Shown one piece after another: positions 1-64,000 of a stretch of 64,000 bases of DNA. The position numbers and the translations under genes are program-made. The notes under the pieces were generated by a model. That model searched no databases, was not told the origin of the DNA, and worked only from the letters and a program-made list of their open reading frames with translations. The DNA comes from Prosthecobacter fusiformis (GTDB taxonomy: Bacteria > Verrucomicrobiota > Verrucomicrobiia > Verrucomicrobiales > Verrucomicrobiaceae): the NCBI RefSeq assembly GCF_004364345.1, contig NZ_SOCA01000014.1, forward strand, positions 1-64,000. The letters are read 5' to 3'. The number at the start of each line of letters is the position of its first letter. The stretch's first letter is position 1.

Positions 1-1
1 C

Positions 2-322
2 GCCTTTGGCCGAGCTCGCGAGGTGGCCGCCTTTGCCGGACTGACACCTGCCTTGAGCCAGTCAGGCACGAGTGTGAACCGGCGCGGGCACATGACCAAA
101 GAGGGCAGCGCCATACTGCGCAAGATGCTTTACATGGCAGCGCTGCAAGCGGTGAAACGCGCCACCAATGCCTTCCATGCCAGCTACCAAGCCTTTGTGG
201 AGCGCGGCAAGCCGAAGATGTGCGCCCTAGGAGCCATCATGCACAAAATCATCCGGGTCGCCTTTGGCGTGCTCAAACACGACACGCCATTTGTCAAAAA
301 CTTCGCCAAACTGGAAGCCTGA
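2..322 (+). mobile_element. IS110-family transposase, C-terminal part (5' end outside window)
   Basis: The reading frame is open from the first bases of the window, so the gene starts upstream; a GTG at 23 is internal. The visible ~106 residues match the C-terminal transposase_20 (IS116/IS110/IS902) domain: the AAFAGLTP motif, the SGTSVNRRGHMTKEGS stretch and the RKMLYMAALQAVK helix, with a natural-looking end. IS110 enzymes are DEDD recombinases that use a catalytic serine in this C-terminal domain and, in characterised members, a bridge RNA encoded in the element's own noncoding end. Whether the element is intact cannot be judged because its 5' half is missing from the window. No terminal inverted repeats were identified. 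The following 900 bases carry no convincing gene. Confidence 0.88.
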
Positions 323-363
323 AAAAATCTTCCACTTCGGCCTTGCTCTGACCATATCTATTT

Positions 364-390
364 TCCGCGCTCCCTCCGGGAGCGAAGGGC
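364..390 (-). repeat. Fragment of the dispersed structured repeat
   Basis: These 27 bases match the reverse complement of 15511-15537, the left end of the repeat copy downstream of glpK, with a single mismatch. The core is a perfect 7-bp stem with a three-base loop (368-374 pairs with 378-384). Only this terminal hairpin of the repeat is present here. Confidence 0.6.
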
Positions 391-417
391 CAGGGAGCAT
401 GACGTAGAAAAAGGAAG

Positions 418-460
418 TGCACGCGCCCCCGCGTGCATTGGAAGGCACCCTCGCCTTCCA
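418..460. other. Two adjacent perfect hairpins downstream of the transposase
   Basis: The first hairpin pairs TGCACGCG (418-425) with CGCGTGCA (430-437) around a CCCC loop. The second pairs TGGAAGGC (439-446) with GCCTTCCA (453-460) around a six-base loop. They lie about 100 bases after the transposase stop codon. In the IS1111 group of IS110 elements the noncoding 3' end encodes the bridge RNA, so these could be stem-loops of such an RNA; without the element ends this is inference. Confidence 0.35.
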
Positions 461-839
461 CCGAGGTCCCTGGACGTCCTTCCTTCCGCACGACTAACTT
501 CCTGCATCTGTAAAACGGGGGCGAGGCCACCTCCGCAAATCCCCCGCCGCAGTGCTGGGTTCGTATCCTAGCAGACCTTTCAAGGGCGCGGTTATTCACC
601 CGCACCGCCTTCTTTCATGGCATCGCCGCTCGAACCCCGCGATTCCCCCAATTAAGGGCACCACAACAAACCTTCGCCACGGTTGCCGTTCAAGAATAAT
701 GGATTAAATTATAAAACATCATCCACCTTCTTCTCATCCCGCATCTCATAGTTCTCGTGATGCAAAGGCATGTCACACGATTCCGATTTTCCACAACTCA
801 ATGCCAATGGAACTTCTTAATCAAAATTCCAAAACTTCT

Positions 840-966
840 TCCCCACCGTTCCCCACCGTTCCCCATTGGGGACACGATGGGGAAACAATCCCCATCATAA
901 TCCGTTGATTATCAATGGTAAACAACGCCAAATCCCCAAATGGGGAAAATTTCAAATTCATCCCCA
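840..966. repeat. Cluster of nine TCCCCA/TGGGGA hexamers
   Basis: TCCCCA occurs at 840, 850, 860, 889, 933 and 961, and its complement TGGGGA at 867, 878 and 941. The first three lie in a 10-bp tandem array (TTCCCCACCG twice, then TTCCCCATTG). Two pairs face each other to form small palindromes (860-872 and 933-946). The 10-11 bp spacing of several copies puts them on one DNA face, as in arrays bound by a cooperative regulator. The function is unknown. Confidence 0.55.
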
Positions 967-1187
967 TGCACCTGTTTTAACACCTCTCTAGTTTCATGGG
1001 CCACGTCCCTGAATGCACCCGGCGCGTTATCTTTGGGATGGGCCTCGCTTTCCTGGGCCTCTCACTTGTTTCCATTGTTCCAGACTTCGTTCGTGACAAA
1101 AAAAGTGCTCCTGCTAATTTTGCATTCTTTTTCACGAATAATGTCCGGTAATCGCCCTGTGTTTCAACATCTTCGGATTAAGTTTGA

Positions 1188-1206
1188 TCGTACCTGCCAG
1201 GTACGA
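1188..1206. promoter_or_regulatory. 19-bp perfect palindrome upstream of the TPR/Exb operon
   Basis: TCGTACCTGCCAGGTACGA is a 9-bp inverted repeat around a single C. It ends 59 bases before the preferred ATG of the first operon gene (1266) and 17 bases before the earliest in-frame GTG (1224). The geometry suits a dimeric repressor operator at or near the promoter, but no promoter boxes were confirmed and no cognate regulator is adjacent. Confidence 0.45.
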
Positions 1207-1265
1207 GTGTCCGATTTTGCATTGTGATCCCTCGGTCAGTCATGTTTTACTCGTCTTCGTCTGCC

Positions 1266-4103
1266 ATGCGTTACGTTCTTAGCCTAGTTTCAGTTCTTGC
1301 CTTCACCCTCCAGCTCACCGGGCAGGCCCCGCCGCCTGCTGCCCCGGCTGCACCCGCTGGCGCATTGAACATCCAGCAGGAAACGGAAGCTCTCATGGCT
1401 GAGGCTCTGCGCTTTTTCCAAGAGGCCAAATACCCCGAGGCGCTCAAAAAGATCGAGCAGGTAAAGACCAACCTCAATAACAAGCCCTTCGCTCAAGTCC
1501 TCTTCGTGGAAGGCGCTTCCTACTTCAATCTGGAAGAATACGACAAGGCCATTGCCGTCCTGGAGGACTACATCAAAAACTTCGGCGATGGCGAATACAT
1601 CAGCGCTGTCAAAATGGCCCTTGGCCGCAGCTACATCAATAAAGGCGATGCCGACAAAGGCATCTCCGTCTTAAAAGAAGTCGTCTCCCAGTCCCCCGAC
1701 ATGAAGTCTGAGGCAGGCCTGTTCGTGGCTGAAGCACTCAAAAAGCAGGATAAGGTGGATGAAGCCCTCTCCGTGCTGAAATCCGTCCTTGAAGGCGGCA
1801 TCCGCAGTTCGGAGGCCATCCAGGCCGCCATGATGGCCGCAGACCTTCACGTCGCCAAAGGTGAGCTGGATGAGGCCGGTGCCCTCATGGAAAAAGTGAA
1901 AGGTTTCGCCACCGGCGGTGACAACGTCGCCCAGATGAACAACATCTACCTCCGCCTCGGGGATCAGATGCTGGAGAAAAAAAGCTTCCGCGAGGCCCTC
2001 GGTGCCTACCAGTTCGTCCGCCGCAAGAATGAGATCACCCGCATGCAGAAGGACGTGATCGCCAAGATCGAGCAGAGCCTCAAAACCCCAGGCCGTGGCC
2101 CCATCAAAGGCACCAAGGAAGAGCTCGAGGAAAAGCTCAAATCCAATAACACCCTCCTGGCGGAAATTGAGCAGCGCAGCGACTACGATGCCTCCCTTTA
2201 TTACCGCCTGGGCCGTTGTTATTTCGAAATGGGCCGCTTCTGGGAGGCCCTCCTCGCTTTCGATGTCATCGTCAATGACTTCAAAGAATTCCCCCAGCGT
2301 GACCGCTGCGTCTTTGGCATGATCATCGCCAATGCCCAGCTCAAGCGCGTCAAGTCCGCTCGTGAGCTCTGTGAGCGTTACATCAATGATTTCCCGGATG
2401 GGGCGGATCTCGGCACCGTTTCGGAAATGTTCGGCATGCTCGCCTATGAAAATGGCAAGCTCCAGGAGGCTGCCGATGCCTTCAATAAAGCCGAAGGATT
2501 CCCTAAATCCGACCGGGAACGCCTGCGCTTCCTTCGCGGGAACGTGCTCTTTGAAATGCAGCGTTTCGACGACGCCCGCACCACCTTTGAACTCCTCATC
2601 AATGAGTTCCCTCAGTCCGCCTATAAAGATGATGCCCTCTACCGCATCGCCCTCATCTACTTCTACCAGAACGATTCCGTCAATACCACGAAGGCGCTGA
2701 AGAACTACATGAAGGAAAACCCGAAAGGGCAGTACGTCGTGGATGCACGCTACCGCCTAGCCTTCATTAAATTCCAGGCCCGCGATGTGGACAATGCCAT
2801 GCTGGACCTCCAGGCCATCATCAAAGATGCGCCGAATGATCCCAACATCGGCCAGGTGCACAGTTTGTTAGGGGATGCCTATAACCAAAAAGGCGAATAT
2901 GAAAAAGCCCTGGAAAACTTCGCCCTCGGCGTGACCAAGGCTAAGTCTGACGATGTCCTCAGTTATGCCATGGACCAGGCCACCGACCTCTATGCCGGGA
3001 CCGGCAAGTGGAAAGAGCTGGGAGACATGTGGCAGAAATACATGAATACCCACAAGGACAACGAAGAGCAGGAGCTCAAAGCTGTCCTATGGATCTCCCG
3101 CGCCCGGGTGAAGGAAAACAAACTGGACGAAGCCAAAAAGCTTCTCGCTGACGCCACCCGCCCAAAAATTTCCAATCCTTCCAATCAGCAGGTGGAAGGT
3201 CTCATTCAGCAGCTCGTCAGCCTTGTCGCTCCTAAACGCCGCCGTCCAGTGACCACCGAAGGCGCACCGGCACCGGAGCCTGAGCTCACCCATGAGCAGG
3301 TAGCCACTCAGCTTGAGGAGTTGCTCACCCCGCCTCAGGCCGCCCAGAATGGCACCTCCCAGATGCGCATCCTCTTTGCCAAGGCCTGGCTCGCCAAGGT
3401 CATGCGTGAACCCGTGAAAGCGGAAAAACTCTTCGCGGTCATCATTGACGTCGCCAAGCCGGAAGACCTCAGCGCCATGCTCCTCGCCACCGTTGGCGAC
3501 AATGCCCGCACCAAAGGCGACCTGGATAAAGCCGCCGCTTGCTACAACCGCCTCAACGAATTCTTCAAGGAAACCGAATACGCGGATGGTGCCGCAGTCG
3601 GCTTGGCAGAAATCGCCTACTCAAAGGGAGAATACGACAAGGCTCTGGAGCTCTTCACTTCAGCCATTGAAGAATACTCCGCCAGCTCCCGTCTCCTGGA
3701 TGCCACACTGGGCAAGGCCAAGACCCTCTTCCAGCTCAAGAAGTATGACGAGGCCAAGGCGCTTTACGTGCAGATCCTCAATACCAAGGAGTGGCGCGGT
3801 GAAGCCCATGCCACCTCACTGTTCATGCAGGGGGAGATCGAATTCGCCAACCAGAAATGGGGAGAAGCCATCCCCTTCTATCAGCGTGTCTTCATCGCCC
3901 ATCAAAAGTGGAAGTCCATCATGGCCCAGTCTTACCTCCAGTGCGCCCGTGCATTCCTCAAGCGCAACGGACCTGCTGAGCCGCCTAACAAATACCCGGA
4001 CCGGGAAAACGCCAAGCTCCTGCTCATTGAAATGGTCAAGCGCACAGACCTCAAAGACCTGCCTGAAATGAAGCAGGCTGAGCTGGAACTCTCCAAGCTG
4101 TAA
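1266..4103 (+). CDS. Exported tetratricopeptide-repeat protein, first gene of the Exb operon
   Basis: A 945-residue protein that begins with a signal peptide (MRYVLSLVSVLAFTLQLTG, then Q-A-P-P-P) and a Pro/Ala linker, followed almost entirely by TPR-type helical repeats (for example A-L-x-x-Y-x-L-G-R-C-Y-F-E-M-G-R-F-W-E-A). It is expected in the periplasm or attached to the envelope as a protein-protein scaffold. The ATG at 1266 is preferred because the signal peptide begins there; an ATG at 1242 and a GTG at 1224 are in frame and would add a non-hydrophobic extension. No Shine-Dalgarno is visible. It is followed after 27 bases by a second exported protein and then by ExbB/ExbD genes. In Exb/Tol-like systems periplasmic TPR proteins (YbgF/CpoB) are common partners, though this one is much larger. 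The specific function is unknown. Confidence 0.85.
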   Translation: MRYVLSLVSVLAFTLQLTGQAPPPAAPAAPAGALNIQQETEALMAEALRFFQEAKYPEALKKIEQVKTNLNNKPFAQVLFVEGASYFNLEEYDKAIAVLEDYIKNFGDGEYISAVKMALGRSYINKGDADKGISVLKEVVSQSPDMKSEAGLFVAEALKKQDKVDEALSVLKSVLEGGIRSSEAIQAAMMAADLHVAKGELDEAGALMEKVKGFATGGDNVAQMNNIYLRLGDQMLEKKSFREALGAYQFVRRKNEITRMQKDVIAKIEQSLKTPGRGPIKGTKEELEEKLKSNNTLLAEIEQRSDYDASLYYRLGRCYFEMGRFWEALLAFDVIVNDFKEFPQRDRCVFGMIIANAQLKRVKSARELCERYINDFPDGADLGTVSEMFGMLAYENGKLQEAADAFNKAEGFPKSDRERLRFLRGNVLFEMQRFDDARTTFELLINEFPQSAYKDDALYRIALIYFYQNDSVNTTKALKNYMKENPKGQYVVDARYRLAFIKFQARDVDNAMLDLQAIIKDAPNDPNIGQVHSLLGDAYNQKGEYEKALENFALGVTKAKSDDVLSYAMDQATDLYAGTGKWKELGDMWQKYMNTHKDNEEQELKAVLWISRARVKENKLDEAKKLLADATRPKISNPSNQQVEGLIQQLVSLVAPKRRRPVTTEGAPAPEPELTHEQVATQLEELLTPPQAAQNGTSQMRILFAKAWLAKVMREPVKAEKLFAVIIDVAKPEDLSAMLLATVGDNARTKGDLDKAAACYNRLNEFFKETEYADGAAVGLAEIAYSKGEYDKALELFTSAIEEYSASSRLLDATLGKAKTLFQLKKYDEAKALYVQILNTKEWRGEAHATSLFMQGEIEFANQKWGEAIPFYQRVFIAHQKWKSIMAQSYLQCARAFLKRNGPAEPPNKYPDRENAKLLLIEMVKRTDLKDLPEMKQAELELSKL

Positions 4104-4130
4104 TTCCCCACGACTTAACTCCACGTTCTC

Positions 4131-5000
4131 ATGTTGCGTTACACCTTTTGCATCCTGGCCTCCTTCCTCTTTTGCGGGGCCGCTTTTGGCCAGGCCATCG
4201 TTCTCAAAGACGGCACCCGCGTTCCGGATACGGAATTCACCATGGATGGGGACAAAATTGTCCGCACCCTCAAGATCGCCGGCAGTTCCGCCACCACGGT
4301 GCTCCCTTGGCAGAACGTCGCTTACCTCGACTGGCCTGAACCCCCGGAACTCCTGGAAGCCAAGTCCCTCATGGCCCAGGCCAAGGCGGACGAAGCACTC
4401 GCCATGCTCAAGAAGTCCCTCGATTTTTTCCAGAAGTTTGAAAAGATCGAAGGCAACTGGTACCAGCAGGTCTTCTTTGCGTATGTCGAAACACTCAGCC
4501 AGGCTGGCAAGTTTGAAGACACCATCAAACTTCTCCCGTTGCTGAGAACCCTGCCTCTCACCGCTGCCCAGAAGATGACGCTTCGCATCATCCAGTTGGA
4601 CATCGACCGCCAGACCTCCACGGAATACACCTCCATCATGGCTGAGGCTGAAGGCATCCTGGCTGATACGGACGACTCCGCTGTCGGCGCTTCCATCTGG
4701 ATCATCATCGCTGACATTCATGCCAAAAAGAAGGAGTGGGAAAAAGCCCTCATGGCCTACCTGCGCATTCCCGTTTTCTACGGTACTCAGATGCAACGTG
4801 TGCCGGATGCCGAACTCAAGGCCGGTCAAATGCTTGTGAAAATGAAACGTTATGAAGACGCCCAGGCCATCTTCAGCCGCATTGCAGATTCCTACAAAGG
4901 CTCCGCCATCGCCGATACCGCAGCCAAAGAAAAGGCCGCCATCAATGGCATGAAAAACGAGCCTGAAGAGGAACCTGAAGCCCCTGCTCAAAAAAGCTGA
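4131..5000 (+). CDS. Exported helical-repeat protein of the Exb operon
   Basis: 289 residues with a clear signal peptide (MLRYTFCILASFLFCGAAFG, then QA). A short beta-rich segment (residues ~22-65, IVLKDGTRVPDTEF and VLPWQNVAYLDW) resembles the small ligand- or partner-binding modules found before TPRs. The rest is alpha-helical with TPR-like spacing (AKADEALAMLKKSL, KKEWEKALMAYLRIP, KRYEDAQAIFSRIADSYKGS), ending in a Glu/Pro-rich tail. It is probably periplasmic. It sits 27 bases after the large TPR protein and 57 bases before exbB, so it is likely co-transcribed. No specific family is recognised; a scaffold or adaptor for the Exb complex is inference. Confidence 0.8.
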   Translation: MLRYTFCILASFLFCGAAFGQAIVLKDGTRVPDTEFTMDGDKIVRTLKIAGSSATTVLPWQNVAYLDWPEPPELLEAKSLMAQAKADEALAMLKKSLDFFQKFEKIEGNWYQQVFFAYVETLSQAGKFEDTIKLLPLLRTLPLTAAQKMTLRIIQLDIDRQTSTEYTSIMAEAEGILADTDDSAVGASIWIIIADIHAKKKEWEKALMAYLRIPVFYGTQMQRVPDAELKAGQMLVKMKRYEDAQAIFSRIADSYKGSAIADTAAKEKAAINGMKNEPEEEPEAPAQKS

Positions 5001-5057
5001 TCTGTACTCATCCTTCTTCTTTTTCCAAAACAAATCTCTACACCCGACCCGCTACCC

Positions 5058-5936
5058 ATGCACACCAGCACCCCTCCCTCCATGATCCAGAAAATCGTCC
5101 GTGGTTTCGTCCGCCTCAGCGCCTGCGCGCTCCTCGTCGGCGGGACTTTCCTTATGACTTCGGGCCTTCAGGCTCAGGACGCCGCACCTGCCGCTGAAGC
5201 TTCTGCTGCTCCTGTCGTCCACCAGCATACGCTCATGGACCGTTTTCATGAAGGCGGCTGGATCATGTATCCCCTCCTGCTTTGCTCCATCGCCCTCGTT
5301 TGGCTCACGGTGGATCTCTGGATGCGCACCAGCATCAAGAGCATGGCTCCTCCTTCCCAGGTGACTCAGGTGCAGGATCTCTTCCGCGCTGGCGATTACG
5401 TTGGTGCTTATCAGTTCTGCCGCAGCAACAACTCCTACTTCGCGGACATCACCCGCGTCGGCCTCAGCTTCGTCGGTGAAGGCCAGGAAGCTGTGGAAGC
5501 AGCTCTCTTTTCTGAGCTGAACAAAACCAATTCCATCGTTCAGACCCGCATCAACTATCTCTCCGTGCTCGGCGTCTGCACCCCCATGATCGGTCTTGTC
5601 GGCACCGTGACCGGGATGATGAGCGCTTTCGCCACCCTGGGCACCAGCGGTGTGGGTGATCCTTCCAAGCTCTCCGCGGCTATCGGTGAGGTGCTTGTGG
5701 CTACTGCTTCCGGTCTCGCCGTCGCCGTGCCTGCGTTCATGATCTTCTACTTCCTGCGTAACCGTCTCCAGGTCTCCATGCACGGCATGCAGGAAATCGT
5801 TTCCTCCCTCTTCCGCAAGATGCCTTACGAGCACCTCAAGGACGCTCAAGTGGGTGAAGAAGAATTCTATGCTGCCGTGCCTAACTGGGTCACTGGCAAT
5901 GGTGAAGTCCAGGCTGTCGCCGTTGCTGTCGGCTGA
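5058..5936 (+). CDS. exbB: MotA/TolQ/ExbB proton-channel family protein
   Basis: 292 residues. An N-terminal hydrophobic segment (~14-38, ending L-Q-A-Q) looks like a signal peptide, as in long ExbB variants. Then come a membrane helix (~66-86, IMYPLLLCSIALVWLTVDLW), a cytoplasmic domain, and two helices carrying the family hallmark G-L-V-G-T-V-T-G-M-M and the LAVAVPAFMIFYFLRN segment. ExbB pentamers hold the ExbD dimer and form the proton path that powers TonB-like transducers in the inner membrane. An in-frame ATG at 5082 is an alternative start. Two ExbD genes and a TonB-like protein follow, so the motor's subunits are encoded together. Confidence 0.93.
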   Translation: MHTSTPPSMIQKIVRGFVRLSACALLVGGTFLMTSGLQAQDAAPAAEASAAPVVHQHTLMDRFHEGGWIMYPLLLCSIALVWLTVDLWMRTSIKSMAPPSQVTQVQDLFRAGDYVGAYQFCRSNNSYFADITRVGLSFVGEGQEAVEAALFSELNKTNSIVQTRINYLSVLGVCTPMIGLVGTVTGMMSAFATLGTSGVGDPSKLSAAIGEVLVATASGLAVAVPAFMIFYFLRNRLQVSMHGMQEIVSSLFRKMPYEHLKDAQVGEEEFYAAVPNWVTGNGEVQAVAVAVG

Positions 5937-5993
5937 TCGCCATTCCGGCAGGTGCCGGTCCCAGTGTTATAAACCTTTTAATCTGATACCCAT

Positions 5994-6431
5994 ATGGCAG
6001 GAGGAGGCGGAAGTACCGAAAGCGGAGAACCGGAGTTTCAAATTGCTCCGATGATTGATGTGCTGTTGGTGCTGCTCATTTTCTTTATGAGCATCACCTC
6101 GGCGCAGGTGTTGGAGATTGATAAGGACATCAAGCTGCCGGTCGCAGCGGACGCCAAGAAGAAGGATAAGAACGCCATGTTCGAGACCGCCATCAACGTC
6201 CGTTGGATCGCGGCCAAGCAGCAGTCCATCATCAAGCTCGACAGTCAGGAATTGGATAACGAAGCAATCGTCAACACCCTGACCCAGTTCAAAAATGCCA
6301 ACGCCGCCCATCGCGTCATCATTCGTGGTGACCGCGACGTGCCGGCTGTAGAAATTCAGAAAGTCATGGCCCTCATTGCCCAGTCAGGCATTGATGACAT
6401 CTCTTTCTCAACCCTCAATCAAGACGGCTGA
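5994..6431 (+). CDS. exbD: ExbD/TolR-family protein, first copy
   Basis: 145 residues with the ExbD plan: a short cytoplasmic N-terminus, one membrane helix (~18-38) and a periplasmic domain. The helix carries the family motif P-M-I-D-V-L-L-V-L-L-I-F-F, with Asp22 as the proton-carrying residue needed for energy coupling. The periplasmic part has the usual alternation and a late V-I-I-R-G-D-R-D-V-P strand-turn. Three bases separate its stop from the second exbD. Two unlike ExbD copies next to one ExbB suggest a heterodimer or two alternative motors. Confidence 0.93.
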   Translation: MAGGGGSTESGEPEFQIAPMIDVLLVLLIFFMSITSAQVLEIDKDIKLPVAADAKKKDKNAMFETAINVRWIAAKQQSIIKLDSQELDNEAIVNTLTQFKNANAAHRVIIRGDRDVPAVEIQKVMALIAQSGIDDISFSTLNQDG

Positions 6432-6434
6432 CCC

Positions 6435-6902
6435 ATGGCTCATAACAAAAAACATCGCCACATTGAGGCGGAGCAAGTCAACATGGGCTTTCAGATCGCA
6501 CCCATGATTGACGTCGTCTTCGTCATCATGCTCTTCTTCATGGTCATGGCCGGTGCGGTGAAGGTAGAACGTGAACTGAAGACCCAGCTCCCAGGACTTG
6601 GCACTCCCGCGCTAAGTGATGACAATACCCCGCCTGATGAAATCCTCGTCACGGTGGAAGAAACCGGCATCGTCACTTTGAATGAGGAGGAATTCGATTC
6701 CCCCACAGACAAAGTGCTGCCGAATTTCACCAATACCCTCATGCGTCTCAAGCAGGAGGCTGATCATCGCAACGCCAAGGTCATGGTCACCATCCAGGCC
6801 GAAGAACAGGCACGCTATGAGCGCGTGATCGATGTGCTTAATTCCATGGCCAAGGCCAAAATCGCCAACGTCACATTCACGGTCGGTGGGGATGAATTCT
6901 AG
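6435..6902 (+). CDS. exbD: ExbD/TolR-family protein, second copy
   Basis: 155 residues, clearly divergent from the preceding copy but with the same plan: the N-terminal His/Lys-rich tail, a single membrane helix with P-M-I-D-V-V-F-V-I-M-L-F-F (Asp26 being the proton-relay residue) and a periplasmic domain (~50-155). Its loop after the helix is longer (ERELKTQLPGLG, then a Pro/Asp-rich stretch). The 3-base gap to the first exbD argues for translational coupling and co-assembly with ExbB. The downstream transducer-like gene begins 81 bases later. Confidence 0.92.
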   Translation: MAHNKKHRHIEAEQVNMGFQIAPMIDVVFVIMLFFMVMAGAVKVERELKTQLPGLGTPALSDDNTPPDEILVTVEETGIVTLNEEEFDSPTDKVLPNFTNTLMRLKQEADHRNAKVMVTIQAEEQARYERVIDVLNSMAKAKIANVTFTVGGDEF

Positions 6903-6983
6903 AATCTTCAGCAGGGGCCATTAGCCCTCCTCATCCAAGCATCGTCAGTTGCTACAGGCTTCAGCGCCTACCTTTCGCCTTCT

Positions 6984-8885
6984 ATGTCTGCCACGCCTCC
7001 CCCGCCTAGTCCCGGTGGCCCACCTTCGCCATCGGATCTTAGTGCCACCCAGCCCCTGGGTCCACCACCCGGGGCCACCAACCCTGGCAACCTGGGCTAC
7101 CCGGTGCAGGGGAATTTGGGTTATCCAGTGCAGCCGAATCTGGGCTATCCCGTCCAGCCCGGCATGGTGCCTCCTACGCAGCCGTTGGGTTATCCCACTC
7201 CGTCCGCAGCTTCAGGCCCGGTGCCCGTCGCCGCCGTGGAGGAAGAGGAAGAAGAATTCATGGCCGTGGAAGCCGTGGGCGGAGAAGTATTCCATCCGCC
7301 AGCGCTCAATCATTTTGAACCGGCAAGACCCTCCAATCCTCTGATCCAGGCTTGGCGCAAGGTCGGCGGCGGTTCCCTGGCGCTGAGCATCGCCATCCAC
7401 GTCGGCATCCTGGTTGTCGGCGGGGCCATCGTGGTCAGCACGCAGATGATCCAGAAGCAGGTGGACTTCTTACCCGGTGGCGGCACTCAGCAAGGGGCGG
7501 AAGCCTCTGCCGAGATGCAGCACAAGGTACAGCAGAAGAAGCGCACCACGCTGAACAAATCCATGCCGATGAAGAAGATCGTCAGCACCAGCCAGACTTC
7601 GGCGGTGACACTGCCGGACGCTCCGCCGGACATCCTGGATGTGCCGGATGTAGGCGCGATGCTGGGCGGCGGCAGCCTCAGTGGTGCAGGATTCGGCAAA
7701 GCCGGGGCCGGGGGTGGTTTCGGCACGGGGATGGGCATGGGCAGCATGCAGGGATTCGTCAGCCTGCCGCCTTCCATGAAACAGCGTTGCTCCACCTCGG
7801 AGCGCCTGGAAAAATTACGTCAAAACGGCGGCAATGCCGAATGTGAGCGTGCGGTATCCGCCTCCCTGGAATGGCTGAAGGGCCAGCAGAATGAAGATGG
7901 CTCCTGGGGGCAGGGCGGGGGTAAAAGGAATAAAGCGGCCATGACTGGCCTGGCTCTGCTCTGCTATCTGGGCCGCTGCGAAACGCCAGACTCTCCTTTC
8001 TATGGGGACAACGTCATGCGTGCCATCATGTATCTGGTGGAGCTTTCCAAAAAGAACGAGCACGGTGCCATCACCGAAGACTTCAAAGGCAACTCCGGTG
8101 CCTATGAGCACGGCATCGCCACCTATGCGCTGGGGGAGATGTATACCCTGGCCCGTCTCGGCAGCAAACAGCTCCCCGGTATGCGTGAAGCCTTCGAAAA
8201 AGGTGTCCAGCTCATCATCAAGACCCAGAATAAAGCCGATGCCAAAAACGCCGAAGGCTCCTGGGACTACTATACCAAGAACATCGCTGAGGGTAAGCCC
8301 ACCTCTTCTCGCGAAGACCTTTCTGTCGCTGGCTGGCAATACCAGGCCCTGAAAGCCGCCAAGTTCACCGGTCTCAAAATCCCGGGTCTCCAGAGCGCCA
8401 TCGACAAGACTTGTGACTATATCGAGCGTACCCAGACCAAGGACGGCGGTTTTGGCAAAGCCAACCGAGATGCTCATTACAATCAATGGAGCCTCACCGG
8501 AGTCGGTTCACTGGGCCTGCAAACCCTCGGTAAAGGCCGCACCGCCTCCATCAAGAAAGGCATCGGATTCCTGCGCAGTTTCATCACCGCCGAGCCGCTG
8601 GACTGGAATAAGAACTGCAATCTCTACTGCTGGTATTATTACACCCAGACCTTCTTCCAAGCAGGGGGTGAAGACTGGAAGTTCTACAACGAGCAGTTCC
8701 TCCCCCAGATCCTCGCCGCCCAGCAGCCGGATGGCAGCTTCAAAAAAGGCCGCCCTAACTGGCCTTCCGGTGACGCCCCGGATCCCGTCTATCGTCAGGT
8801 TCTTTGCACCCTTCAGCTTGAAGTCTATTATCGTTATCTGAAGGTCGGCGACCGTGACGAAGAAAGCTTCTTTGACCGCCAGTAA
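6984..8885 (+). CDS. TonB-like membrane anchor fused to prenyltransferase/squalene-oxidase-fold domain
   Basis: 633 residues. The N-terminus is Pro/Gly-rich with three 8-residue repeats of NLGYPVQ (36-58) and an acidic run (86-91). A single membrane helix follows (~130-151); its S135-x3-H139 spacing is the SxxxH pattern by which TonB and TolA contact ExbB/ExbD. A Gly/Met-rich linker (~225-255) leads to an alpha/alpha-barrel domain (~285-615) of the prenyltransferase/squalene-oxidase repeat type, with QW-like turns such as QNEDGSWG, TKDGGFG and QPDGSFKKG. No TonB C-terminal domain is present. The barrel probably faces the periplasm, coupled to the ExbBD motor encoded upstream. The typical DxDD of squalene-hopene cyclase is not seen, so a binding or protease-inhibitor-like role is as likely as catalysis. 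The substrate is unknown. Confidence 0.85.
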   Translation: MSATPPPPSPGGPPSPSDLSATQPLGPPPGATNPGNLGYPVQGNLGYPVQPNLGYPVQPGMVPPTQPLGYPTPSAASGPVPVAAVEEEEEEFMAVEAVGGEVFHPPALNHFEPARPSNPLIQAWRKVGGGSLALSIAIHVGILVVGGAIVVSTQMIQKQVDFLPGGGTQQGAEASAEMQHKVQQKKRTTLNKSMPMKKIVSTSQTSAVTLPDAPPDILDVPDVGAMLGGGSLSGAGFGKAGAGGGFGTGMGMGSMQGFVSLPPSMKQRCSTSERLEKLRQNGGNAECERAVSASLEWLKGQQNEDGSWGQGGGKRNKAAMTGLALLCYLGRCETPDSPFYGDNVMRAIMYLVELSKKNEHGAITEDFKGNSGAYEHGIATYALGEMYTLARLGSKQLPGMREAFEKGVQLIIKTQNKADAKNAEGSWDYYTKNIAEGKPTSSREDLSVAGWQYQALKAAKFTGLKIPGLQSAIDKTCDYIERTQTKDGGFGKANRDAHYNQWSLTGVGSLGLQTLGKGRTASIKKGIGFLRSFITAEPLDWNKNCNLYCWYYYTQTFFQAGGEDWKFYNEQFLPQILAAQQPDGSFKKGRPNWPSGDAPDPVYRQVLCTLQLEVYYRYLKVGDRDEESFFDRQ

Positions 8886-8895
8886 CCGAAGTTGA

Positions 8896-11800
8896 TCAAC
8901 GCCGCCGGCGGCTGAAGGCCCATACACCGCCGAGCATCAGCAGCAGCATCCGGGAGGGTTCCGGGGTGATGTAGATGATGCCGTGGCTGACAAAAAGGGA
9001 AGTATCCCAGGTCAGTCCCAGGTCATCAATGTCCGGCAGTTCCAGGATGCCCGGTGCATCTGCGTCTGTCACTCCGGCGATGCCCAGACCAGCAAAGTCC
9101 AGGAGGTCAAAGACCATGCCGGACTGATAACTGATCCCGTCCGGCACCACCTCTACCCGTGTGCCGGTGCTGAATGTCAGCGTGCCTGAGACTTCCAATG
9201 AATCATGCTGAGTGCCATTTGGGTCCAGATCGCCCAGGCCGATGATGAAGGCATTGCGAGCAGCCTGATCCAGGCTCACATCCACAAAGGCCAGCGAACC
9301 TTTGATTTGCACTTGAAGCAGCGCATCACTCAAAAAGGTGGCGGATGAACCTACGGTCAGTGTGCCGATGGCCGTGCCCCGGGTGCCTCCAGGGATCACC
9401 TTGCCAGCCACCGTGATCGCCCGGCCAATGGTGCCATCGCCACCCAGGGTACCACTGGCATTCACCTGGAAAGCCGCGCTGGGAGTGAAGGTCTGCCCCT
9501 GCACATAAAGAGCACCATCCACCTGGGTCAGCGATATGATCTGCGTCAGCCTGCCGCCATTGATGAGTTCCACCGTTGCCGCCGTTCCGATCCGGGTCAA
9601 TCCACTGGTATTGCCAAAGGGTTCCAGGTCGATGGTGGCCAGTCCTGTAGCCGTGGCATTGGCGATCCAGGTGCCCCCTGTCAGAGTGCCTGCACCATCG
9701 CTTTGTACAAAGTTCAGGTCGTCAAAATCGGTGGTCAGGGAGGTGGTGACGCGGAAGTTTCCGCCCAGCACTTCCACGGTGCCTTGGTTATCAAAAGTGC
9801 CTGCACCCACGTCCCCGTCAGAACTGTAGAACTGGGCCGGGTCACTGCTGCTGGTCGTGGCATTCTTGCGGATGATACCAGTGGCACTGTTGGTGAAAGT
9901 ATAGCCTTCACGCATCTCGAAGTCATTGATATCCCCAAACACATACAGGCCGTTATTGATGAACTCACCGCCGGAGGTCAAGCCGACCAAGTTGTCCGAG
10001 CCCACTGAAATGAGGTTGAAGGTGCCGTTGTTGATGAACGTCCCAACGCCGGAGATGGTCCGGTTGGCGGTGCCGTTGACGTTGAAGGTGCCGTCGTTAA
10101 TGACGCTCACATCAGCCCCGATGGACCAGGTGGCACTGGTGTTCCAGTTGACGATGCCGGTGCTTGCATTGCGCCATTCCCCGCTGCCATTGATTGTCCG
10201 TGTACCGGGATTTTCGAAGTTGAAGGTGCCTTCATTGCGCAGGCTTGTATTGGCATTGATGGTCAATGTTGAACCACTGCTCCAGTTGAAAGTTCCGGTG
10301 CTGCTGATCAGAAGCTGGCCTTCGTTCGCGAGGGTGCGCGTGCCCGTGCCGGTGATTTCGAAGATGCCGTCATTGCGGTAAGTGACGGTCGGGGCAATGC
10401 CCAGGGTGCCGCCTGTCCATTGTACGGTCCCCGTGCTGTCATTGATGAAAGATCCGGCTCCCGTATAGCTGGCTCCGGCTGCGATGTTCCAGGTGCCCTG
10501 GTTCCTAAAGATGCTGTTATCTGACAAGGTCAGGACCCCGTTGCCCTGATTGAATACACCCCCGCTGGCATTGACGAATTCACCCCCGCCAGTCAGGGTT
10601 TTTGTGGAGGAGGAGGCCGTGCCGAAGATGCCGAGGTTGGTCAGGGTATAACCTTGAGTATTGATGTTGTGCTGTGACCAGACGATGCCGTTGCCGCTGA
10701 TATCGAAGGAGAGTCCGCCCAGACCGACAGTGAGTTCACTGACGACCGAAGCATTGGCACTGTCCGTGATGCGCATGGAGGAGCTGGAGCTACCTTTGAT
10801 CACGCCGGACCAGACACCTGCGATATCCAGGGTGCCCCCATTCGCCGTCCAGGTGGCCCCGGCCACACTGGTGCCGCCGGATGCCAGGCGCAACGTGCCC
10901 AGGGTACTTTGGATCTCACTGCCATCGGCGGCGATAAAACCAGCGGTGCCATAAACAAAAGAGGTGTCCCCTGTATTGGAGGTCTTTTTGAGGATGCCGT
11001 TGTTTTCAAATGTACCGGAACTTGAAAACAAGATGTCCCCGCCAGCCTGGAAGTCATAGACCCCGTTGTTTTCAAAGGTTACCGTACCGCTGATGCTGAG
11101 GTTGTCAGCGCTGCCGCTGAAGACATGGTTAAAGGTGTTGTTGTTGATGAAGCGTCCGCTGCCTGTCAGAGTTTTGTTGGCATTGGTAATGAATTCGGCG
11201 ATGCCGTTGTTGATGAGCTGGCTGCCGTTGAGAGTCAAGGTGCCACGGATCAGTGAAAAAAGCCCGGTCGCAGTATTGGTTAGGGTACCGCTTCCGCCCA
11301 GGGTGAGGGTGCCTGCGGAATCCAGGACAAGAGTCCCATCATTCTGAATGGCGGTGCTGGTGTTTAGGGTGCCCGTTTTGAGGGTAAAGGTGCCGCCTGC
11401 CGCATTGATGAGCGTGCCCGTACCTGCCAGGGTCACCGCAGTGCCTGCGGAGGCCGTTTCCAGCGTCATGGTTCCGCGGTTGGTGAAGTTGGCATCCGTC
11501 AGGGTCAAAGTCCCGGATTGCAGGAGGAAGGTACCGTCAGCACCGTTTTCCACACTGCCCGTGCCCTGAACCACTGCGCCGGTGCCGGTGAGGCGGAGGA
11601 TGCCGTCATTGCGCAGGGTATTGCCATTGCCATCCAGGATCCCGGTGGTCCACAGCAGGCCATCACCAGTCACATCCAGAATGGTGATGGCAGCGAGGGC
11701 GGAAAAAATGCCACCCGTGGCTGCGGATGGGTTTTCATTGGTCAGTGCGACCGCTCCGGTACCAGTCATGCTGGAGACGCCGCGAAGAAGGGTCCAGCCG

Positions 11801-12423
11801 CCGGTGAATGACAGGGTGGCCCCATTGGCGACGGTAAAGTCTCCGCCATTGGAGGTGGCGGCACCAGCGGTCGTGCGGGCACCGGAGATATTGAGGTGCC
11901 CCGCATCCACCTGGATGTCCCCATTGTTCACAAAAGCTCCGCCCTGACTCGGAGAGGAAGGGTAGATGTAGGCCGGGTCATTGGAGCTTCCGTCACTGCC
12001 TTGGGTTTTATGGATCAGGCCATTGTTGGTGAAGGACGATCCAAGGCCTGAAAGGCGAAAATCGGAGCCGCAATCGATCTGATAGGTGCCATCATTGATC
12101 AGGCTGGCCGCACCGCTGACGGTGATGTTGTCATTGGTACTGGTGGTATCGATGAGCAGGCGTCCGCCCGAATCAATCTTCAGCGTGCCGCTGCCTGCAA
12201 GGATCCGGCCCCCTGTTGAGCTGGAGTTGACGGTGGAATTGAAAGTGACGGTAGATCCCGTGCCGATGTTGACGATGATTCCAGTATTGATGGTGACGTC
12301 GCCACCAGTCCAGGTGTCTCCGTTAGCCAGAGTCGTGTTGGCGCTGTAAGTGCCGGCGATATCCGCCGCAGATGCGTGGATGGCAAGGGCGAGGCATGTA
12401 GCTGCTATGAAAAAACGGCGCAT
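8896..12423 (-). CDS. PEP-CTERM surface protein with autotransporter-like beta-strand repeats
   Basis: 1175 residues: a signal peptide (MRRFFIAATCLALAIHASA), then about 1000 residues of low-complexity Gly/Thr/Asn/Ser repeats resembling autotransporter-associated beta-strand repeats (recurring N-D-G-T-F, G-T-L-T-x-T-A-x-G, F-I-N-N-G-T-F), predicted as a right-handed beta-helix. The C-terminus is a PEP-CTERM signal: P-E-P at 1154-1156, a hydrophobic helix and a final R-R-R-R. Such proteins are processed by exosortase and deposited on the surface or in exopolysaccharide. There is no outer-membrane barrel, so it is not a classical autotransporter. It converges on the Exb operon with only 10 bases between stops. 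No exosortase gene lies in this window. Confidence 0.88.
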   Translation of the reverse strand: MRRFFIAATCLALAIHASAADIAGTYSANTTLANGDTWTGGDVTINTGIIVNIGTGSTVTFNSTVNSSSTGGRILAGSGTLKIDSGGRLLIDTTSTNDNITVSGAASLINDGTYQIDCGSDFRLSGLGSSFTNNGLIHKTQGSDGSSNDPAYIYPSSPSQGGAFVNNGDIQVDAGHLNISGARTTAGAATSNGGDFTVANGATLSFTGGWTLLRGVSSMTGTGAVALTNENPSAATGGIFSALAAITILDVTGDGLLWTTGILDGNGNTLRNDGILRLTGTGAVVQGTGSVENGADGTFLLQSGTLTLTDANFTNRGTMTLETASAGTAVTLAGTGTLINAAGGTFTLKTGTLNTSTAIQNDGTLVLDSAGTLTLGGSGTLTNTATGLFSLIRGTLTLNGSQLINNGIAEFITNANKTLTGSGRFINNNTFNHVFSGSADNLSISGTVTFENNGVYDFQAGGDILFSSSGTFENNGILKKTSNTGDTSFVYGTAGFIAADGSEIQSTLGTLRLASGGTSVAGATWTANGGTLDIAGVWSGVIKGSSSSSMRITDSANASVVSELTVGLGGLSFDISGNGIVWSQHNINTQGYTLTNLGIFGTASSSTKTLTGGGEFVNASGGVFNQGNGVLTLSDNSIFRNQGTWNIAAGASYTGAGSFINDSTGTVQWTGGTLGIAPTVTYRNDGIFEITGTGTRTLANEGQLLISSTGTFNWSSGSTLTINANTSLRNEGTFNFENPGTRTINGSGEWRNASTGIVNWNTSATWSIGADVSVINDGTFNVNGTANRTISGVGTFINNGTFNLISVGSDNLVGLTSGGEFINNGLYVFGDINDFEMREGYTFTNSATGIIRKNATTSSSDPAQFYSSDGDVGAGTFDNQGTVEVLGGNFRVTTSLTTDFDDLNFVQSDGAGTLTGGTWIANATATGLATIDLEPFGNTSGLTRIGTAATVELINGGRLTQIISLTQVDGALYVQGQTFTPSAAFQVNASGTLGGDGTIGRAITVAGKVIPGGTRGTAIGTLTVGSSATFLSDALLQVQIKGSLAFVDVSLDQAARNAFIIGLGDLDPNGTQHDSLEVSGTLTFSTGTRVEVVPDGISYQSGMVFDLLDFAGLGIAGVTDADAPGILELPDIDDLGLTWDTSLFVSHGIIYITPEPSRMLLLMLGGVWAFSRRRR

Positions 12424-12681
12424 GGTGGAAAAGGGAAGGTGCGCTTGTTTGGGGGACGCAACCTGATTGGGGACTGGATAGGTCGTCTGCCTAACCGTTT
12501 TGGCAAGAGGGTTTCCCGGTCTGAGCTTGGTATAAAGATTCTGCTAAGAGCAGGCAGCTGCCCCAAAAAGATTTGCCATTATCCAATGGAAAAATGATCG
12601 CCAAGTTTGGCTTTAAAATCTTCGGGGCAGATACAAAAAGTGACTGCCAGCTCACGCACTTAAAGCCATGCTAAAGAACTC

Positions 12682-13041
12682 ATGACAGAAAACAGGATTC
12701 AATGTGATGTGGAAGAGTTGCTGCGGGTCATCGCGGGCCGCTGGAAGGTGGTGCTGATCCGGGAGCTGGAGACCGGGCCGCGCCGCCACGGCCAGCTACT
12801 CCGCAGCCTCACCGGCATCACTCAAAAGATGCTGACGCAACGTCTGCGGGAGTTGGAGGCAGATGGCCTGATTCAACACCGCGATGTTCTGGAGGGAAAA
12901 GTCCGCCATGTGGAATACTCCCTGACTGAATGGGGAGTGAGCGTGAAGGAGGTGGTCATGCATCTGCACCACTGGGCCGTCGCCCACCATGAAAATTTGG
13001 CAGGAAGAAAGCGCCTCCCTCTAAAAGAAATGATGCACTGA
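12682..13041 (+). CDS. HxlR-family winged-helix transcriptional regulator
   Basis: 119 residues forming one HxlR-type winged helix: C-D-V-E-E-L-L-R-V-I-A-G-R-W-K at the start, the recognition region S-L-T-G-I-T-Q-K-M-L-T-Q-R-L-R-E-L-E-A-D-G-L, and the wing V-R-H-V-E-Y-S-L-T. Cys8 is at the position of the single N-terminal cysteine that makes many family members sensors of electrophiles or oxidants. The gene is divergent from the PEP-CTERM gene and converges on a glyoxalase-like gene, so either neighbour could be a target. No repeat resembling a strong operator was fixed in the 258-base divergent gap. Confidence 0.9.
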   Translation: MTENRIQCDVEELLRVIAGRWKVVLIRELETGPRRHGQLLRSLTGITQKMLTQRLRELEADGLIQHRDVLEGKVRHVEYSLTEWGVSVKEVVMHLHHWAVAHHENLAGRKRLPLKEMMH

Positions 13042-13062
13042 GACGAATCCCCCTGCCTGAGA

Positions 13063-13431
13063 TTAGCTTTCCAAACGTTCAGCAAAAATGAGCCGATTGC
13101 CAAAGGGATCGTGGATGGTCATTTCCACGGTGCCCCATTCGGTCTTCTGGCAGCCAGGTTTGGCATTCACATAGTCTTTATCGCGCAGGCTCTTTGAATA
13201 GGATTCGACATCCTGCGTATGGATCCTCACCGTGGAGCCTGGGCAACTGTCCCCATGATGGCCCGTCAGATGGATCACACAGTCATCTTTGGAGATCTGC
13301 ATGTACAAGGGAAAGCCATCGCCGAAGCGGTGCTCCCAGTCTTTTGAAAAGCCGAGAAACTGCAGATAAAACTCGGCGGCCTTTTCCTCGTCGAACATTC
13401 GAAGGACGGAGATGGTGCTGCCGAGTTTCAT
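13063..13431 (-). CDS. Glyoxalase/bleomycin-resistance superfamily protein
   Basis: 122 residues of the VOC (glyoxalase I/bleomycin-binding/dioxygenase) fold, with the beta-alpha-beta-beta-beta modules visible as TISVLRMFDEEKAAEFYLQFLGF, then an H-L-T-G-H-H-G-D turn and a final E-M-T-I-H-D-P-F-G-N-R-L-I-F. The overall pattern is closest to bleomycin-resistance-like proteins, which bind hydrophobic or metal-chelating drugs as dimers, but the substrate cannot be told from sequence. It is followed on the same strand, 15 bases upstream, by the Dabb gene, so the two may be co-transcribed. The HxlR regulator converges from the other side. Confidence 0.82.
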   Translation of the reverse strand: MKLGSTISVLRMFDEEKAAEFYLQFLGFSKDWEHRFGDGFPLYMQISKDDCVIHLTGHHGDSCPGSTVRIHTQDVESYSKSLRDKDYVNAKPGCQKTEWGTVEMTIHDPFGNRLIFAERLES

Positions 13432-13446
13432 GGGATGAGTGAGCGG

Positions 13447-13755
13447 TTAATGAATCGGAGAGGTGTCGTAAACGATGACACGCTCAAAGAAGGGTTTGCA
13501 GATGTCCACGAAGCGTTTGTGTTTCGGGCAGTCTTTCTGGTAGAATTCGTGGTCTTCCATATTCTTGAAATGGAGAACCAGGGAGTAGCTGAAGCTATGG
13601 TCCGTGACCGGGCGCTCTTCCGTGGGAGCAGGTTTGCCGACGAAGCCGTGCTCCAGATACTCAATGGTTTTGAGAGCGATGAGCTCGTTTTCGAAGATTT
13701 CGACCTGCTCAGTGCTCAGGTCCTTTTTCAGCCAGAAGTAAACGTTATGGATCAT
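13447..13755 (-). CDS. Dabb-family (stress-responsive alpha/beta-barrel) protein
   Basis: 102 residues beginning MIHNVYFWLKKDLS, the usual entry strand of Dabb ferredoxin-like proteins, with the second-half pattern H-S-F-S-Y-S-L-V-L-H-F-K-N-M-E-D-H-E-F-Y-Q and P-K-H-K-R-F-V-D. The ATG at 13755 is chosen; an open extension to 13794 adds 13 residues that do not fit the family. Dabb dimers form small barrels. Some act in polyketide or olivetolic-acid cyclisation and others are stress-induced, but most bacterial members have no assigned reaction. It lies 15 bases before the glyoxalase-like gene on the same strand. Confidence 0.85.
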   Translation of the reverse strand: MIHNVYFWLKKDLSTEQVEIFENELIALKTIEYLEHGFVGKPAPTEERPVTDHSFSYSLVLHFKNMEDHEFYQKDCPKHKRFVDICKPFFERVIVYDTSPIH

Positions 13756-13905
13756 GGTGAAAGCATGATGGCACAAGCTGCGCCGGGGCGTCAATCAGAA
13801 GAGGTGGCAGAAGTCGGCCCAGGATTCATCGTGGAATAAACCAAACCTTCCTGGCCCCTACAATTCAGGCTCGCCAACTCCCTGACAATATGAAGAATCG
13901 TCAGT

Positions 13906-15384
13906 ATGAAATACATCCTTGCGCTTGATCAGGGCACCACCAGCAGCCGCAGCATCCTTTTCGATAAAGCAGGCAAAGTCATCGCCACCGCGCAAAAGGA
14001 ATTCACCCAGCATTACCCCCAGCCAGGCTGGGTGGAGCATGATGCCAGTGAGATTTGGGACACCCAACTCCGCACCATCAAGGACGTCCTCAAAAAGGCC
14101 AAAGCCACCTCACGGGACATTGCAGCCATTGGCATCACCAACCAGCGGGAGACCACCGTCGCCTGGAACAAAAAAACCGGTAAGCCAGTCGGCAAAGCCA
14201 TCGTCTGGCAGGACCGCCGCACCGCCGCCTTTTGTGACCGCCTGAAGGCCAAGGGAGCCGAGTCCATGATCCGGCATAAGACGGGCCTCGTCGTGGATGC
14301 CTACTTCTCCGCCACGAAGATGAACTGGATGCTCAAGCATGTGCCTGAGACAAAGGAACTGGCGAAGACGGGCGACCTGGCCTTTGGCACGGTGGACTCC
14401 TGGCTTCTGTGGAATCTCACCGAAGGCCGCGTCCATGCCACCGATGTCAGCAATGCCTCCCGCACCATGCTGTATGACATCACGAAGGGAGAGTGGGATG
14501 CGGAACTGATGAAGCTCTTTGGCGTCCCCGCCTCCGCCCTGCCGGAGGTCAGGCCCTCCAGCGGAATTTTTGGTGAGACTTTATTGTTAGGCGGCAGCAT
14601 CCCCGTGGCCGGTATCGCTGGGGACCAGCAGGCCGCTCTTTTCGGTCAGGTTTGCACTACCCCTGGCATGGTGAAAAACACCTTTGGCACCGGCTGCTTC
14701 ATGCTCATGCACACGGGCACAAAGCGCATCGCCTCTGGCAACAACCTCCTGACCACTGTCGCCTGGCAGATCGGCGATGGGGAGTTGGAATACGCGGTGG
14801 AAGGCAGCGTCTTCATCGCCGGAGCCGTGGTCCAATGGCTGCGCGATGGCCTTGGCATCATCAAAAAATCTTCCGAGGTGGAAGCTCTCGCCGCCCAGGT
14901 TTCTGATACTGGCGGCGTTTACCTGGTTCCCGCCTTCGCCGGTCTCGGCGCACCGCATTGGGATCAATACGCGCGGGGCCTCATGTGTGGCATCACCCGT
15001 GGCACCACAAAGGCGCACATCGCCCGCGCCGCCCTGGAAGGCATCGCTTTCCAGGTCACGGATATCCTCCACGCCATGCAGGCCGATGCCGGAGTGAAAC
15101 TGCGCGAGCTGCGCGTGGATGGCGGTGCCAGCAATAACAACCTCATGATGCAGTTCCAGGCTGACCTCCTCGGCGTCCCCGTCGTGCGTCCCGTGGTCAC
15201 AGAAACTACGGCCCTCGGTGCCGCGTACCTGGCCGGACTCGCTGTTCGTTTCTGGAAAAATCAGGCCGAGATCGCCACCCAGTGGAAAACGGACCGTCGC
15301 TTCGAACCGACCATGAAAGCGGCGCAAAGAAAAAGCCTGCTTAGCGGGTGGAACCGTGCTCTTGAGCGCACCAAGGGGGCTTGA
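13906..15384 (+). CDS. glpK: Glycerol kinase
   Basis: 492 residues, the normal length for GlpK (FGGY kinase family). Visible signatures are D-Q-G-T-T-S-S-R near the N-terminus (phosphate loop), [32 protein letters not shown] and the second FGGY signature region with [17 protein letters not shown]. It phosphorylates glycerol to glycerol 3-phosphate with ATP in the cytoplasm. No glycerol facilitator or GlpD lies beside it, so it appears to be a single-gene unit; the next features are the structured repeat and a signalling operon on the other strand. Confidence 0.97.
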
Positions 15385-15510
15385 GCTTGGGGGCGGTTTC
15401 CAGAATGATTGTTAGAACTTCGCTCGGAAGACACCGCCGATACTGCGGCTGGAAGCGGGAGATCAGATGAAGGTCAGTCTAACACCCAGTTTCAACCATC
15501 TTCGCCTCGC

Positions 15511-15792
15511 GCCCTTGGCTCCCGGAGGGAGCGCGGACATTAGCCGGTGGTGGAAACGGCGAAGCCGTTGAGAACCACCGGATGCGGGAAACATCGCCCC
15601 CACGGAGCATCGCGTCCCGGAGGGACGCCGGAATGGTAGTGTGAAGGAGGCATATCTGGGGTCAGGGCATACCTCCAGCGTCCCTCCGGGACGCCCTGGG
15701 GATTTGCAGATCGGGGTCGTCTCTCCGGTGGTTCCCGGCCGCTGCGCGACCTCCACCACCGGCTATTTTCCATGCTCCCGGAGGGAGCTGGT
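15511..15792 (-). repeat. Dispersed structured repeat, full-length copy
   Basis: The reverse complement of this segment is nearly identical to 49398-49632. It contains hairpin modules: GCTCCC/GGGAGC stems at both ends, GCGTCCC/GGGACGC stems inside, and two long stem-loops with outer arms CCGGTGGT/ACCACCGG (one at 15544-15581, with an inner AACGGC/GCCGTT stem). Open frames through it are by-products, the same false peptide (starting MENSRWWRSRSGREPP) recurring at both loci. There is no transposase, and the function is unknown; REP- or MITE-like spread is the simplest view. Confidence 0.8.
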
Positions 15793-15814
15793 GTTGCGAA
15801 GCCGCGAAGCGAAA

Positions 15815-15834
15815 GGGTTGGGGGGGAGGGGGCG
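15815..15834 (+). other. G-rich tract, possible G-quadruplex
   Basis: A run of GGG, TT, seven G, A, five G, C, GG lies between the repeat and the end of the hybrid kinase gene. Four G-triplets with 1-2 base loops satisfy the usual quadruplex pattern. It is on the strand opposite to the kinase message, about 30 bases after that gene's stop. Confidence 0.3.
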
Positions 15835-15866
15835 GTCGCAGCAGGTGAGCTTGTCTATTGCGTAAG

Positions 15867-17942
15867 TTACTCCTTCAGCACCTGAGTCAGTGCACTCAGC
15901 ACCGTCATGGCTGTATAGGGCTTGTGCAGGTACAGGTTCACCCCCATGGCCTTCACTTTTTCAGCATCCGTGGTATAACCGCTGGCGGCGATGATTTTCA
16001 CCTTTGGATTCATCCGCTTCAGTACCTGGATGGTCGCCGGGCCGTCCATCACCGGCATCATCATGTCCGTCAGCACCAGAGCCACTTCTCGTCCATGCTC
16101 GGCATAATGGGCGATGGCCTCAGAGCCATCGCTCGCGGAAAGAACCCGGTAGCCATAGGCCTGGAGGGTTTGCTGGGTGATGAAGCGCACGCTTTCCTCA
16201 TCATCCACCAGGAGAATGATTTCGCCGTTGCCCCGGGGCATCGTATTCGCTGGCGCTTGCACCGGGGCGCTGTCCCCCGTGGTTTTGGATGGGAAGTGTA
16301 CTTGAAAGGAGGTGCCGTTCCCCGGCTTGCTATAGACGGTGATGAATCCATCGTGACTCTTCACAATGGCCATGACGGTGGATAGGCCCAGGCCTGTGCC
16401 TTTGCCCAGATCCTTGGTGGTGAAAAACGGGTCAAAGATCTTTTCCTGCACTGCCTCAGAGATGCCTGTGCCCGTATCCGTGATCTCAAAGACAATGTAG
16501 GCTCCTCCTTTGATCCGCGTCCCGGCCCACATGCCCATTTCCCCTACCTGGGTCCCATAGACCTTGAGCGTCAGCCTGCCGCCATCCGGCATGGCATCCC
16601 GCGCATTCAGGAAAAGGTTCAGCAACACCTGATGCACCTGGGTGGCATCTCCCATGAATCCAGGCAGGTCCTCCTGCACCTGAGGATAAAATTCAATGTT
16701 CTTGGGAAAGGCTTCCTGAACAAAGCTGCGGATGTCCTCCACCACGCCCTTGGGATTCAGCGGATGCCGCTCACCGTCCACGCCACGCGCAAAAGACAGC
16801 ACCTGCTGCACCATGTTGGCACCGCGCCGCGCACTGCTCTCAATGCTGGCCAGGATGTTCAACTGGCCCGCATCTTTAATGCTCAGCCTCAGCAGGTCGA
16901 TGGAAAGGATGATGGGCAGCAGCACATTGTTCAAATCATGGGCGATGCCCCCTGCCAGCGTGCCGATGCTCTCGATGCGCTGGGAACGCAGGAAATGGCT
17001 TTCCATCCTCTTCTTTTCCATGATGTCCGTGTTGATGGACATCACCGCCCGCGCATGCCCTTCGGAATCACGCACCAGCGTCCAGCGGCTTTCCACCAGC
17101 ACATCCCGGCCATCCTTGGCATGCTGGCCCAGCTCCCCGGTCCATTCACCATTTCTCAGCACTGCCGCTGTGGCTTCCTGAAAGCGGGTGGGCTCTCCCC
17201 GGAGGATCTCCGTGGACTGCCGACCGATGACCTCTGCCGCTGTCCAGCCATAGAGTATCTCCGCACTTTTGTTCCAGTATGTGATGCGGTTATCCATGTC
17301 CCGCACCAGGATGGCGTCACGCGCTTTGTCCAGCAGGGAGGCCTGGCTGCGGAAGATCTCCTCCAGCTTCAGCCTTTCCTCCATCTCCTGCTGAAGAGCC
17401 GATGTACGCTGCTGCACCACACGCTCCAGATCCCCCAGCAGCATCCGGGCTTCTCCCGCCAGCCGCCACTTCTCCGTCAGCGCATTGGCCAGTTGCTGTA
17501 CCTCGATTGCATCAAAAGGTTTCTTTAGAATCAGCAGCCTGTCCCCAGGATTGATCTGCTCCTGCATCTGGTCCCACGAATAGTCGGAGTAGGCGGTACA
17601 AATCACGATTTGCAGATAAGGATCCACCTCCCAGATACGGCGGCTGGTCTCGATGCCGTCCCATCCTGGGGGCATGCGCACATCCACAAAGGCGATGGCA
17701 TAGGGGGTGCCATTGGCGATGGACCGCTGCACCTTGGCCAGCCCTTCCTCCCCCTGGGAGGCGGCATCAATCTCAAACCATTCACTCTCCTTGGCCCCGA
17801 AAAGCTTGGCTTCAAAGGCATCCAGCTCCGCATCCGCAGCCTCTGGCTCCCCTAGAATTTTGCGAAAGTCTGCCTGGATCGCGCTATTGTCATCAATCAC
17901 CAGGATACGCCTGTTCTTCTTCACAAGGGGTGCAGTCATCAT
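15867..17942 (-). CDS. Hybrid histidine kinase with receiver domains at both ends
   Basis: 691 residues, no membrane helix, so cytoplasmic. Domains: receiver 1 (~12-150; phospho-acceptor Asp87, conserved Lys141), coiled-coil linker (~165-200), PAS (~203-310), HisKA with His335 in [10 protein letters not shown], HATPase (~390-550; G-T-G-I-S and G-K-G-T-G-L-G-L boxes), receiver 2 (~574-691; Asp626, Lys674 in L-H-K-P-Y). The N-terminal receiver suggests it takes phosphate from another kinase, most simply the membrane kinase encoded just upstream, whose stop overlaps this start as ATGA (17939-17942). No DNA-binding output domain is present, so the final output lies elsewhere. It is the last gene of the receptor-YfiR-kinase operon. 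Confidence 0.92.
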
Positions 17943-19951
17943 GGCTGGGTAGTGGGGAAGGGGGGCTGCTTGGGGCAGGGAAGTTCCAGCGTAAAGGTGG
18001 CCCCCCGGCCAATGCCTGCGCTGTAGGCGGTGAGGTTGCCGCCCAGCTCACGGGCGGCCAGTGCACCACTGTGCAGGCCGAAGCCATGCCCATCTTTCTT
18101 GGTCGTAAAGCCGTGCTGGAAGATCCGCGTGAGGTTTTCTGAGGCGATGCCGACTCCATTGTCGATGATGGAGATTTGCACGGCCTTGTTTTCGTCTCTC
18201 GTTACTCTCACGGTGAGGATCTTTTCTTCCTGTGTCTGTGCCACAGCATACTTTGCATTGCCAAGCAGGTTTACCAAAATTTGCAGTACTTTATGCCGGT
18301 CCGTCAGGATGGGCTGGTCATCCTGGATATCGCAGACCAGGGAAAGCTCATGCCGGGTGAATCCCGCCGCATTGATGCGGATGGCATCATCGATCAATTC
18401 GCTCACCGATATCTCCTCCATCACCCCGCAGCCGCGCGCATAGTTTTGCTGCATGGCCACGATCTCCTTGATATGCTCGATGTTTTTGCGCAGGGATTCC
18501 AGTTCCTCCAGGATGCCCTGCTGGGGTTCGGCAAGCTGGCCCACCAGCTTCATCATGTAAGCAGGCACTTCTTTGCCGCGTGGGTCCGTGCTCAAAAAAG
18601 TACCCAGGTTGGCTGCATTTTCCTGGAGGAGTCCCGCCAGGTTTTTCAGACTACCGATGCGGAACTGCCGCACCTTGGTGGAGACCACCTCTGCGGAGAC
18701 ACTCACACTGTTTAGCACGTTGCCTACATTGTGCAGGATGCTCGTCGCCACCTCCGCCATCCCCGCCTGACGGGAAGTGGACAGCAGCCGTGTATTCGCC
18801 TCTGCCAGGCTTGTCACGGCTTGCTCGCGCGATGTGATGTCACGGAAATTGATCACCACCCCGACTTCCTTCCCATTCACGAGCTGCGGCTTCGCATACC
18901 GCTCGAAGGTCTGGCCTGACTTCAGGTAAATCCGGTCGAAGACTTCCTTCTCCAGCGGCAGTTCTAGCTCTTTGCCCTTAAAGATGAACACCTCTGGATT
19001 CACGGTTTTTGCGGCGATGAATTCCAGCAGCTTGTTCTTATCCGGCTTTTCTAAAAGTTCCGGCGGGATACTCCACATCTCCGCAAAGTGCCGGTTATGG
19101 CACACCACCTCTCCAGTGAATTGGATGGCGATGATGCCATCCGCCGTGGAGTCCAGCGTCGCATTCAGCAGGGACAGAGATTTAGCAAGCTCCTGCGTCC
19201 GCTCCTGCACCCGTGTCTCCAGGTTGCTCTGCGCAGTGTGAAGCTCGGAATCCTGCATCTGGATCTGGCTGAGCATCTCATTGAAGGCATCGATGAGGCT
19301 GCCCAGTTCATCATCACTCTGCTTCACCGCACGGACCGAATAATCCTTTTCCTTCGCCACCCGTCCTGCGATCTCCGCCAAGTGATGAACAGGCACCGAG
19401 ATGAATTTTTGCAGCCGTGTGGATAGAAAAAATGCCAGCAGCAGGGAGGCCAGCAACACCGCGAGCACAAAGGTGGCGGAGCGTTTCAACCGTTGAGAAA
19501 TGAACTCCAGATCCGCTGCGATATAGACCGACCCGATCACCTCATTTGCCAGGATGATGGTTTTGAACGTATCCAGGTAGTCCTTATGAAAGGTCTGCCC
19601 AGTCGCCTCAAGCCCGGCGAAATCGAACGGTTTATCCAGATCCGGCCTTTGGTATTCAGCTACCCGTTCTCCTCCCACATCATAGACGCAGGCGGCCATG
19701 ATGATGGGATTCGCCTGGAGCGTACTCAGCGTATGCTCGATGGACTCCGGGTCATTGAAGGACAGGCCGGAGGCCACATTGTCATCCAGCGTATCTGCCA
19801 TGATGGCCAGATCTCGCGCCATGGTTTCCCGGAAGGCATGCCGCTCATACATCAGGATGACTGCGCAGGCCAGCAGCAGCGCGGCCGAACTGACGGACAT
19901 GATGATGATCGTCAGCTTCCGTTTGATGGGGATGTCATGAAGAAACTGCAT
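17939..19951 (-). CDS. Membrane sensor histidine kinase (periplasmic sensor, HAMP, PAS)
   Basis: 670 residues. Two membrane helices (~13-34 and 158-176) enclose a ~120-residue periplasmic sensor resembling CHASE8 (E-T-M-A-R-D-L-A-I-M-A-D-T-L-D-D-N-V-A near its start). Then HAMP (~178-232), coiled coil, PAS (~262-385), a dimerisation domain and HATPase (N-box NLLGNAKYAV, IIDNGVGI, GHGFGLHSGALAA). The likely phosphorylated residue is His407 in S-I-L-H-N-V-G-N-V-L-N-S; the usual H-E/D-x-x-N/T context is changed, as in a distinct HisKA-like subgroup. Its start is 16 bases after the YfiR-like gene, and its stop overlaps the next kinase. Periplasmic input from YfiR is inferred from YfiBNR-type systems. 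Confidence 0.92.
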   Translation of the reverse strand: MQFLHDIPIKRKLTIIIMSVSSAALLLACAVILMYERHAFRETMARDLAIMADTLDDNVASGLSFNDPESIEHTLSTLQANPIIMAACVYDVGGERVAEYQRPDLDKPFDFAGLEATGQTFHKDYLDTFKTIILANEVIGSVYIAADLEFISQRLKRSATFVLAVLLASLLLAFFLSTRLQKFISVPVHHLAEIAGRVAKEKDYSVRAVKQSDDELGSLIDAFNEMLSQIQMQDSELHTAQSNLETRVQERTQELAKSLSLLNATLDSTADGIIAIQFTGEVVCHNRHFAEMWSIPPELLEKPDKNKLLEFIAAKTVNPEVFIFKGKELELPLEKEVFDRIYLKSGQTFERYAKPQLVNGKEVGVVINFRDITSREQAVTSLAEANTRLLSTSRQAGMAEVATSILHNVGNVLNSVSVSAEVVSTKVRQFRIGSLKNLAGLLQENAANLGTFLSTDPRGKEVPAYMMKLVGQLAEPQQGILEELESLRKNIEHIKEIVAMQQNYARGCGVMEEISVSELIDDAIRINAAGFTRHELSLVCDIQDDQPILTDRHKVLQILVNLLGNAKYAVAQTQEEKILTVRVTRDENKAVQISIIDNGVGIASENLTRIFQHGFTTKKDGHGFGLHSGALAARELGGNLTAYSAGIGRGATFTLELPCPKQPPFPTTQP

Positions 19952-19967
19952 GATGGATGGCGGGGTT

Positions 19968-20558
19968 TTAGGGATTTCCCGAGCGTGCTGGAATGGCCAG
20001 TTTTAGCAGTTGTGGGCTAATCTTCAGACCGGCGGCCTGACCCTCTTGACGGTTGATGCCAAAGCGGATTTTATCTTGCAGGGTGCTGAAGGTGATGATC
20101 CCTCCCAACGCCTCAAAACGGCTGGATTCACCCACCGTGAGCACACTGTGTGAGTGCAGGGATTTCATCGAAGGCCCGAGCCTGGATTCCTCCCCCTCCG
20201 CCACAAAAAGCAGGTCCACCGTAGTAGCTTCAGAGACTGAAGAAAGATATTTTACCAGGAGCTTTCTGCCTCCCACCATCCGGCCACGGACCACCTTTTC
20301 CAGCTCGTTGCCGAAAGGATTCCTGCCCAGGACGCCCATCACAAACGCATCCCCTGGAGATCCCGGACGCGGCTCTGGCCACACCACAAACTTCGTGAAA
20401 TTGTATAAAAAGGCCGCCTTGATCTGGTGCTCCTTGGAGCCTTCTTCTGCTCCCTTTCCACCTGGGCAGAAAAACAGCGGGCAGACGAGCAGCAGCGCCA
20501 GCAGCCACCAGCGCAGGGCAGTGGGGGTAGGGTTAGCGCTAGAGAGGAGTTTCGTCAT
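19968..20558 (-). CDS. YfiR-family (DUF4154) exported protein
   Basis: 196 residues: hydrophobic export signal (~15-32, WWLLALLLVCPLFFCPGGKG) followed by the YfiR/DUF4154 domain, recognised by H-Q-I-K-A-A-F-L-Y-N-F-T-K-F-V-V-W-P near the mature N-terminus, the V-L-G-R-N-P-F-G strand and the closing G-I-I-T-F-S-T-L-Q-D-K-I-R-F-G-I-N segment. YfiR in Pseudomonas is a periplasmic repressor of the diguanylate cyclase YfiN; here no cyclase is present and membrane kinases take that place. The ATG at 20558 is preferred, 5 bases after the receptor stop; a GTG at 20576 would overlap the receptor gene. Role as periplasmic messenger is inference. Confidence 0.9.
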   Translation of the reverse strand: MTKLLSSANPTPTALRWWLLALLLVCPLFFCPGGKGAEEGSKEHQIKAAFLYNFTKFVVWPEPRPGSPGDAFVMGVLGRNPFGNELEKVVRGRMVGGRKLLVKYLSSVSEATTVDLLFVAEGEESRLGPSMKSLHSHSVLTVGESSRFEALGGIITFSTLQDKIRFGINRQEGQAAGLKISPQLLKLAIPARSGNP

Positions 20559-20563
20559 GGATT

Positions 20564-22564
20564 TTAAAATCGCCACGTGACCTTCCCGTAGATGCCTCTA
20601 GGTACAGAAGAAGTGACCGTCACCGGCTGGTCCCTCTGCTCCATCTGATAGTTGGAGAATAGGTTTTGAGCGCTCAAGGTTACATCCATGCTGTCTGTCA
20701 CCCTGTACAGCAGCCGGAAATCCCCCGTCACATACCCTGGCACCGATTCGATCTGATCCACATACCGCACCTGGAAATCCAGGCTTAGCCGCGAAGAAAA
20801 ATCATAGGAGGAGCGCAGCACTGCCTGCTGCGTGGGTATTGACCGCTCCTGCACCTCGGAATTCCAGTCATTGCTCACTGAATGAAAGTTCGCCAGCAGC
20901 AGGGAATAGCTCCCCGTCAGCCGCCATTTATCCGAGGCTGAAAACGTCATCGAGACCTCACCCCCGTAAGTTTCCGCGCTCAGCACATTGTCAAAAGGCA
21001 GCTCTGCCCGGCCGGAGGTGGCCCCTGGCACCAGACGGCTGATGGCCTCCACGCTGATGAGTTCATCGTATTGATTGTAAAAGGCTGCGGCATCGATGCT
21101 CACGCGGCTGTGAGGCTGGATGCGATAGCCCAGTTCATAAGCCCACAGGACCTCCGCGTGCGGTTCCAGATTTCCCACCACCGTCGGTGTATAAGGGATG
21201 CCGCCGGGGCCGATGAAGGGCTCGGCATACTTGATGCCAAAAACATCCATGCTTTCCAGGGCGGAGGGGGTGCGCACGGCCCGTGAAGCGGCTGCCCAAA
21301 GAGTCTGTTTCTCCGTGGGCTTGAACAGGAGTCTCAAACTCGGCTGGAATTCATAACCGGTGTAATCATTATGCTCCAGCCGCGCACCTGTCGTCACCCG
21401 CACGCGGTCACGCATCATGCGCCATTCATCCTGGATGAAGAGGCTGTATAGATTGCGGTCGAAGCTGTCTTCCCAGACCCTCACATCCGGCGTCGTTTCC
21501 TCCACGGAATTCGTCACAAACCGATAGCCTGCGCCCCAGGTGATATCGTGATGCTGGCCGAGGGAGAAGCTGTGCTGGATGGCTATATCGAACGTGTCCG
21601 AATTATACAACGCACGCCGCATTTCATCCCGATAGACGCGGTCATAAAAGGCTTGTACTTCTAGCCGGGAACTGCCTGATAACTCCTTCACCCAACGTGC
21701 CAGTGAATTAATGTTGTAGGCATTGGATCCTCCCTGGTCCATTTCCAAAAACGTCGCATCTGCCTGCCAAGTCAGTTGGGTATCCCCATCCGCATACTGG
21801 TCCACACGGAATCCGCCATGCCAGCTCATCCAGGCATCCTCGGCAGAGCGGCCATTCGCCAGACGGTAGTCATCGTTGGACTGGGTGCTGGCAAAAATCC
21901 GGTAGTAAACATCCTCGCTGATCATGCCGCCATAGCGCCCGCCGGCGAGGGTTTGATGCACATTACCGCCGCCCAGGTAGATCAGGCTGCCCTGGGTCTC
22001 CCGCGCACTGCGGCTCACCACATTGATCACCCCGTTCATGGCATTGGCACCCCACACGGCAGCACCAGGACCACGGATGACCTCGATCTTTTCCAGGTCC
22101 TCCAGCATCTGCTGCTGAAGATCCCAAAACACCCCGGCGAAGAGCGAGCTGTAAGCCGCACGCCCGTCCACAAGGACCAGCATTTTGTTGGCAAAGACGG
22201 TATTGAATCCACGAGCGGAAATCGCATACTGCCCTGAATTCACGGCCCCTACATTCATCCCAGGCACCAGCCGCAGCGCATCCGCGATGGTCGTCGCCCC
22301 GGACCGTTGAATGTCATCGTTGGTTAGCACAGAAACGGCGGCAGGGGAATCAAACAGCCGGGTTTTCCGCTTGGTCACGGAGTTCACCGATTCATTCAGA
22401 AGCTGCTCCATGCTCAGATCCGCCAAGCTATGGGCGATGCCCTCTGCCACCACCCTGGGAGAGGCCAGTGAAAGGGTGCTCAGACAAGTGAGCACTGTCC
22501 AAGCAAACCTGTGCAGAGGTTTGAAAAAGGAAGGCTTTGATCGCTGGAGGCGCAGGAAAGGCAA
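20564..22564 (-). CDS. TonB-dependent outer-membrane receptor (second of the pair)
   Basis: 666 residues. An export signal (~17-40) is followed by S-M-E-Q-L-L-N-E-S-V-N-S-V-T-K-R-K-T-R-L, typical of the receptor group linked to YfiR/kinase clusters, then the plug domain (P-A-A-V-S-V-L-T-N-D-D-I, I-E-V-I-R-G-P-G-A-A-V-W-G-A-N-A-M-N-G-V-I-N-V) and a 22-strand-type barrel ending in W-R-F with a terminal Phe. The start appears to be a TTG, 4 bases after the previous receptor's stop; no ATG is closer to the signal. The substrate is unknown; this subgroup often has a signalling role in place of, or in addition to, uptake. Confidence 0.93.
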   Translation of the reverse strand: MPFLRLQRSKPSFFKPLHRFAWTVLTCLSTLSLASPRVVAEGIAHSLADLSMEQLLNESVNSVTKRKTRLFDSPAAVSVLTNDDIQRSGATTIADALRLVPGMNVGAVNSGQYAISARGFNTVFANKMLVLVDGRAAYSSLFAGVFWDLQQQMLEDLEKIEVIRGPGAAVWGANAMNGVINVVSRSARETQGSLIYLGGGNVHQTLAGGRYGGMISEDVYYRIFASTQSNDDYRLANGRSAEDAWMSWHGGFRVDQYADGDTQLTWQADATFLEMDQGGSNAYNINSLARWVKELSGSSRLEVQAFYDRVYRDEMRRALYNSDTFDIAIQHSFSLGQHHDITWGAGYRFVTNSVEETTPDVRVWEDSFDRNLYSLFIQDEWRMMRDRVRVTTGARLEHNDYTGYEFQPSLRLLFKPTEKQTLWAAASRAVRTPSALESMDVFGIKYAEPFIGPGGIPYTPTVVGNLEPHAEVLWAYELGYRIQPHSRVSIDAAAFYNQYDELISVEAISRLVPGATSGRAELPFDNVLSAETYGGEVSMTFSASDKWRLTGSYSLLLANFHSVSNDWNSEVQERSIPTQQAVLRSSYDFSSRLSLDFQVRYVDQIESVPGYVTGDFRLLYRVTDSMDVTLSAQNLFSNYQMEQRDQPVTVTSSVPRGIYGKVTWRF

Positions 22565-22568
22565 AGAG

Positions 22569-24620
22569 TTAAAAAGTATAAGTGAATTTCAGTCGGAAAC
22601 TGCGCCCATCCTGTGGGATCGTATCCTGGACGTTACCCGCCACGGAAGGGTGTGAGTATTCGGTGTCAAAAAGGTTATAAAGGGTGGCGGACAGCTCCAG
22701 GTTCTTCATCACCTCACGGCTGAACAACGTCGCATTCGCGATCAGGAATCCCGAATTGTGTTTGCCTGTCGCCGTGGTCACATCCCCGGTATATTGCAGT
22801 TCCAGACCGCCATATAGCTTCTCCTTATAGAGTGGCAGGATCAGCTTCAGCTTCGCCAGATGGCGGGGTGAATTGCTCAGCTCCTCCCCCGTCGCCTCAT
22901 CCTCCGTCCGTTGCAGGGCATAACTGGCACGCAGGTTGAGTCCACGCGCATACCGGCCTTCCAGTTCGACCTCGAGTCCGTTGGAGCGCACATTATCGAC
23001 ATTATTAAAGACATACAGCCCGTCCACAGGGTCGATCTCCTGGGTAATCAGATCGTCGATTTCATAGTGATAGGCTGAAACATTGAGCCTCAAATTCTTT
23101 GGCAGGATTTGCTCATACACCAGCTCATAGGTATGAATGGTCTCGGGCTCCAGCCACAGATTTGACTTGTTATACCCAGGGCTTTCCAAATACATCTCAT
23201 ACGCATTGGGCGCACGATAAGCCTGACCGTACAGAAGCTTAAAAGTGCTCTTTTCCCAGGGAGTATAAATCAGTCCCACCCGAGGATTTGCCGTGCCTCC
23301 GAAGTTGCTGAAGTAATCATACCTCAGACCCCCGTTCAGCAGTAAATCATCCCTGAGTTTAATCTCCGCCTGCGTATAGATCCCCAAGGTGACGGTTTCC
23401 CTTTCATCCTCGAAAAAGTACGCCGTCGGGTCTGTTGAATACCCTGCCTGATAAAGGCTCAGGCTGTGCCGGTATTCGGCTCCGACAATCACCGTATGAC
23501 GGTCTAAAAAAGTGCGCGTAAATTGCAGTTCCGCACCGATGCCCTCAGCAGCATGGTCATCGACATTCACATACGCAGGCAGCACGTCGTCATACGGGTA
23601 AGTCCCCAGGTAGGAGTAGTGGTCGTAAAACACGCGCGCCGTCATCTCCGTCCCGCCGGTAAAGCTGTGTTCGAACTTCAGGTTAGCGAAAAATCGCTCA
23701 TCCACGGTTCTTTGCCTGCGGTCATTAAAAATGGTCCCGTAAGAAGCCGTCGGCACCTGTTTCTCCCTCCGCGACCAGCCTGCCGTCAGCGTGAAAGCCT
23801 CATAGCTCAGGCTCCCAAACAGGCTCTGTGAATAATCTCCGTCGATCCCGTCCGCCACCCCGCCGTTATTCCCTGCCGTATTGAATTCCTCAAAATACAG
23901 CCCCTGCTGTCCGTCCGATGAAAGCACGGATCCTGAAAGCACTAACTCCACCCCGTTTTTGAAACTCTTGCCGTAAGTAAAGCGGCCCTTGTAACTGTCG
24001 AAACTGCCCACAGCAAAGGCCGCCTCGGTGCCATTGATCTGACTAGGCTTCCTCGTCACTACATTGATCACCCCCAGAAACGCACTGTTGCCGTAGATTG
24101 AAGAACTCGGCCCCCGGATCACCTCCACACGCTCAATCAGATCCACGTCCAGCATTCCCTCGGTGCCGATCAAGGCTGAACTATAAAGGTCATCATTCAT
24201 CCGGTGACCGTCCACGAGAAGCAGCACTCGTGTATTGTAATCACTTGGCCGGTTAAACCCCCGCATCCCCACCGCAGAATAATTCCGGTCATAAGTCACA
24301 TACACCCCGCCCACCCCGTTCAGTACATCCGCCAGCGTTCGGTGCCCCAGCATCTGGATCTCATTGGCCGTCACGATGGTCACGGATGCCGGTGCCTGGC
24401 TTATTTTCTGGTCGAATTTGGAGGCCCCATAGACGGAGTCCAGCTTGATATCCATCAGTTGTTCCAGGCTCAAGTCACCGTAGTCCAGTGCGGCCAGTTC
24501 TTTCACGTTCGGTCCTTCTTCATCCGCTGCCTTTACACTCTCCGCACACAATAGAATCTTCGCCAGCAGCAGGACTCCTGCGCGGAAGATTGTTTTGGTG
24601 ATGGTAAAAACTTTACTCAC
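22569..24620 (-). CDS. TonB-dependent outer-membrane receptor (first gene of the signalling operon)
   Basis: 683 residues beginning at a GTG: signal peptide to ~32 (A-E-S-V-K-A-A-D), the L-S-L-E-Q-L-M-D-I-K-L-D-S-V pre-plug motif, plug domain (A-P-A-S-V-T-I-V-T-A-N-E-I, V-E-V-I-R-G-P-S-S-S-I-Y-G-N-S-A-F-L-G-V-I-N-V-V-T) and a long beta-barrel with the C-terminal F-R-L-K-F-T-Y-T-F. The barrel lacks any extra N-terminal signalling domain of the FecA type. It leads an operon of receptor, receptor, YfiR, kinase, kinase, with gaps of 4, 5 and 16 bases and one ATGA overlap. Energy would come from a TonB-ExbBD system; the only Exb genes here are at 5058-6902. Confidence 0.95.
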   Translation of the reverse strand: MSKVFTITKTIFRAGVLLLAKILLCAESVKAADEEGPNVKELAALDYGDLSLEQLMDIKLDSVYGASKFDQKISQAPASVTIVTANEIQMLGHRTLADVLNGVGGVYVTYDRNYSAVGMRGFNRPSDYNTRVLLLVDGHRMNDDLYSSALIGTEGMLDVDLIERVEVIRGPSSSIYGNSAFLGVINVVTRKPSQINGTEAAFAVGSFDSYKGRFTYGKSFKNGVELVLSGSVLSSDGQQGLYFEEFNTAGNNGGVADGIDGDYSQSLFGSLSYEAFTLTAGWSRREKQVPTASYGTIFNDRRQRTVDERFFANLKFEHSFTGGTEMTARVFYDHYSYLGTYPYDDVLPAYVNVDDHAAEGIGAELQFTRTFLDRHTVIVGAEYRHSLSLYQAGYSTDPTAYFFEDERETVTLGIYTQAEIKLRDDLLLNGGLRYDYFSNFGGTANPRVGLIYTPWEKSTFKLLYGQAYRAPNAYEMYLESPGYNKSNLWLEPETIHTYELVYEQILPKNLRLNVSAYHYEIDDLITQEIDPVDGLYVFNNVDNVRSNGLEVELEGRYARGLNLRASYALQRTEDEATGEELSNSPRHLAKLKLILPLYKEKLYGGLELQYTGDVTTATGKHNSGFLIANATLFSREVMKNLELSATLYNLFDTEYSHPSVAGNVQDTIPQDGRSFRLKFTYTF

Positions 24621-24960
24621 AGACAGAAAAACCTTTATAAATGATCAAATGTTCCGAATGCTCTCATTTCCTCACCAGCGGGTCGAATGAAAAGGTGAAG
24701 GGAGCAGCATTGTAAATAAGCCATGACTGAAAAGAAGAAGTGAAGATCAGTGTCTGGTAGCTATTATTGATCCAAAACATGCAATTAAATATGGATATTA
24801 TCAACGCCTTTCCGCTTTGATTGCATATTGCATGGATATTCGCTTAAAGACGGCTCTGCCAAAAGCACTGTAACTGGCTCTGGAATTCAGTGGAAATCGC
24901 GTCTTTCACCTGGGCGGCAGCCCCTGAAGACTTAAAAATCCTCAGTTTATACCCACCCGC
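24621..24960. promoter_or_regulatory. AT-rich upstream region of the receptor/kinase operon
   Basis: 340 bases without a gene between the receptor start and the stop of the VWA gene, so it must hold the receptor operon promoter. It is notably AT-rich against its neighbours. ATGGATATT occurs twice (24791-24799 and 24832-24840), 41 bases apart or about four helical turns, and TTGCAT twice nearby. These could be regulator or bending sites; no promoter was fixed. Confidence 0.4.
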
Positions 24961-27561
24961 CTACGCCTTCCCGCGCTTCACCATCGCCATCGCGATTTCC
25001 CACAGGCCCTGCACATGCTCCCAGCGGCGAATACCCAAATCCACAAGGAAAAGCAGCAGCAGGGTCAGGATGAGGGGGGGCCAAAGCTCAATGTATTGTA
25101 CAGCGCGTGTCTCGCTCATGTCCGGCAGTTCACCGGGTTTCAGAATTTTTCCGCCGGTCAGCTTCGTGGCGCGGTCCAATAAATCTTCATTCACCGTGCC
25201 CAGGCTGGCTTCGCTACTTGGATTATGAATCAGGCCGGCGGAGACCATTTCCGCACCGCTTTGCGCCCGGACGAGGTATACCCCCGGCTGATCCGGTCGG
25301 AAACTGCCTTCATACAAACCTGGGCCGCTCTGGCCCAGGGTGAGATTTTGCACCGGCTTCAGGGGCGCGCCCAGTGCATCTGCGGCGACGAAGAATACCT
25401 CCGCCTGCACCTGCGCATCATTGGAGCGGGTGCCCGCATCTTCCTGCAGGTCCACCCGCAGGAGTGCATCATCCCCGCGCATTTCCGTGGCCAGGTCCAT
25501 GTGCCGTCCCTGCGGCGGGCGGGCGGTTTCCCGCAGCACTTGGGACCAAAAGCGGCTGAACTCCGGCCAGCGGGCGATCCACAGAGACGCCCAGCGGCTT
25601 TTTGCATCACTGGTGAAAGCGGTGACCTTGCCCAAGCCGAAGCGCCAGTGCGCCAGCAGGGGATCTCCCGTATCCGTCACCAGCGGCACCTGCGCCGTCG
25701 CCTTGCGGATCGTTTTCACATAGCCCAGCAGGTCAGGGGAGGTCCATTTATCAAAACCTGCCAGCATCGCATGCTTTTCCACCAGCACCGGGATGAAAGG
25801 CTCCTCGCGCATCATCCGGCCTGTGTGCATGAGGGTATCCTGGGTGAAAATGCGGCTGATGTTCGTCGCATCCGTCGTGGTATAGGACTGCCCGCCGCCG
25901 CTGCTGGCGATGGCCTGGAGCAGCGCCACATGTGAGCCTTCACCGATGGAAACGGTGGAAATGGTGATGCCCTCGCCCCGGCATTGCGCGGCCATCGCTT
26001 CATAACCTGAGCCGGAGGTCTGCCCATCGGTCAGGATGATCATGTGCTTCACCTTGGCCTTCACCCGGCGCAGAGCCTCGCGGCCTTCTTCAAAGGCAGG
26101 CTGCAGGTTGGTCCCGCCACCGGAGGCCACGGCGGAAATCTGCCCCGCCACCGTCGCTGTGGAGGTCAGCCGCGTCATCGGCGCCACCACATGCGCCTCA
26201 CTGTCAAAAGCATACACGCCGATGAAATCATTGCGCCCCAGCACCTCCGCCGTGGCGATGGAGGCACTCTTGGCCATCTCCAGCTTTTCACCCGCCATGG
26301 AGCCGGACCGGTCCATGACGATGGCCACTGCCGCGCTTTGTTTTTCCTCCTCATCCGGGGCCTTCAACCGCACCGGCAGCAAGTCATCCACCGGTGTCTT
26401 GTAATAGCCGCCCAGGCCGAAGCTGTTCGGCCCGCCCAGCATCAAAAAGCCGCCGCCCAGCTTGTCCACATAGTCCCGCATCGCATTCATCGTCCCCTCG
26501 CCCAATACATGAGCAGGTACATCGCTGACGATGATGCCGTCATAACCGGAGAGCTGATCCAGCGTCGAAGGGATATTCCCCGGCTGCCGCAGATCCAGCT
26601 CGATGCCCTCCTTGGCCATCGCTTGCGCCAGATACGCAGCTTCACCACCCTCACTGTCCAGGTAAAGCAGCCGCAGCCGCCCGCGCACATCCACCAGGGT
26701 GAGTGCACTGTTATTCGCCGGGATGGAGTCCCCGCCGATGCCTTCCAGCACCGCGCGATATTTGAAAATGTTTCGTTCCCCAGGCGTCCGGGTAAAGGTT
26801 TCCGCCAGGGCCACTCCGGCTTTGAGGGTGACGGGCCGCTGCTCCACCTGAATCCCGTTTTCGTAGAGCTTCAGCGTGCCCTGCGCATCCAGCGTGGACT
26901 CGATCTGCGCCGTCAGTTTCAGCGTCGCCCCTTCATTCAGCCGTGCCCGGCTGGCCGTCAGCTCGCGGATGCGCGCATCCGGCTTGCGGGGGCCTGCGAT
27001 GGGCAGCGCATGCAGACGCACCCCGGCCACACTGGCCTGCCGGGCAGCCTCCAGCAGATCTCCCCGCGTTTCATGCCCGTCCCCGATGATGACGATGTCC
27101 CGGCTGGCCCCGGCGGGAAAAAGCGCCTCTGCGTACTCAATGGCCGCACTGTAATGACTGTCGCCGCCGTGCTCCGTTTGGAAGCGGGTCAGATTGTTCA
27201 CCGGTTGCGGTCCCTTCGGTGTCAGTACGGGTTTATCCCCCAGCATGACGATGAAACTTTCCGTGTCATCCCCCAGGCGGCTTTGCAGGCGGGCGGCCTC
27301 CGCCAGTCCCTTGGTCAGCCCTTCCGTCCCCTGGCTCTGGCTGGCATCCACCACGATGCCCAGCGCTTTTTTACCCGTCTGTGAAATCCGTGCCGGACCC
27401 GCCAGCGCCGCCAGTGCCAGCAGGATGCCCAGTGCACGCACCACCAGGAGCAGCCTTTTCCTCAGTCCGTCCATGGGATGCGCCGACTGGCTTTCAAACC
27501 ACAGCAGTAAAGCCAGGGCGGGCAGAGCCAGCAGCAAAAGTTTCGGCGATTCCCAGTCCAT
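24961..27561 (-). CDS. Membrane protein with VWA domains and a GATase1-like domain
   Basis: 866 residues. Two N-terminal membrane helices (~8-22 and ~36-57), a first VWA-like domain with D-A-S-Q-S (72-76), beta-sandwich linker, a class-I glutamine-amidotransferase-like domain (~295-395, G-Y-D-G-I-I-V-S-D-V-P and G-G-G-F-L-M-L-G-G), a second VWA domain with an intact MIDAS start D-R-S-G-S (417-421), and a C-terminal helix (W-P-P-L-I-L-T-L-L-L-L-F-L-V-D). The catalytic Cys of true amidotransferases is not evident in this part. ATG 27561 is chosen because the membrane helix begins immediately after; an open extension to 27603 exists. Such BatA/BatB-like proteins sit in the inner membrane, often beside MoxR ATPases, none of which is present here. 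Confidence 0.87.
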   Translation of the reverse strand: MDWESPKLLLLALPALALLLWFESQSAHPMDGLRKRLLLVVRALGILLALAALAGPARISQTGKKALGIVVDASQSQGTEGLTKGLAEAARLQSRLGDDTESFIVMLGDKPVLTPKGPQPVNNLTRFQTEHGGDSHYSAAIEYAEALFPAGASRDIVIIGDGHETRGDLLEAARQASVAGVRLHALPIAGPRKPDARIRELTASRARLNEGATLKLTAQIESTLDAQGTLKLYENGIQVEQRPVTLKAGVALAETFTRTPGERNIFKYRAVLEGIGGDSIPANNSALTLVDVRGRLRLLYLDSEGGEAAYLAQAMAKEGIELDLRQPGNIPSTLDQLSGYDGIIVSDVPAHVLGEGTMNAMRDYVDKLGGGFLMLGGPNSFGLGGYYKTPVDDLLPVRLKAPDEEEKQSAAVAIVMDRSGSMAGEKLEMAKSASIATAEVLGRNDFIGVYAFDSEAHVVAPMTRLTSTATVAGQISAVASGGGTNLQPAFEEGREALRRVKAKVKHMIILTDGQTSGSGYEAMAAQCRGEGITISTVSIGEGSHVALLQAIASSGGGQSYTTTDATNISRIFTQDTLMHTGRMMREEPFIPVLVEKHAMLAGFDKWTSPDLLGYVKTIRKATAQVPLVTDTGDPLLAHWRFGLGKVTAFTSDAKSRWASLWIARWPEFSRFWSQVLRETARPPQGRHMDLATEMRGDDALLRVDLQEDAGTRSNDAQVQAEVFFVAADALGAPLKPVQNLTLGQSGPGLYEGSFRPDQPGVYLVRAQSGAEMVSAGLIHNPSSEASLGTVNEDLLDRATKLTGGKILKPGELPDMSETRAVQYIELWPPLILTLLLLFLVDLGIRRWEHVQGLWEIAMAMVKRGKA

Positions 27562-27662
27562 GTGAATTAAACGCAACGCTAGGGACAAATGCCGCACTTC
27601 CAAGCGAATACCTCATAGACTTCACTCTCACTTCGTTCACCAGTCCTGGTCCTCCGCTCACC

Positions 27663-28895
27663 ATGCACATCCCTTCTCTCATTGAAGCCAAGCGCGATGG
27701 CCATGCCCTGTCCGCAGAGCAGATCCGCTTTCTCATCACCGCCTATGCGCAGGGGGACATGCCGGATTATCAGATGAGCGCACTGGCCATGGCCATTTTC
27801 TTCAAAGGCATGAGCGGTGATGAAACGGCCGCGCTGACTGAGGCGATGCTGCGCAGTGGCACCGTCCTGCACTGGCCTAAGGACGCTCCCATGCGCGTGG
27901 ACAAACACTCCACTGGAGGGATCGGGGATAAGACCTCCCTCATCCTCGCCCCCTTGCTGGCCTGTGATGGTCTGTGGGTGCCCATGATCTCCGGACGTGG
28001 TCTCGGCATCACCGGCGGTACACTGGACAAGCTGGAGTCCATCCCTGGATTCCGCACCCAACTCAGCGAATCCGAAATCTATAAAACCCTGCCCATCACC
28101 GGTTGCCTCATGGTCGGCCAAACCGCCAACCTTTGTCCCGCCGATAAAAAACTCTACGCTCTCCGGGATGTCACCGGCACCATCCAGAGCATCCCGCTGC
28201 TGACCTCCAGCATCATGGGGAAGAAGCTTGCCGAGGGACTGAACCGCCTCATTCTTGATGTCAAATACGGCAGTGGAGCCTTCATGCAGACCCGTGAGCA
28301 GGCCCAGGCTCTGGCGGAGAGCATGGTCAGCGTGGGCCGTGCTTTAGGTGTCCGTTCCAGCGTCCGCCTCAGCCCCATGGATGAGGCCACGGGAGAATCC
28401 GCAGGCAATGCCCTGGAAGTCATCGAATGCCTCCGCTGCCTCCAGGGCCAGGGGCCACCGGACCTGGAAAACATCGTCCTGGACCTGGCTTGCGCCGTCT
28501 CCATCTCCTCCCGCGCGGAACTGCGGCAGATGCTGCATGATGGCCGCGCCTATGCCAAATTTCAGCACATGGTCACCGTCCAGGGTGGGCGTGTGGAAAG
28601 CCTGGAGCGCTTGCACAAAATTCACCGCGCACCCGTCATCCATGAGATGATCGCTGACCGCAGTGGCCATCTTCGGCGCTTGGATGCAGGCACCCTTGGC
28701 CGCGCCGTCCTTGCCCTCGGCGCAGGACGAGCCAAAGCCACCGACCGAATCGATCCCGCCGTCGGCGTGGACGGGCTGCGCAAGGTTGGCCAGGAAATCC
28801 AAGCGGGTGAGGTGCTGCTGCGCATTCATGCCCGTAGCCAAGCCGATGCGGAGGAAGCTGAGAAAGCCATCGCTCAAGGCGTGGATATTCGGTAA
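27663..28895 (+). CDS. deoA: Thymidine/pyrimidine-nucleoside phosphorylase
   Basis: 410 residues from the ATG at 27663 (family length ~430); an upstream open extension reaches into the divergent gene and is rejected. Signatures: K-H-S-T-G-G-I-G-D-K-T-S (phosphate/pyrimidine site), S-G-R-G-L-G-I-T-G-G-T-L-D-K-L-E (family signature) and K-Y-G-S-G-A-F-M. It reversibly cleaves thymidine or uridine with phosphate to deoxyribose- or ribose-1-phosphate plus base, in nucleoside salvage in the cytoplasm. Choice between deoA- and pdp-type specificity is not settled from sequence. It is divergent from the VWA gene with ~100 bases between starts and has no salvage neighbours. Confidence 0.95.
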   Translation: MHIPSLIEAKRDGHALSAEQIRFLITAYAQGDMPDYQMSALAMAIFFKGMSGDETAALTEAMLRSGTVLHWPKDAPMRVDKHSTGGIGDKTSLILAPLLACDGLWVPMISGRGLGITGGTLDKLESIPGFRTQLSESEIYKTLPITGCLMVGQTANLCPADKKLYALRDVTGTIQSIPLLTSSIMGKKLAEGLNRLILDVKYGSGAFMQTREQAQALAESMVSVGRALGVRSSVRLSPMDEATGESAGNALEVIECLRCLQGQGPPDLENIVLDLACAVSISSRAELRQMLHDGRAYAKFQHMVTVQGGRVESLERLHKIHRAPVIHEMIADRSGHLRRLDAGTLGRAVLALGAGRAKATDRIDPAVGVDGLRKVGQEIQAGEVLLRIHARSQADAEEAEKAIAQGVDIR

Positions 28896-28935
28896 GCAGA
28901 AGCCGGGAGCCTGTTGCATCACCGGGTGCACTTGC

Positions 28936-31900
28936 TCACTTCGTCACCATCTCATCCAGGTTCAGCAGCAAGTTTGCCACCATGGTCCAAGCGGCCAGTT
29001 CGCTCACGTCCAGGTTCGCATCTGGCTTGGATTCACCAAAGCTGATCGCCAGCTTCGCTTCCTCCGGCCGTGCCTTGTATTCCGCCAGATGCTGTTTCAA
29101 CGCCTGGAGGACGATCTCAGCCTCCTGCGCTGTGGGGTAGCGTCCCGTTGCACTGCGGAAAGCTTTCGTGATCCGCGCATCGGTGCTGTCATTCTTTTGA
29201 AGCAAAAGTTGTTGGGCGAAGTGGCGCGCTGCCTCGAAGTATTGCACATCATTCATCAGGTTCAGCGCCTGCAGCGGGGTGTTGCTGCGCTCCCGACGCA
29301 GGCAGTACGATTCCCGGTTAGGCGCATCGAAGTTCGTCATCCCTGGTGGTGGTGCGGTGCGCTTCCAGAAGGTATAAAGGCTGCGGCGATACAGGGATTC
29401 ACCCGTGTCCTGCACATAGTTGCGGGTATTGCTACCGCCAAAGCCCACTGGCTCCCAGATATTCTCCGGCTGATAAGGCCGCACCCCTTTGCCGCCGATC
29501 TTCGGACTCAGCAGCCCGCTCACAAAGAGGGCGCTATCACGCACCACTTCTGCATCCGCACGGAAGCGCGGCCCACGTGCCAGCAGACGGTTTTCAGGAT
29601 CTTTGTTCAGGCTCTCTGGAGTGAATTCCGCAGTCTGCCGGTAAGTGTGCGAGGTGACGATACCCTGAACAAAAGCCTTCATGTCCCAGCCGTTTTCACG
29701 GAAGGTCACCGCCAGCCAGTCGAGCAGCTCCGGATGGCTCGGCGGCTCACCCTGGGAGCCAAAGTCATTCGTCGTCTTCACCAGACCTGTGCCGAAAAAC
29801 TGCTGCCACAAGCGATTCACCGTCACCCGTGCAGTTAAGGGATGTTCGGGGGAAACCAGCCAGTTGGCCAGGTCCAGTCGTGATGGCTGCTCCGCATTGG
29901 GCAGGGGCGGGAAGACGGCGGGTGTGCCACGGCTCACCTTTTCCCCCGGCTGATCATACAGGCCGCGGTTCATGACGAAGCTTTCTCTCGGCTGCGGCAG
30001 ATCTGCCATGATGAAGGTGGCCGGGATCACATCCTCCAGTGCCTTCCGTTGGGATTCCAGCGCCAGCTTCTCACCACGCACCCCGTTCACGATTTCCCGC
30101 GCGCCCTGGTACTCATTTTCATACCACCAGTCCTTCACGCTTTTCGTCTCCGCTTCTGTCCACTCCGTCACCTTTTTGCCACGCACCAGCATTTGCAGAT
30201 CCTGCGGCAGCTCAGCCACCCGGCGGCCCTGGTTTTTCGTTAGCCACACACTCCATGACCACTGTGCATCCTTCGCCGGATCCACCCGCGAGCTCATGCT
30301 CAGCCGGTCCCAGGACACGGTGCCAGCGAATTGAGTGAACGCATAACCCGTCACCTTCATGCCCGGCTTCAGCCCCAGTTTTTCAATGGGAACGTCCAGT
30401 TTTACCCACTCGCCCGCTTTCGGCAGAGCCCCCATTTTGACACGTTCTGGCGTGCGCACTTTGCCAAACGGGATGGCTCCTTCCTCACCCCAGAAGGCAC
30501 GGTGATTCCAGCCACCGCCGACAAAAAATTGCAGCATGATGGATGAGGGTGGATTTTGCGGATCCAGGAAACACTGCACGCTGATGACCCCATTCGCCGG
30601 AACATCAAAGGTGGCTCCATCGCTGAAAAAATCCTGCGCCACCGCCGTGGCCGTGCGCCGGAGTGCCATCTCGCCACTGAAGACAGGTCCGTCTTTTTTG
30701 CTCACCAGCGTGGTCGGTTCACCGCCAGCACCATTCACGGTGACGCCAGGAGGAAAGCTGTCTTCAAACCACACCACCTCCGTCTTCTGAACGGGCGGCG
30801 GTGGCGTCAGGCTGGCCGGGTCGGTGTATTCGATCTTCGCTATCGCCTGTTTAATCTCCTCCTGCTTGGCCGTGATGGCCTGGTCCAGCTTTGTCAGCTG
30901 CACTTTTTGTTCGGGGGTGGAAAGCCGCAGGATGGGCGGTGTCAGCAGAATGTTGCCATCCATGGCCGGGTCCGCAGCGCTGTTAAAGAACGAATACAGC
31001 GCATAAAATTCCTTTTGGCTGATGGGGTCAAACTTGTGGTCATGACAAACGGCGCAGCCCGCAGTCAGGCCCATCCAGACAGCCACCGTGGTATCCGTAC
31101 GATCTACCGCATAACGAAAAACAAACTCCTCCGCGATGGAGCCGCCCTCGCTCGTCGTCACATTGCAGCGGTTGAATCCAGAGGCAATCTGCTGGTCCAC
31201 CGTCGCATTCGGCAGCAAGTCTCCGGCGAGTTGCCAGCGGGTGAATTCATCAAAGGGCAGATTGTCATTGAAGGCACGCACCACCCAGTCGCGATACGGC
31301 CACATGCTGCGTTCATTGTCCAGGTGCAGACCATGGGTATCCGCATAGCGGGCTGCATCCAGCCAGTAGCGGCCCATGTGCTCCCCATACCGTTCCGATT
31401 TTAAAAGTCGCGACACCACTTTTTCATACGCATCCGCTCCCGTGTCCGCCAGAAAGGCATCCACCTCCGCCAGTGTCGGCGGCAGGCCGGTGAGGTCCAG
31501 TGTCACCCGGCGGATCAGTGTTTCTTTGGAGGCCTCCGGCGCAGGTGCCAGCCCTTCTTGCCTCAGCCGATCTTGCACAAACGCGTCAATGGGATTGCGT
31601 ACGAGCGCGCTCTTCACCTTCGGCGTCGCCGCTTTCACGGGTTTCTCAAAAGCCCAGTGCTTCTGGTACTGCGCGCCTTCTTTGATCCATCGCTGAAGGA
31701 TCTCCGCCTGTTGGGGGGTGATCTTTTTATGCGATTCCGGCGGCGGCATGATTTCGTCTTCATCCTTGCTCAGGATGCGGGTGATGATGCTACTGCCCGC
31801 CGGGTCGCCAGGCTTCACGGCCTGCACACCGTCGATGACCTGATACGCGCCCTCTGGAGTATCCAGCCGCAGATCCGCCTTCCGCTTTTTCGCATCGTAG

Positions 31901-32025
31901 CCATGGCAGGCAAAGCAGTTGTCACTGAGGATGGGCCGGATGTCCCGGTTAAAATCCAGCCGGGTAGCAGCCTGCGCAGCCTGGGCGGCGAGCGTCGTAA
32001 AAGCGATGACAAAGAAGGTACGCAT
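28936..32025 (-). CDS. PSD1-type cytochrome protein (PSCyt1-DUF1549-DUF1553)
   Basis: 1029 residues, signal peptide (MRTFFVIAFTTLAAQAAQAA), then the PSCyt1 domain with a haem c motif C37-F-A-C40-H41 followed by A-K-K-R-K-A-D-L-R-L-D-T. The PSCyt2/DUF1549 domain follows (L-T-G-L-P-P-T-L-A-E-V-D-A-F-L, R-Y-W-L-D-A-A-R-Y-A-D-T-H-G) with a second C-A-V-C-H motif, a carbohydrate-binding-like insertion (~420-600), and C-terminal DUF1553 (L-T-A-R-V-T-V-N-R-L-W-Q-Q-F-F-G-T-G). This architecture is abundant in Planctomycetes and Verrucomicrobia; proposed roles link it to sulfated-polysaccharide use or envelope electron transfer, without proof. Its usual DUF1501 partner is not adjacent; one lies at 36394. 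Confidence 0.93.
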   Translation of the reverse strand: MRTFFVIAFTTLAAQAAQAATRLDFNRDIRPILSDNCFACHGYDAKKRKADLRLDTPEGAYQVIDGVQAVKPGDPAGSSIITRILSKDEDEIMPPPESHKKITPQQAEILQRWIKEGAQYQKHWAFEKPVKAATPKVKSALVRNPIDAFVQDRLRQEGLAPAPEASKETLIRRVTLDLTGLPPTLAEVDAFLADTGADAYEKVVSRLLKSERYGEHMGRYWLDAARYADTHGLHLDNERSMWPYRDWVVRAFNDNLPFDEFTRWQLAGDLLPNATVDQQIASGFNRCNVTTSEGGSIAEEFVFRYAVDRTDTTVAVWMGLTAGCAVCHDHKFDPISQKEFYALYSFFNSAADPAMDGNILLTPPILRLSTPEQKVQLTKLDQAITAKQEEIKQAIAKIEYTDPASLTPPPPVQKTEVVWFEDSFPPGVTVNGAGGEPTTLVSKKDGPVFSGEMALRRTATAVAQDFFSDGATFDVPANGVISVQCFLDPQNPPSSIMLQFFVGGGWNHRAFWGEEGAIPFGKVRTPERVKMGALPKAGEWVKLDVPIEKLGLKPGMKVTGYAFTQFAGTVSWDRLSMSSRVDPAKDAQWSWSVWLTKNQGRRVAELPQDLQMLVRGKKVTEWTEAETKSVKDWWYENEYQGAREIVNGVRGEKLALESQRKALEDVIPATFIMADLPQPRESFVMNRGLYDQPGEKVSRGTPAVFPPLPNAEQPSRLDLANWLVSPEHPLTARVTVNRLWQQFFGTGLVKTTNDFGSQGEPPSHPELLDWLAVTFRENGWDMKAFVQGIVTSHTYRQTAEFTPESLNKDPENRLLARGPRFRADAEVVRDSALFVSGLLSPKIGGKGVRPYQPENIWEPVGFGGSNTRNYVQDTGESLYRRSLYTFWKRTAPPPGMTNFDAPNRESYCLRRERSNTPLQALNLMNDVQYFEAARHFAQQLLLQKNDSTDARITKAFRSATGRYPTAQEAEIVLQALKQHLAEYKARPEEAKLAISFGESKPDANLDVSELAAWTMVANLLLNLDEMVTK

Positions 32026-32182
32026 CCACCCGTCAGTACGTCCGCCACAGGCTCCGCATTACAAGTACATGGCGAACAGGCAGCATGCTTCATCCGGCTG
32101 CGCAGGATAGTCATATCCCCGGTTAGGGATCAATGCCATCCGCAGGCTATGGACTCGGGTGGCTGGCGGTCCCTATCCCAGG

Positions 32183-32350
32183 TCATTTGGGCGCGGGCTT
32201 GGCCGCAGGTTCGGGCGGCACTTTTTTAAAGTCCGTCAGTTTGGCCAGGCCATAATAGTAGCCGGCGACACTGCCCAGCAGCAGGAGGAAGGCGACCATG
32301 GGCCAAAAGCCGGGAAGCCAGGGCGGGGAAAGACGGCGGCGGCGTGACAT
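32183..32350 (-). CDS. Small single-helix membrane protein
   Basis: 55 residues from the ATG at 32350: a basic N-terminus (MSRRRRLSPP), one membrane helix (~14-36, PMVAFLLLLGSVAGYYYGLA) and a Pro/Ala/Lys-rich tail. Positive-inside orientation puts the tail in the periplasm. It follows the ABC permease by 46 bases on the same strand. No family is recognised. It could be a small accessory subunit of the transporter, or an unrelated short gene; its reality rests on the well-formed topology only. Confidence 0.5.
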   Translation of the reverse strand: MSRRRRLSPPWLPGFWPMVAFLLLLGSVAGYYYGLAKLTDFKKVPPEPAAKPAPK

Positions 32351-32396
32351 GGGAGAAGATGAGGGAGAGGTGGCGGAAAGGGAAGGTGAAATGTCA

Positions 32397-34088
32397 CTAA
32401 CGGAACAATGCGCCCAGCTTTTTTCCCAGGAGCAGGGCTGCACCGGTGATGGTGATGGTGAGGAAGATCATGGCCCAGACACCGAGTGCGGAGGCCAGGC
32501 TGGGGCCGTTGCCGAGGGCCATGACGAGGAAATAGATGGCTTTGGTGATGGGGAAATGAGCGGCCTGCTGCGCCAGGATCATGGAATCACTGACCTCCAG
32601 CATGGCGAAGGCAAAGGCTAGCAACGCACCTGCCAGCAGATGCGGAGCCACCAGCGGCAGGGTGATGCGCCAGAGGGCTCTCTCCGGTGTGGCACCGAGG
32701 TTTTGCGCAGCTTCTTCCAGCGTGGGACTGACCTGCTGAAAACCAGCGGAGGCGGAGCGGACGATGAAAGGCAACCGGCGGACCGCATAGGCGATGACCA
32801 GGATGAGGACGGGATTTTCATCCAGGATCAGCCAGTCGAAGTACTGGCCGGGCCGGGTCATGGCCAGGTAACCAAAGGCCAGCACAACGCCCGGCACAGC
32901 CAGAGGCAGCATGGCCATGGCATCCAGCAACTGGCGGCCCCAAATGCGGGTGCGCACATTCACGTAGGCCACACCGATGCCTAACAATAAAGCGAACAGG
33001 ATGGCGATGACGGAGTATTTCAGGCTGTTGGCAATGGCGCTGAGGGTGATCTCATGGCCTAGCGCCTCCTGGTAATGATCCAGGGTGAAAGCCTGGGGAA
33101 GCACGGTGCCATACCAGTCATCCGCAAAGCTGAGCATGACCACGCCGAGGTGTGGCAGTACAGCGACAAAGGTCACCAGGGCAAAAACCAGCGTGCACAG
33201 CCAGCCGAGGCCAAGGGGCAGCCTCAAGGTCTCGCGCCCGGTGGTGGCGCGTCCGCCGCCGGTGGCATCGGCACGGCCAAAGAAGACTTTGCCCACCAGA
33301 TAGATGAGCGTGCTGAAGACCAGCATGACCACGACGAGGGCATAAGGGAAGGGGTTGTCACTGAGGTCATTGAGGGAGCGGAAAATCTGCACTGAGGTCA
33401 CGCGGTCGTAGTCGAAGACCAGCGGCACGCCGAGCTCTGTGAAAGCCCAGATGAAAACCAGGGTGCCCCCGGCAAAGATACCCGGCATGATCAGCGGCAG
33501 CGTGACCCGCCAGAAACGCTGAAGCGGTGAGCAGCCCAAATTTGCCGCCGCCTCTTCCATGGCGGGATCCAGATTGGCGAGGGCTGCGGCCACATTCAGA
33601 TACAGGATGGGATAAAGGTGCAGCACCTCCATGATGACGATGCCCAGCATCTGCCCCTCACCCAGCCAGTCCGTTGGATGCTGGGCGTTCATGAGGCCGA
33701 GATCAATCAGCAGCGCATTCAGAGAACCGGCTTGGCCCAGGATCGCCTTGATGCCAATGGCACCGACAAAGGGCGGCAGTACCAAGGGAGTGAGCACCAG
33801 ACTGTTGAGCAGTGTCTTGCCAGGAAACGTATAACGAACAAAGAGCACGGCCAGCGGCAGCGAGATGAGCAGGCAGCCCAGCGTTGTCCAGATGGCGATG
33901 ACGAACGAATTGATCAACCCCTCGCGGTAGAGGGTGTTCATGAAAACTTCGCAGACAAACTCCAGGGTAAAACGGTGGTCTGGCGTCTCAAAGGCAAGCT
34001 TCACGGTCGTCCAGATGGGATAGGCAAAAAAGCAGCCGAAAAAGGCGGCCATGATGCCAGACACAAGGAGGGCGAGGGAGCGTGACAT
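32397..34088 (-). CDS. Iron(III)-type ABC transporter permease, fused double unit
   Basis: 563 residues with about 12 membrane helices, the FbpB/AfuB-type arrangement of two permease halves in one chain. Each half has the EAA loop that docks the ATPase: E-A-A-A-N-L-G-C-S-P-L-Q-R-F-W-R-V-T-L-P near 200 and E-A-A-Q-N-L-G-A-T-P-E-R-A-L-W-R-I-T-L-P near 475. It would form the inner-membrane channel for the substrate-binding protein encoded 27 bases upstream. The ATPase gene normally found with these two is absent: a small membrane gene and then a cytochrome gene follow. The ATPase must be encoded elsewhere or shared. Confidence 0.93.
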   Translation of the reverse strand: MSRSLALLVSGIMAAFFGCFFAYPIWTTVKLAFETPDHRFTLEFVCEVFMNTLYREGLINSFVIAIWTTLGCLLISLPLAVLFVRYTFPGKTLLNSLVLTPLVLPPFVGAIGIKAILGQAGSLNALLIDLGLMNAQHPTDWLGEGQMLGIVIMEVLHLYPILYLNVAAALANLDPAMEEAAANLGCSPLQRFWRVTLPLIMPGIFAGGTLVFIWAFTELGVPLVFDYDRVTSVQIFRSLNDLSDNPFPYALVVVMLVFSTLIYLVGKVFFGRADATGGGRATTGRETLRLPLGLGWLCTLVFALVTFVAVLPHLGVVMLSFADDWYGTVLPQAFTLDHYQEALGHEITLSAIANSLKYSVIAILFALLLGIGVAYVNVRTRIWGRQLLDAMAMLPLAVPGVVLAFGYLAMTRPGQYFDWLILDENPVLILVIAYAVRRLPFIVRSASAGFQQVSPTLEEAAQNLGATPERALWRITLPLVAPHLLAGALLAFAFAMLEVSDSMILAQQAAHFPITKAIYFLVMALGNGPSLASALGVWAMIFLTITITGAALLLGKKLGALFR

Positions 34089-34115
34089 GGTGCGAAATTT
34101 AGAACAGCAGGCTGG

Positions 34116-35780
34116 TTATTCTCCCTTGCCTGCCAGGTGACGGGCCAGCTCGTAGTTATTGCGGAAAGCATCGCCCAAAGTCCGGGCGAGGCGGGTTTCA
34201 GCCACTTTATCACGGGAGCGGACGACTTGGGTGATGGAGCCGATGGCGGTATCGTACCGGACGTTGTTCAGTTCCTCAAAGGTCTGTGTGGCGCGCGGAG
34301 GCATCCCTGAGCGGACGAGGGCCTGCCAGGCCTCTTTTTGCTCCAGATGGGTATCCACACACATCACGCGGATGAGGAAACGCAGGGTGCTGAAGGCGGC
34401 GGCAGTCCACTCTGGATGGTAGGTGAAGGCTTTGGCCTGTTCATACGGCAGCTCAGCGGGATCACTCATGTGCGCCTGATGCTCCGGGGTATAAAAATCC
34501 TTCCGTGCGGCGAGGCGGCGTAACGCGCTGCGGACCGGGCCGCCGGGTGTGCCTGCACGGTAGGACCAGACCTTCTGCCCGGCATCGCTGAGCACGAACT
34601 CGATGAATGCGGTGGCCAATTCTGACTCGGGCGCACCGCGAAACATGCCAATGGGATCGACGCTGACGGAACTGCCTCCAACTGGCATGATGAAACGCAC
34701 CCGTGAGGTGCCATCGGGCCTCCTTGTTTCCTCCTCCGTGGAGCGCCCGTAATAATCAATGCACATGCCCGCTGCAGCATCGCCGCGTGCCACATCCAGG
34801 GGGATCTTGCTGGAGCTGTCGGCAAAGTAGCGTGAATTGGCACTGATGCGCTGGATCAGGTTGAGGCCCTTGCTCCAGCCTTCGTGAATGCCGGCGCTTT
34901 CGATCTCTTGCGGCGTTTTTAGATTTCCCGGATTTTGAGTCAGTCGGGTGATGGCCTCCTGCATTTCCTGCTGGATGAGCATTTCGAAAGCCTTGGTGAC
35001 GGTGCCGCTGCGGCCAGGATCGGCTAGGGCCAATTGGCCAAAGAGGCGCGGGTCTGCCAGATCACGCCACTGGGAGGGTTCTTTTTCGATGCCCAAGCGC
35101 TTGAGTACATCCCGGTTAAAGACGATGCCAAAGCTGGACAGGCAGCTCGCCACCCAGCGGTCTTTTGGATCGCGGAAAGGCTCGCCACTGACCATCTCCG
35201 GGATGCCTTTGTCACTGAACCATTCGGGGTGTGTTTTCTTCAGCTCGGCGATGCCGGTGCCGGGCTCGTTTTCGGCTACGAGGGTTCCTGATTCCGCCTG
35301 GATTTGGAGGTCATAGGCCCCGCCGCCGAAGAAGACATCCATGCCGATGCCGACGCGGGATTTTAGGAAAGCCTGGCGCGCCGGATCATCCGCCGGTGCT
35401 TTGGCATTCATGAAATTTTGCGCCGTCGCCGAGGTCCACTCCTTGCCCAGTTTGCGCGTCCAGTATTGCTGAAAGGCGGCGCTGTATTCGGACTTCAGCA
35501 TGACGGCGATTTCGGACGTCCCGCCGGGTACCCGCCAGTCCATGGCCACGGTTTCACCCGTCTTTTCCTTCCAATGCCGGACAAAGGCCTGGCCAAATTC
35601 CGCCCGCAGCCGCTCGGGATGCGGGGTGACGATGACCAACCTGCGGCTGGCGCTGGCGGAGGAGGCGGGCTGCGCAGGTTTCAGCAGAAAGGGCGCGAGC
35701 AGGGTGACCAGCAATGCCCCGACGATGGCGAGCTCCTTGCGCCAGCGTTTATGAAAAGGAGGGGCGGTTACGTCGGACAT
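34116..35780 (-). CDS. ABC-transporter substrate-binding protein, ferric-iron type
   Basis: 554 residues, longer than typical FbpA-like proteins (~340). The N-terminus is cytoplasmic-basic, then a membrane segment (~18-36, AIVGALLVTLLAPFLLKPAQ) without a clear cleavage site or lipobox Cys, so it may stay anchored. The binding-protein fold is recognised from L-V-I-V-T-P-H-P-E-R-L, the G-I-V-F-N-R-D-V-L-K hinge strand, D-P-R-L-F-G-Q-L-A-L-A-D-P, and V-S-V-D-P-I-G-M-F-R-G-A-P. The C-terminal ~120 residues are an extra helical region. Metal or sulfate/phosphonate-type anions are possible ligands; iron is inferred from the permease partner. Confidence 0.85.
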   Translation of the reverse strand: MSDVTAPPFHKRWRKELAIVGALLVTLLAPFLLKPAQPASSASASRRLVIVTPHPERLRAEFGQAFVRHWKEKTGETVAMDWRVPGGTSEIAVMLKSEYSAAFQQYWTRKLGKEWTSATAQNFMNAKAPADDPARQAFLKSRVGIGMDVFFGGGAYDLQIQAESGTLVAENEPGTGIAELKKTHPEWFSDKGIPEMVSGEPFRDPKDRWVASCLSSFGIVFNRDVLKRLGIEKEPSQWRDLADPRLFGQLALADPGRSGTVTKAFEMLIQQEMQEAITRLTQNPGNLKTPQEIESAGIHEGWSKGLNLIQRISANSRYFADSSSKIPLDVARGDAAAGMCIDYYGRSTEEETRRPDGTSRVRFIMPVGGSSVSVDPIGMFRGAPESELATAFIEFVLSDAGQKVWSYRAGTPGGPVRSALRRLAARKDFYTPEHQAHMSDPAELPYEQAKAFTYHPEWTAAAFSTLRFLIRVMCVDTHLEQKEAWQALVRSGMPPRATQTFEELNNVRYDTAIGSITQVVRSRDKVAETRLARTLGDAFRNNYELARHLAGKGE

Positions 35781-35919
35781 CAGCCCGTATCCAAGCGGAG
35801 TCTGGCCAGCAGGGCAATCCGGCTTTTCTCATCCCAGGCATGTTTTTAAAGAGCAGTGATTCCAAAAAAGAATCTTTTTCATCATCGCCAGGAGCCATCT
35901 TTTAGAGCAAAATACTTCC

Positions 35920-36297
35920 ATGCCAGCGTCCGATACCCAGCACGATATAGACATCGCCAAGGTCAGCCAGCGTTCCAAAGACATTGAGGACAAGCTGCCG
36001 AAGCTGAAACATTGGACGGAGCAGGGAAAGATCATCCTGGAGATGGTGAAGGATTACTGGGCAGGGCGTTATCGCGAGGTGCCGTATTGGGTCATCAGTG
36101 CCAGTGCCCTGGCCATGCTGTATGTGCTCAACCCTGCGGACGTGATCCCTGATGTGATCCTGGGCGTGGGGTATCTGGATGATGCCACCGTGGTGGCTTT
36201 TTGCCTGAAGCTCATTGATCGAGAGCTGGAAAAATACAAGGCATGGCAGGCGGCACAGAAGACCGGTCAGGGGAATGGCGTCATTGTGGACGTGTGA
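35920..36297 (+). CDS. YkvA/DUF1232-family protein
   Basis: 125 residues with the DUF1232 core at ~55-100: P-Y-W-V-I-S-A-S-A-L-A-M-L-Y-V-L-N-P-A-D-V-I-P-D-V-I-L-G-V-G-Y-L-D-D-A, where N-P-x-D-x-I-P-D and the following L-D-D-A are the family hallmark. A hydrophobic helix lies inside the motif and the N-terminal 45 residues are charged and helical. The family is widespread, membrane-associated and without a proven role. It is divergent from the ABC importer and precedes a DUF1501 gene on the same strand by 96 bases. Confidence 0.9.
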   Translation: MPASDTQHDIDIAKVSQRSKDIEDKLPKLKHWTEQGKIILEMVKDYWAGRYREVPYWVISASALAMLYVLNPADVIPDVILGVGYLDDATVVAFCLKLIDRELEKYKAWQAAQKTGQGNGVIVDV

Positions 36298-36393
36298 TTT
36301 CAACGGCGGTTGGATGGAATCCTCCATGGCTGAAAGCTGGCTTTGGCTGGCAAGGTAGGGTTATCTCGGGCGTATTATTCCTGACCGCCTGAA

Positions 36394-37809
36394 ATGAAAG
36401 CTCTCGATCCCACAGCCCATGCCTTGAGTGTGAACCGCCGTGCGTTTTTGACGCAGTCGGCCTATGGGCTGGGCGGCATGGCCTTGGCGGGACTTGCTCA
36501 ACAAGCCCAGGGCGGAGTGGCCGGAGCGATGCTGAAGCCACATCTGCCAGTGAAGGCGAAGCGGGTTATTTTTCTCTGCATGGCGGGCGGGCCATCGCAT
36601 CTGGAAACGTTCGATTGGAAGCCGAAGCTGAAGGAGCTGGATGGCAAGCCCTTCCCGGAATCGTTTACCAAAGGCCAGCAACTGGCCCAGCTCCAGGGTG
36701 CGGAATTGACCGCACGCGGTGCCTTTTGCGACTTCAAGAAATGGGGCCAGAGCGGCCAGGAGATCTCGGAGCTGTTTCCCAACATCGGCAGCATGGCTGA
36801 TGATCTATGCATCGTCCGCTCCATGCAGACGGAGCAGATCAACCATGACACGGCTCATGCCTTCATGAACACTGGCAGCATCATTAAAGGAAGGCCCAGC
36901 ATGGGCTCCTGGCTGCTGTATGGTCTGGGCTGTGAGACCAGTGATCTGCCGGGGTTTGTAGTACTGACTTCCGCCGGTAAATCCGGACAGCAACCGGTAT
37001 CCGCCCGGCAGTGGTCGGCGGGTATTCTGCCCAGCAAGTATCAGGGTATCCAGTTCCAGGCCAAAGGCCAGCCGGTGCATTATCTAGGCAGTCCAGACGG
37101 TGTCTGCCAGAGCACCCAGCGGCAGGTGGTGGAGGAAGTGCAGCGCCTGAATGGCATGTTGGCGGAGGAAAAGCTGGACCCAGAAATCCAGACCCGCATC
37201 GCCCAGTATGAAATGGCTTTTAAAATGCAGGCCAGTGTGCCGGACCTGACGGATGTGAAAAGCGAGCCGCAGCACATCCTGGATATGTATGGTGTGAAAG
37301 AGCCGGGGGATGGCAGCTTCGCGTCCAACTGTTTGTTAGCCCGCCGGATGGCGGAGCGCGGTGTGCGCATGATCCAGCTCTACCATCGTGCCTGGGATCA
37401 CCATGGCGGCATTGTGGATGGAATGAAATCCGCCGCTCTGGATGTGGACCGTGCCACGGCGGGCCTGATCAAAGACCTCAAACAGCGCGGCATGCTGGAT
37501 GATACGCTCATCCTGTGGGGTGGGGAATTTGGCCGTACGCCGATGGGGCAGGGGACGGGACGTGACCACCACATCCTGGCCTTCAATGTCTTCATGGCCG
37601 GGGGCGGGGTGAAGCCAGGTTTCAGCTACGGAGCCACGGATGAGCTGGGCTATCGCGCTGTGGAGGATGTCGTGCATGTGCACGATCTGCACACCACCAT
37701 GCTGCATCTGCTGGGCATTGATCACAAACGCCTGACGGTTAAATATCAAGGTCTGGACGTCCGCCTGACGGGAGTAGCAGGAAATCTGGTGAAGAAGCTG
37801 ATCGCCTGA
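36394..37809 (+). CDS. DUF1501 protein with Tat-type signal
   Basis: 471 residues. The N-terminus N-R-R-A-F-L-T-Q-S-A-Y-G-L-G-G-M-A is a twin-arginine signal, so it is exported folded. The DUF1501 domain (alkaline-phosphatase/sulfatase-like superfamily) is recognised by V-I-F-L-C-M-A-G-G-P-S-H-L-E-T-F-D, the H-D-T-A-H-A-F-M-N-T-G segment, Y-H-R-A-W-D-H-H-G-G and L-I-L-W-G-G-E-F-G-R-T-P-M-G-Q-G-T-G-R-D-H-H, which supplies metal-binding-type His/Asp residues. These proteins normally pair with PSD1 cytochromes; the nearest such gene (28936-32025) is several genes away and on the other strand. The reaction is not established. Confidence 0.93.
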   Translation: MKALDPTAHALSVNRRAFLTQSAYGLGGMALAGLAQQAQGGVAGAMLKPHLPVKAKRVIFLCMAGGPSHLETFDWKPKLKELDGKPFPESFTKGQQLAQLQGAELTARGAFCDFKKWGQSGQEISELFPNIGSMADDLCIVRSMQTEQINHDTAHAFMNTGSIIKGRPSMGSWLLYGLGCETSDLPGFVVLTSAGKSGQQPVSARQWSAGILPSKYQGIQFQAKGQPVHYLGSPDGVCQSTQRQVVEEVQRLNGMLAEEKLDPEIQTRIAQYEMAFKMQASVPDLTDVKSEPQHILDMYGVKEPGDGSFASNCLLARRMAERGVRMIQLYHRAWDHHGGIVDGMKSAALDVDRATAGLIKDLKQRGMLDDTLILWGGEFGRTPMGQGTGRDHHILAFNVFMAGGGVKPGFSYGATDELGYRAVEDVVHVHDLHTTMLHLLGIDHKRLTVKYQGLDVRLTGVAGNLVKKLIA

Positions 37810-37839
37810 TCTTTACATCCGGCCGGGTTCGGCGTCAGT

Positions 37840-38640
37840 ATGTCATTCATGCTGTGGCGCATTCTATCAGCGGTTGTGGTGCTCTTCTGGGCGGTGATGA
37901 CTGGACTCATCATCCGGGACACGTATTTCCCGGACCACTCGCGCTTCGCCGTGGTGCCGCCCAAGTTTGTCTTTGACCTCTTTCTGACGGAGGCTGCGGC
38001 GTTTAATAACACGCTGCATCTTTATCATGAAAAGGAAAAGATCGGCCATACCACCTTCACCATCAGGCGTGACGGGAATGTTGAGGAGGATGAGGAAGCG
38101 CCTGTGTATGCTGTGCTGGCTTCCGGCTCCATGGACTTGAAGGAATCCCAAATCGCGGGGCATGACGTCACCTACCGCCTGACGGGAGAGCTGGAGGATG
38201 CGGAGCGGTGGAGCAGCTTTGATCTGGAATTGAAGTCCGTTTCTGCGGATATGCAGGCCACGGTGATCTGGAAAACAGGGGATAAACTGCCTGCCATCGA
38301 AGTAAAAAAAGCAGGGCAACTGGTCATGAATACCCAGTTCATCCAGACCATGATGGCAATGAAGGGCGCGTTTGGCGGGGAAACGGACTGGCTGGCCCAG
38401 CTAACCAAAGTGCGGGAAGGTGCCCAGGCGATGCCGCTGAAAGCACGCGAGGGCATCATGGAACTGGCTGGCAAACAACGCCGTTGTTACATCGTCACCC
38501 TGGATGTTTTGCAGATGGAGGAGGTGCGTCTTTATTTTACTGAGGTGGGGGAACTGGCCCGCATCGAATTTCCCCAAGGATACCGTTTCATCGAGCCGAT
38601 GATGCACGGTCTAGAGCGGGGCATGAATACCCTGGAGTGA
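37840..38640 (+). CDS. Membrane-anchored protein of unknown function
   Basis: 266 residues. One N-terminal membrane helix (~8-28, ILSAVVVLFWAVMTGLIIRD) then a soluble, probably periplasmic domain of alternating strands (NTLHLYHEKEKIGHTTFTIR, DVTYRLTGELEDAERW, CYIVTLDVLQMEEVRLYFTE), without cysteines for haem or catalytic motifs I can name. The strand pattern resembles lipid- or outer-membrane-associated beta-sandwich domains, but no family is recognised. It starts 30 bases after the DUF1501 stop and converges on trmB with 7 bases between stops. Confidence 0.75.
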   Translation: MSFMLWRILSAVVVLFWAVMTGLIIRDTYFPDHSRFAVVPPKFVFDLFLTEAAAFNNTLHLYHEKEKIGHTTFTIRRDGNVEEDEEAPVYAVLASGSMDLKESQIAGHDVTYRLTGELEDAERWSSFDLELKSVSADMQATVIWKTGDKLPAIEVKKAGQLVMNTQFIQTMMAMKGAFGGETDWLAQLTKVREGAQAMPLKAREGIMELAGKQRRCYIVTLDVLQMEEVRLYFTEVGELARIEFPQGYRFIEPMMHGLERGMNTLE

Positions 38641-38647
38641 GTGGTGT

Positions 38648-39241
38648 TCAGGCAGCCTTCAATTGCCAGCGTGCGCGGTGGATGGTCCGGCCACTTTCTA
38701 ACCAGTGACTTTCAAAATCCGTGACGGGATAAAAGAAGGCGTCTTCCGGCCATTCCAGAAGCGCAAAGTCTGGTCGTGCGGCGAAGCTGGCCAGCGCGTC
38801 TTCATAATAAACGCGGTCGTCCGTTTTGAGCAGAAATTCCCCTCCCGGCTGGAGCACCCGCGCCAGGCCGTTGAGGAATTCATCCTGGTTCACCAAGCGG
38901 CGTGCCGCGTGTTTCTTTTTCGGCCACGGATCCGGGCACAGGAGATGCAGACGGGTCACGGAGGCGGCAGGCAGCAGCCAGCCGACGGTGTAGCCGCTCT
39001 CCAGGCGCATCACTTTTGCATTGGTGAGGCCCTTGCGGTCGATCTTGCGGCTGGTCTTGGAGACGCGGCCGAGCATGCGTTCCACGCCTAGATAATCACG
39101 GTCAGGATGCTCTGCCGCCATGCCCACCAGGAAGGTGCCGTCTCCACAGCCCAGCTCCACCTCCAGCAGGCGGGTGGCATCTGGGAAAATCTCGGCTGGC
39201 TGAAGTTCACGAAAATAATGAGGCGGGATAAAGAGAGACAT
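38648..39241 (-). CDS. trmB: tRNA (guanine-N7-)-methyltransferase
   Basis: 197 residues of the TrmB family (usual 210-240). S-adenosylmethionine site V-E-L-G-C-G-D-G-T-F-L-V at ~27-38, acidic loop Y-L-G-V-E-R, and the TrmB signature L-L-C-P-D-P-W-P-K-K-K-H-A-A-R-R-L-V-N that binds tRNA and the target base. It makes 7-methylguanosine at position 46 of many tRNAs. The N-terminus is short, starting MSLFIPPHYFRELQP, but an ATG at 39241 is the only good start. Single gene, convergent with the unknown membrane-anchored gene and divergent from superoxide dismutase. Confidence 0.92.
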   Translation of the reverse strand: MSLFIPPHYFRELQPAEIFPDATRLLEVELGCGDGTFLVGMAAEHPDRDYLGVERMLGRVSKTSRKIDRKGLTNAKVMRLESGYTVGWLLPAASVTRLHLLCPDPWPKKKHAARRLVNQDEFLNGLARVLQPGGEFLLKTDDRVYYEDALASFAARPDFALLEWPEDAFFYPVTDFESHWLESGRTIHRARWQLKAA

Positions 39242-39342
39242 TACGATTACAAATCAGCCGTGACTTTGACCGCAGTGCAACGTAATCCGTAATGCCGTGG
39301 CAATTGTCACCGTTTCACGAACCTGAAACTTACTATCCTACC

Positions 39343-40068
39343 ATGAATCGCCGCTTTTTCATTACCACCACTGGGGCTGCCGTCGCAGGCTCTTTCATCA
39401 GCACTGGAGCCCAGGCTGCCTCCGTCATCTCACTGGAGCAGGCACCCCTGCCATATCCCTCCGCCGCCCTGGAGCCGCACATTGATGCAGCTACGATGGA
39501 CATTCACTTTGGCAAACATCACGTGGCCTACATCACCAACCTGACCAAGGCCCTGGAAGGAACCAAGCTCTCGGGTGACAACGTGGTGAAGCTCATCACT
39601 GACCTGTCTAAAGTGCCTGAGGCATCCCGCATGGCCGTGCGTAATAACGGCGGCGGTCACGTGAACCACACTTGGTTCTGGCAGTGGATGGCCCCTGCGG
39701 GCAGCGGAGCCACCGCCCCTGAAGGCAAGCTGGGCGAGGCAATCCAGAGCACCTTTGGCAGCCTGGATGATTTCAAAAAACTTTTCGGTGAAGCCGGCAC
39801 GAAGCGCTTCGGCTCCGGCTGGGCCTGGCTGATCGTCAAGGCCGATGGCAAACTGGCCGTCACCTCCACGCCTAACCAGGACAATCCCCTCATGAAGGGC
39901 GTAGTGCCGGATACAGATCTGGGCACACCGATCCTGGGTCTGGATGTATGGGAGCACGCTTATTACCTGAAATATCAGAATAAGCGCCCGGACTACATCA
40001 CCGCCTGGTGGAATGTGGTGAACTGGGATGCCGTGGCCAAGGGCTATGCCGCCGCCAAGGAAGCCTAA
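39343..40068 (+). CDS. sodB: Fe/Mn superoxide dismutase with Tat-type signal
   Basis: 241 residues from ATG 39343. Residues 1-25 ([17 protein letters not shown] and A-Q-A) form a twin-arginine-type signal, unusual for this normally cytoplasmic family and fitting export with metal already inserted. The enzyme core is complete: metal ligand His55 in D-I-H-F-G-K-H-H, gateway Tyr63, N-H-T-W-F-W-Q-W, and the [11 protein letters not shown] ligands Asp and His. It dismutates superoxide to peroxide and oxygen, here probably in the periplasm. Fe versus Mn cannot be told with certainty, so the symbol is provisional. An open extension to 39292 would bury the signal and is rejected. Confidence 0.92.
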
Positions 40069-40074
40069 GAAGGC

Positions 40075-40147
40075 GATGAGGGGAATGGCTGAGGGAATCC
40101 AGGCGCATGGCCTGCTATTCAAGAATCTCACCATTCCCCTCTCATCC
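40075..40147. terminator. Long inverted repeat after superoxide dismutase, possible terminator
   Basis: AGGGGAATGG (40079-40088) pairs perfectly with CCATTCCCCT (40131-40140), extended by GATG/CATC across a two-base bulge. An inner hairpin with CAGGC/GCCTG arms sits in the loop near 40100. No U-tract follows, so it is either a factor-assisted terminator or a message-stabilising structure. The next gene begins about 65 bases further on. Confidence 0.45.
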
Positions 40148-40211
40148 CCCTAAAGTGGGGTGTGAGAGACTGTGAAATGTCTCGTCAGAGCGCGTTTAAA
40201 TCATCACACTG

Positions 40212-43200
40212 ATGATCACCATGACCCGCGCTCTTTCATTTCTTTTGTTTCCCGGCTTCCTGCTGGCCGCTGATGTCCCGGATGATGCCAAGGATGCCGC
40301 GCAGAATGACTCCACGCCTATCCCAAAGGTGACACCTCTGGTGAAGTGGACCTTTGACGCCAAAGAACCCGGCGTGCTGAAGGGCAAAGCCAGCATTGAT
40401 GCCACTGGGCCGCAGAAGCCGATCTATCCTGGTTTTCCCAAAGGGAACAAAGCGGCCGTTTTTACGGGCAAAGACAGCTATATTCAAGTCCGCGAGGCCG
40501 ACCTGCCAGAAACAAATCTGCGTTTTGTGCAAGGCGAGACGATCAGCATCGAGGCCTGGGTCAATGCTGAAGAACTGGGTAACGGCAAGTATGTCTATCT
40601 CGTCGGCAAAGGTCGTAACAAGGCCAAAGGCTTCACGGCCGAGAACCAGAACTGGGCGCTGCGCCTGAAGGGTGAAGATGGCGAAGCACGCCCCTGCTTC
40701 CTCTTCCGCAGCCGCAACAAAGCCGGTGCGGAAAATTATCACCGCTGGGTTTCCAAGGAAGGCTTCAGCCCCGGCTCCGGTTGGCATCACATCGCCGTGA
40801 CCTACACCTTTGGGAAACCGGAGACGATGAAGGCCTATGTGGACGGCAAGAAGACCCCCGGTGGTGTCTGGGACATCGCAGGCAAGTCCACCGAACCGCC
40901 GGTGAGTGATGCCGATGATGTCATGATCGGCACCGGCTACGGCGGCGGTTCAGGCAATACCCTGAACGGTGCCCTGGATGAAATCGCCATCTATCGCGAG
41001 ATCCTCCCGGAGGCCTTGCTGGCCCAGCGTTACCAGTTCCAGCCGCCACCACCAGCCATTGATGCCAAAAAACTGCCGAAGGGTCAGGTGCTGGTTCAGA
41101 TTTGTGAAGAAGGCGTGCCGCCGAAAAACTCCTGGCCTGCCATGCCTCCGACGGCCAGCGAGACCTACACGCTGGATGTCTTTGGCCTGTCTGAAGTGCC
41201 GCAGAAGTATGTGGAAACAGGTGTGCGCGGTGACCGCCCCATCCCCTATCTCCTTCGTGCTGCCTCGGTGGTGAATCTGCCTGCGGGCAAGCATCGCCTG
41301 CTGGTGCGTGGTCGCAGTGCCACCCGTCTGCACATTGATGGCAAGCCGTTCCTGGACCTCCCCTTTGCCCGTTCGGATACCGGCGGTCATGGCCGTGTGG
41401 CTGAGCAGGATGTTTACCTGAACCTGGGCCCCGACTTCCGTTTTGCACCTCCTGGGACTCAGGAAACCTGGGCGGAGTTTGAAACCAAGGGTGGTGAGCA
41501 TCTGTTCGTGATTGAAAGCATGATCGGTGGTGCTGTAGGCAGTGCCAGAAAGCGTCCTGAAACCGGTGAAACCGTGCTGGCCATTTCCTATGAAGGCAGT
41601 GAAAACTGGGAACTCATGAGCCCCGGTAAAACCAAGGTGGCCTACAATGACGTAGGCTGGACTGCCTATGAAAAGCAGCAGACAGCCCGCCTGACTGAGA
41701 TGAACGCCAAGCGCCGTGCTGAGGTGCGTGCCCAGCATGATGGCTACTGGAAAAAGCGTCGTGAAGCCGCTGCCGAGTGGCTGGCCAGCGCCCCTGCTGT
41801 GAAAGTGCCCGCACCGGTGAAAGGCTATCCTGTCAGCAATGAAGTGGACCTTTTTCTCAATGCCAAAATCGCTGCCGTTTCCTTCCAGTATTCTGCCGCC
41901 AAGAAGGATGGAGTGAACTTCTACAAAGAGGTGATGCCCATCCTGGAAGCGAACTGCTTTAGCTGCCACCAGGGCAGCAAGACCAAGGGTGATTTGAAGC
42001 TCGACTCCCTGGCAGATGCGCTGAAAGGCGGCGAATCCGACGGCCCTGCGATCGTCCCCGGCAAGCCTGAAAAAAGCTCTTTGCTCGCCCGCATCAGCAC
42101 CACCGATGAAGATTACATCATGCCTCCCAAGGGGCACCCGCTGAAGAAGGAACAGATTGACGTGATCCAGCGCTGGATCAGTGAAGGCGCCGTGTGGCCG
42201 GAGATGAATGTGGACCGCATCGAGATCACCGCCCTCAGCGATGACCTGGCCTTCCTGCGCCGTGTCACTCTGGATACCGTCGGCGTGGTGCCGACTCTGG
42301 AAGAAATCTCCGCCTTCACCGCAGACACCTCCAAGGACAAGCGCGCCAAAGTCATTGAACGCCTCCTTTCCGACAAACGCTGGGCCGACAAATGGATGGG
42401 CTACTGGCAGGATGCCCTGGCGGAAAATCCGAACATCCTGAATCCTACGCTGAACAACACTGGCCCCTTCCGCTGGTATCTGCATGAAGCCTTGGAGGAC
42501 GACCGCCCCATGGACCTCGTGGTGACAGAACTCCTGCAAATGAAAGGCAGCGAGCGCTTCGGTGGCCCTGCCGGATTTGGCACCGCCTCCGGCAATGACG
42601 TGCCCATGGCGGCCAAAGGCACCATCATCAGCACCGCCTTCCTCGGTGTCGAAATGAAGTGCGCACGCTGCCATGATGCTCCTGCTCACAAGAGCCTGCA
42701 GCAGGACCTCTTCGAACTGGCCGCCATGCTGCAAATGAAAGCAGTGGACGTGCCCAAGACCAGCAGCGTGCCCATGGACAAGCTGCATGAAGGCGGCCGC
42801 AAGCCCCTCATCCAGGTCACTCTGCAACCAGGGACCAAAGTGGACCCCGCCTGGCCGTTTGAAGAATTTGCTCCAGCCTCCGTCGCCGATACGCTGGCCC
42901 AGGATCCCAAGGATTCCCGTGACCGCCTCGCCACCCTCATCACAGCTCCGCAGAATGAGCGCTTTGCCCAGGTCATCGCCAACCGCCTCTGGCAGCAGTT
43001 CATGGGGCGTGGCATTGTGGAGCCCGTGGAAGATTGGGAAAAGGGCAAGCCTTCTCATCCTGAACTCATCCAGTGGTTAGGCCGTGAGTTTGTGCGCGGT
43101 GGTTACAGCATGAAAAATCTCTCCCGCATCATCCTCAGTTCCCACGCCTATCAGCGTGCCACGGATTCGAAGCTCACGGCCACCAGCCCGCTCTTCGCCT

Positions 43201-43931
43201 CCCCGGCACCCCGCCGTCTGGCCGCCGAGCAGATCGTGGACGCTTTGTTTGCCGCCACCGGCAAGCCGTTCCGGACTGAGGAAGTCAGCCTGGACATCGA
43301 TGGTCGCCGCGACATGAAGAGCTCCATTTCCCTGGGGAATCCTACCCGCGCCTGGATGCTGGCCAGCACCAGCAACGAGCGTGACCGCCCCAGCCTGAGC
43401 CTGCCCCGTATCCAGGCCGTGTGCGACGTGCTCGAGGCCTTCGGCTGGCGCGGTTCCCGTCAGGACCCGGTCAGCAGCCGTGAAAATTCCCCGAATGCGC
43501 TGCAGCCTGCCATCTTGAGCAACGGCACCGTCGCTGTCTGGCTCACCCGTCTGAGCGATGACCACGGCATCACCAGCTTGGCATTGCAAGACATGCCGTT
43601 AGACCAGCTCGTGGATACGCTCTACCTGCGCCTGCTGACCCGCAAGCCGACCGCTGCCGAGCGTGAGCAATACATCGCCTACCTCAGTGAAGGGTATGAC
43701 TCCCGCATGCAGGAAGTCTCCCCGCCAGTGTCTGGTCCGCGCTACCGCACCAAATACGTCTCCTGGACTAACCATCTGGATGCAGAAGCCAATGCCCTGC
43801 GCATGGAGGAAGAAACCGCCGCCCGCGCGGGTGATCCCCCAACGGAACGCCTCAAAGAAGAATGGCGCAACCGCCTCGAAGACGTCCTCTGGGCCCTCCT
43901 CAACGCCCCCGAATGGGTCTTTGCACCTTGA
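40212..43931 (+). CDS. Large PSD1-type cytochrome with LamG-like N-terminal domain
   Basis: 1239 residues with a signal peptide (T-R-A-L-S-F-L-L-F-P-G-F-L-L-A-A-D). Domains: a LamG/concanavalin-like module (~45-270, with H-I-A-V-T-Y-T-F-G-K-P-E-T-M-K-A-Y-V-D-G-K), a PA14-like sugar-binding-type module (~290-450), PSCyt1 with haem motif C582-F-S-C585-H586 followed by the M-P-P-K-G-H-P-L loop, DUF1549 with a second C817-A-R-C820-H821, and DUF1553 (F-A-Q-V-I-A-N-R-L-W-Q-Q-F-M-G-R-G-I-V-E-P). It is probably periplasmic, carbohydrate-associated and redox-active; the substrate is unknown. Its DUF1501 partner lies at 44875-46143, separated from it by a toxin-antitoxin cassette. An ATG at 40221 is an alternative start. 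Confidence 0.93.
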   Translation: MITMTRALSFLLFPGFLLAADVPDDAKDAAQNDSTPIPKVTPLVKWTFDAKEPGVLKGKASIDATGPQKPIYPGFPKGNKAAVFTGKDSYIQVREADLPETNLRFVQGETISIEAWVNAEELGNGKYVYLVGKGRNKAKGFTAENQNWALRLKGEDGEARPCFLFRSRNKAGAENYHRWVSKEGFSPGSGWHHIAVTYTFGKPETMKAYVDGKKTPGGVWDIAGKSTEPPVSDADDVMIGTGYGGGSGNTLNGALDEIAIYREILPEALLAQRYQFQPPPPAIDAKKLPKGQVLVQICEEGVPPKNSWPAMPPTASETYTLDVFGLSEVPQKYVETGVRGDRPIPYLLRAASVVNLPAGKHRLLVRGRSATRLHIDGKPFLDLPFARSDTGGHGRVAEQDVYLNLGPDFRFAPPGTQETWAEFETKGGEHLFVIESMIGGAVGSARKRPETGETVLAISYEGSENWELMSPGKTKVAYNDVGWTAYEKQQTARLTEMNAKRRAEVRAQHDGYWKKRREAAAEWLASAPAVKVPAPVKGYPVSNEVDLFLNAKIAAVSFQYSAAKKDGVNFYKEVMPILEANCFSCHQGSKTKGDLKLDSLADALKGGESDGPAIVPGKPEKSSLLARISTTDEDYIMPPKGHPLKKEQIDVIQRWISEGAVWPEMNVDRIEITALSDDLAFLRRVTLDTVGVVPTLEEISAFTADTSKDKRAKVIERLLSDKRWADKWMGYWQDALAENPNILNPTLNNTGPFRWYLHEALEDDRPMDLVVTELLQMKGSERFGGPAGFGTASGNDVPMAAKGTIISTAFLGVEMKCARCHDAPAHKSLQQDLFELAAMLQMKAVDVPKTSSVPMDKLHEGGRKPLIQVTLQPGTKVDPAWPFEEFAPASVADTLAQDPKDSRDRLATLITAPQNERFAQVIANRLWQQFMGRGIVEPVEDWEKGKPSHPELIQWLGREFVRGGYSMKNLSRIILSSHAYQRATDSKLTATSPLFASPAPRRLAAEQIVDALFAATGKPFRTEEVSLDIDGRRDMKSSISLGNPTRAWMLASTSNERDRPSLSLPRIQAVCDVLEAFGWRGSRQDPVSSRENSPNALQPAILSNGTVAVWLTRLSDDHGITSLALQDMPLDQLVDTLYLRLLTRKPTAAEREQYIAYLSEGYDSRMQEVSPPVSGPRYRTKYVSWTNHLDAEANALRMEEETAARAGDPPTERLKEEWRNRLEDVLWALLNAPEWVFAP

Positions 43932-43988
43932 TCATTGAGTCCAGATTTTGATTTTGAGTTCTGATCCCAGTGAGGTTAAAATTCCATC

Positions 43989-44198
43989 ATGAGCACCACC
44001 ACCGCCACCTCGGCAGATCCAAAGGACCAGCGGCCGCTCCTGCATTCGGAGATTGACCGGTTGCCGGATGCTCGCTTGGGCCTGGCTCACCGGGTGCTTC
44101 TTGAAATTGAGTTGGAGCAACGGACTGCGGAGCTTGACGATGCGGCGGATGCCGCCCGTCAGGCGGGGCGTCTCACGCCTGAACGCATCGCTGCTTAA
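43989..44198 (+). CDS. Small helical protein preceding the toxin-antitoxin pair
   Basis: 69 residues, charged and helical: a disordered Ser/Thr-rich start, then R-L-P-D-A-R-L-G-L-A-H-R-V-L-L-E-I-E-L-E-Q-R-T-A-E-L-D-D-A-A-D-A-A-R-Q in broken blocks. GAGG at 43972-43975 is 13 bases before the ATG. It lies 17 bases before the antitoxin start and runs in the same direction, so the cassette may be a three-gene unit. No family is recognised; a second regulator or chaperone of the module is possible. Confidence that it is translated is moderate. Confidence 0.6.
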   Translation: MSTTTATSADPKDQRPLLHSEIDRLPDARLGLAHRVLLEIELEQRTAELDDAADAARQAGRLTPERIAA

Positions 44199-44215
44199 CT
44201 TTGAATCACACCACC

Positions 44216-44470
44216 ATGACCGCCGCTGCTGAATCTTTGATGGGCACTCTGCTGACACTGCCGGAAGAAGACCGCTTGGAAATTGCCGAGCGTCTTCAAG
44301 ACAGTTTTTCCGGCGTGCCTGCCGATGAAGTGCTCACCGACGATATGAAAGCCACCCTGGACCGCCGCTGGGACGAGATCGTAAGCGGCAGGGTGCAGTG
44401 TGAGGATGCTTTTGCTGTGCTTGACCGCATTGAAAGGAGGCATCGTGAACGAATTCAGTCAGCATCCTGA
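44216..44470 (+). CDS. Addiction-module antitoxin (TIGR02574-type)
   Basis: 84 residues from ATG 44216; an in-frame TTG at 44201 is less likely. The pattern S-L-M-G-T-L-L-T-L-P-E-E-D-R-L-E-I-A-E-R-L-Q-D-S-F followed by W-D-E-I-V-S-G-R-V-Q and E-R-R-H-R-E matches the putative addiction-module component family (unstable antitoxin, PF09720-like), which pairs with RelE/ParE toxins. Its last 26 bases overlap the toxin gene, and the toxin's ribosome site lies inside it, coupling their translation. Expected to bind and neutralise the toxin and to repress the operon. Confidence 0.85.
   Translation: MTAAAESLMGTLLTLPEEDRLEIAERLQDSFSGVPADEVLTDDMKATLDRRWDEIVSGRVQCEDAFAVLDRIERRHRERIQSAS
44433..44440 (+). 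promoter_or_regulatory. Strong Shine-Dalgarno deciding the toxin's GTG start
   Basis: AAAGGAGG lies four bases before the GTG at 44445, inside the antitoxin coding region. It is one of the few strong ribosome sites in this window and shows that the toxin begins at 44445, not at the upstream open frame at 44400. Confidence 0.8.
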
Positions 44471-44753
44471 AGTCGAGAATGAAATTGAAGAGATCGTTAT
44501 TTACTTGGAGGGAACAGGTCTTTGGAATGCAGACAGGTTTATTGAGAGATTCCGCGAGAGCCTGCGCGGAATTCTCCAAAACCCAAAATCCTGTCATTTC
44601 GTCCATGAGAGTTACCGCCGCTCGAATCTGAAACAGTTCCCATACGCCATCATTTACCGCGAACGTAAAGATGACGTCCATGTAATAGCCGTGATGCATA
44701 CTAAACGCCACCCGGACTACTGGAAGACCCGTATTCAGGACGACCACGAGTGA
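44445..44753 (+). CDS. RelE/ParE-family toxin
   Basis: 102 residues starting with GTG. The fold is recognisable: helices V-E-N-E-I-E-E-I-V-I-Y-L-E-G-T-G-L-W-N-A-D-R-F, then the strand set C-H-F-V-H-E-S-Y-R-R-S-N-L-K-Q-F-P-Y-A-I-I-Y-R-E in broken form, and the closing V-H-V-I-A-V-M-H-T-K-R-H-P-D-Y-W, the signature end of ParE-like toxins. It either cleaves ribosome-bound mRNA (RelE) or inhibits gyrase (ParE); the R-H-P-D-Y-W ending favours the ParE-like subgroup. The gene pair, with its small upstream partner, lies between a PSD1 cytochrome gene and its DUF1501 partner. Confidence 0.88.
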   Translation: MNEFSQHPEVENEIEEIVIYLEGTGLWNADRFIERFRESLRGILQNPKSCHFVHESYRRSNLKQFPYAIIYRERKDDVHVIAVMHTKRHPDYWKTRIQDDHE

Positions 44754-44874
44754 CTGCTTATTAAACGAGCCTTGCTGCGCCAGCCTAACCTAGACCACCG
44801 TGGACACACCCCCCACGAAAGTGATAGCAATAGAAATATGAAAAGCGCTCCGAAAAGCGTTTGATACATTAACC

Positions 44875-46143
44875 ATGAAACGCCGCCACTTCCTCCAAAC
44901 TGCCGCCCTGGCTCCTTTTGCCTCCATGGGCGTTCGCGCCAGCACCACCGCGCCGATCCCAATGGGCAAGGCTGAGAATTGCATCTTCATCTGGTTAGGC
45001 GGCGGCATGTGCCAGATTGATACCTTTGATCCCAAGGCTCTCGGAGATCCCAAGGCCAATCCGAAAAAGGCAGGCTCTGCCTATCCATCCATCGAGACCT
45101 CCGTCCCAGGGGTGCGGGTGTGTGAGCACCTGCCCAAAACCGCACGCCAGATGGAGCACGTCACCGCTGTCCGTACCGTGTTTCACAATGTGATCAACGA
45201 GCACGCCATCGCCACAAACTTCGTCCATACAGGACGCCCAGTCAGTGGCAATGCTAGCTATCCCTCCATCGGCTCCATCGTCGCCCATCAGCGTGGCGCG
45301 GCAAATCCGAAGGTGCCCGCTTACATGCTCATCGGTTATCCCAGCCCCAGCCGTGGTCCTGGTTTCCTGGGGGCCAAATATGGCAATATTTACCTGTCGG
45401 ACACCAAGGCAGGCCCCTCCGGCTTCACCCGTCCTGAGTATGTCACTTCTCAGCGCGTGAGCGCCCGCGAAAAACTCCTGAAACCTCTTCAGGAACGCGC
45501 CGCCCAGGATTCCTCCCTGGCGGATTACGAGGCCGCTCAGCGTGAAGGCCTGCGCCTGGCTGGTCCTGAGTTCATGCGCAATTTTAACCTCGACGAAGAA
45601 TCCTCCGACCTCCGCAACGCCTACGGCAGCGAGTTCGGCCAGCGCTGCCTCCTGGCCCGTCGCCTCATTCAGGACGGTGTCCGGTTCATCGAAGTCTCGC
45701 ACAACCTCGGCTTCGTCAATGGCACAGGCTGGGACACCCACAACGACGGCCAGCTGAACCAGCATCTGCTCATCAAGGACCTGGATGATGCCCTGGCGAC
45801 CCTCATTGCGGACCTGAAGGCGCATGGCATTCTGGACAAGACCCTCATCGCCATCGGCACTGAATTCGGCCGCCCGCCGGAGTTCGATGGCGGCGGCGGT
45901 CGCGGTCACCAGTGCACCACCTTTAGCATGATCCTGGCCGGCGGTGGCCTGAAGCATTGCGGTGCCTATGGTGTCACAGATGACCTTTCCAAAAAGATCG
46001 TCGAAAATCCCGTCTCCACCCCGGATTTCCACGCCACCATCCATGCCGCCCTGGGCATCAACCCCTCCCATGAATTGATGGATGCCTCCCGTCCGGTGCC
46101 GATCACCGATGGCGGCAAGCCTATCGCAGCCCTTTTTGGCTGA
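44875..46143 (+). CDS. DUF1501 protein, likely partner of the large PSD1 cytochrome
   Basis: 422 residues with a Tat-like N-terminus ([16 protein letters not shown]) and the DUF1501 core: [39 protein letters not shown] broken over the conserved His region, G-W-D-T-H-N-D-G-Q, and [12 protein letters not shown]. It is a distinct subgroup from the protein at 36394. Two 8-base direct repeats (GAAAAGCG at 44840 and 44852) lie just before the start. It normally would follow the PSD1 cytochrome directly. Confidence 0.93.
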
Positions 46144-46232
46144 ACAGACGAGGGCACCGCCACTGCAAAACCTGAAAGTGCATTCGACAAAGATTGAATC
46201 CTGAGGCATCCCGAAGCGTTTAATTTTTGTCC

Positions 46233-47504
46233 ATGCGGTTCCTCATCAAAGCCATTCGCTTCATTCTTCCTGTCATCGTGCTGGGAGGCTGCGTCCTCGT
46301 GGCGTGGTGGTTGCTGTCCCATCCGCCCGAACAGAAAAAGATGGAGATGCCCCCCACGCTCGTCCGCGTGGAGGGCACCGTGTTAAACAAGACCAGCTAT
46401 GATCTGCGCGTGCGCTCCCAGGGCACCGTGCAGCCACGCACCACCAGCACCCTGCTGCCAGAGGTAAGCGGAAAGATCATAGAAATCAGCCCGTCCTTCC
46501 GCCCCGGTGGATTCTTCGGCCAGGGAGATGTCCTCATGCGTCTGGATCCGCTGGATTACGAAACCGCCATCGTCATCAGCAAAGCCGCGCTGGCCCAGGC
46601 GGAAGTCATGCTGGCGGAGGAAAAAGCCCGGGCGGATCAGGCCGTGGAAAACTGGCGTGCCATGGGCCGCACCGGCACCCCGTCCGCCCTCGTCACCCGC
46701 ACTCCCCAACTGGCAAAAGCCGAGGCCGATGTCGCCTCCACCAAGGCACAAGTCATCAAGGCAGAGCGTGACCTGGAGCGTACCACCGTTCGCGCTCCTT
46801 ATGCCTGCCAGGTGCTGGAGCAGGCCGTGGACATCGGCCAGTTCGTCGGGCAGGGGACCATCCTCGGTCGCATCTTTGCCGTGGATTATGTGGAGATTCG
46901 CCTTCCCCTGCCGGAGCGTGAGAGCCAGTTCCTAAAGCTCCCCCAATCCTTCAGCGACCAAAGCACCGCCTCCGTGGATGGAGCCACCGTGTATCTGAAA
47001 TCCGTCATCGCAGGCAAGCCCGTCGCCTGGGAGGGAAAAATCGTGCGTGTGGAAGGCTCCCTGGATGCGGAGACCCGCCAGTCCACCGCCGTCGCCCAGG
47101 TCACCGATCCGTACGCCCGGCGTGCCGATGGATCTCCGCCGCTCACCATCGGCGCTTTTGTCGAAGCTGAAATCGCCGGTGAACCTCTTCAGGACGTCTA
47201 CATCATTCCCCGCAATGCCGTCCGTGCAGGCAATGAGATCATCCTCATCGACCAGCCGCAGAATACCCTCCGCCGCATGACCGTGGAGCCCATGGTCAGC
47301 AACGAAGATCACATCGTCGTCTCCGCCAGTGCCGCCAAGGCCCCAAAGCCCGGTGATATCCTCTGCCTCACCCCCATTCCTTTCCCCGCTGACGGTGCCC
47401 GCGTCGTCCCCACCATTGATGGGAAAAACCCACCGGGCGGCGAAAAAAAGGCCAAACCCGAGCCGAAACCCAAGCTCACCCAGGCCAAACCCACAGCCAC
47501 CTAA
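46233..47504 (+). CDS. Efflux-pump periplasmic adaptor (RND/HlyD family)
   Basis: 423 residues from ATG 46233. One membrane segment with a possible lipobox (V-I-V-L-G-G-C), then the adaptor plan: lipoyl half-motifs (G-T-V-Q-P-R-T-T-S-T-L-L-P-E-V-S-G-K-I and R-A-P-Y-A-C-Q-V-L-E-Q-A-V-D-I-G-Q-F-V-G), a helical hairpin between them (~120-175), a beta-barrel and a Pro/Lys-rich tail. Adaptors of this family link an inner-membrane RND pump to an outer-membrane channel. No pump or channel gene follows: the next feature is tRNA-Gln. The partner must be elsewhere. Confidence 0.9.
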   Translation: MRFLIKAIRFILPVIVLGGCVLVAWWLLSHPPEQKKMEMPPTLVRVEGTVLNKTSYDLRVRSQGTVQPRTTSTLLPEVSGKIIEISPSFRPGGFFGQGDVLMRLDPLDYETAIVISKAALAQAEVMLAEEKARADQAVENWRAMGRTGTPSALVTRTPQLAKAEADVASTKAQVIKAERDLERTTVRAPYACQVLEQAVDIGQFVGQGTILGRIFAVDYVEIRLPLPERESQFLKLPQSFSDQSTASVDGATVYLKSVIAGKPVAWEGKIVRVEGSLDAETRQSTAVAQVTDPYARRADGSPPLTIGAFVEAEIAGEPLQDVYIIPRNAVRAGNEIILIDQPQNTLRRMTVEPMVSNEDHIVVSASAAKAPKPGDILCLTPIPFPADGARVVPTIDGKNPPGGEKKAKPEPKPKLTQAKPTAT

Positions 47505-47591
47505 CCTTTTTGGCGGGAGACCCCGTGAAAATTTTTGCCGCTGCGGTTGCACGCGTGAAATTGAGCAGTATTCTGCCAACCCTCACCTCAT

Positions 47592-47665
47592 TACCCCGTG
47601 GTGTAATGGTAACACAGGAGATTTTGGATCTCTCGTTCATGGTTCGAATCCATGCGGGGTAGCCA
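47592..47665 (+). tRNA. tRNA-Gln (anticodon TTG)
   Basis: Cloverleaf folded by hand: acceptor stem TACCCCG/CGGGGTA (7 pairs), D arm GTGT/ACAC, anticodon arm GGAGA/TCTCT with loop TTTTGGA giving anticodon TTG, T arm CATGG/CCATG with loop TTCGAAT, discriminator G and an encoded CCA (47663-47665). It reads CAA glutamine codons. It stands alone; no integrase or att-like repeat was seen beside it. Confidence 0.95.
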
Positions 47666-47767
47666 AGGGCGCTAAGCGCTCAGTATCAGGCTGCTGGAAC
47701 CTTGATTCTATAAGACTTCACTGAGTGGTTAAGAATAGGCAATATTGAGGAGTGGTATTCTTTAAGT

Positions 47768-48064
47768 ATGGACCCACGCGATCAAGACATTCGGGCAGCC
47801 AGCCGCACACCCACCCGCGCTTCCTTGAGGAAAGGTCTAAAGGGGGCAGTGATAGCTATGGGGATTCTTACAGGGGTCGTGTGCATCGCCCTGATGTCCT
47901 CTCTGAGTGCCGATTCGTTCGACCAGTTCATGCGGGGAACCTGGGTGGAAAGTGGCACATGGGTGGAAACAACCGTGTACTCCCTTCCTCGGATCTTATT
48001 CTGGGTGGCGTTTAGTTTACCGATCGCTGCCATTGCGGCCAGTTTGCTGGTGAAGCGTGACTAG
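47768..48064 (+). CDS. Small membrane protein, two helices
   Basis: 98 residues: a charged N-terminus rich in Arg, a membrane helix (~25-46, GAVIAMGILTGVVCIALMSSL), a ~25-residue loop and a second helix (~72-93, LPRILFWVAFSLPIAAIAAS) ending in V-K-R-D. Positive residues on both ends favour both termini inside. No family is recognised. A frame-shifted overlapping open frame at 47752-48015 is less likely. The topology supports a real gene, but there is no Shine-Dalgarno and no neighbour that suggests a role. Confidence 0.55.
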   Translation: MDPRDQDIRAASRTPTRASLRKGLKGAVIAMGILTGVVCIALMSSLSADSFDQFMRGTWVESGTWVETTVYSLPRILFWVAFSLPIAAIAASLLVKRD

Positions 48065-48201
48065 CAACACGTCTAGCGGCCTGATCTCTCTTTATGCCCT
48101 ATGTCTTTCAGAGGGTCCAAATTTAGATCGGGATCTTGAAAACTAATCTGGAAGATACATCTGCTGAGGGAAACGAAGCGCGGCTAGCGTTCTCTGGCGG
48201 G

Positions 48202-48687
48202 ATGAAATTCAACCGCTCCTTTGCCGTCCTTCTGGTCCCTTTGTGCCTCGCCTTTGGTTTGTTCGCCCTGGCGCAGGACAGTGATGACCGTGCCCGTCCC
48301 GCCATCATGGGGTCCACCATTTTCGATTGGACCCTGCTGCCTGTCAAAGTCAGTGAAAAGGGCGAGTCCCGCCGTGTGCTTCGCGCACCCACGGCCACGC
48401 TGGATGAACTGGAGTGCCACGTCACCACCCTGAATCCCGGCCAGGAGGCCCATCCTCCTCATCAGCATCCGGATGAGGAACTGATCATCGTCAAGGAAGG
48501 GACGGTGGAATCCCTGGTCAATGGCGAGCTCAAAATCGTCGGCCCGGGGTCCGTCATTTTTCAGGCGGCTAACCAAATGCATAGCATCCGCAATGCCGGG
48601 GATACGCCCGCCACGTATCACGTCATCAAGTGGAATTCCCCGGGCATGCTGTCGCTGAAAAAGGCAGCGAAAAAAATGCAGAAGTGA
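48202..48687 (+). CDS. Exported cupin-domain protein
   Basis: 161 residues from ATG 48202, where a signal peptide begins (M-K-F-N-R-S-F-A-V-L-L-V-P-L-C-L-A-F-G-L); the open frame extends back to 48136 but from a TTG without export features. One cupin barrel: motif 1 as P-P-H-Q-H-P-D-E-E-L-I-I-V-K-E-G-T, motif 2 as G-P-G-S-V-I-F-Q-A-A-N-Q-M-H-S-I-R-N. The two His, Glu and second-motif His give a plausible metal site. Periplasmic cupins act as sugar or small-molecule enzymes or binders; the reaction here is unknown. Confidence 0.85.
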   Translation: MKFNRSFAVLLVPLCLAFGLFALAQDSDDRARPAIMGSTIFDWTLLPVKVSEKGESRRVLRAPTATLDELECHVTTLNPGQEAHPPHQHPDEELIIVKEGTVESLVNGELKIVGPGSVIFQAANQMHSIRNAGDTPATYHVIKWNSPGMLSLKKAAKKMQK

Positions 48688-48791
48688 CCCGCATCCGTTA
48701 GGCCAACAGCCGCTGAGCAAGGGGTGGCCACCACGTTTGAAAATAAATTCAGCAAGCTCATTTCAGCAGCGGCTCCCGATATGTCATTGCT

Positions 48792-49244
48792 ATGAGCACT
48801 ATCTCTACCCTCAATAACTTGATCGAAACTCTGAAAGATGGCCAGGAAGGCTTCCGCGCCGCATCGGAGGATGTGGAATCCTCTGACCTGAAAACCCTCT
48901 TCAGCAAATACTCGCTTCAGCGCAGCCGCTTCGCCGGTGAGCTCCAGGAAGTGGTCATCTCTCTGGGTGACCATGATCCTGCTGACAGCGGCTCCGTCTC
49001 CGGTGCTGTGCATCGCGGTTGGCTCAACCTGAAGGCGGCTCTGATGAGCAAGGATGAACACGCCGTCCTCGCTGAGTGTGAGCGCGGTGAAGACGTCGCC
49101 GTGGCGGCCTACAGCAAGGTGTTGGAAGACACCGATCTCCCGGCCAACGTCCGCTCCATCGTCCAGAAACAGGCCGCTGAAGTGAAGTCCGCACATGACA
49201 ATGTGCGCAACCTTCGCGACACCCTGGCTGCTGCAAAGCGCTAA
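48792..49244 (+). CDS. PA2169-family (DUF2383) four-helix-bundle protein
   Basis: 150 residues, all helical and ferritin-like, matching the PA2169/DUF2383 pattern: L-N-N-L-I-E-T-L-K-D-G-Q-E-G-F-R-A-A-S-E-D-V near the start, the S-R-F-A-G-E-L-Q-E-V-V segment, H-R-G-W-L-N-L-K-A-A-L and the C-E-R-G-E-D-V-A-V-A-A-Y motif. Related proteins are widespread, soluble, and linked to stress and envelope homeostasis without a known reaction. Single gene before a structured repeat. Confidence 0.9.
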   Translation: MSTISTLNNLIETLKDGQEGFRAASEDVESSDLKTLFSKYSLQRSRFAGELQEVVISLGDHDPADSGSVSGAVHRGWLNLKAALMSKDEHAVLAECERGEDVAVAAYSKVLEDTDLPANVRSIVQKQAAEVKSAHDNVRNLRDTLAAAKR

Positions 49245-49397
49245 TCCCCATCTCGGTGATAAAGCACGGTCAGTCGCTGACCGGCCGTGCTGAATCCCTT
49301 CTCCTTTGAGAGCCTCCGGGTTCTCTTGCTTCATCCCTTCGTCGGTGATTTCCTCACCGGAGGAGGGATGTCGTTTTAACAGGCTTACATAATCTGA

Positions 49398-49632
49398 CCA
49401 GCGCTCCCGGAGGGAGCATGGAAAATAGCCGGTGGTGGAGGTCGCGCAGCGGCCGGGAACCACCGGACAGACGACCCCCGATGTGCAAATCCGCAAGGCG
49501 TCCCGGAGGGACGCTGGAGGTATGCCCTGACCCTAGACATGACTCCTTCACACGATCCGTCCGGCGTCCCTCCGGGACGCGATGCCCAGTGGGGGAGACG
49601 TTTCCCGCATCCGCGCTCCCTCCGGGAGCCCT
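49398..49632 (+). repeat. Dispersed structured repeat, copy lacking one hairpin module
   Basis: Nearly identical to the reverse complement of 15511-15792, with terminal GCTCCC/GGGAGC stems, GCGTCCC/GGGACGC stems and one CCGGTGGT/ACCACCGG stem-loop (49429-49466). It lacks about 45 bases present in the other copy, exactly the second CCGGTGGT stem-loop, with short ATCCG/GTCCG similarity at the junction. It fills the gap between the DUF2383 gene and the sigma-factor stop; an apparent ORF through it is spurious. Confidence 0.8.
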
Positions 49633-49717
49633 GGAGTTTAGAGCCAAACTCCAATCGTCGCTTCGCGACGCCCCTATTGGCTTGAACCATTTGATCAGCG
49701 CGCGACGCAAAATCGTT

Positions 49718-50398
49718 TTATTCCCCTTCCTCTTCAGCAGCCAGTTTTGCCGCCTCGCGTTTGAGGATACGGCCCACGCGATGCTTGGCCAGATAGACTT
49801 GAGCCGCATTCACGCCCAGCTCCTTTTTCACCCGCTCTGGGCTCCAGCCCTTGAGCACATAACAGGAAAAGATTTGGTACTGGCGGGGTGAAACGAGCGC
49901 TTTCACACGCCGCAGGGCGATGTCCATCACCTTGTCCTGCCATTCCTTGTCCCAGAGTTTTTCCAGGGTCATGCCGTTCGGGTCCGCACAGCGGTCGATG
50001 GGGGCGGTGCGGCGGTCATCGGTTTCATCCGCATACAGATTGGCCTCACGGCTCTGCTGTTTTTTCCGCCGGCGAAACTGGTCCAGGATGCGCCAGCGCG
50101 CCTGATTCAGCAGGAAGGATTTAAAGGAACCCAGGCTGGTATCGAACTTCTTCTTTTGCAGGTTCTTGGCCACGCCGATGAAGGTCTCCTGCACCACATC
50201 ACCAGCCTCATCATCACTGAGGCCAGACTTGCGCGCCACATGGAAAACGAACCCGGAATATGTACGGTAAAATTCATCCCAACTGGCCCAGTCGCTCCAG
50301 TTGTCCAGTCGCTCGATCAAGGTCTTGCGGGTTGCCGGTGAGCCGGACACCTCCTTGATCATTTCTTCGGTGATTTCTTTTGGGAGCGGTTCCTCCAT
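49718..50398 (-). CDS. Sigma-70-family RNA polymerase sigma factor, ECF-like
   Basis: 226 residues with region 2 (F-Y-R-T-Y-S-G-F-V-F-H-V-A-R-K-S-G-L-S-D-D-E-A-G-D-V-V-Q-E-T-F, then the L-N-Q-A-R-W-R-I-L-D-Q-F-R-R-R-K promoter-melting helix) and region 4 (L-V-S-P-R-Q-Y-Q-I-F-S-C-Y-V-L-K-G-W-S-P-E-R-V-K-K-E-L-G-V), so it is a group-4 factor. The N-terminal 25 residues are acidic. No anti-sigma or FecR-like gene adjoins, which is common for sigma factors of the Planctomycetes-Verrucomicrobia group. The target genes are unknown; the efflux operon divergent from it is one candidate. Confidence 0.92.
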   Translation of the reverse strand: MEEPLPKEITEEMIKEVSGSPATRKTLIERLDNWSDWASWDEFYRTYSGFVFHVARKSGLSDDEAGDVVQETFIGVAKNLQKKKFDTSLGSFKSFLLNQARWRILDQFRRRKKQQSREANLYADETDDRRTAPIDRCADPNGMTLEKLWDKEWQDKVMDIALRRVKALVSPRQYQIFSCYVLKGWSPERVKKELGVNAAQVYLAKHRVGRILKREAAKLAAEEEGE

Positions 50399-50606
50399 GG
50401 GCAGTCAGTGTAAGTCGTCGGTTAGGCGTAGCAAAGAGTTATTTGAAACGCAGGATTCGCCATCAGTTGCAATAAAGATGCGAAATAAAGGTTTTTTGAG
50501 GCCGGGGCACGCGGGAGGCTTATTTAATGCCTGTTGATAGACGCATCCTTTTCTGGCCGTTATGTCACCTCCCCCCAGATACACACAGCAGGCTCCACCA
50601 ACCCAT

Positions 50607-50611
50607 AGGAG
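50607..50611 (+). promoter_or_regulatory. Shine-Dalgarno of the TolC-like gene
   Basis: AGGAG lies eight bases before the ATG at 50620 and supports that start against in-frame ATGs at 50629 and 50641. Confidence 0.6.
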
Positions 50612-50619
50612 CGGGCTGA

Positions 50620-52329
50620 ATGCTTATTATGCCGATTCCCATGCCCCACAGTCCTCTCACACGCACGCTCTACGCAGCCGCCACGGTGAGTCTGTGTATG
50701 CTTTCAGGATGTTCGCAGGGACACTATAAAAAATGGGCAGACCGGGAGGTCTTCGGCATCATCGGGAAAAAGTCACAGTTTGTCGCCGGGTCAGAGGATG
50801 ACACCCTTTTGAGCATCACCCCGCCAGCGCCGGTGAAGCTGGATACCCTGATCAAAAGTGCTGAAACCGCCGAATTCCTCGGTGACCGGGCTTTTATCGA
50901 AAAAGGTGCACGGGTCGTCTCCCTGGCGGACGCGCTGGACTTCGCCGTCCATCGCAACCGCACCTACCTCAGCCGGAAAGAACTCGTTTATCTCAGCGCG
51001 CTCACCCTCACTCTCACCCGGCAGCAATACGGCCCCATCGTGGATAGCTCCGGCAGCGCTGGGTATTCAGATGTCCAGGTACAAAATGGTGTAAACCGGA
51101 TCGTGCGGAATTCCACCCTGGCCACAGGCGGGGCGGTGACCTTTGATTACCTGATGAAAACAGGCGCGCGTCTCGCCGTGGACCTGACCACGGATTTCAC
51201 CCGCTTTTTCACCGGGGACGTGCGCGGTCTTAGCGATTCCAGAGCCGCCGTTTCCCTCACTCAGCCCCTCCTGCGCGGAGCAGGGGTATTGGCCACCGTC
51301 GAGCCTCTGCGTCAGGATGAACGGGATGTGCTCTATGCCATCCGTGATTTCACCCAATACCGGAAGACCTTTACCGTCGGCATCGCCACTCAATACTTCC
51401 GCGTGGTCCAGGCCCGCGAAGCTGCGCGAAACCGTTTCGTCGCCTACAGGGCCGCCCTCGTTTCCATTGAGCGTGAGACCGCCCTCGCCGCCGCCAACCT
51501 GCGCTCCCAGTCCAGTCTGAAGCAGATCCAGCAGGGGCGCATCACCTATGAGCGGAACTGGATCAATGCCATCCGTACTTATGAGGAGCAATTGGATGAT
51601 CTCAAAATCTCCCTCGGTCTGCCGGTGAATGAGCGTGTCGTCCTGGCCAAGGACGAACTGCAAAAACTCCAGGTTACAGATCCCCAGGGCACTCTGGATC
51701 AGGTTCTGGATACCGCTTTGATCACCCGTCTGGATATCTACAATGAGCGCGACCGCGTACAGGACACCAGTCGCAAGGTCAAAATCGCCCATCAGCAGAC
51801 CTTGCCCACGCTCAATGCCCTGGTCGGTTACCAGGTGGGCTCTCCCGTAAACAGCCAGGGATTGCAGGTGAGTACAGACCAGCGTTCCATCGCCGCCGGA
51901 GTGGATGTGGACCTGAACTTGAACGTCAAGCCGGAGCGCAATCAGCTTCGCGCTGCCCAGATCGCCGAGCAGAGCGCCCAGCGGGAACTCGAACTGGCTG
52001 AGGAGCAACTCCGCAGCACCATCCGCAGTGACTGGCGCGGGCTGGAAGTGGCCCGCAAGCAGTATGACCTGGCCCAGCAAGGCCTCGCCCTGGCCCAAAA
52101 GCGTCTCGAGATCGAAGAAGCACTCATGGAGGAAGGGCAGGGGACCGCTCGTGACATTGTGGAGTCTCAGGACCGCCTCATCGTCGCCCGCGACTTGGTC
52201 GTCTCCACCTTGATTGATCACGTCATCGCCCGTCTTCAGCTCTGGAGCGACATGGGAGTCCTCTACATTGAGAAAGATGGGTCCTGGGTGGACGTATTGA
52301 ATAAAGAAAAACCGAAGGGAGAGTCATGA
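50620..52329 (+). CDS. TolC-family outer-membrane efflux lipoprotein
   Basis: 569 residues. The signal ends in a lipobox, M-L-S-G-C31, so the mature protein is a lipoprotein like OprM. After a ~90-residue leader come the two outer-membrane-efflux-protein repeats: helix-strand-helix sets such as L-T-L-T-R-Q-Q-Y-G-P-I-V-D-S-S-G and V-S-L-T-Q-P-L-L-R-G-A-G-V-L, and the second half with A-A-G-V-D-V-D-L-N-L-N-V-K-P-E-R-N. It forms a trimeric channel across the outer membrane and periplasm. First gene of an operon with an adaptor (ATGA overlap at 52326) and an ATPase. Confidence 0.9.
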   Translation: MLIMPIPMPHSPLTRTLYAAATVSLCMLSGCSQGHYKKWADREVFGIIGKKSQFVAGSEDDTLLSITPPAPVKLDTLIKSAETAEFLGDRAFIEKGARVVSLADALDFAVHRNRTYLSRKELVYLSALTLTLTRQQYGPIVDSSGSAGYSDVQVQNGVNRIVRNSTLATGGAVTFDYLMKTGARLAVDLTTDFTRFFTGDVRGLSDSRAAVSLTQPLLRGAGVLATVEPLRQDERDVLYAIRDFTQYRKTFTVGIATQYFRVVQAREAARNRFVAYRAALVSIERETALAAANLRSQSSLKQIQQGRITYERNWINAIRTYEEQLDDLKISLGLPVNERVVLAKDELQKLQVTDPQGTLDQVLDTALITRLDIYNERDRVQDTSRKVKIAHQQTLPTLNALVGYQVGSPVNSQGLQVSTDQRSIAAGVDVDLNLNVKPERNQLRAAQIAEQSAQRELELAEEQLRSTIRSDWRGLEVARKQYDLAQQGLALAQKRLEIEEALMEEGQGTARDIVESQDRLIVARDLVVSTLIDHVIARLQLWSDMGVLYIEKDGSWVDVLNKEKPKGES

Positions 52330-54146
52330 AAAAGGGGAAGTCTAAAATTTGGATTTACGGGGGCGCGGCTGTGGCGGTCATCGCTATAGGGGCCTATCTT
52401 TTTTCCGGCTCCACCAGCCAGGGGGAGGACGTCCCCACTTTCACGGTGCAAAAAGGGCCGCTGGCCATCAACGTACTCCAGGGCGGGGAAATCCGTGCCT
52501 TGCAGAATTTCGAACTCAAATCCGAGATCGAAACCCCCACCAAAATTCTCAGCATCATTCCTGAAGGCTACCTCGTGACGGAGGAGGATGTGAAGGAGGG
52601 TAAGGTACTGGTGGAGCTGGACAATTCGGATTTAAAAACCCGCATTCAGGATCATGAAATCCAGTTTCAGGGCACCGTCGCCGCTTACATCGATGCCGAT
52701 GAAGGCCGTGAGATTCAGCGCAGTGAAAATCAAAGCCTGGTCCGGGATATGAAGGAGACTTCCATCTTCGCCCTGATGGACTTTGAAAAATACCTCGGCA
52801 GTGACCTGACCACGAAACTCCTGGCTGTCAGCCTGCTGCCCAAAGATGCCGCCGAATTCGATAAATTTGCCTCCACATTGGAATCTCAGGCCAATGCCCA
52901 GCTTGAAGCCGGCACCAATATCAGCGCCGTCGGTGAAGCCAAAAAGGACACCAAAAGCCTGCTCAAAAAGACCATCGGCAAGCCCATCACCGAGCGCATT
53001 GATTTTTCCCCCTATCTGGAAGCACAGTCAGGCGGCGATGGTGAGGCGCAGCAGATGCTCCGCCAGCTTGAGGACGAGCTGCTGCTGAGAAAATCCGAGC
53101 TGGCCGTATCCAAGCAAAAAGTGGAGGCTTCCCAACGTCTCGCTGCCCGGGATTTCATCTCCAAGACCCAGCTTGAAAATGACCAGGTGAACTTTGAAAA
53201 AGTCTCCCTGGCTGTGAAGACCGCCGAGACTGAACTGGCCTTGTTCAAAAAATACGCCTTCTCCAAGCAGTGCGCCCAGTTGCTCTCCGCTTATCGGGAG
53301 AGCCTGACCAAGCTTCAGCGCACCGTGCGTGCCAACCGCTCCAAGATGGCCCAGGCAGAGACCCGTTTCACCACCGCCAAGCGCCGGTATGAAATGGAAC
53401 TGGCCAAAAAAGAGGACCTCGACCGCCAGCTCAAGGCCTGCATGATGCGCGCCGTGCAGCCCGGCCTTGTGGCCTATGGCAACCTCAACGCCAGCGCCTC
53501 CGCCCGTTTCAATGAATCCATTGAGGAAGGTACCAATGTCCGTTTCCGCCAGACGGTGCTCACCATTCCCAACATGTCGCAGATGGGCGTGCATGTGAAC
53601 ATCCACGAATCCCAGGTCAAAAAAGTGCGTGTCGGCCAGCCTGCCCTGATCACCGTGGATGCGGAGCCTGGAGTCGTCCTGCAAGGCCGCGTGGCGGAGC
53701 TGGCAGTCCTGCCGGATTCGGCCAGCAGCCGTTATACGCCTAACCTGAAAGTTTATCCCGCCTCCGTCCATATCCTGGGCACGCATCCCTGGATGAAGCC
53801 AGGCATGAATGCCAAGGTCGAAGTCCTGGTGGACCAGCTTGCCGAGGTCGTGTTCGTCCCTGTGCAAAGCATTGAGGTGGAGAATGACAGCCACTACTGT
53901 TATGTCACCGTTGGCGGGGGCCTGGAGCGCCGCCCAGTGAAGACAGGTCTGTTTAACGATGAGTTTATCGAAGTCCGCACCGGCCTTCAAGTTGGAGAGC
54001 TGGTCGCCCTGGCCCTGCCGAAAAAGCTGGTGCCTGAAAACAAAGCAGGACCTTCCATTCCCGGCATTCCGGATGAAGAACCTGTGGCCCCGGTCAAGCC
54101 CAAGGGTAAGGCCAAGCCCAAAGATGTGGCTGCCATCGTTAAATGA
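52326..54146 (+). CDS. Long periplasmic adaptor of an ABC export system
   Basis: 606 residues, much longer than MacA (~370). One N-terminal membrane helix (~8-26, IWIYGGAAVAVIAIGAYLF), then an HlyD-type adaptor: half-lipoyl F-T-V-Q-K-G-P-L-A-I-N-V-L-Q-G-G-E-I, a long coiled-coil hairpin (~95-365), the barrel R-F-R-Q-T-V-L-T-I-P-N-M-S-Q-M-G-V-H-V-N and a membrane-proximal domain, then a Pro/Lys-rich tail. The hairpin has an additional helical insertion (~130-235, with L-L-A-V-S-L-L-P-K-D-A-A-E-F-D-K-F), the source of the extra length. Start overlaps the TolC stop and its stop is 3 bases before the ATPase, a strict operon. Confidence 0.9.
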   Translation: MKKGKSKIWIYGGAAVAVIAIGAYLFSGSTSQGEDVPTFTVQKGPLAINVLQGGEIRALQNFELKSEIETPTKILSIIPEGYLVTEEDVKEGKVLVELDNSDLKTRIQDHEIQFQGTVAAYIDADEGREIQRSENQSLVRDMKETSIFALMDFEKYLGSDLTTKLLAVSLLPKDAAEFDKFASTLESQANAQLEAGTNISAVGEAKKDTKSLLKKTIGKPITERIDFSPYLEAQSGGDGEAQQMLRQLEDELLLRKSELAVSKQKVEASQRLAARDFISKTQLENDQVNFEKVSLAVKTAETELALFKKYAFSKQCAQLLSAYRESLTKLQRTVRANRSKMAQAETRFTTAKRRYEMELAKKEDLDRQLKACMMRAVQPGLVAYGNLNASASARFNESIEEGTNVRFRQTVLTIPNMSQMGVHVNIHESQVKKVRVGQPALITVDAEPGVVLQGRVAELAVLPDSASSRYTPNLKVYPASVHILGTHPWMKPGMNAKVEVLVDQLAEVVFVPVQSIEVENDSHYCYVTVGGGLERRPVKTGLFNDEFIEVRTGLQVGELVALALPKKLVPENKAGPSIPGIPDEEPVAPVKPKGKAKPKDVAAIVK

Positions 54147-54149
54147 GCC

Positions 54150-54884
54150 ATGCCTGCTTCTGAGCCGATCATCAGCCTGCGGGACATCCGCAAATCCTAC
54201 CAGATGGGGGATGTGCTCAGCCACGTCCTCCAGGGCGTCACCTTTGACATCTTTCCGGGGGAATACGTCTGCATCATGGGCCCTTCCGGTTGTGGCAAGT
54301 CCACACTCCTGAATGTCCTCGGCTGCCTGGACCAGCCCACCAGCGGAGATTATTTCCTGGGGGGGGAGAACGTCGCCACCCTCAATGACGATGACCTCTC
54401 TTCCGCACGTAACCGGAATCTCGGATTCATTTTCCAGAGTTACAATCTCATCCAGCAGCTCACGGTCGTGGAGAACATTTCCGTGCCCATGTACTATGGC
54501 GGTGCCGATGATGCACACATGCGCGAAGTGGCGGAAAAACTGGCCACCCAGGTGGGGTTAGGCCATCGTCTTTATCACAAGCCTAACGAACTTTCCGGCG
54601 GACAGCAGCAGCGTGTGGCCATCGCCCGTGCCCTTTCTAACAGCCCCCTCATGATCCTGGCCGATGAAGCCACAGGCAACCTGGATTCCAAGTCAGGCCA
54701 GGAGATCCTCGCTCTCTTTGATGAGCTGAATGAGCAGGGTAAAACCCTCGTCTTCGTCACCCACGATGAACGCATGGTGGAACGCTGCACCCGCATCATC
54801 CGCTTGCGGGATGGGGTGGTGGAAAAGGATGAGCGCGGGGCCAAAGCCAAGGGCCATCACCCCGCACATCTCGTCGCTGCTTAG
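54150..54884 (+). CDS. ABC-transporter ATPase, MacB/LolD type
   Basis: 244 residues: Walker [11 protein letters not shown]-loop F-I-F-Q-S-Y-N-L-I, signature [15 protein letters not shown], Walker [14 protein letters not shown] and the H-loop V-T-H-D-E. The [11 protein letters not shown]-like Walker B and the L-L-N-V-L-G-C-L-D region put it with MacB/LolD/FtsE-type ATPases that drive MacB-type permeases. No FtsX/MacB permease gene follows; the next gene is yqeY on the opposite strand, 3 bases away. The permease must be elsewhere, or this ATPase serves another. Confidence 0.94.
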
Positions 54885-54887
54885 TGG

Positions 54888-55340
54888 CTACTGGAGCCGC
54901 TTCGCCACTTCTGTGGATAGCGCACGGTTATCTGCACGGCCTGCGGCACGTTCACCCAGCAGCTTCATCACCGCGCCCATGTCTTTCTTGGAGGTCGCAC
55001 CCAGTTCCAGGATCACGCTGTTGACCAGCTTTTCCATTTCATCGGCGCTCATCGCAGCAGGCAGATACTTTTCCAAAACGGCGATTTCAGCCTTCTCGGT
55101 TTCTGCCAGGTCAGGCCGCCCGCCTGCTTCATAGCTGGCCACGGAGTCCTGGCGCTTTTTCAGCTCTTTACGGATCACGGCGATGGCATCCGTATCTTCC
55201 AGTTCACCTTCTGCCCCATGCTTTTCGATGGCTGCATACTTGATGGCGGATTTCAGGCCCCGGACCACATTCAGGGTCACGGTATCCTTCGCCTTCATGG
55301 CGGTTTTCATGTCTTCAGTCAGCTGTTGGGAAAGGGGCAT
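54888..55340 (-). CDS. yqeY: GatB/YqeY-domain protein
   Basis: 150 residues from ATG 55340 (an open frame continues to 55433 with no family match). The YqeY family is recognised by M-K-A-K-D-T-V-T-L-N-V-V-R-G-L-K-S-A-I-K, R-K-E-L-K-K-R-Q-D-S-V-A-S-Y-E-A-G-G-R-P-D-L-A and the final M-G-A-V-M-K-L-L-G-E-R-A-A-G-R-A-D, the same domain that forms the tRNA-binding tail of GatB. The free-standing form probably binds tRNA, but its role is unproven. Its stop faces the ATPase stop with 3 bases between. Confidence 0.92.
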   Translation of the reverse strand: MPLSQQLTEDMKTAMKAKDTVTLNVVRGLKSAIKYAAIEKHGAEGELEDTDAIAVIRKELKKRQDSVASYEAGGRPDLAETEKAEIAVLEKYLPAAMSADEMEKLVNSVILELGATSKKDMGAVMKLLGERAAGRADNRALSTEVAKRLQ

Positions 55341-55431
55341 AAGAGGTTGTTTCTGGATGGATAGTGGCGTCTGCACCCTGCCTTGTCCAGAGGGGAAGGG
55401 GAGTCCCCCGGATTCAGTCGCAGCAGAAAAC

Positions 55432-55469
55432 AAAAAGCCCCCTGCACCAGGGCGGGCAGAGGGCTTTTC
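55432..55469 (-). terminator. Intrinsic terminator of the cytochrome-LRR gene
   Basis: AAAAGCCC (55433-55440) and GGGCTTTT (55461-55468) form a stem, extended by CTGC/GCAG with one C-A mismatch around a ~10-base loop, and the minus strand ends in a run of T (five at 55432-55436). It lies 40 bases after the stop at 55507 and before yqeY, which starts at 55340 on the same strand, so it separates the two units. Confidence 0.75.
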
Positions 55470-55506
55470 AAAAAATGGCTGACGGCAGATCCGGCAGCAA
55501 ACCGGC

Positions 55507-56469
55507 TTACTTCAAAGTCACCTTGATGCCAGGGATGGCATCCGTCAGTTCCTTCACACCAGCAGCCGTGGCCTTCGTCTGAAAGAGCGAGACAGTCTTC
55601 AGCGATTTGATCGCCGCCAGTTCCTTCACGCCTTTGTCAGTGACCTCAGTGCCGAAGAGGTTCAGATTTTGCAGGTTCTTCAGCCCGCTGAGCGATTTCA
55701 GGCCCGCATCCGTCACCTTGGTCTGCCGCAGGTCCAGCGAGGCCATGCGGGGAAATTGCGCCACCGTCTTCAGCGCTTCATCCGTGATCACCGTCCGGCC
55801 CAGGTCCAGTTGCGCGATGTTTTCTTTCAGCGGCAGCAGCACCGTCACGCTCTCATCCGTGCACTTGGAGACCCCCGTCAGGAAGTCGGCCCTCAGCAGG
55901 GCGCTGTCCATCTTCAGCGTGGCCAGTTGCACACCCGCAGCCTTGGCTTTCTCCATCGCGGCCGCATCCGCCGGCTTCACGCCTTCCTCCAGCTTTTTGT
56001 AAAACACCTCATGCTCACGCACCTTCGCCACGGCAGGGGTGGCTGCCTCCTGGGGCGCTCCTTCCATGTTGCCCTTCCAGCCGCCAAAGTCCGCACCACT
56101 TTCGATCCATTCTTTCAGCAGCTTGATCTCACCTTCCGTCAGTGGATCACCCTTGGGTGGCATGAACATGTCATCATCCTTCGGCAGCGTCACCACCTCA
56201 TACATGTAGCTTTTGGCCAGATTTCCCGGCACCAGGGAGGGGCCGCTCTCCGCACCCTTCAGCATCGCCCAGGCCGCATCCAGCCGCAGGTCCGCCTTGG
56301 GTTTCTTCATCTTGCCATCTTCCATATGCGGGGCGGAGTGGCAGCCCAGGCACTTGGCTTCGAGCACGGGGAAAATTTGTTTCTCAAAATCCACCGCCGC
56401 CTGGAGCGGAGGGGTGAGGCCAGCAGCGCCGAGCGCAAGAAAAGTAAGACGAAGCGAAGCGGAGGACAT
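55507..56469 (-). CDS. Periplasmic cytochrome-c-type protein with leucine-rich repeats
   Basis: 320 residues with a signal peptide (M-S-S-A-S-L-R-L-T-F-L-A-L-G-A-A-G and P-L-Q-A-A). The PSCyt1 domain has a haem motif C40-L-G-C43-H44 and a distal Met loop M-F-M-P-P-K-G-D-P-L. The second half is leucine-rich repeats with the pattern x-L-x-x-L-x-L-x-x-T-x-V-T-D (L-D-L-R-Q-T-K-V-T-D-A-G-L, L-N-L-F-G-T-E-V-T-D-K-G-V), about five units. The cytochrome and LRR combination is frequent in Planctomycetes and Verrucomicrobia; it may tie electron transfer to protein or carbohydrate binding, which is inference. Single gene with its own terminator. Confidence 0.9.
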   Translation of the reverse strand: MSSASLRLTFLALGAAGLTPPLQAAVDFEKQIFPVLEAKCLGCHSAPHMEDGKMKKPKADLRLDAAWAMLKGAESGPSLVPGNLAKSYMYEVVTLPKDDDMFMPPKGDPLTEGEIKLLKEWIESGADFGGWKGNMEGAPQEAATPAVAKVREHEVFYKKLEEGVKPADAAAMEKAKAAGVQLATLKMDSALLRADFLTGVSKCTDESVTVLLPLKENIAQLDLGRTVITDEALKTVAQFPRMASLDLRQTKVTDAGLKSLSGLKNLQNLNLFGTEVTDKGVKELAAIKSLKTVSLFQTKATAAGVKELTDAIPGIKVTLK

Positions 56470-56593
56470 GCGATTTGGGGGTGGTTGGGTATGTTGCAGG
56501 GAGAATCATCAGGAATACCTGCATCATGAGCGAGAGAAACGCTTGCCTAGGCGTCTTGTTTCAAGGAAAACTAACTCACACAAAACGACCCCC

Positions 56594-57892
56594 ATGCCTA
56601 CACGAATCGAAACTGATGCCCTCTTGCGACGTTCCACCCTAGCCATCGTCATGGGCGGTGGGGCTGGAACACGCCTTTTCCCGCTCACCAAAGATCGTGC
56701 CAAGCCTGCCGTTCCCCTGGCTGGTAAATACCGCATTGTCGATATCCCGATCAGCAATTGCATCAACTCTGGCGTCCGTCAGGTGTACGTGCTCACGCAG
56801 TATAACAGCGCCTCGCTGAACCGCCACATCGCCCGCACGTATCAGTTTGATGATTTCACCCGCGGTTTCATTGAAGTTCTCGCCGCCCAGCAGACCCCTC
56901 AGGGAGAGCGCTGGTACCAGGGCACGGCCGATGCCGTCCGCCAAAACCTCCGCTATTTCCTGGAAGGCGACCACGAATACTTCCTCATCCTCAGCGGTGA
57001 CCAGCTTTACCGCATGGACTTCCGCAAAGTCATGGACCAGCACCTCATGACCGGGGCAGAGCTCACCATCGCCACCCTCCCCGTCAATGCCACCGATGCC
57101 ACCAGCTTCGGCATCATGAAGGCGGATGCCACCGGTCGCATCCATGAATTCGTCGAAAAGCCCAAGGATCCCGCCCTCCTGGACGGTCTGCGCATGCCGG
57201 ATGAGACCCTCAAAGAACTCGGCCTCCCCGTGAGCGAGCCCCGTTATCAGGCCTCCATGGGCATTTACGTCTTCAACCGCAAAGCCCTCATCGAAAGCCT
57301 CGACAACGATTGCATGGACTTCGGCAAGCACATCATCCCGGCTGCCCTCAAAAAGTATAAAGTTCATTCCTTCAATTTCCAGGGCTACTGGGAAGACATC
57401 GGTACCATCCGCAGCTTCTTCCAGGCGAATCTGGACCTCTGCAAGCTCGTCCCCCAATACGATTTCTTCGATTCCTCCGCCCCCATCTTCACCCACGCCC
57501 GTTTCCTGCCCGCCACCAAGATCAATGGTGCCGTCATCCGCGAGGCCCTCATTTCGGACGGCTGCATCATCACCGATGCCCATGTCGAAACCGCCGTCAT
57601 CGGCATTCGCTCCATCATTGAGACCGGCACCACCATCCGCGACACCGTCATCATGGGGGCCGACTACTACGCCGGAGCCGCCGGGACCGACCTCACCCGC
57701 CCCGCCCCCGGCATTGGCCGCAACTGCCGCATCGAAAAAGTCATTCTCGATAAAAACGTCCACGTCGGTGACAACGTCGTCATCACCCCCGAAGGCAAAC
57801 CCGAGAACATGGACAGCGACCTCTTTTACATCCGTGACGGCATCGTCGTCATCCCCAAAGACACCGTCATCCCCGCCGGTACCTGGATCTAA
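56594..57892 (+). CDS. glgC: Glucose-1-phosphate adenylyltransferase
   Basis: 432 residues from ATG 56594 (usual 400-440); the open frame reaches back to 56213 over the divergent gene and is not used. N-terminal nucleotidyltransferase with G-G-G-A-G-T-R-L-F-P-L-T-K-D-R-A-K-P-A-V-P-L broken over the ATP site, D-I-P-I-S-N-C-I-N-S-G, the G-T-A-D-A-V-R-Q-N region and V-E-K-P-K-D; C-terminal left-handed beta-helix repeats (I-I-E-T-G-T-T-I-R-D-T-V-I-M-G-A-D-Y-Y). It makes ADP-glucose from ATP and glucose 1-phosphate, the controlled step of glycogen synthesis. No other glg genes adjoin. Confidence 0.96.
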   Translation: MPTRIETDALLRRSTLAIVMGGGAGTRLFPLTKDRAKPAVPLAGKYRIVDIPISNCINSGVRQVYVLTQYNSASLNRHIARTYQFDDFTRGFIEVLAAQQTPQGERWYQGTADAVRQNLRYFLEGDHEYFLILSGDQLYRMDFRKVMDQHLMTGAELTIATLPVNATDATSFGIMKADATGRIHEFVEKPKDPALLDGLRMPDETLKELGLPVSEPRYQASMGIYVFNRKALIESLDNDCMDFGKHIIPAALKKYKVHSFNFQGYWEDIGTIRSFFQANLDLCKLVPQYDFFDSSAPIFTHARFLPATKINGAVIREALISDGCIITDAHVETAVIGIRSIIETGTTIRDTVIMGADYYAGAAGTDLTRPAPGIGRNCRIEKVILDKNVHVGDNVVITPEGKPENMDSDLFYIRDGIVVIPKDTVIPAGTWI

Positions 57893-58031
57893 AGCCCCTC
57901 CGCCCTGGAGCGCGCGCCCCGTCCCCCCTGGAGCGCGGGCGTCCCGCCTGCCGTCTTGTGCGTCCCGCGCAAGACCGTTCTAACGCCCCCGTCCCCATGG
58001 AGCGCCGACGACCCGTCGGCATTCAAAAACC

Positions 58032-58059
58032 AGTGCTCAGTCCTCAGTGCGCAGTTCTC
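58032..58059 (-). repeat. Degenerate inverted heptamer array (4 units)
   Basis: Four consecutive 7-base units AGTGCTC, AGTCCTC, AGTGCGC and AGTTCTC. The first is the exact reverse complement of the GAGCACT unit in the 21-copy array 74 bases downstream; the others differ by one base. The two arrays face each other and could pair as a long stem. Confidence 0.65.
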
Positions 58060-58132
58060 AGATTAAAGCGTGCCCACTCCCTTCACCCTATAGGCCCCAT
58101 CCGTCCTATAACCCCTACTCCCCCCTTACAAC

Positions 58133-58280
<148 letters not shown>

Positions 58281-58293
58281 CCGCCGCCCCCCC

Positions 58294-59592
58294 TCACTCC
58301 CTCCCCAACAACTCCCGCAGCTTCCTTCTCAGCGTCGCGCGGTTCATATTCAGCGCCGCCGCCAGCCGCGTCGGTTTATCCTCAAACCGCGCCAGCAGCT
58401 CCGCCAGCAGCGGTTTCTCCACCTCCGCCAGCAGCGCATCGTATTCCGGCAGTGCCTCCTCCGGGCAGGTGAGCTGCCTGTCCAGCCAGGCCACCAGGGC
58501 CCGCTTCAGCGCCGTCTCCAGATGCACATTCGCCTGGTCATTTTCCAGCAACCGCGCAGGCAGATGCCGGGGTAAAACCGGCGGTGCAGAGCACACCGCC
58601 GCCGCATGCTGCATCGCCGCCGCCAGCTCCCGCACATTTCCCGGCCAGGCATAGGCCTTCAGGACCGCCAGGGATTCCAGCGCCAGCGGCAGTTCACGCT
58701 CACCCGCCGCTCGCTTCAGCAGCGCCGCTGCTAGTGCTTGCAGATCCTCCGTCCTCTCCGCCAGGGGCGGCAGGCTCACGTGCAGCACACTCAGTTGATA
58801 ATAGAGATCCTCCCGGAAGCGACCCTGCGTCACCGCCTCCAGCAGCGAATGCGAGCTCGTCGCCAAAATCCGCTGCTCCTCCTTCGCTAAGGCCCGGCAC
58901 ACCACCGCCTGCAGCGGCAGTGGCAGCGCCCCCACTTCCTCGATCAGCAGCGGCCCGCCACGGGCTTTTTCCAGACACCCGTCCAGCATCACCTCCGCCT
59001 GCTCCCGCGGCCACTCATCACAGCGGAAGCGCACCAGCGGCTGCGTACCGCTTTGGGCTGCGATCACCTCCGCCGCCAGCGTCTTGCCCGTTCCTGGCTG
59101 GCCCGTCAGCAGCACGGGCACCTTCGTCGCACACGCCTGGGCGATCACCGCAAACGCCCGCTGCATTGCCGGTGCCGTGCCGATCATCATGACCGGGTCA
59201 GGCGAGTTCGCCACCGCCGGCGGCTCATGCCTCGGCAGTTTCAGCAGCGCCTGCAGTTGCGGCTGGATTTCCGCCAGATTCAGCGGCTTCAAAAAGTAGT
59301 CATAGGCCCCCAGGCGGCGTGCCTCCAGCGCATTGTCCAGCGTCCCATGCGCCGTGATGATCATCACCGGCGGTGGATTCTCAGCCTCCCTCAGCGCCGC
59401 CAGCACCTTCAGCCCGCTCATGTCCGGCAGCCCGATGTCCAGCAGCACCGCATCAAAGGCCTGCCGCTGCGCCTTTTCCAGCCCTCCCTGGCCTGAGGCC
59501 GCCACCACCGCCTCCGCGCCGATCCGCCTCACCACCGTGGAGAGTGCCGCCGCCAGAGCATATTCGTCTTCGATGATCAGCACACGCGCCAT
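58294..59592 (-). CDS. NtrC-like response regulator lacking the GAFTGA loop
   Basis: 432 residues: receiver (1-120; Asp52, Thr80, Lys102), AAA+ domain (~135-345; Walker A G-Q-P-G-T-G-K-T at 164-171, Walker B-like L-L-I-E-E-V-G at 215-221, arginine residues R258 and R260) and a Fis-type helix-turn-helix (~408-428, T-R-L-A-A-A-L-N-M-N-R-A-T-L-R-R-K-L). In true sigma-54 activators ~35 residues lie between the FxxxNC-like strand and Walker B and include E-S-E-L-F-G-H-E-K-G-A-F-T-G-A; here only ~21 residues remain and no GAFTGA is present. So it probably cannot remodel sigma-54 polymerase and may regulate sigma-70 promoters. It follows its kinase by 16 bases. Confidence 0.9.
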   Translation of the reverse strand: MARVLIIEDEYALAAALSTVVRRIGAEAVVAASGQGGLEKAQRQAFDAVLLDIGLPDMSGLKVLAALREAENPPPVMIITAHGTLDNALEARRLGAYDYFLKPLNLAEIQPQLQALLKLPRHEPPAVANSPDPVMMIGTAPAMQRAFAVIAQACATKVPVLLTGQPGTGKTLAAEVIAAQSGTQPLVRFRCDEWPREQAEVMLDGCLEKARGGPLLIEEVGALPLPLQAVVCRALAKEEQRILATSSHSLLEAVTQGRFREDLYYQLSVLHVSLPPLAERTEDLQALAAALLKRAAGERELPLALESLAVLKAYAWPGNVRELAAAMQHAAAVCSAPPVLPRHLPARLLENDQANVHLETALKRALVAWLDRQLTCPEEALPEYDALLAEVEKPLLAELLARFEDKPTRLAAALNMNRATLRRKLRELLGRE

Positions 59593-59608
59593 AATCCGCC
59601 ATCAAAGG

Positions 59609-60949
59609 TCAGGAAACGACCATCGGCAAAACAATCTCCACCCGCGCACCCCCTCCTGGATGGTTTTTGAGCATCATTTGCCCTTCGTGGGCAGAAATGA
59701 TCTCTGCCGCCACATTCAGCCCCACCCCCATTCCCCCCTCTTTTTCTGAATAAAAAAGATCCGCCCCATGGTCCAGCGCCGCCTCAGAAAACCCCCGGCC
59801 CTCATCCTGGAAAACCACCCGCACCCGCTCCCCGTCCCGCTCCACAAACACACACACCCGCCCCCCCGCAGGCATCGCCTGGATCGCGTTCAGGATCACA
59901 TTGCGGAAGACCTGTTGCAGCCTCATCCGGTCCCCCCGCACCTGCACCGCCTCCATCTCCCCGCCCGCCTTCATCTCCACCCTCACCCCCGCGTGCATCG
60001 CCTGCGGCTCCAGCACCCCCATTGTCTCCCTCAATACCGGCATCAGCCCCAGCACCTGCTTTTTGGGCGAAACCGGCCGCGCCAGGTATAACCATTGATT
60101 CACCAGTCCCTCGATCACCCGCACCTCCCCCAGCAGATGCCCCAGTGAGAGCCGGGATTCCGCATCCATCTCCACACTCTCCATCAGCTGCGCATGCAGT
60201 TGGATGCCCGCCAGCGGGTTCTTGATCTCATGCGCCAGCCCCGTCGCCACCCGGCCCAGCAGCGCCAGCCGTTCGGATGCCTCCCGCCGCTCCCGCTCCT
60301 CTAGCAGCTCATCCCGCGCCTGCGTCAGCGCCCGCGCCAGCTCGCCGATCTCGTCCTTACGCCCCGTCTCCGGCAGCCCCCGTTCCCTCTGGCCAAAAAA
60401 CCCCGCCAGACCCCGCGTCAGCCTTCCCACCGGCCCCACCACTTGCAGCCCCAGCACCCAGGCAAAGACCGCCGAAAACAGCCAAAAAGCCACCAGCGCA
60501 TACCGCGTCGCCGGATGCCAAAGGCTCAGCGTCATCAGCCCCGCCTCACGGATAAAAATCATCTCATACTCCCCATCCAGCCGCAGCACCAGCCCCTGCC
60601 TCCCCGTCGGCAGGTTCAGCACCTCCTTTGAACCCCGCCCGTCCCGCAGCGCCGCCTCCTCCACCTCCGGCAGCCCCGGCTCCACCCGCCCCGTTGCATC
60701 GCGGAAATGGATGTCCATGCGCAGCAGTTGCCGCAGATCCTCCGCCAGCTTCGCACTGCGCGGCAGGTTCAGCCGCCTCACAAAGTCCGCATCATTCTGC
60801 GCCAGCGTCACGAAAACCCGCCTCGCCTCCTCCTGCTGCTGATACCTCAGCCACGTCAGCAAAAGCAGGGACCCCACCGCCACAAAGCCCACCATCACCA
60901 CGCCATATCGCGCAGCCAGGCTCACATGCCAGCGCCTCGGAGTGCTCAT
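59609..60949 (-). CDS. Membrane sensor histidine kinase, partner of the NtrC-like regulator
   Basis: 446 residues. Two membrane helices (~15-34 and ~150-170) enclose a periplasmic sensor of about 115 residues without a named fold. HAMP (~170-222), then HisKA with His240 in G-L-A-H-E-I-K-N-P-L-A-G and HATPase (N-box N-V-I-L-N-A-I-Q-A-M, G1 D-E-G-R-G-F, G2 G-M-G-V-G-L-N-V-A). It autophosphorylates and passes phosphate to Asp52 of the regulator encoded 16 bases downstream. The gluconokinase gene ends 9 bases upstream, so sensor and enzyme are likely co-transcribed. Confidence 0.92.
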   Translation of the reverse strand: MSTPRRWHVSLAARYGVVMVGFVAVGSLLLLTWLRYQQQEEARRVFVTLAQNDADFVRRLNLPRSAKLAEDLRQLLRMDIHFRDATGRVEPGLPEVEEAALRDGRGSKEVLNLPTGRQGLVLRLDGEYEMIFIREAGLMTLSLWHPATRYALVAFWLFSAVFAWVLGLQVVGPVGRLTRGLAGFFGQRERGLPETGRKDEIGELARALTQARDELLEERERREASERLALLGRVATGLAHEIKNPLAGIQLHAQLMESVEMDAESRLSLGHLLGEVRVIEGLVNQWLYLARPVSPKKQVLGLMPVLRETMGVLEPQAMHAGVRVEMKAGGEMEAVQVRGDRMRLQQVFRNVILNAIQAMPAGGRVCVFVERDGERVRVVFQDEGRGFSEAALDHGADLFYSEKEGGMGVGLNVAAEIISAHEGQMMLKNHPGGGARVEIVLPMVVS

Positions 60950-60958
60950 AAAAAAAAG

Positions 60959-61486
60959 TCAGTCCACCCCCAGTCTCCGCACCACCTCCTCCACGATCTC
61001 CTCCGGCGTCTGCTCCAGAGACACATTCCACAAATCCGCAGACTCCTCCAAGATCGCAAACTGGCTGTCCAGCAGCGTCACCGGCATGTAATGCCCCTTC
61101 CTCTTCGCCATCCGGGAAAAGATCACCTCCTTCGGCCCCTTCAGGTGCACAAAGATCATCACCCCCTCCGCATCATTTTCACGCAGCTTCTCCCGATAAA
61201 TCTCCTTCAGTGCCGAGCACGCCAGCAGATACAGCGGCGTCATCTCCCGCATCTCCACGATGCGCGCCCGCAGCGTCGCATACCACGGCCACCGGTCCTC
61301 ATCCGTCAGCGGGATACCCGCCCCCATCTTCTCCTTGTTCGCCACCGAGTGGAAATCATCCGCATCCTCACACACCCCGCCCAACCTCTCCGCCAGCAGA
61401 TTCCCGATCAACGTCTTCCCACACCCGCTCACCCCCATCACAATGATCGTTCGGGGCAGGGCAGTAGAAGAAACCGGATTCACCAT
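60959..61486 (-). CDS. gntK: Gluconokinase
   Basis: 175 residues from ATG 61486, the family length; the open frame to 61537 adds an unmatched stretch. P-loop G-V-S-G-C-G-K-T, D-A-D-D-F-H-S (substrate region), G-I-P-L-T-D-E-D-R-W-P-W, L-A-C-S-A-L-K and F-V-H-L-K-G are GntK signatures. It phosphorylates D-gluconate with ATP to 6-phosphogluconate, feeding the pentose phosphate pathway. The first gene of a three-gene unit with a two-component system, which suggests, without proof, that the sensor responds to gluconate or a related sugar acid. Confidence 0.93.
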   Translation of the reverse strand: MVNPVSSTALPRTIIVMGVSGCGKTLIGNLLAERLGGVCEDADDFHSVANKEKMGAGIPLTDEDRWPWYATLRARIVEMREMTPLYLLACSALKEIYREKLRENDAEGVMIFVHLKGPKEVIFSRMAKRKGHYMPVTLLDSQFAILEESADLWNVSLEQTPEEIVEEVVRRLGVD

Positions 61487-61535
61487 AGTCCCCCCATTAA
61501 GCCCCAAACCCCACCCCAATCCAACCCCCGAAATC

Positions 61536-61551
61536 ATTTCTCTCGAGAAAT
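61536..61551. promoter_or_regulatory. 7-bp inverted repeat upstream of gntK
   Basis: ATTTCTC-TC-GAGAAAT, a perfect 7-bp inverted repeat with two bases between, about 50 bases before the gntK ATG and in an otherwise AT-richer stretch. It may be an operator for the gntK-kinase-regulator unit. The spacing fits, but no promoter boxes were confirmed. Confidence 0.35.
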
Positions 61552-61639
61552 CTTTCTTCCGCTAGTTTTCTCTGACTGCGACACCCATTCCCAGTGAATA
61601 ACAATAGTGGGCAAGCTCGCTTTAGACAGAAAGCCCAAC

Positions 61640-62080
61640 TCAAGGAATCACATTCACCCCACGCAGCCCAAATAAATGTGCCGCAGCTAAAAGATGCCGG
61701 TCGTTAGAGTAAATCTCACTAAACCCATTCTCTGCTGCACACGCCAGATGCATTGCATCCGCTGCTCGCAGATACGTCGTTTCTGACGCTGTGCTAAAAA
61801 CCGATTCGACTCGGGAAATAGTAGCTTCTGTGATTGGCAACCATCGCAAGCCACCTGCTTTCGTATCTTCGCTAACTTGAGCCAACAAAGTTTGTAGTTG
61901 TATCAGAGTCGCTGTGCCCTCGCGCACCTTTCGATGACAAGCGGAGACGAATTCAGCCCTTCCGTGCATGGAGCAATAAAGTGCATCTATTGTCACCGCA
62001 TGTGCACGCACCTCAAAGCTGCCATTTTCCTGACATTGAAGTTTGAACAGGTAGGTTGAGTCGTAATAGGCGGATGTCAT
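61640..62080 (-). CDS. PIN-domain toxin (VapC-like)
   Basis: 146 residues of the PIN fold: an early acidic Y-Y-D-S-T-Y-L-F-K-L (Asp7), a middle acidic region and the L-R-A-A-D-A-M-H-L-A-C-A-A-E-N-G-F-S-E-I-Y-S-N-D-R-H-L segment split over the two further acidic positions, then A-A-H-L-F-G-L-R-G. These acidic residues hold the metal ions of a ribonuclease that cleaves tRNA or mRNA. Its start overlaps the antitoxin stop as ATGA (62077-62080), so the pair is translationally coupled. Confidence 0.88.
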   Translation of the reverse strand: MTSAYYDSTYLFKLQCQENGSFEVRAHAVTIDALYCSMHGRAEFVSACHRKVREGTATLIQLQTLLAQVSEDTKAGGLRWLPITEATISRVESVFSTASETTYLRAADAMHLACAAENGFSEIYSNDRHLLAAAHLFGLRGVNVIP

Positions 62081-62355
62081 CGCGCGTCCCGTTCCTCAGA
62101 AATCATCTCACTGGATTCAGTGCCTCCTGAGAAAGCGCCCGACGACAGCAGCATTTCATATTCTGGCAAAAGGCGGCGGTTTGCCCAGTAAGATCGTGGT
62201 TCAATGGGGGGCAAGACACTGTCCTGCTCAGTCGCTAGAGCCTTCTCCAATTGATGAATTGCTTCTTGAGGCAAGGAACGCTGATGCGCTGCCGCAGTCA
62301 GTTTTAACCGGGCATACAGCGTATCTGGAAATGATTCAATGACGAGCGCTGACAT
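62077..62355 (-). CDS. Ribbon-helix-helix antitoxin (FitA/VapB-like)
   Basis: 92 residues: a ribbon-helix-helix N-terminus (L-V-I-E-S-F-P-D-T-L-Y-A-R-L-K-L-T-A-A-A-H-Q-R-S-L-P-Q-E-A) that binds operator DNA, and a C-terminal toxin-binding tail (L-S-S-G-A-F-S-G-G-T-E-S-S-E-M-I-S-E-E-R-D-A-R), of the form seen in FitA-like antitoxins. It would repress its own operon and neutralise the PIN toxin. Divergent from purU with ~120 bases between the starts. Confidence 0.85.
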   Translation of the reverse strand: MSALVIESFPDTLYARLKLTAAAHQRSLPQEAIHQLEKALATEQDSVLPPIEPRSYWANRRLLPEYEMLLSSGAFSGGTESSEMISEERDAR

Positions 62356-62478
62356 ACTTCCATATTACCATTGAGCAGGCGGTCTGGAAGTGAAAATTAC
62401 GGTGCCAATCCGCCCCCTCAAATCCCCCGCATAAATCTTTGCGCACTCCCGCCCCCTGCGTGACTTTGTCCGCCACCC

Positions 62479-63339
62479 ATGCCTGCGCCTGACACTGCCA
62501 CCCTCCTGATTCATTGCCCGGACCGTCCGGGTCTCGTGCATGACGTCACCGGTTTCATCTTTTCCCACCGGGGAAACATCATCGACCTCCAGCAGCACAT
62601 CGATCCCGCCCAGGACACCTTCTTTATGCGCCTGGAGTGGAGCCTCGAAAACTTCACCCTGGAGCAGGAGGAAATCGAAGCCCGCCTCCAGCCCCTCGCC
62701 CGCCGTCATGAAATGCAGATGCGCCTCCACTTCGCCAGTCGGCGCAAGCGCGTCGCCCTTTTTGTCACCAAGGAAAACCACTGCATCTATGACCTCCTCG
62801 CCCGCCATGAGGCCGGGGACCTGCCGGTGGACATCCCCCTCATCATCGCCAACCACGAAACCCTCCGCCCGGCGGCGGAGCGCTTCGGCATCCCCTTTCA
62901 CCACTTCCCCATCACCAAGGAGAACAAGCAGGCGCAGGAAGCCGCCCAGATCGATCTGCTGAAAAAAGAGCGTGTGGATACCGTCGTTCTCGCCCGGTAC
63001 ATGCAGATCATCAGCCCCGCGATGATCGAGGCCTTTCCGCATCAGATCCTCAACATCCATCACAGCTTCCTGCCCGCCTTTGTCGGTGCCAAGCCCTACC
63101 ACCAGGCTCACGCACGCGGCGTCAAGATCATCGGTGCCACCAGCCACTACGTCACCGCCGACCTTGATGAAGGCCCCATCATCCATCAGGACGTCATGCG
63201 CGTCAGCCACGAAGACAGCGTCCAGGACCTCGTCCGTTTAGGTCGCGACCTCGAAAAAACCGTCCTCGCCAAAGCCCTCTGGTGGCACGTCCGGGATCAA
63301 GTCCTCGTTTACCAAAACAAGACCGTCGTCTTCGAATAA
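62479..63339 (+). CDS. purU: Formyltetrahydrofolate deformylase
   Basis: 286 residues, the normal PurU length. N-terminal ACT domain (L-L-I-H-C-P-D-R-P-G-L-V-H-D-V-T-G-F-I-F, ~8-85) and a C-terminal formyltransferase-fold domain (~90-286) with the catalytic triad region N192-I-H194-H-S-F-L-P-A-F and D230 in D-L-D-E-G-P-I-I. It hydrolyses 10-formyltetrahydrofolate to formate and tetrahydrofolate, balancing one-carbon pools; the ACT domain in other members senses methionine and glycine. Single gene before the tandem repeat array. Confidence 0.96.
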   Translation: MPAPDTATLLIHCPDRPGLVHDVTGFIFSHRGNIIDLQQHIDPAQDTFFMRLEWSLENFTLEQEEIEARLQPLARRHEMQMRLHFASRRKRVALFVTKENHCIYDLLARHEAGDLPVDIPLIIANHETLRPAAERFGIPFHHFPITKENKQAQEAAQIDLLKKERVDTVVLARYMQIISPAMIEAFPHQILNIHHSFLPAFVGAKPYHQAHARGVKIIGATSHYVTADLDEGPIIHQDVMRVSHEDSVQDLVRLGRDLEKTVLAKALWWHVRDQVLVYQNKTVVFE

Positions 63340-63362
63340 CCCATCCCAGGCTAGACCCGTTT

Positions 63363-64000
63363 GGCACGGAAGTACGGTGGGCTCCCTATCCCGCGACTGC
63401 GGTGATCCTGCTCGCCATCCGTCCGCCCCAAGCATTCTCGTTCGCAGAGGCCCCCGCATATCGAAGGCCTGAAAACATTCGGTCGCGCGCATCGCTGCCC
63501 CTAGCGAAAGGAGTGCCCACGGTACCTCATGGCGCTCCCAGAGGGAGCACGGAAAATACCCGGTGGTGAAGGTCGCGTAGCGACCGAGAACCACCGGATG
63601 AGAGGCGGAAAATCACCAACCTGCGTCGCGTCCCGGAGAGACGCCGGAAGGAACACTGGCACGGAAGCACGGTGGGCTCCCTGTCCCGCGACTGCGGTGA
63701 TCCTGCCCGCCATCCGTCCGCCCCAACCATTCTCGTCCGCAGAGGCCCCCCGCAAATCGAAGGCCTGAAAACATTCGGTCGCGCGCATCCCTGCTCCCAG
63801 CGCCCAAGTTACCTCATGGAGTTCCCAGAGGGAGCACGGAAAATACCCGGTGGTGAAGGTCGCGTAGCGACCGAGAACCACCGGATGCGAGTCGAACAAA
63901 TCTTCAACCTGCGTCGCGTCCCGGAGAGACGCCGGAATGGACACTGGCAGGGAAGTACGGTTGCACCCTGTCCCGCGACTGCGGTGATCCTGCCCGCCAT
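63363..64000 (+). repeat. Tandem array of a second structured-repeat subfamily (continues past window)
   Basis: Units start at 63363, 63658 and 63946 (GGCACGGAAG or GGCAGGGAAG), giving periods of 295 and 288 bases; the third unit runs off the window. Each unit holds a GCTCCC-type hairpin and a CCGGTGGT/ACCACCGG stem-loop with inner GGTCGC/GCGACC stem (63560-63597 and 63847-63884), shared with the copies at 15511 and 49398, while the flanking ~200 bases are different. No gene is supported in the array. Confidence 0.8.

Follow-up and report, generated by a model that had tools for sequence, protein, structure and literature searches.

Six adjacent genes of Prosthecobacter fusiformis, a member of the Verrucomicrobiaceae, at positions 1266 to 8885 of the window (the whole 64,000-nucleotide stretch of DNA analysed here), quite probably encode a dedicated proton motor that energises a TonB/TolA-like transducer with a toroid head, on a platform whose heads can be swapped. 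We observe a recurring gene order and its conservation, an anchor motif of the TonB/TolA kind, a D-box-like strand in the deeper lineages, the fold of the head, and the swapping of heads on one anchor. The six ORFs, which we scored with Pfam and NCBIfam models, all lie on the + strand in the order TPR, TPR-like, ExbB, ExbD, ExbD and toroid protein, with successive gaps of 27, 57, 57, 3 and 81 bp, just as a first-pass annotation of the sequence had described them; a convergent gene ends 10 bp past the stop of gene 6. The features are as follows.

1266..4103, + strand: TPR1, a large TPR protein of 945 aa from ATG 1266, with a signal-peptide-like start (TPR_6, 121 bits); the operon's first gene in relatives
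4131..5000, + strand: TPR2, 289 aa, with a signal-peptide-like start (sub-threshold Pfam TPR; AlphaFold mean pLDDT 85)
5058..5936, + strand: ExbB/TolQ-type motor subunit with an N-terminal signal-like extension (MotA_ExbB 83.7 bits, cut-off 22.9; T183 in GTVTG, T216 in ATASG)
5994..6431, + strand: ExbD-1, TolR-type (ExbD 71.0 bits, cut-off 25.4; proton-site Asp22, codon from 6057)
6435..6902, + strand: ExbD-2, TolR-type (ExbD 68.2 bits, cut-off 25.4; proton-site Asp26, codon from 6510)
6984..8885, + strand: toroid-headed transducer, 633 aa (a Pro/Gly-rich tail that is presumably cytosolic, then a single TM helix, a linker rich in Gly and the alpha/alpha toroid)
7380..7436, + strand: TM anchor, residues 133-151, with S135-x-x-x-H139, a TonB/TolA-like motor-binding motif (hydropathy, alignment)
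7461..7475, + strand: VDFLP segment, residues 160-164, at the place of the TonB D-box or motor box, outside the strict published pattern
7770..8843, + strand: alpha/alpha toroid head, about residues 263-620 (AlphaFold; PDB 2sqc)

Two TPR-type proteins thus stand beside the motor, as had been noted from the sequence: gene 1 by its TPR match and gene 2 by a sub-threshold one. TPR1 is presumably periplasmic and may start at GTG 1224 instead of ATG 1266; its best NCBIfam models are YbgF/CpoB, above cut-off, and BamD. The description of gene 2 as a helical-repeat protein holds for its TPR-like helices, but these are preceded in the AlphaFold model by a small N-terminal beta domain (strands, residues 22-67); a fold search with TPR2 gave generic TPR matches only, none of them at E <= 0.001.

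ExbB and ExbD form a proton motor, to which the anchors of TonB and TolA bind through the SHLS helix and the D-box. The hallmark of such a motor, PF01618 together with PF02472 and the channel Asp and Thr residues, is present in the window set: both families score well above their cut-offs, the channel Asp is kept in both ExbDs, and both Thr motifs are kept in ExbB, in agreement with the first-pass reading of an ExbB/double-ExbD motor. The same residues persist in the 57 operonic loci described below, with the channel Asp in 114/114 ExbDs and Thr at both ExbB Thr columns in 55/57 ExbBs by alignment; a strict text pattern for the second Thr motif matches in 23/57 as against these 55/57. The Thr positions in ExbB are those that we take to correspond to the TolQ motifs. 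The window motor subunits score best as TolQ and TolR, yet far below the equivalog cut-offs.

The anchor of gene 6, GGGSLALSIAIHVGILVV, is placed at residue 133 by a hydropathy scan, and its S135 and H139 (scored as the S and H of the SHLS motif) reproduce the SxxxH of TonB/TolA transducers, at a spacing that we take to equal that of TonB. His is rare in the membrane segments of the motor itself, accounting for 22/7,296 residues in the hydrophobic segments of ExbB and ExbD. The anchor His is present in 51/57 operonic homologues and absent in 6/57, and the residue four before a His is Ser in 38 cases and Ala in 13. Orphan toroid anchors carry His in 49/68 cases versus 51/57 for operonic ones (Fisher p 0.024); on independent tree pairs this association is not significant (median p 0.25), so it is not used here as proof, and the use of the His as a marker of operonic toroid copies was dropped once relatedness was counted. 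Two Akkermansia-type rows (L046:13507 and L047), whose His is close to the distal end of the helix, were counted as His-positive in these tallies and scored as lacking His in the independent-pair test.

Behind the helix, the published D-box pattern (PMC10907165, cited like the other articles from excerpts; the pattern is as published, and the test region and letter classes were fixed after looking at the sequences) occurs in 16/32 deeper operonic copies, which is 16/57 over all operonic copies, compared with 2.3 +/- 1.4 and a maximum of 7 in 500 shuffles of the 32 deeper copies. In orphan toroid proteins it occurs in 2/68, no more than in shuffles (2.6). Within the window's own group the strict pattern is found in 0/25 and VDFxP-type letters stand at that place in 19/25; the window's segment, VDFLP, likewise lacks the strict pattern, and it is therefore by its position that we regard it as a putative ExbD-binding strand. 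Judged by sequence, the anchor resembles the motor-binding helix of TonB and TolA, whose anchor His is given as the motor-binding residue in the excerpt of PMC12204202. By analogy with the systems of PMC12204202 and PMC10907165, the helix is expected to dock at the edge of the ExbB ring by means of its His and the following strand to lie on the ExbD dimer, a contact that differs from the fit of the helix into an ExbD channel envisaged at first.

The operon recurs across the phylum. Whole-protein matches to gene 6 occur in 55/56 genomes among relatives and toroid matches (E <= 1e-10) in 193/387 phylum genomes, the own genome being included in both counts. Neighbourhoods were taken from the own genome and near relatives, from 80 named loci (with Prosthecobacter and Brevifollis among the named close relatives of the host) and from 60 phylum loci; 191 toroid ORFs were reduced to 136 that were complete with at least 3 kb upstream, to 130 nonredundant ones and to 128 with a helix, a set outside which the window itself stands. 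With operonic defined as having ExbB and two or more ExbDs in the 4.5 kb upstream of the toroid gene, 57 of the 128 toroid proteins are operonic, 3 have a partial set and 68 are orphans. The order TPR-TPR-ExbB-ExbD-ExbD(-ExbD)-toroid is found in 46/57 nonredundant operonic loci across Verrucomicrobiota, with median gaps of 41 bp (ExbB-ExbD), 12 bp (ExbD-ExbD) and 39 bp (ExbD-toroid) in 55 of the 57; on this comparison of sequences, the recurrence is more than chance. The first-pass annotation would have been refuted by a head gene that relatives do not keep next to exbBD, and this comparison did not refute it. In the phylum sample 33/49 evaluable loci are operonic (60 fetched, 11 not judged), a fraction that is not a random estimate, since the 60 loci were chosen by hand from the best-scoring rows listed in the 387-genome search.

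In a tree of the 128 toroids (quick method, midpoint root), both branches of the deepest split include operonic copies. A rotated order, with the TPR genes after the toroid gene, is seen in L066 and L125 and in part in L149 (one ExbD labelled). Planctomycetota gave one plasmid match, of 26.7% identity, in a stretch whose 6 annotated features include no exbBD. In what is probably the genus Akkermansia, a TPR1-type gene follows ExbB-ExbD-ExbD in 4/5 loci, with a TPR2-labelled gene after it in 3 of those 4, and there is no head gene within the ExbB-ExbD-ExbD-TPR sets of the 5 loci; two of these genomes have toroid and PA14-like heads elsewhere (L046, L047, L257, L258). In L279 a 343-aa gene is unlabelled and has a start like those of L280 and L283, and in L281 the following genes are unlabelled.

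The same anchor and linker carry other heads. An alignment search with the anchor-linker found four carriers in the own genome at E < 0.001: the window gene, a toroid orphan 85% identical to it (C1:880 kb) and two vWA proteins (C6:99.9 kb and C5:59.1 kb), none of the last three with an ExbB near it in a PF01618 search. The two vWA proteins have no Pfam match and were assigned from a DxSxS-type motif seen by eye and from mutual homology (profile from the C6 protein); the related anchor carriers L256 and L266 score above cut-off with VWA models. Relatives also bear PA14-like heads on the anchor, above the PA14 cut-off in L287, L208, L209, L257 and L258 and below it or silent in L248, L260, L263, L264, L146, L288 and L289, where the heads align with other PA14-like heads over the same region (L209 is not in that alignment). 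Such heads can occupy the sixth slot of the operon itself: it holds a PA14-like head after the TPR and ExbB-ExbD-ExbD genes in L287 and L289 and after ExbB-ExbD-ExbD in L263, L287 alone of the three being above the PA14 cut-off, and a vWA-like head (VWA models below cut-off) in L285/L044, with a toroid gene nearby on the opposite strand. In L208 and L209 the toroid protein is followed by a PA14-like one. Relatives thus fit vWA or PA14-like heads to one anchor, as expected of a motor with interchangeable heads.

A class of this kind was described in 2025: in the excerpt of PMC12204202, vWA-headed transducers of PVC bacteria often adjoin TPR, tolQ and two tolR genes, their function is unknown, and a gliding role is suggested for the vWA heads. 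Compared by description, the window shares with that class the His-bearing TM anchor, the linker and the TPR/tolQ/two-tolR neighbours, and its anchor-linker is homologous to that of the two vWA proteins in its own genome; unlike that class, it has a toroid instead of a vWA head, two TPR genes, and PA14-like heads in relatives. As the vWA version was published in 2025, the window system is a new variant of a recently described kind, and the first-pass statement that no characterised system of this kind exists is weakened by that article. Among the matches listed in the open-licence PMC literature we recognised no description of a toroid or PA14 version, and the excerpts of a Verrucomicrobiota TonB/alginate paper (PMC13274419) and of a stator survey (PMC12505986) have no bearing on the toroid.

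In the AlphaFold model of gene 6 the tail and the linker have low confidence, a single long helix spans residues 129-155, and the toroid is confident, with ten-residue means of 64-97, mostly >80, over residues 271-620. Its best solved match is squalene-hopene cyclase 2sqc (Z 25.8, rmsd 3.1, 293 aligned), with other cyclases tied and 2-epimerases and GH76 mannanases 1-3 Z below; in Pfam, SQHop_cyclase_C is borderline (26.2 bits against a cut-off of 26.1), and neither TonB_C or TonB_2 nor VWA matches at E <= 0.05. The toroid thus stands where TonB and TolA have their C-terminal domain. The protein had been called a barrel-bearing transducer; its TonB/TolA-type anchor and lack of a TonB C-terminal domain bear out the transducer-like part, and the model together with the solved relatives identifies the "barrel" as an alpha6-alpha6 ring, not a beta-barrel.

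It is possible, if doubtful, that the machine powers glycan capture or uptake, by TonB-like import or by "selfish" polysaccharide uptake, a role compatible with the motor-driven transducer that we favour. The toroid fold occurs in carbohydrate-active proteins, as does PA14. In Fibrobacter, the excerpt of PMC6851124 describes FSU_2396-2403 as OmpA, TPR, TPR, one undescribed gene, ExbB, ExbD, ExbD and TonB family; the TPR proteins FSU_2397-2398 and the ExbB-ExbD-ExbD-TonB set FSU_2400-2403 rise on cellulose. By that description the region resembles the window in that a pair of TPR genes is found near ExbB and two ExbDs, and differs in its last gene, annotated as TonB family. Periplasmic glycan accumulation is reported in Verrucomicrobiota (PMC13174399, in excerpt). 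Against glycan uptake stands the lack, among the six genes, of any match to a CAZyme or outer-membrane transporter family.

The toroid protein could instead be a membrane-anchored enzyme, acting on terpenoids or glycans, whose place in the operon is incidental, with the motor driving something else, which we consider improbable. Cyclases, 2-epimerases, GH76 and AprG all have this fold. E333, T334, Y374, E385, Y429, D445, S447, W451, Q454, Y548, Y551, Y552 and Q555 occur in 97-100% of 131 aligned toroids, H376 in 89% and W427 in 85%; those counted for an enzyme are Y374, E385, D445, S447, W451, Q454, Y551 and Q555, with H376. Conserved polar and aromatic residues would indeed also fit an enzyme. 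The putative inner helices of the toroid tend towards higher conservation than the outer ones, which together with the near-invariant polar and aromatic residues hints at a conserved pocket that would either hold a ligand or serve catalysis. Class II cyclases, however, use a DxDD motif, which is absent in the window toroid and present in only 3/130 homologous ones; terpene cyclase activity was rejected on this ground. Squalene-hopene cyclase has the fold of the window head but two toroid domains and DxDD, whereas the window protein has one toroid, no DxDD and an anchor beside a motor. An enzyme would, moreover, leave the TonB-type anchor and the D-box-like strand unexplained, and it sits poorly with vWA and PA14-like heads on the same anchor.

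A second Tol-Pal of the lineage, that is, an envelope-stabilising or division machine, is very unlikely. The best scores of the motor subunits as TolQ/TolR, far below equivalog level as they are, and the YbgF/CpoB match of gene 1 would fit it. With ExbBD-TonB and TolQR-TolA the window has the proton motor subunits and the SxxxH anchor in common, and its deeper homologues also a D-box-like strand. Unlike these systems the window lacks a TonB/TolA C-terminal domain and has two different ExbDs; none of its six genes is TolB- or Pal-like, and there is no TonB-dependent receptor among them. The own genome has a separate locus (L037) with ExbB/ExbD-type genes, a TonB_2 C-terminal domain, a PD40 propeller and an OmpA gene, and a TonB C-terminal protein at yet another locus, apart from the window operon. 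These separate Tol-Pal-like and TonB loci speak against taking the window set for the cell's Tol-Pal or for its sole Ton system, and a Tol-Pal identity of the operon was judged unlikely.

A machine for surface movement or adhesion has just as little to recommend it: the AglRQS motor has the same composition of one ExbB and two ExbDs and vWA heads have been proposed to act in gliding, as mentioned above, but none of the six genes scores above cut-off for a gliding family. A defence system (Zorya or other) was rejected, as PADLOC gave generic TPR models only at E <= 0.001.

We return to a dedicated motor with a toroid-headed transducer, for which we infer the physical coupling, stoichiometry, force transfer and ligand as follows. 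A 5:2-type proton motor of ExbB and two different ExbDs would energise a TonB/TolA-like transducer, whose N-terminal helix would dock on ExbB through the conserved His and whose segment just past the membrane would pair with the periplasmic domains of ExbD. The Gly-rich linker would bear the toroid head instead of a TonB/TolA C-terminal domain, and cycles driven by the PMF would pull or release this head. A ligand or partner probably attaches to the head (through the toroid cavity, the TPR scaffold or both), so that mechanical work is done in the periplasm, where TPR1 and TPR2 may scaffold or present clients. One motor may serve several heads. The operon would be a platform whose anchor also bears vWA or PA14-like heads, be it in that slot or in orphan genes. 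Because related lineages put other heads on the same anchor, the head would define the job. Besides the missing strict D-box in the window's group, the 6/57 operonic anchors with no His, the His association that loses significance on independent pairs and the toroid conservation that would also fit an enzyme, what speaks against this mechanism is that 68/128 toroid proteins are orphans, including the own 85%-identical copy without an ExbB at its locus. Our best guess for the role is the handling of glycans or envelope polymers, from the company that the toroid and PA14 folds keep and from the cellulose-induced Fibrobacter proteins in the excerpt of PMC6851124. Taken as a whole, the first-pass interpretation is partly supported.

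A more far-reaching view, which we hold to be possible but rather improbable, is that of a phylum-wide modular machine, in which one TPR-TPR-ExbB-ExbD-ExbD platform takes non-homologous toroid, vWA and PA14-like heads, several per genome on a shared motor, so as to capture glycans or envelope polymers and move them. The jobs for which PMF-driven 5:2 motors are known are few: Ton, Tol, flagella and gliding. If true, the modular machine might supply the engine so far missing for the uptake of polysaccharide or mucin by Verrucomicrobiota. A constant motor and anchor with a changing working head would show that force transducers are modular, and mechanical or capture work would fall to the toroid, a fold known chiefly from enzymes. 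Such an operon would also offer a concrete candidate, open to experiment, for the way in which large molecules are moved through the periplasm of Verrucomicrobiota.

In the Akkermansiaceae-like neighbourhoods L123, L124, L128, L136, L137, L143 and L213, the six-gene operon is followed directly on its 3' side by a second ExbB-ExbD set that includes a large TPR protein of about 800 aa (ExbB or ExbD of this set carries no label in L128 and L137). In the genome from which the window derives, the second ExbB-ExbD-large TPR set lies at a separate locus (G000:C5:180009, neighbourhood L035). The operon in the window is flanked by the following features:

2-322: fragment that by eye looks like a C-terminal portion of a transposase of the IS110 type
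8896-12423, minus strand: 1175-aa repeat-rich protein, convergent with the six-gene operon

By eye, the 1175-aa protein ends in a PEP-CTERM-like tail.

Further toroid genes, encoding the alpha/alpha ring domain, occur elsewhere in the same genome:

L032:7832-9184 (G000:C3:317 kb): toroid protein whose N-terminus is signal-like and which shares 51% identity with the toroid of the window

This protein has no TM anchor ahead of its toroid, and no ExbB was found at its locus. In L031:8462-13281 (G000:C1:880 kb), an orphan copy with no ExbB at its locus is followed by genes for a pyridine nucleotide-disulphide oxidoreductase and an Alginate_exp outer-membrane protein.

In a probable Akkermansia genome, toroid copies stand in tandem (L046:10091-15030; one copy is split into two overlapping frames in the ORF call), and their anchors lack His at the usual position. 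The PA14-like transducer adjoining ExbB-ExbD-ExbD at L263:1510-3069 bears an N-terminal SAM domain ahead of its TM helix, and a related carrier of the anchor-linker, at L250, has an N-terminal part with a weak TPR match.
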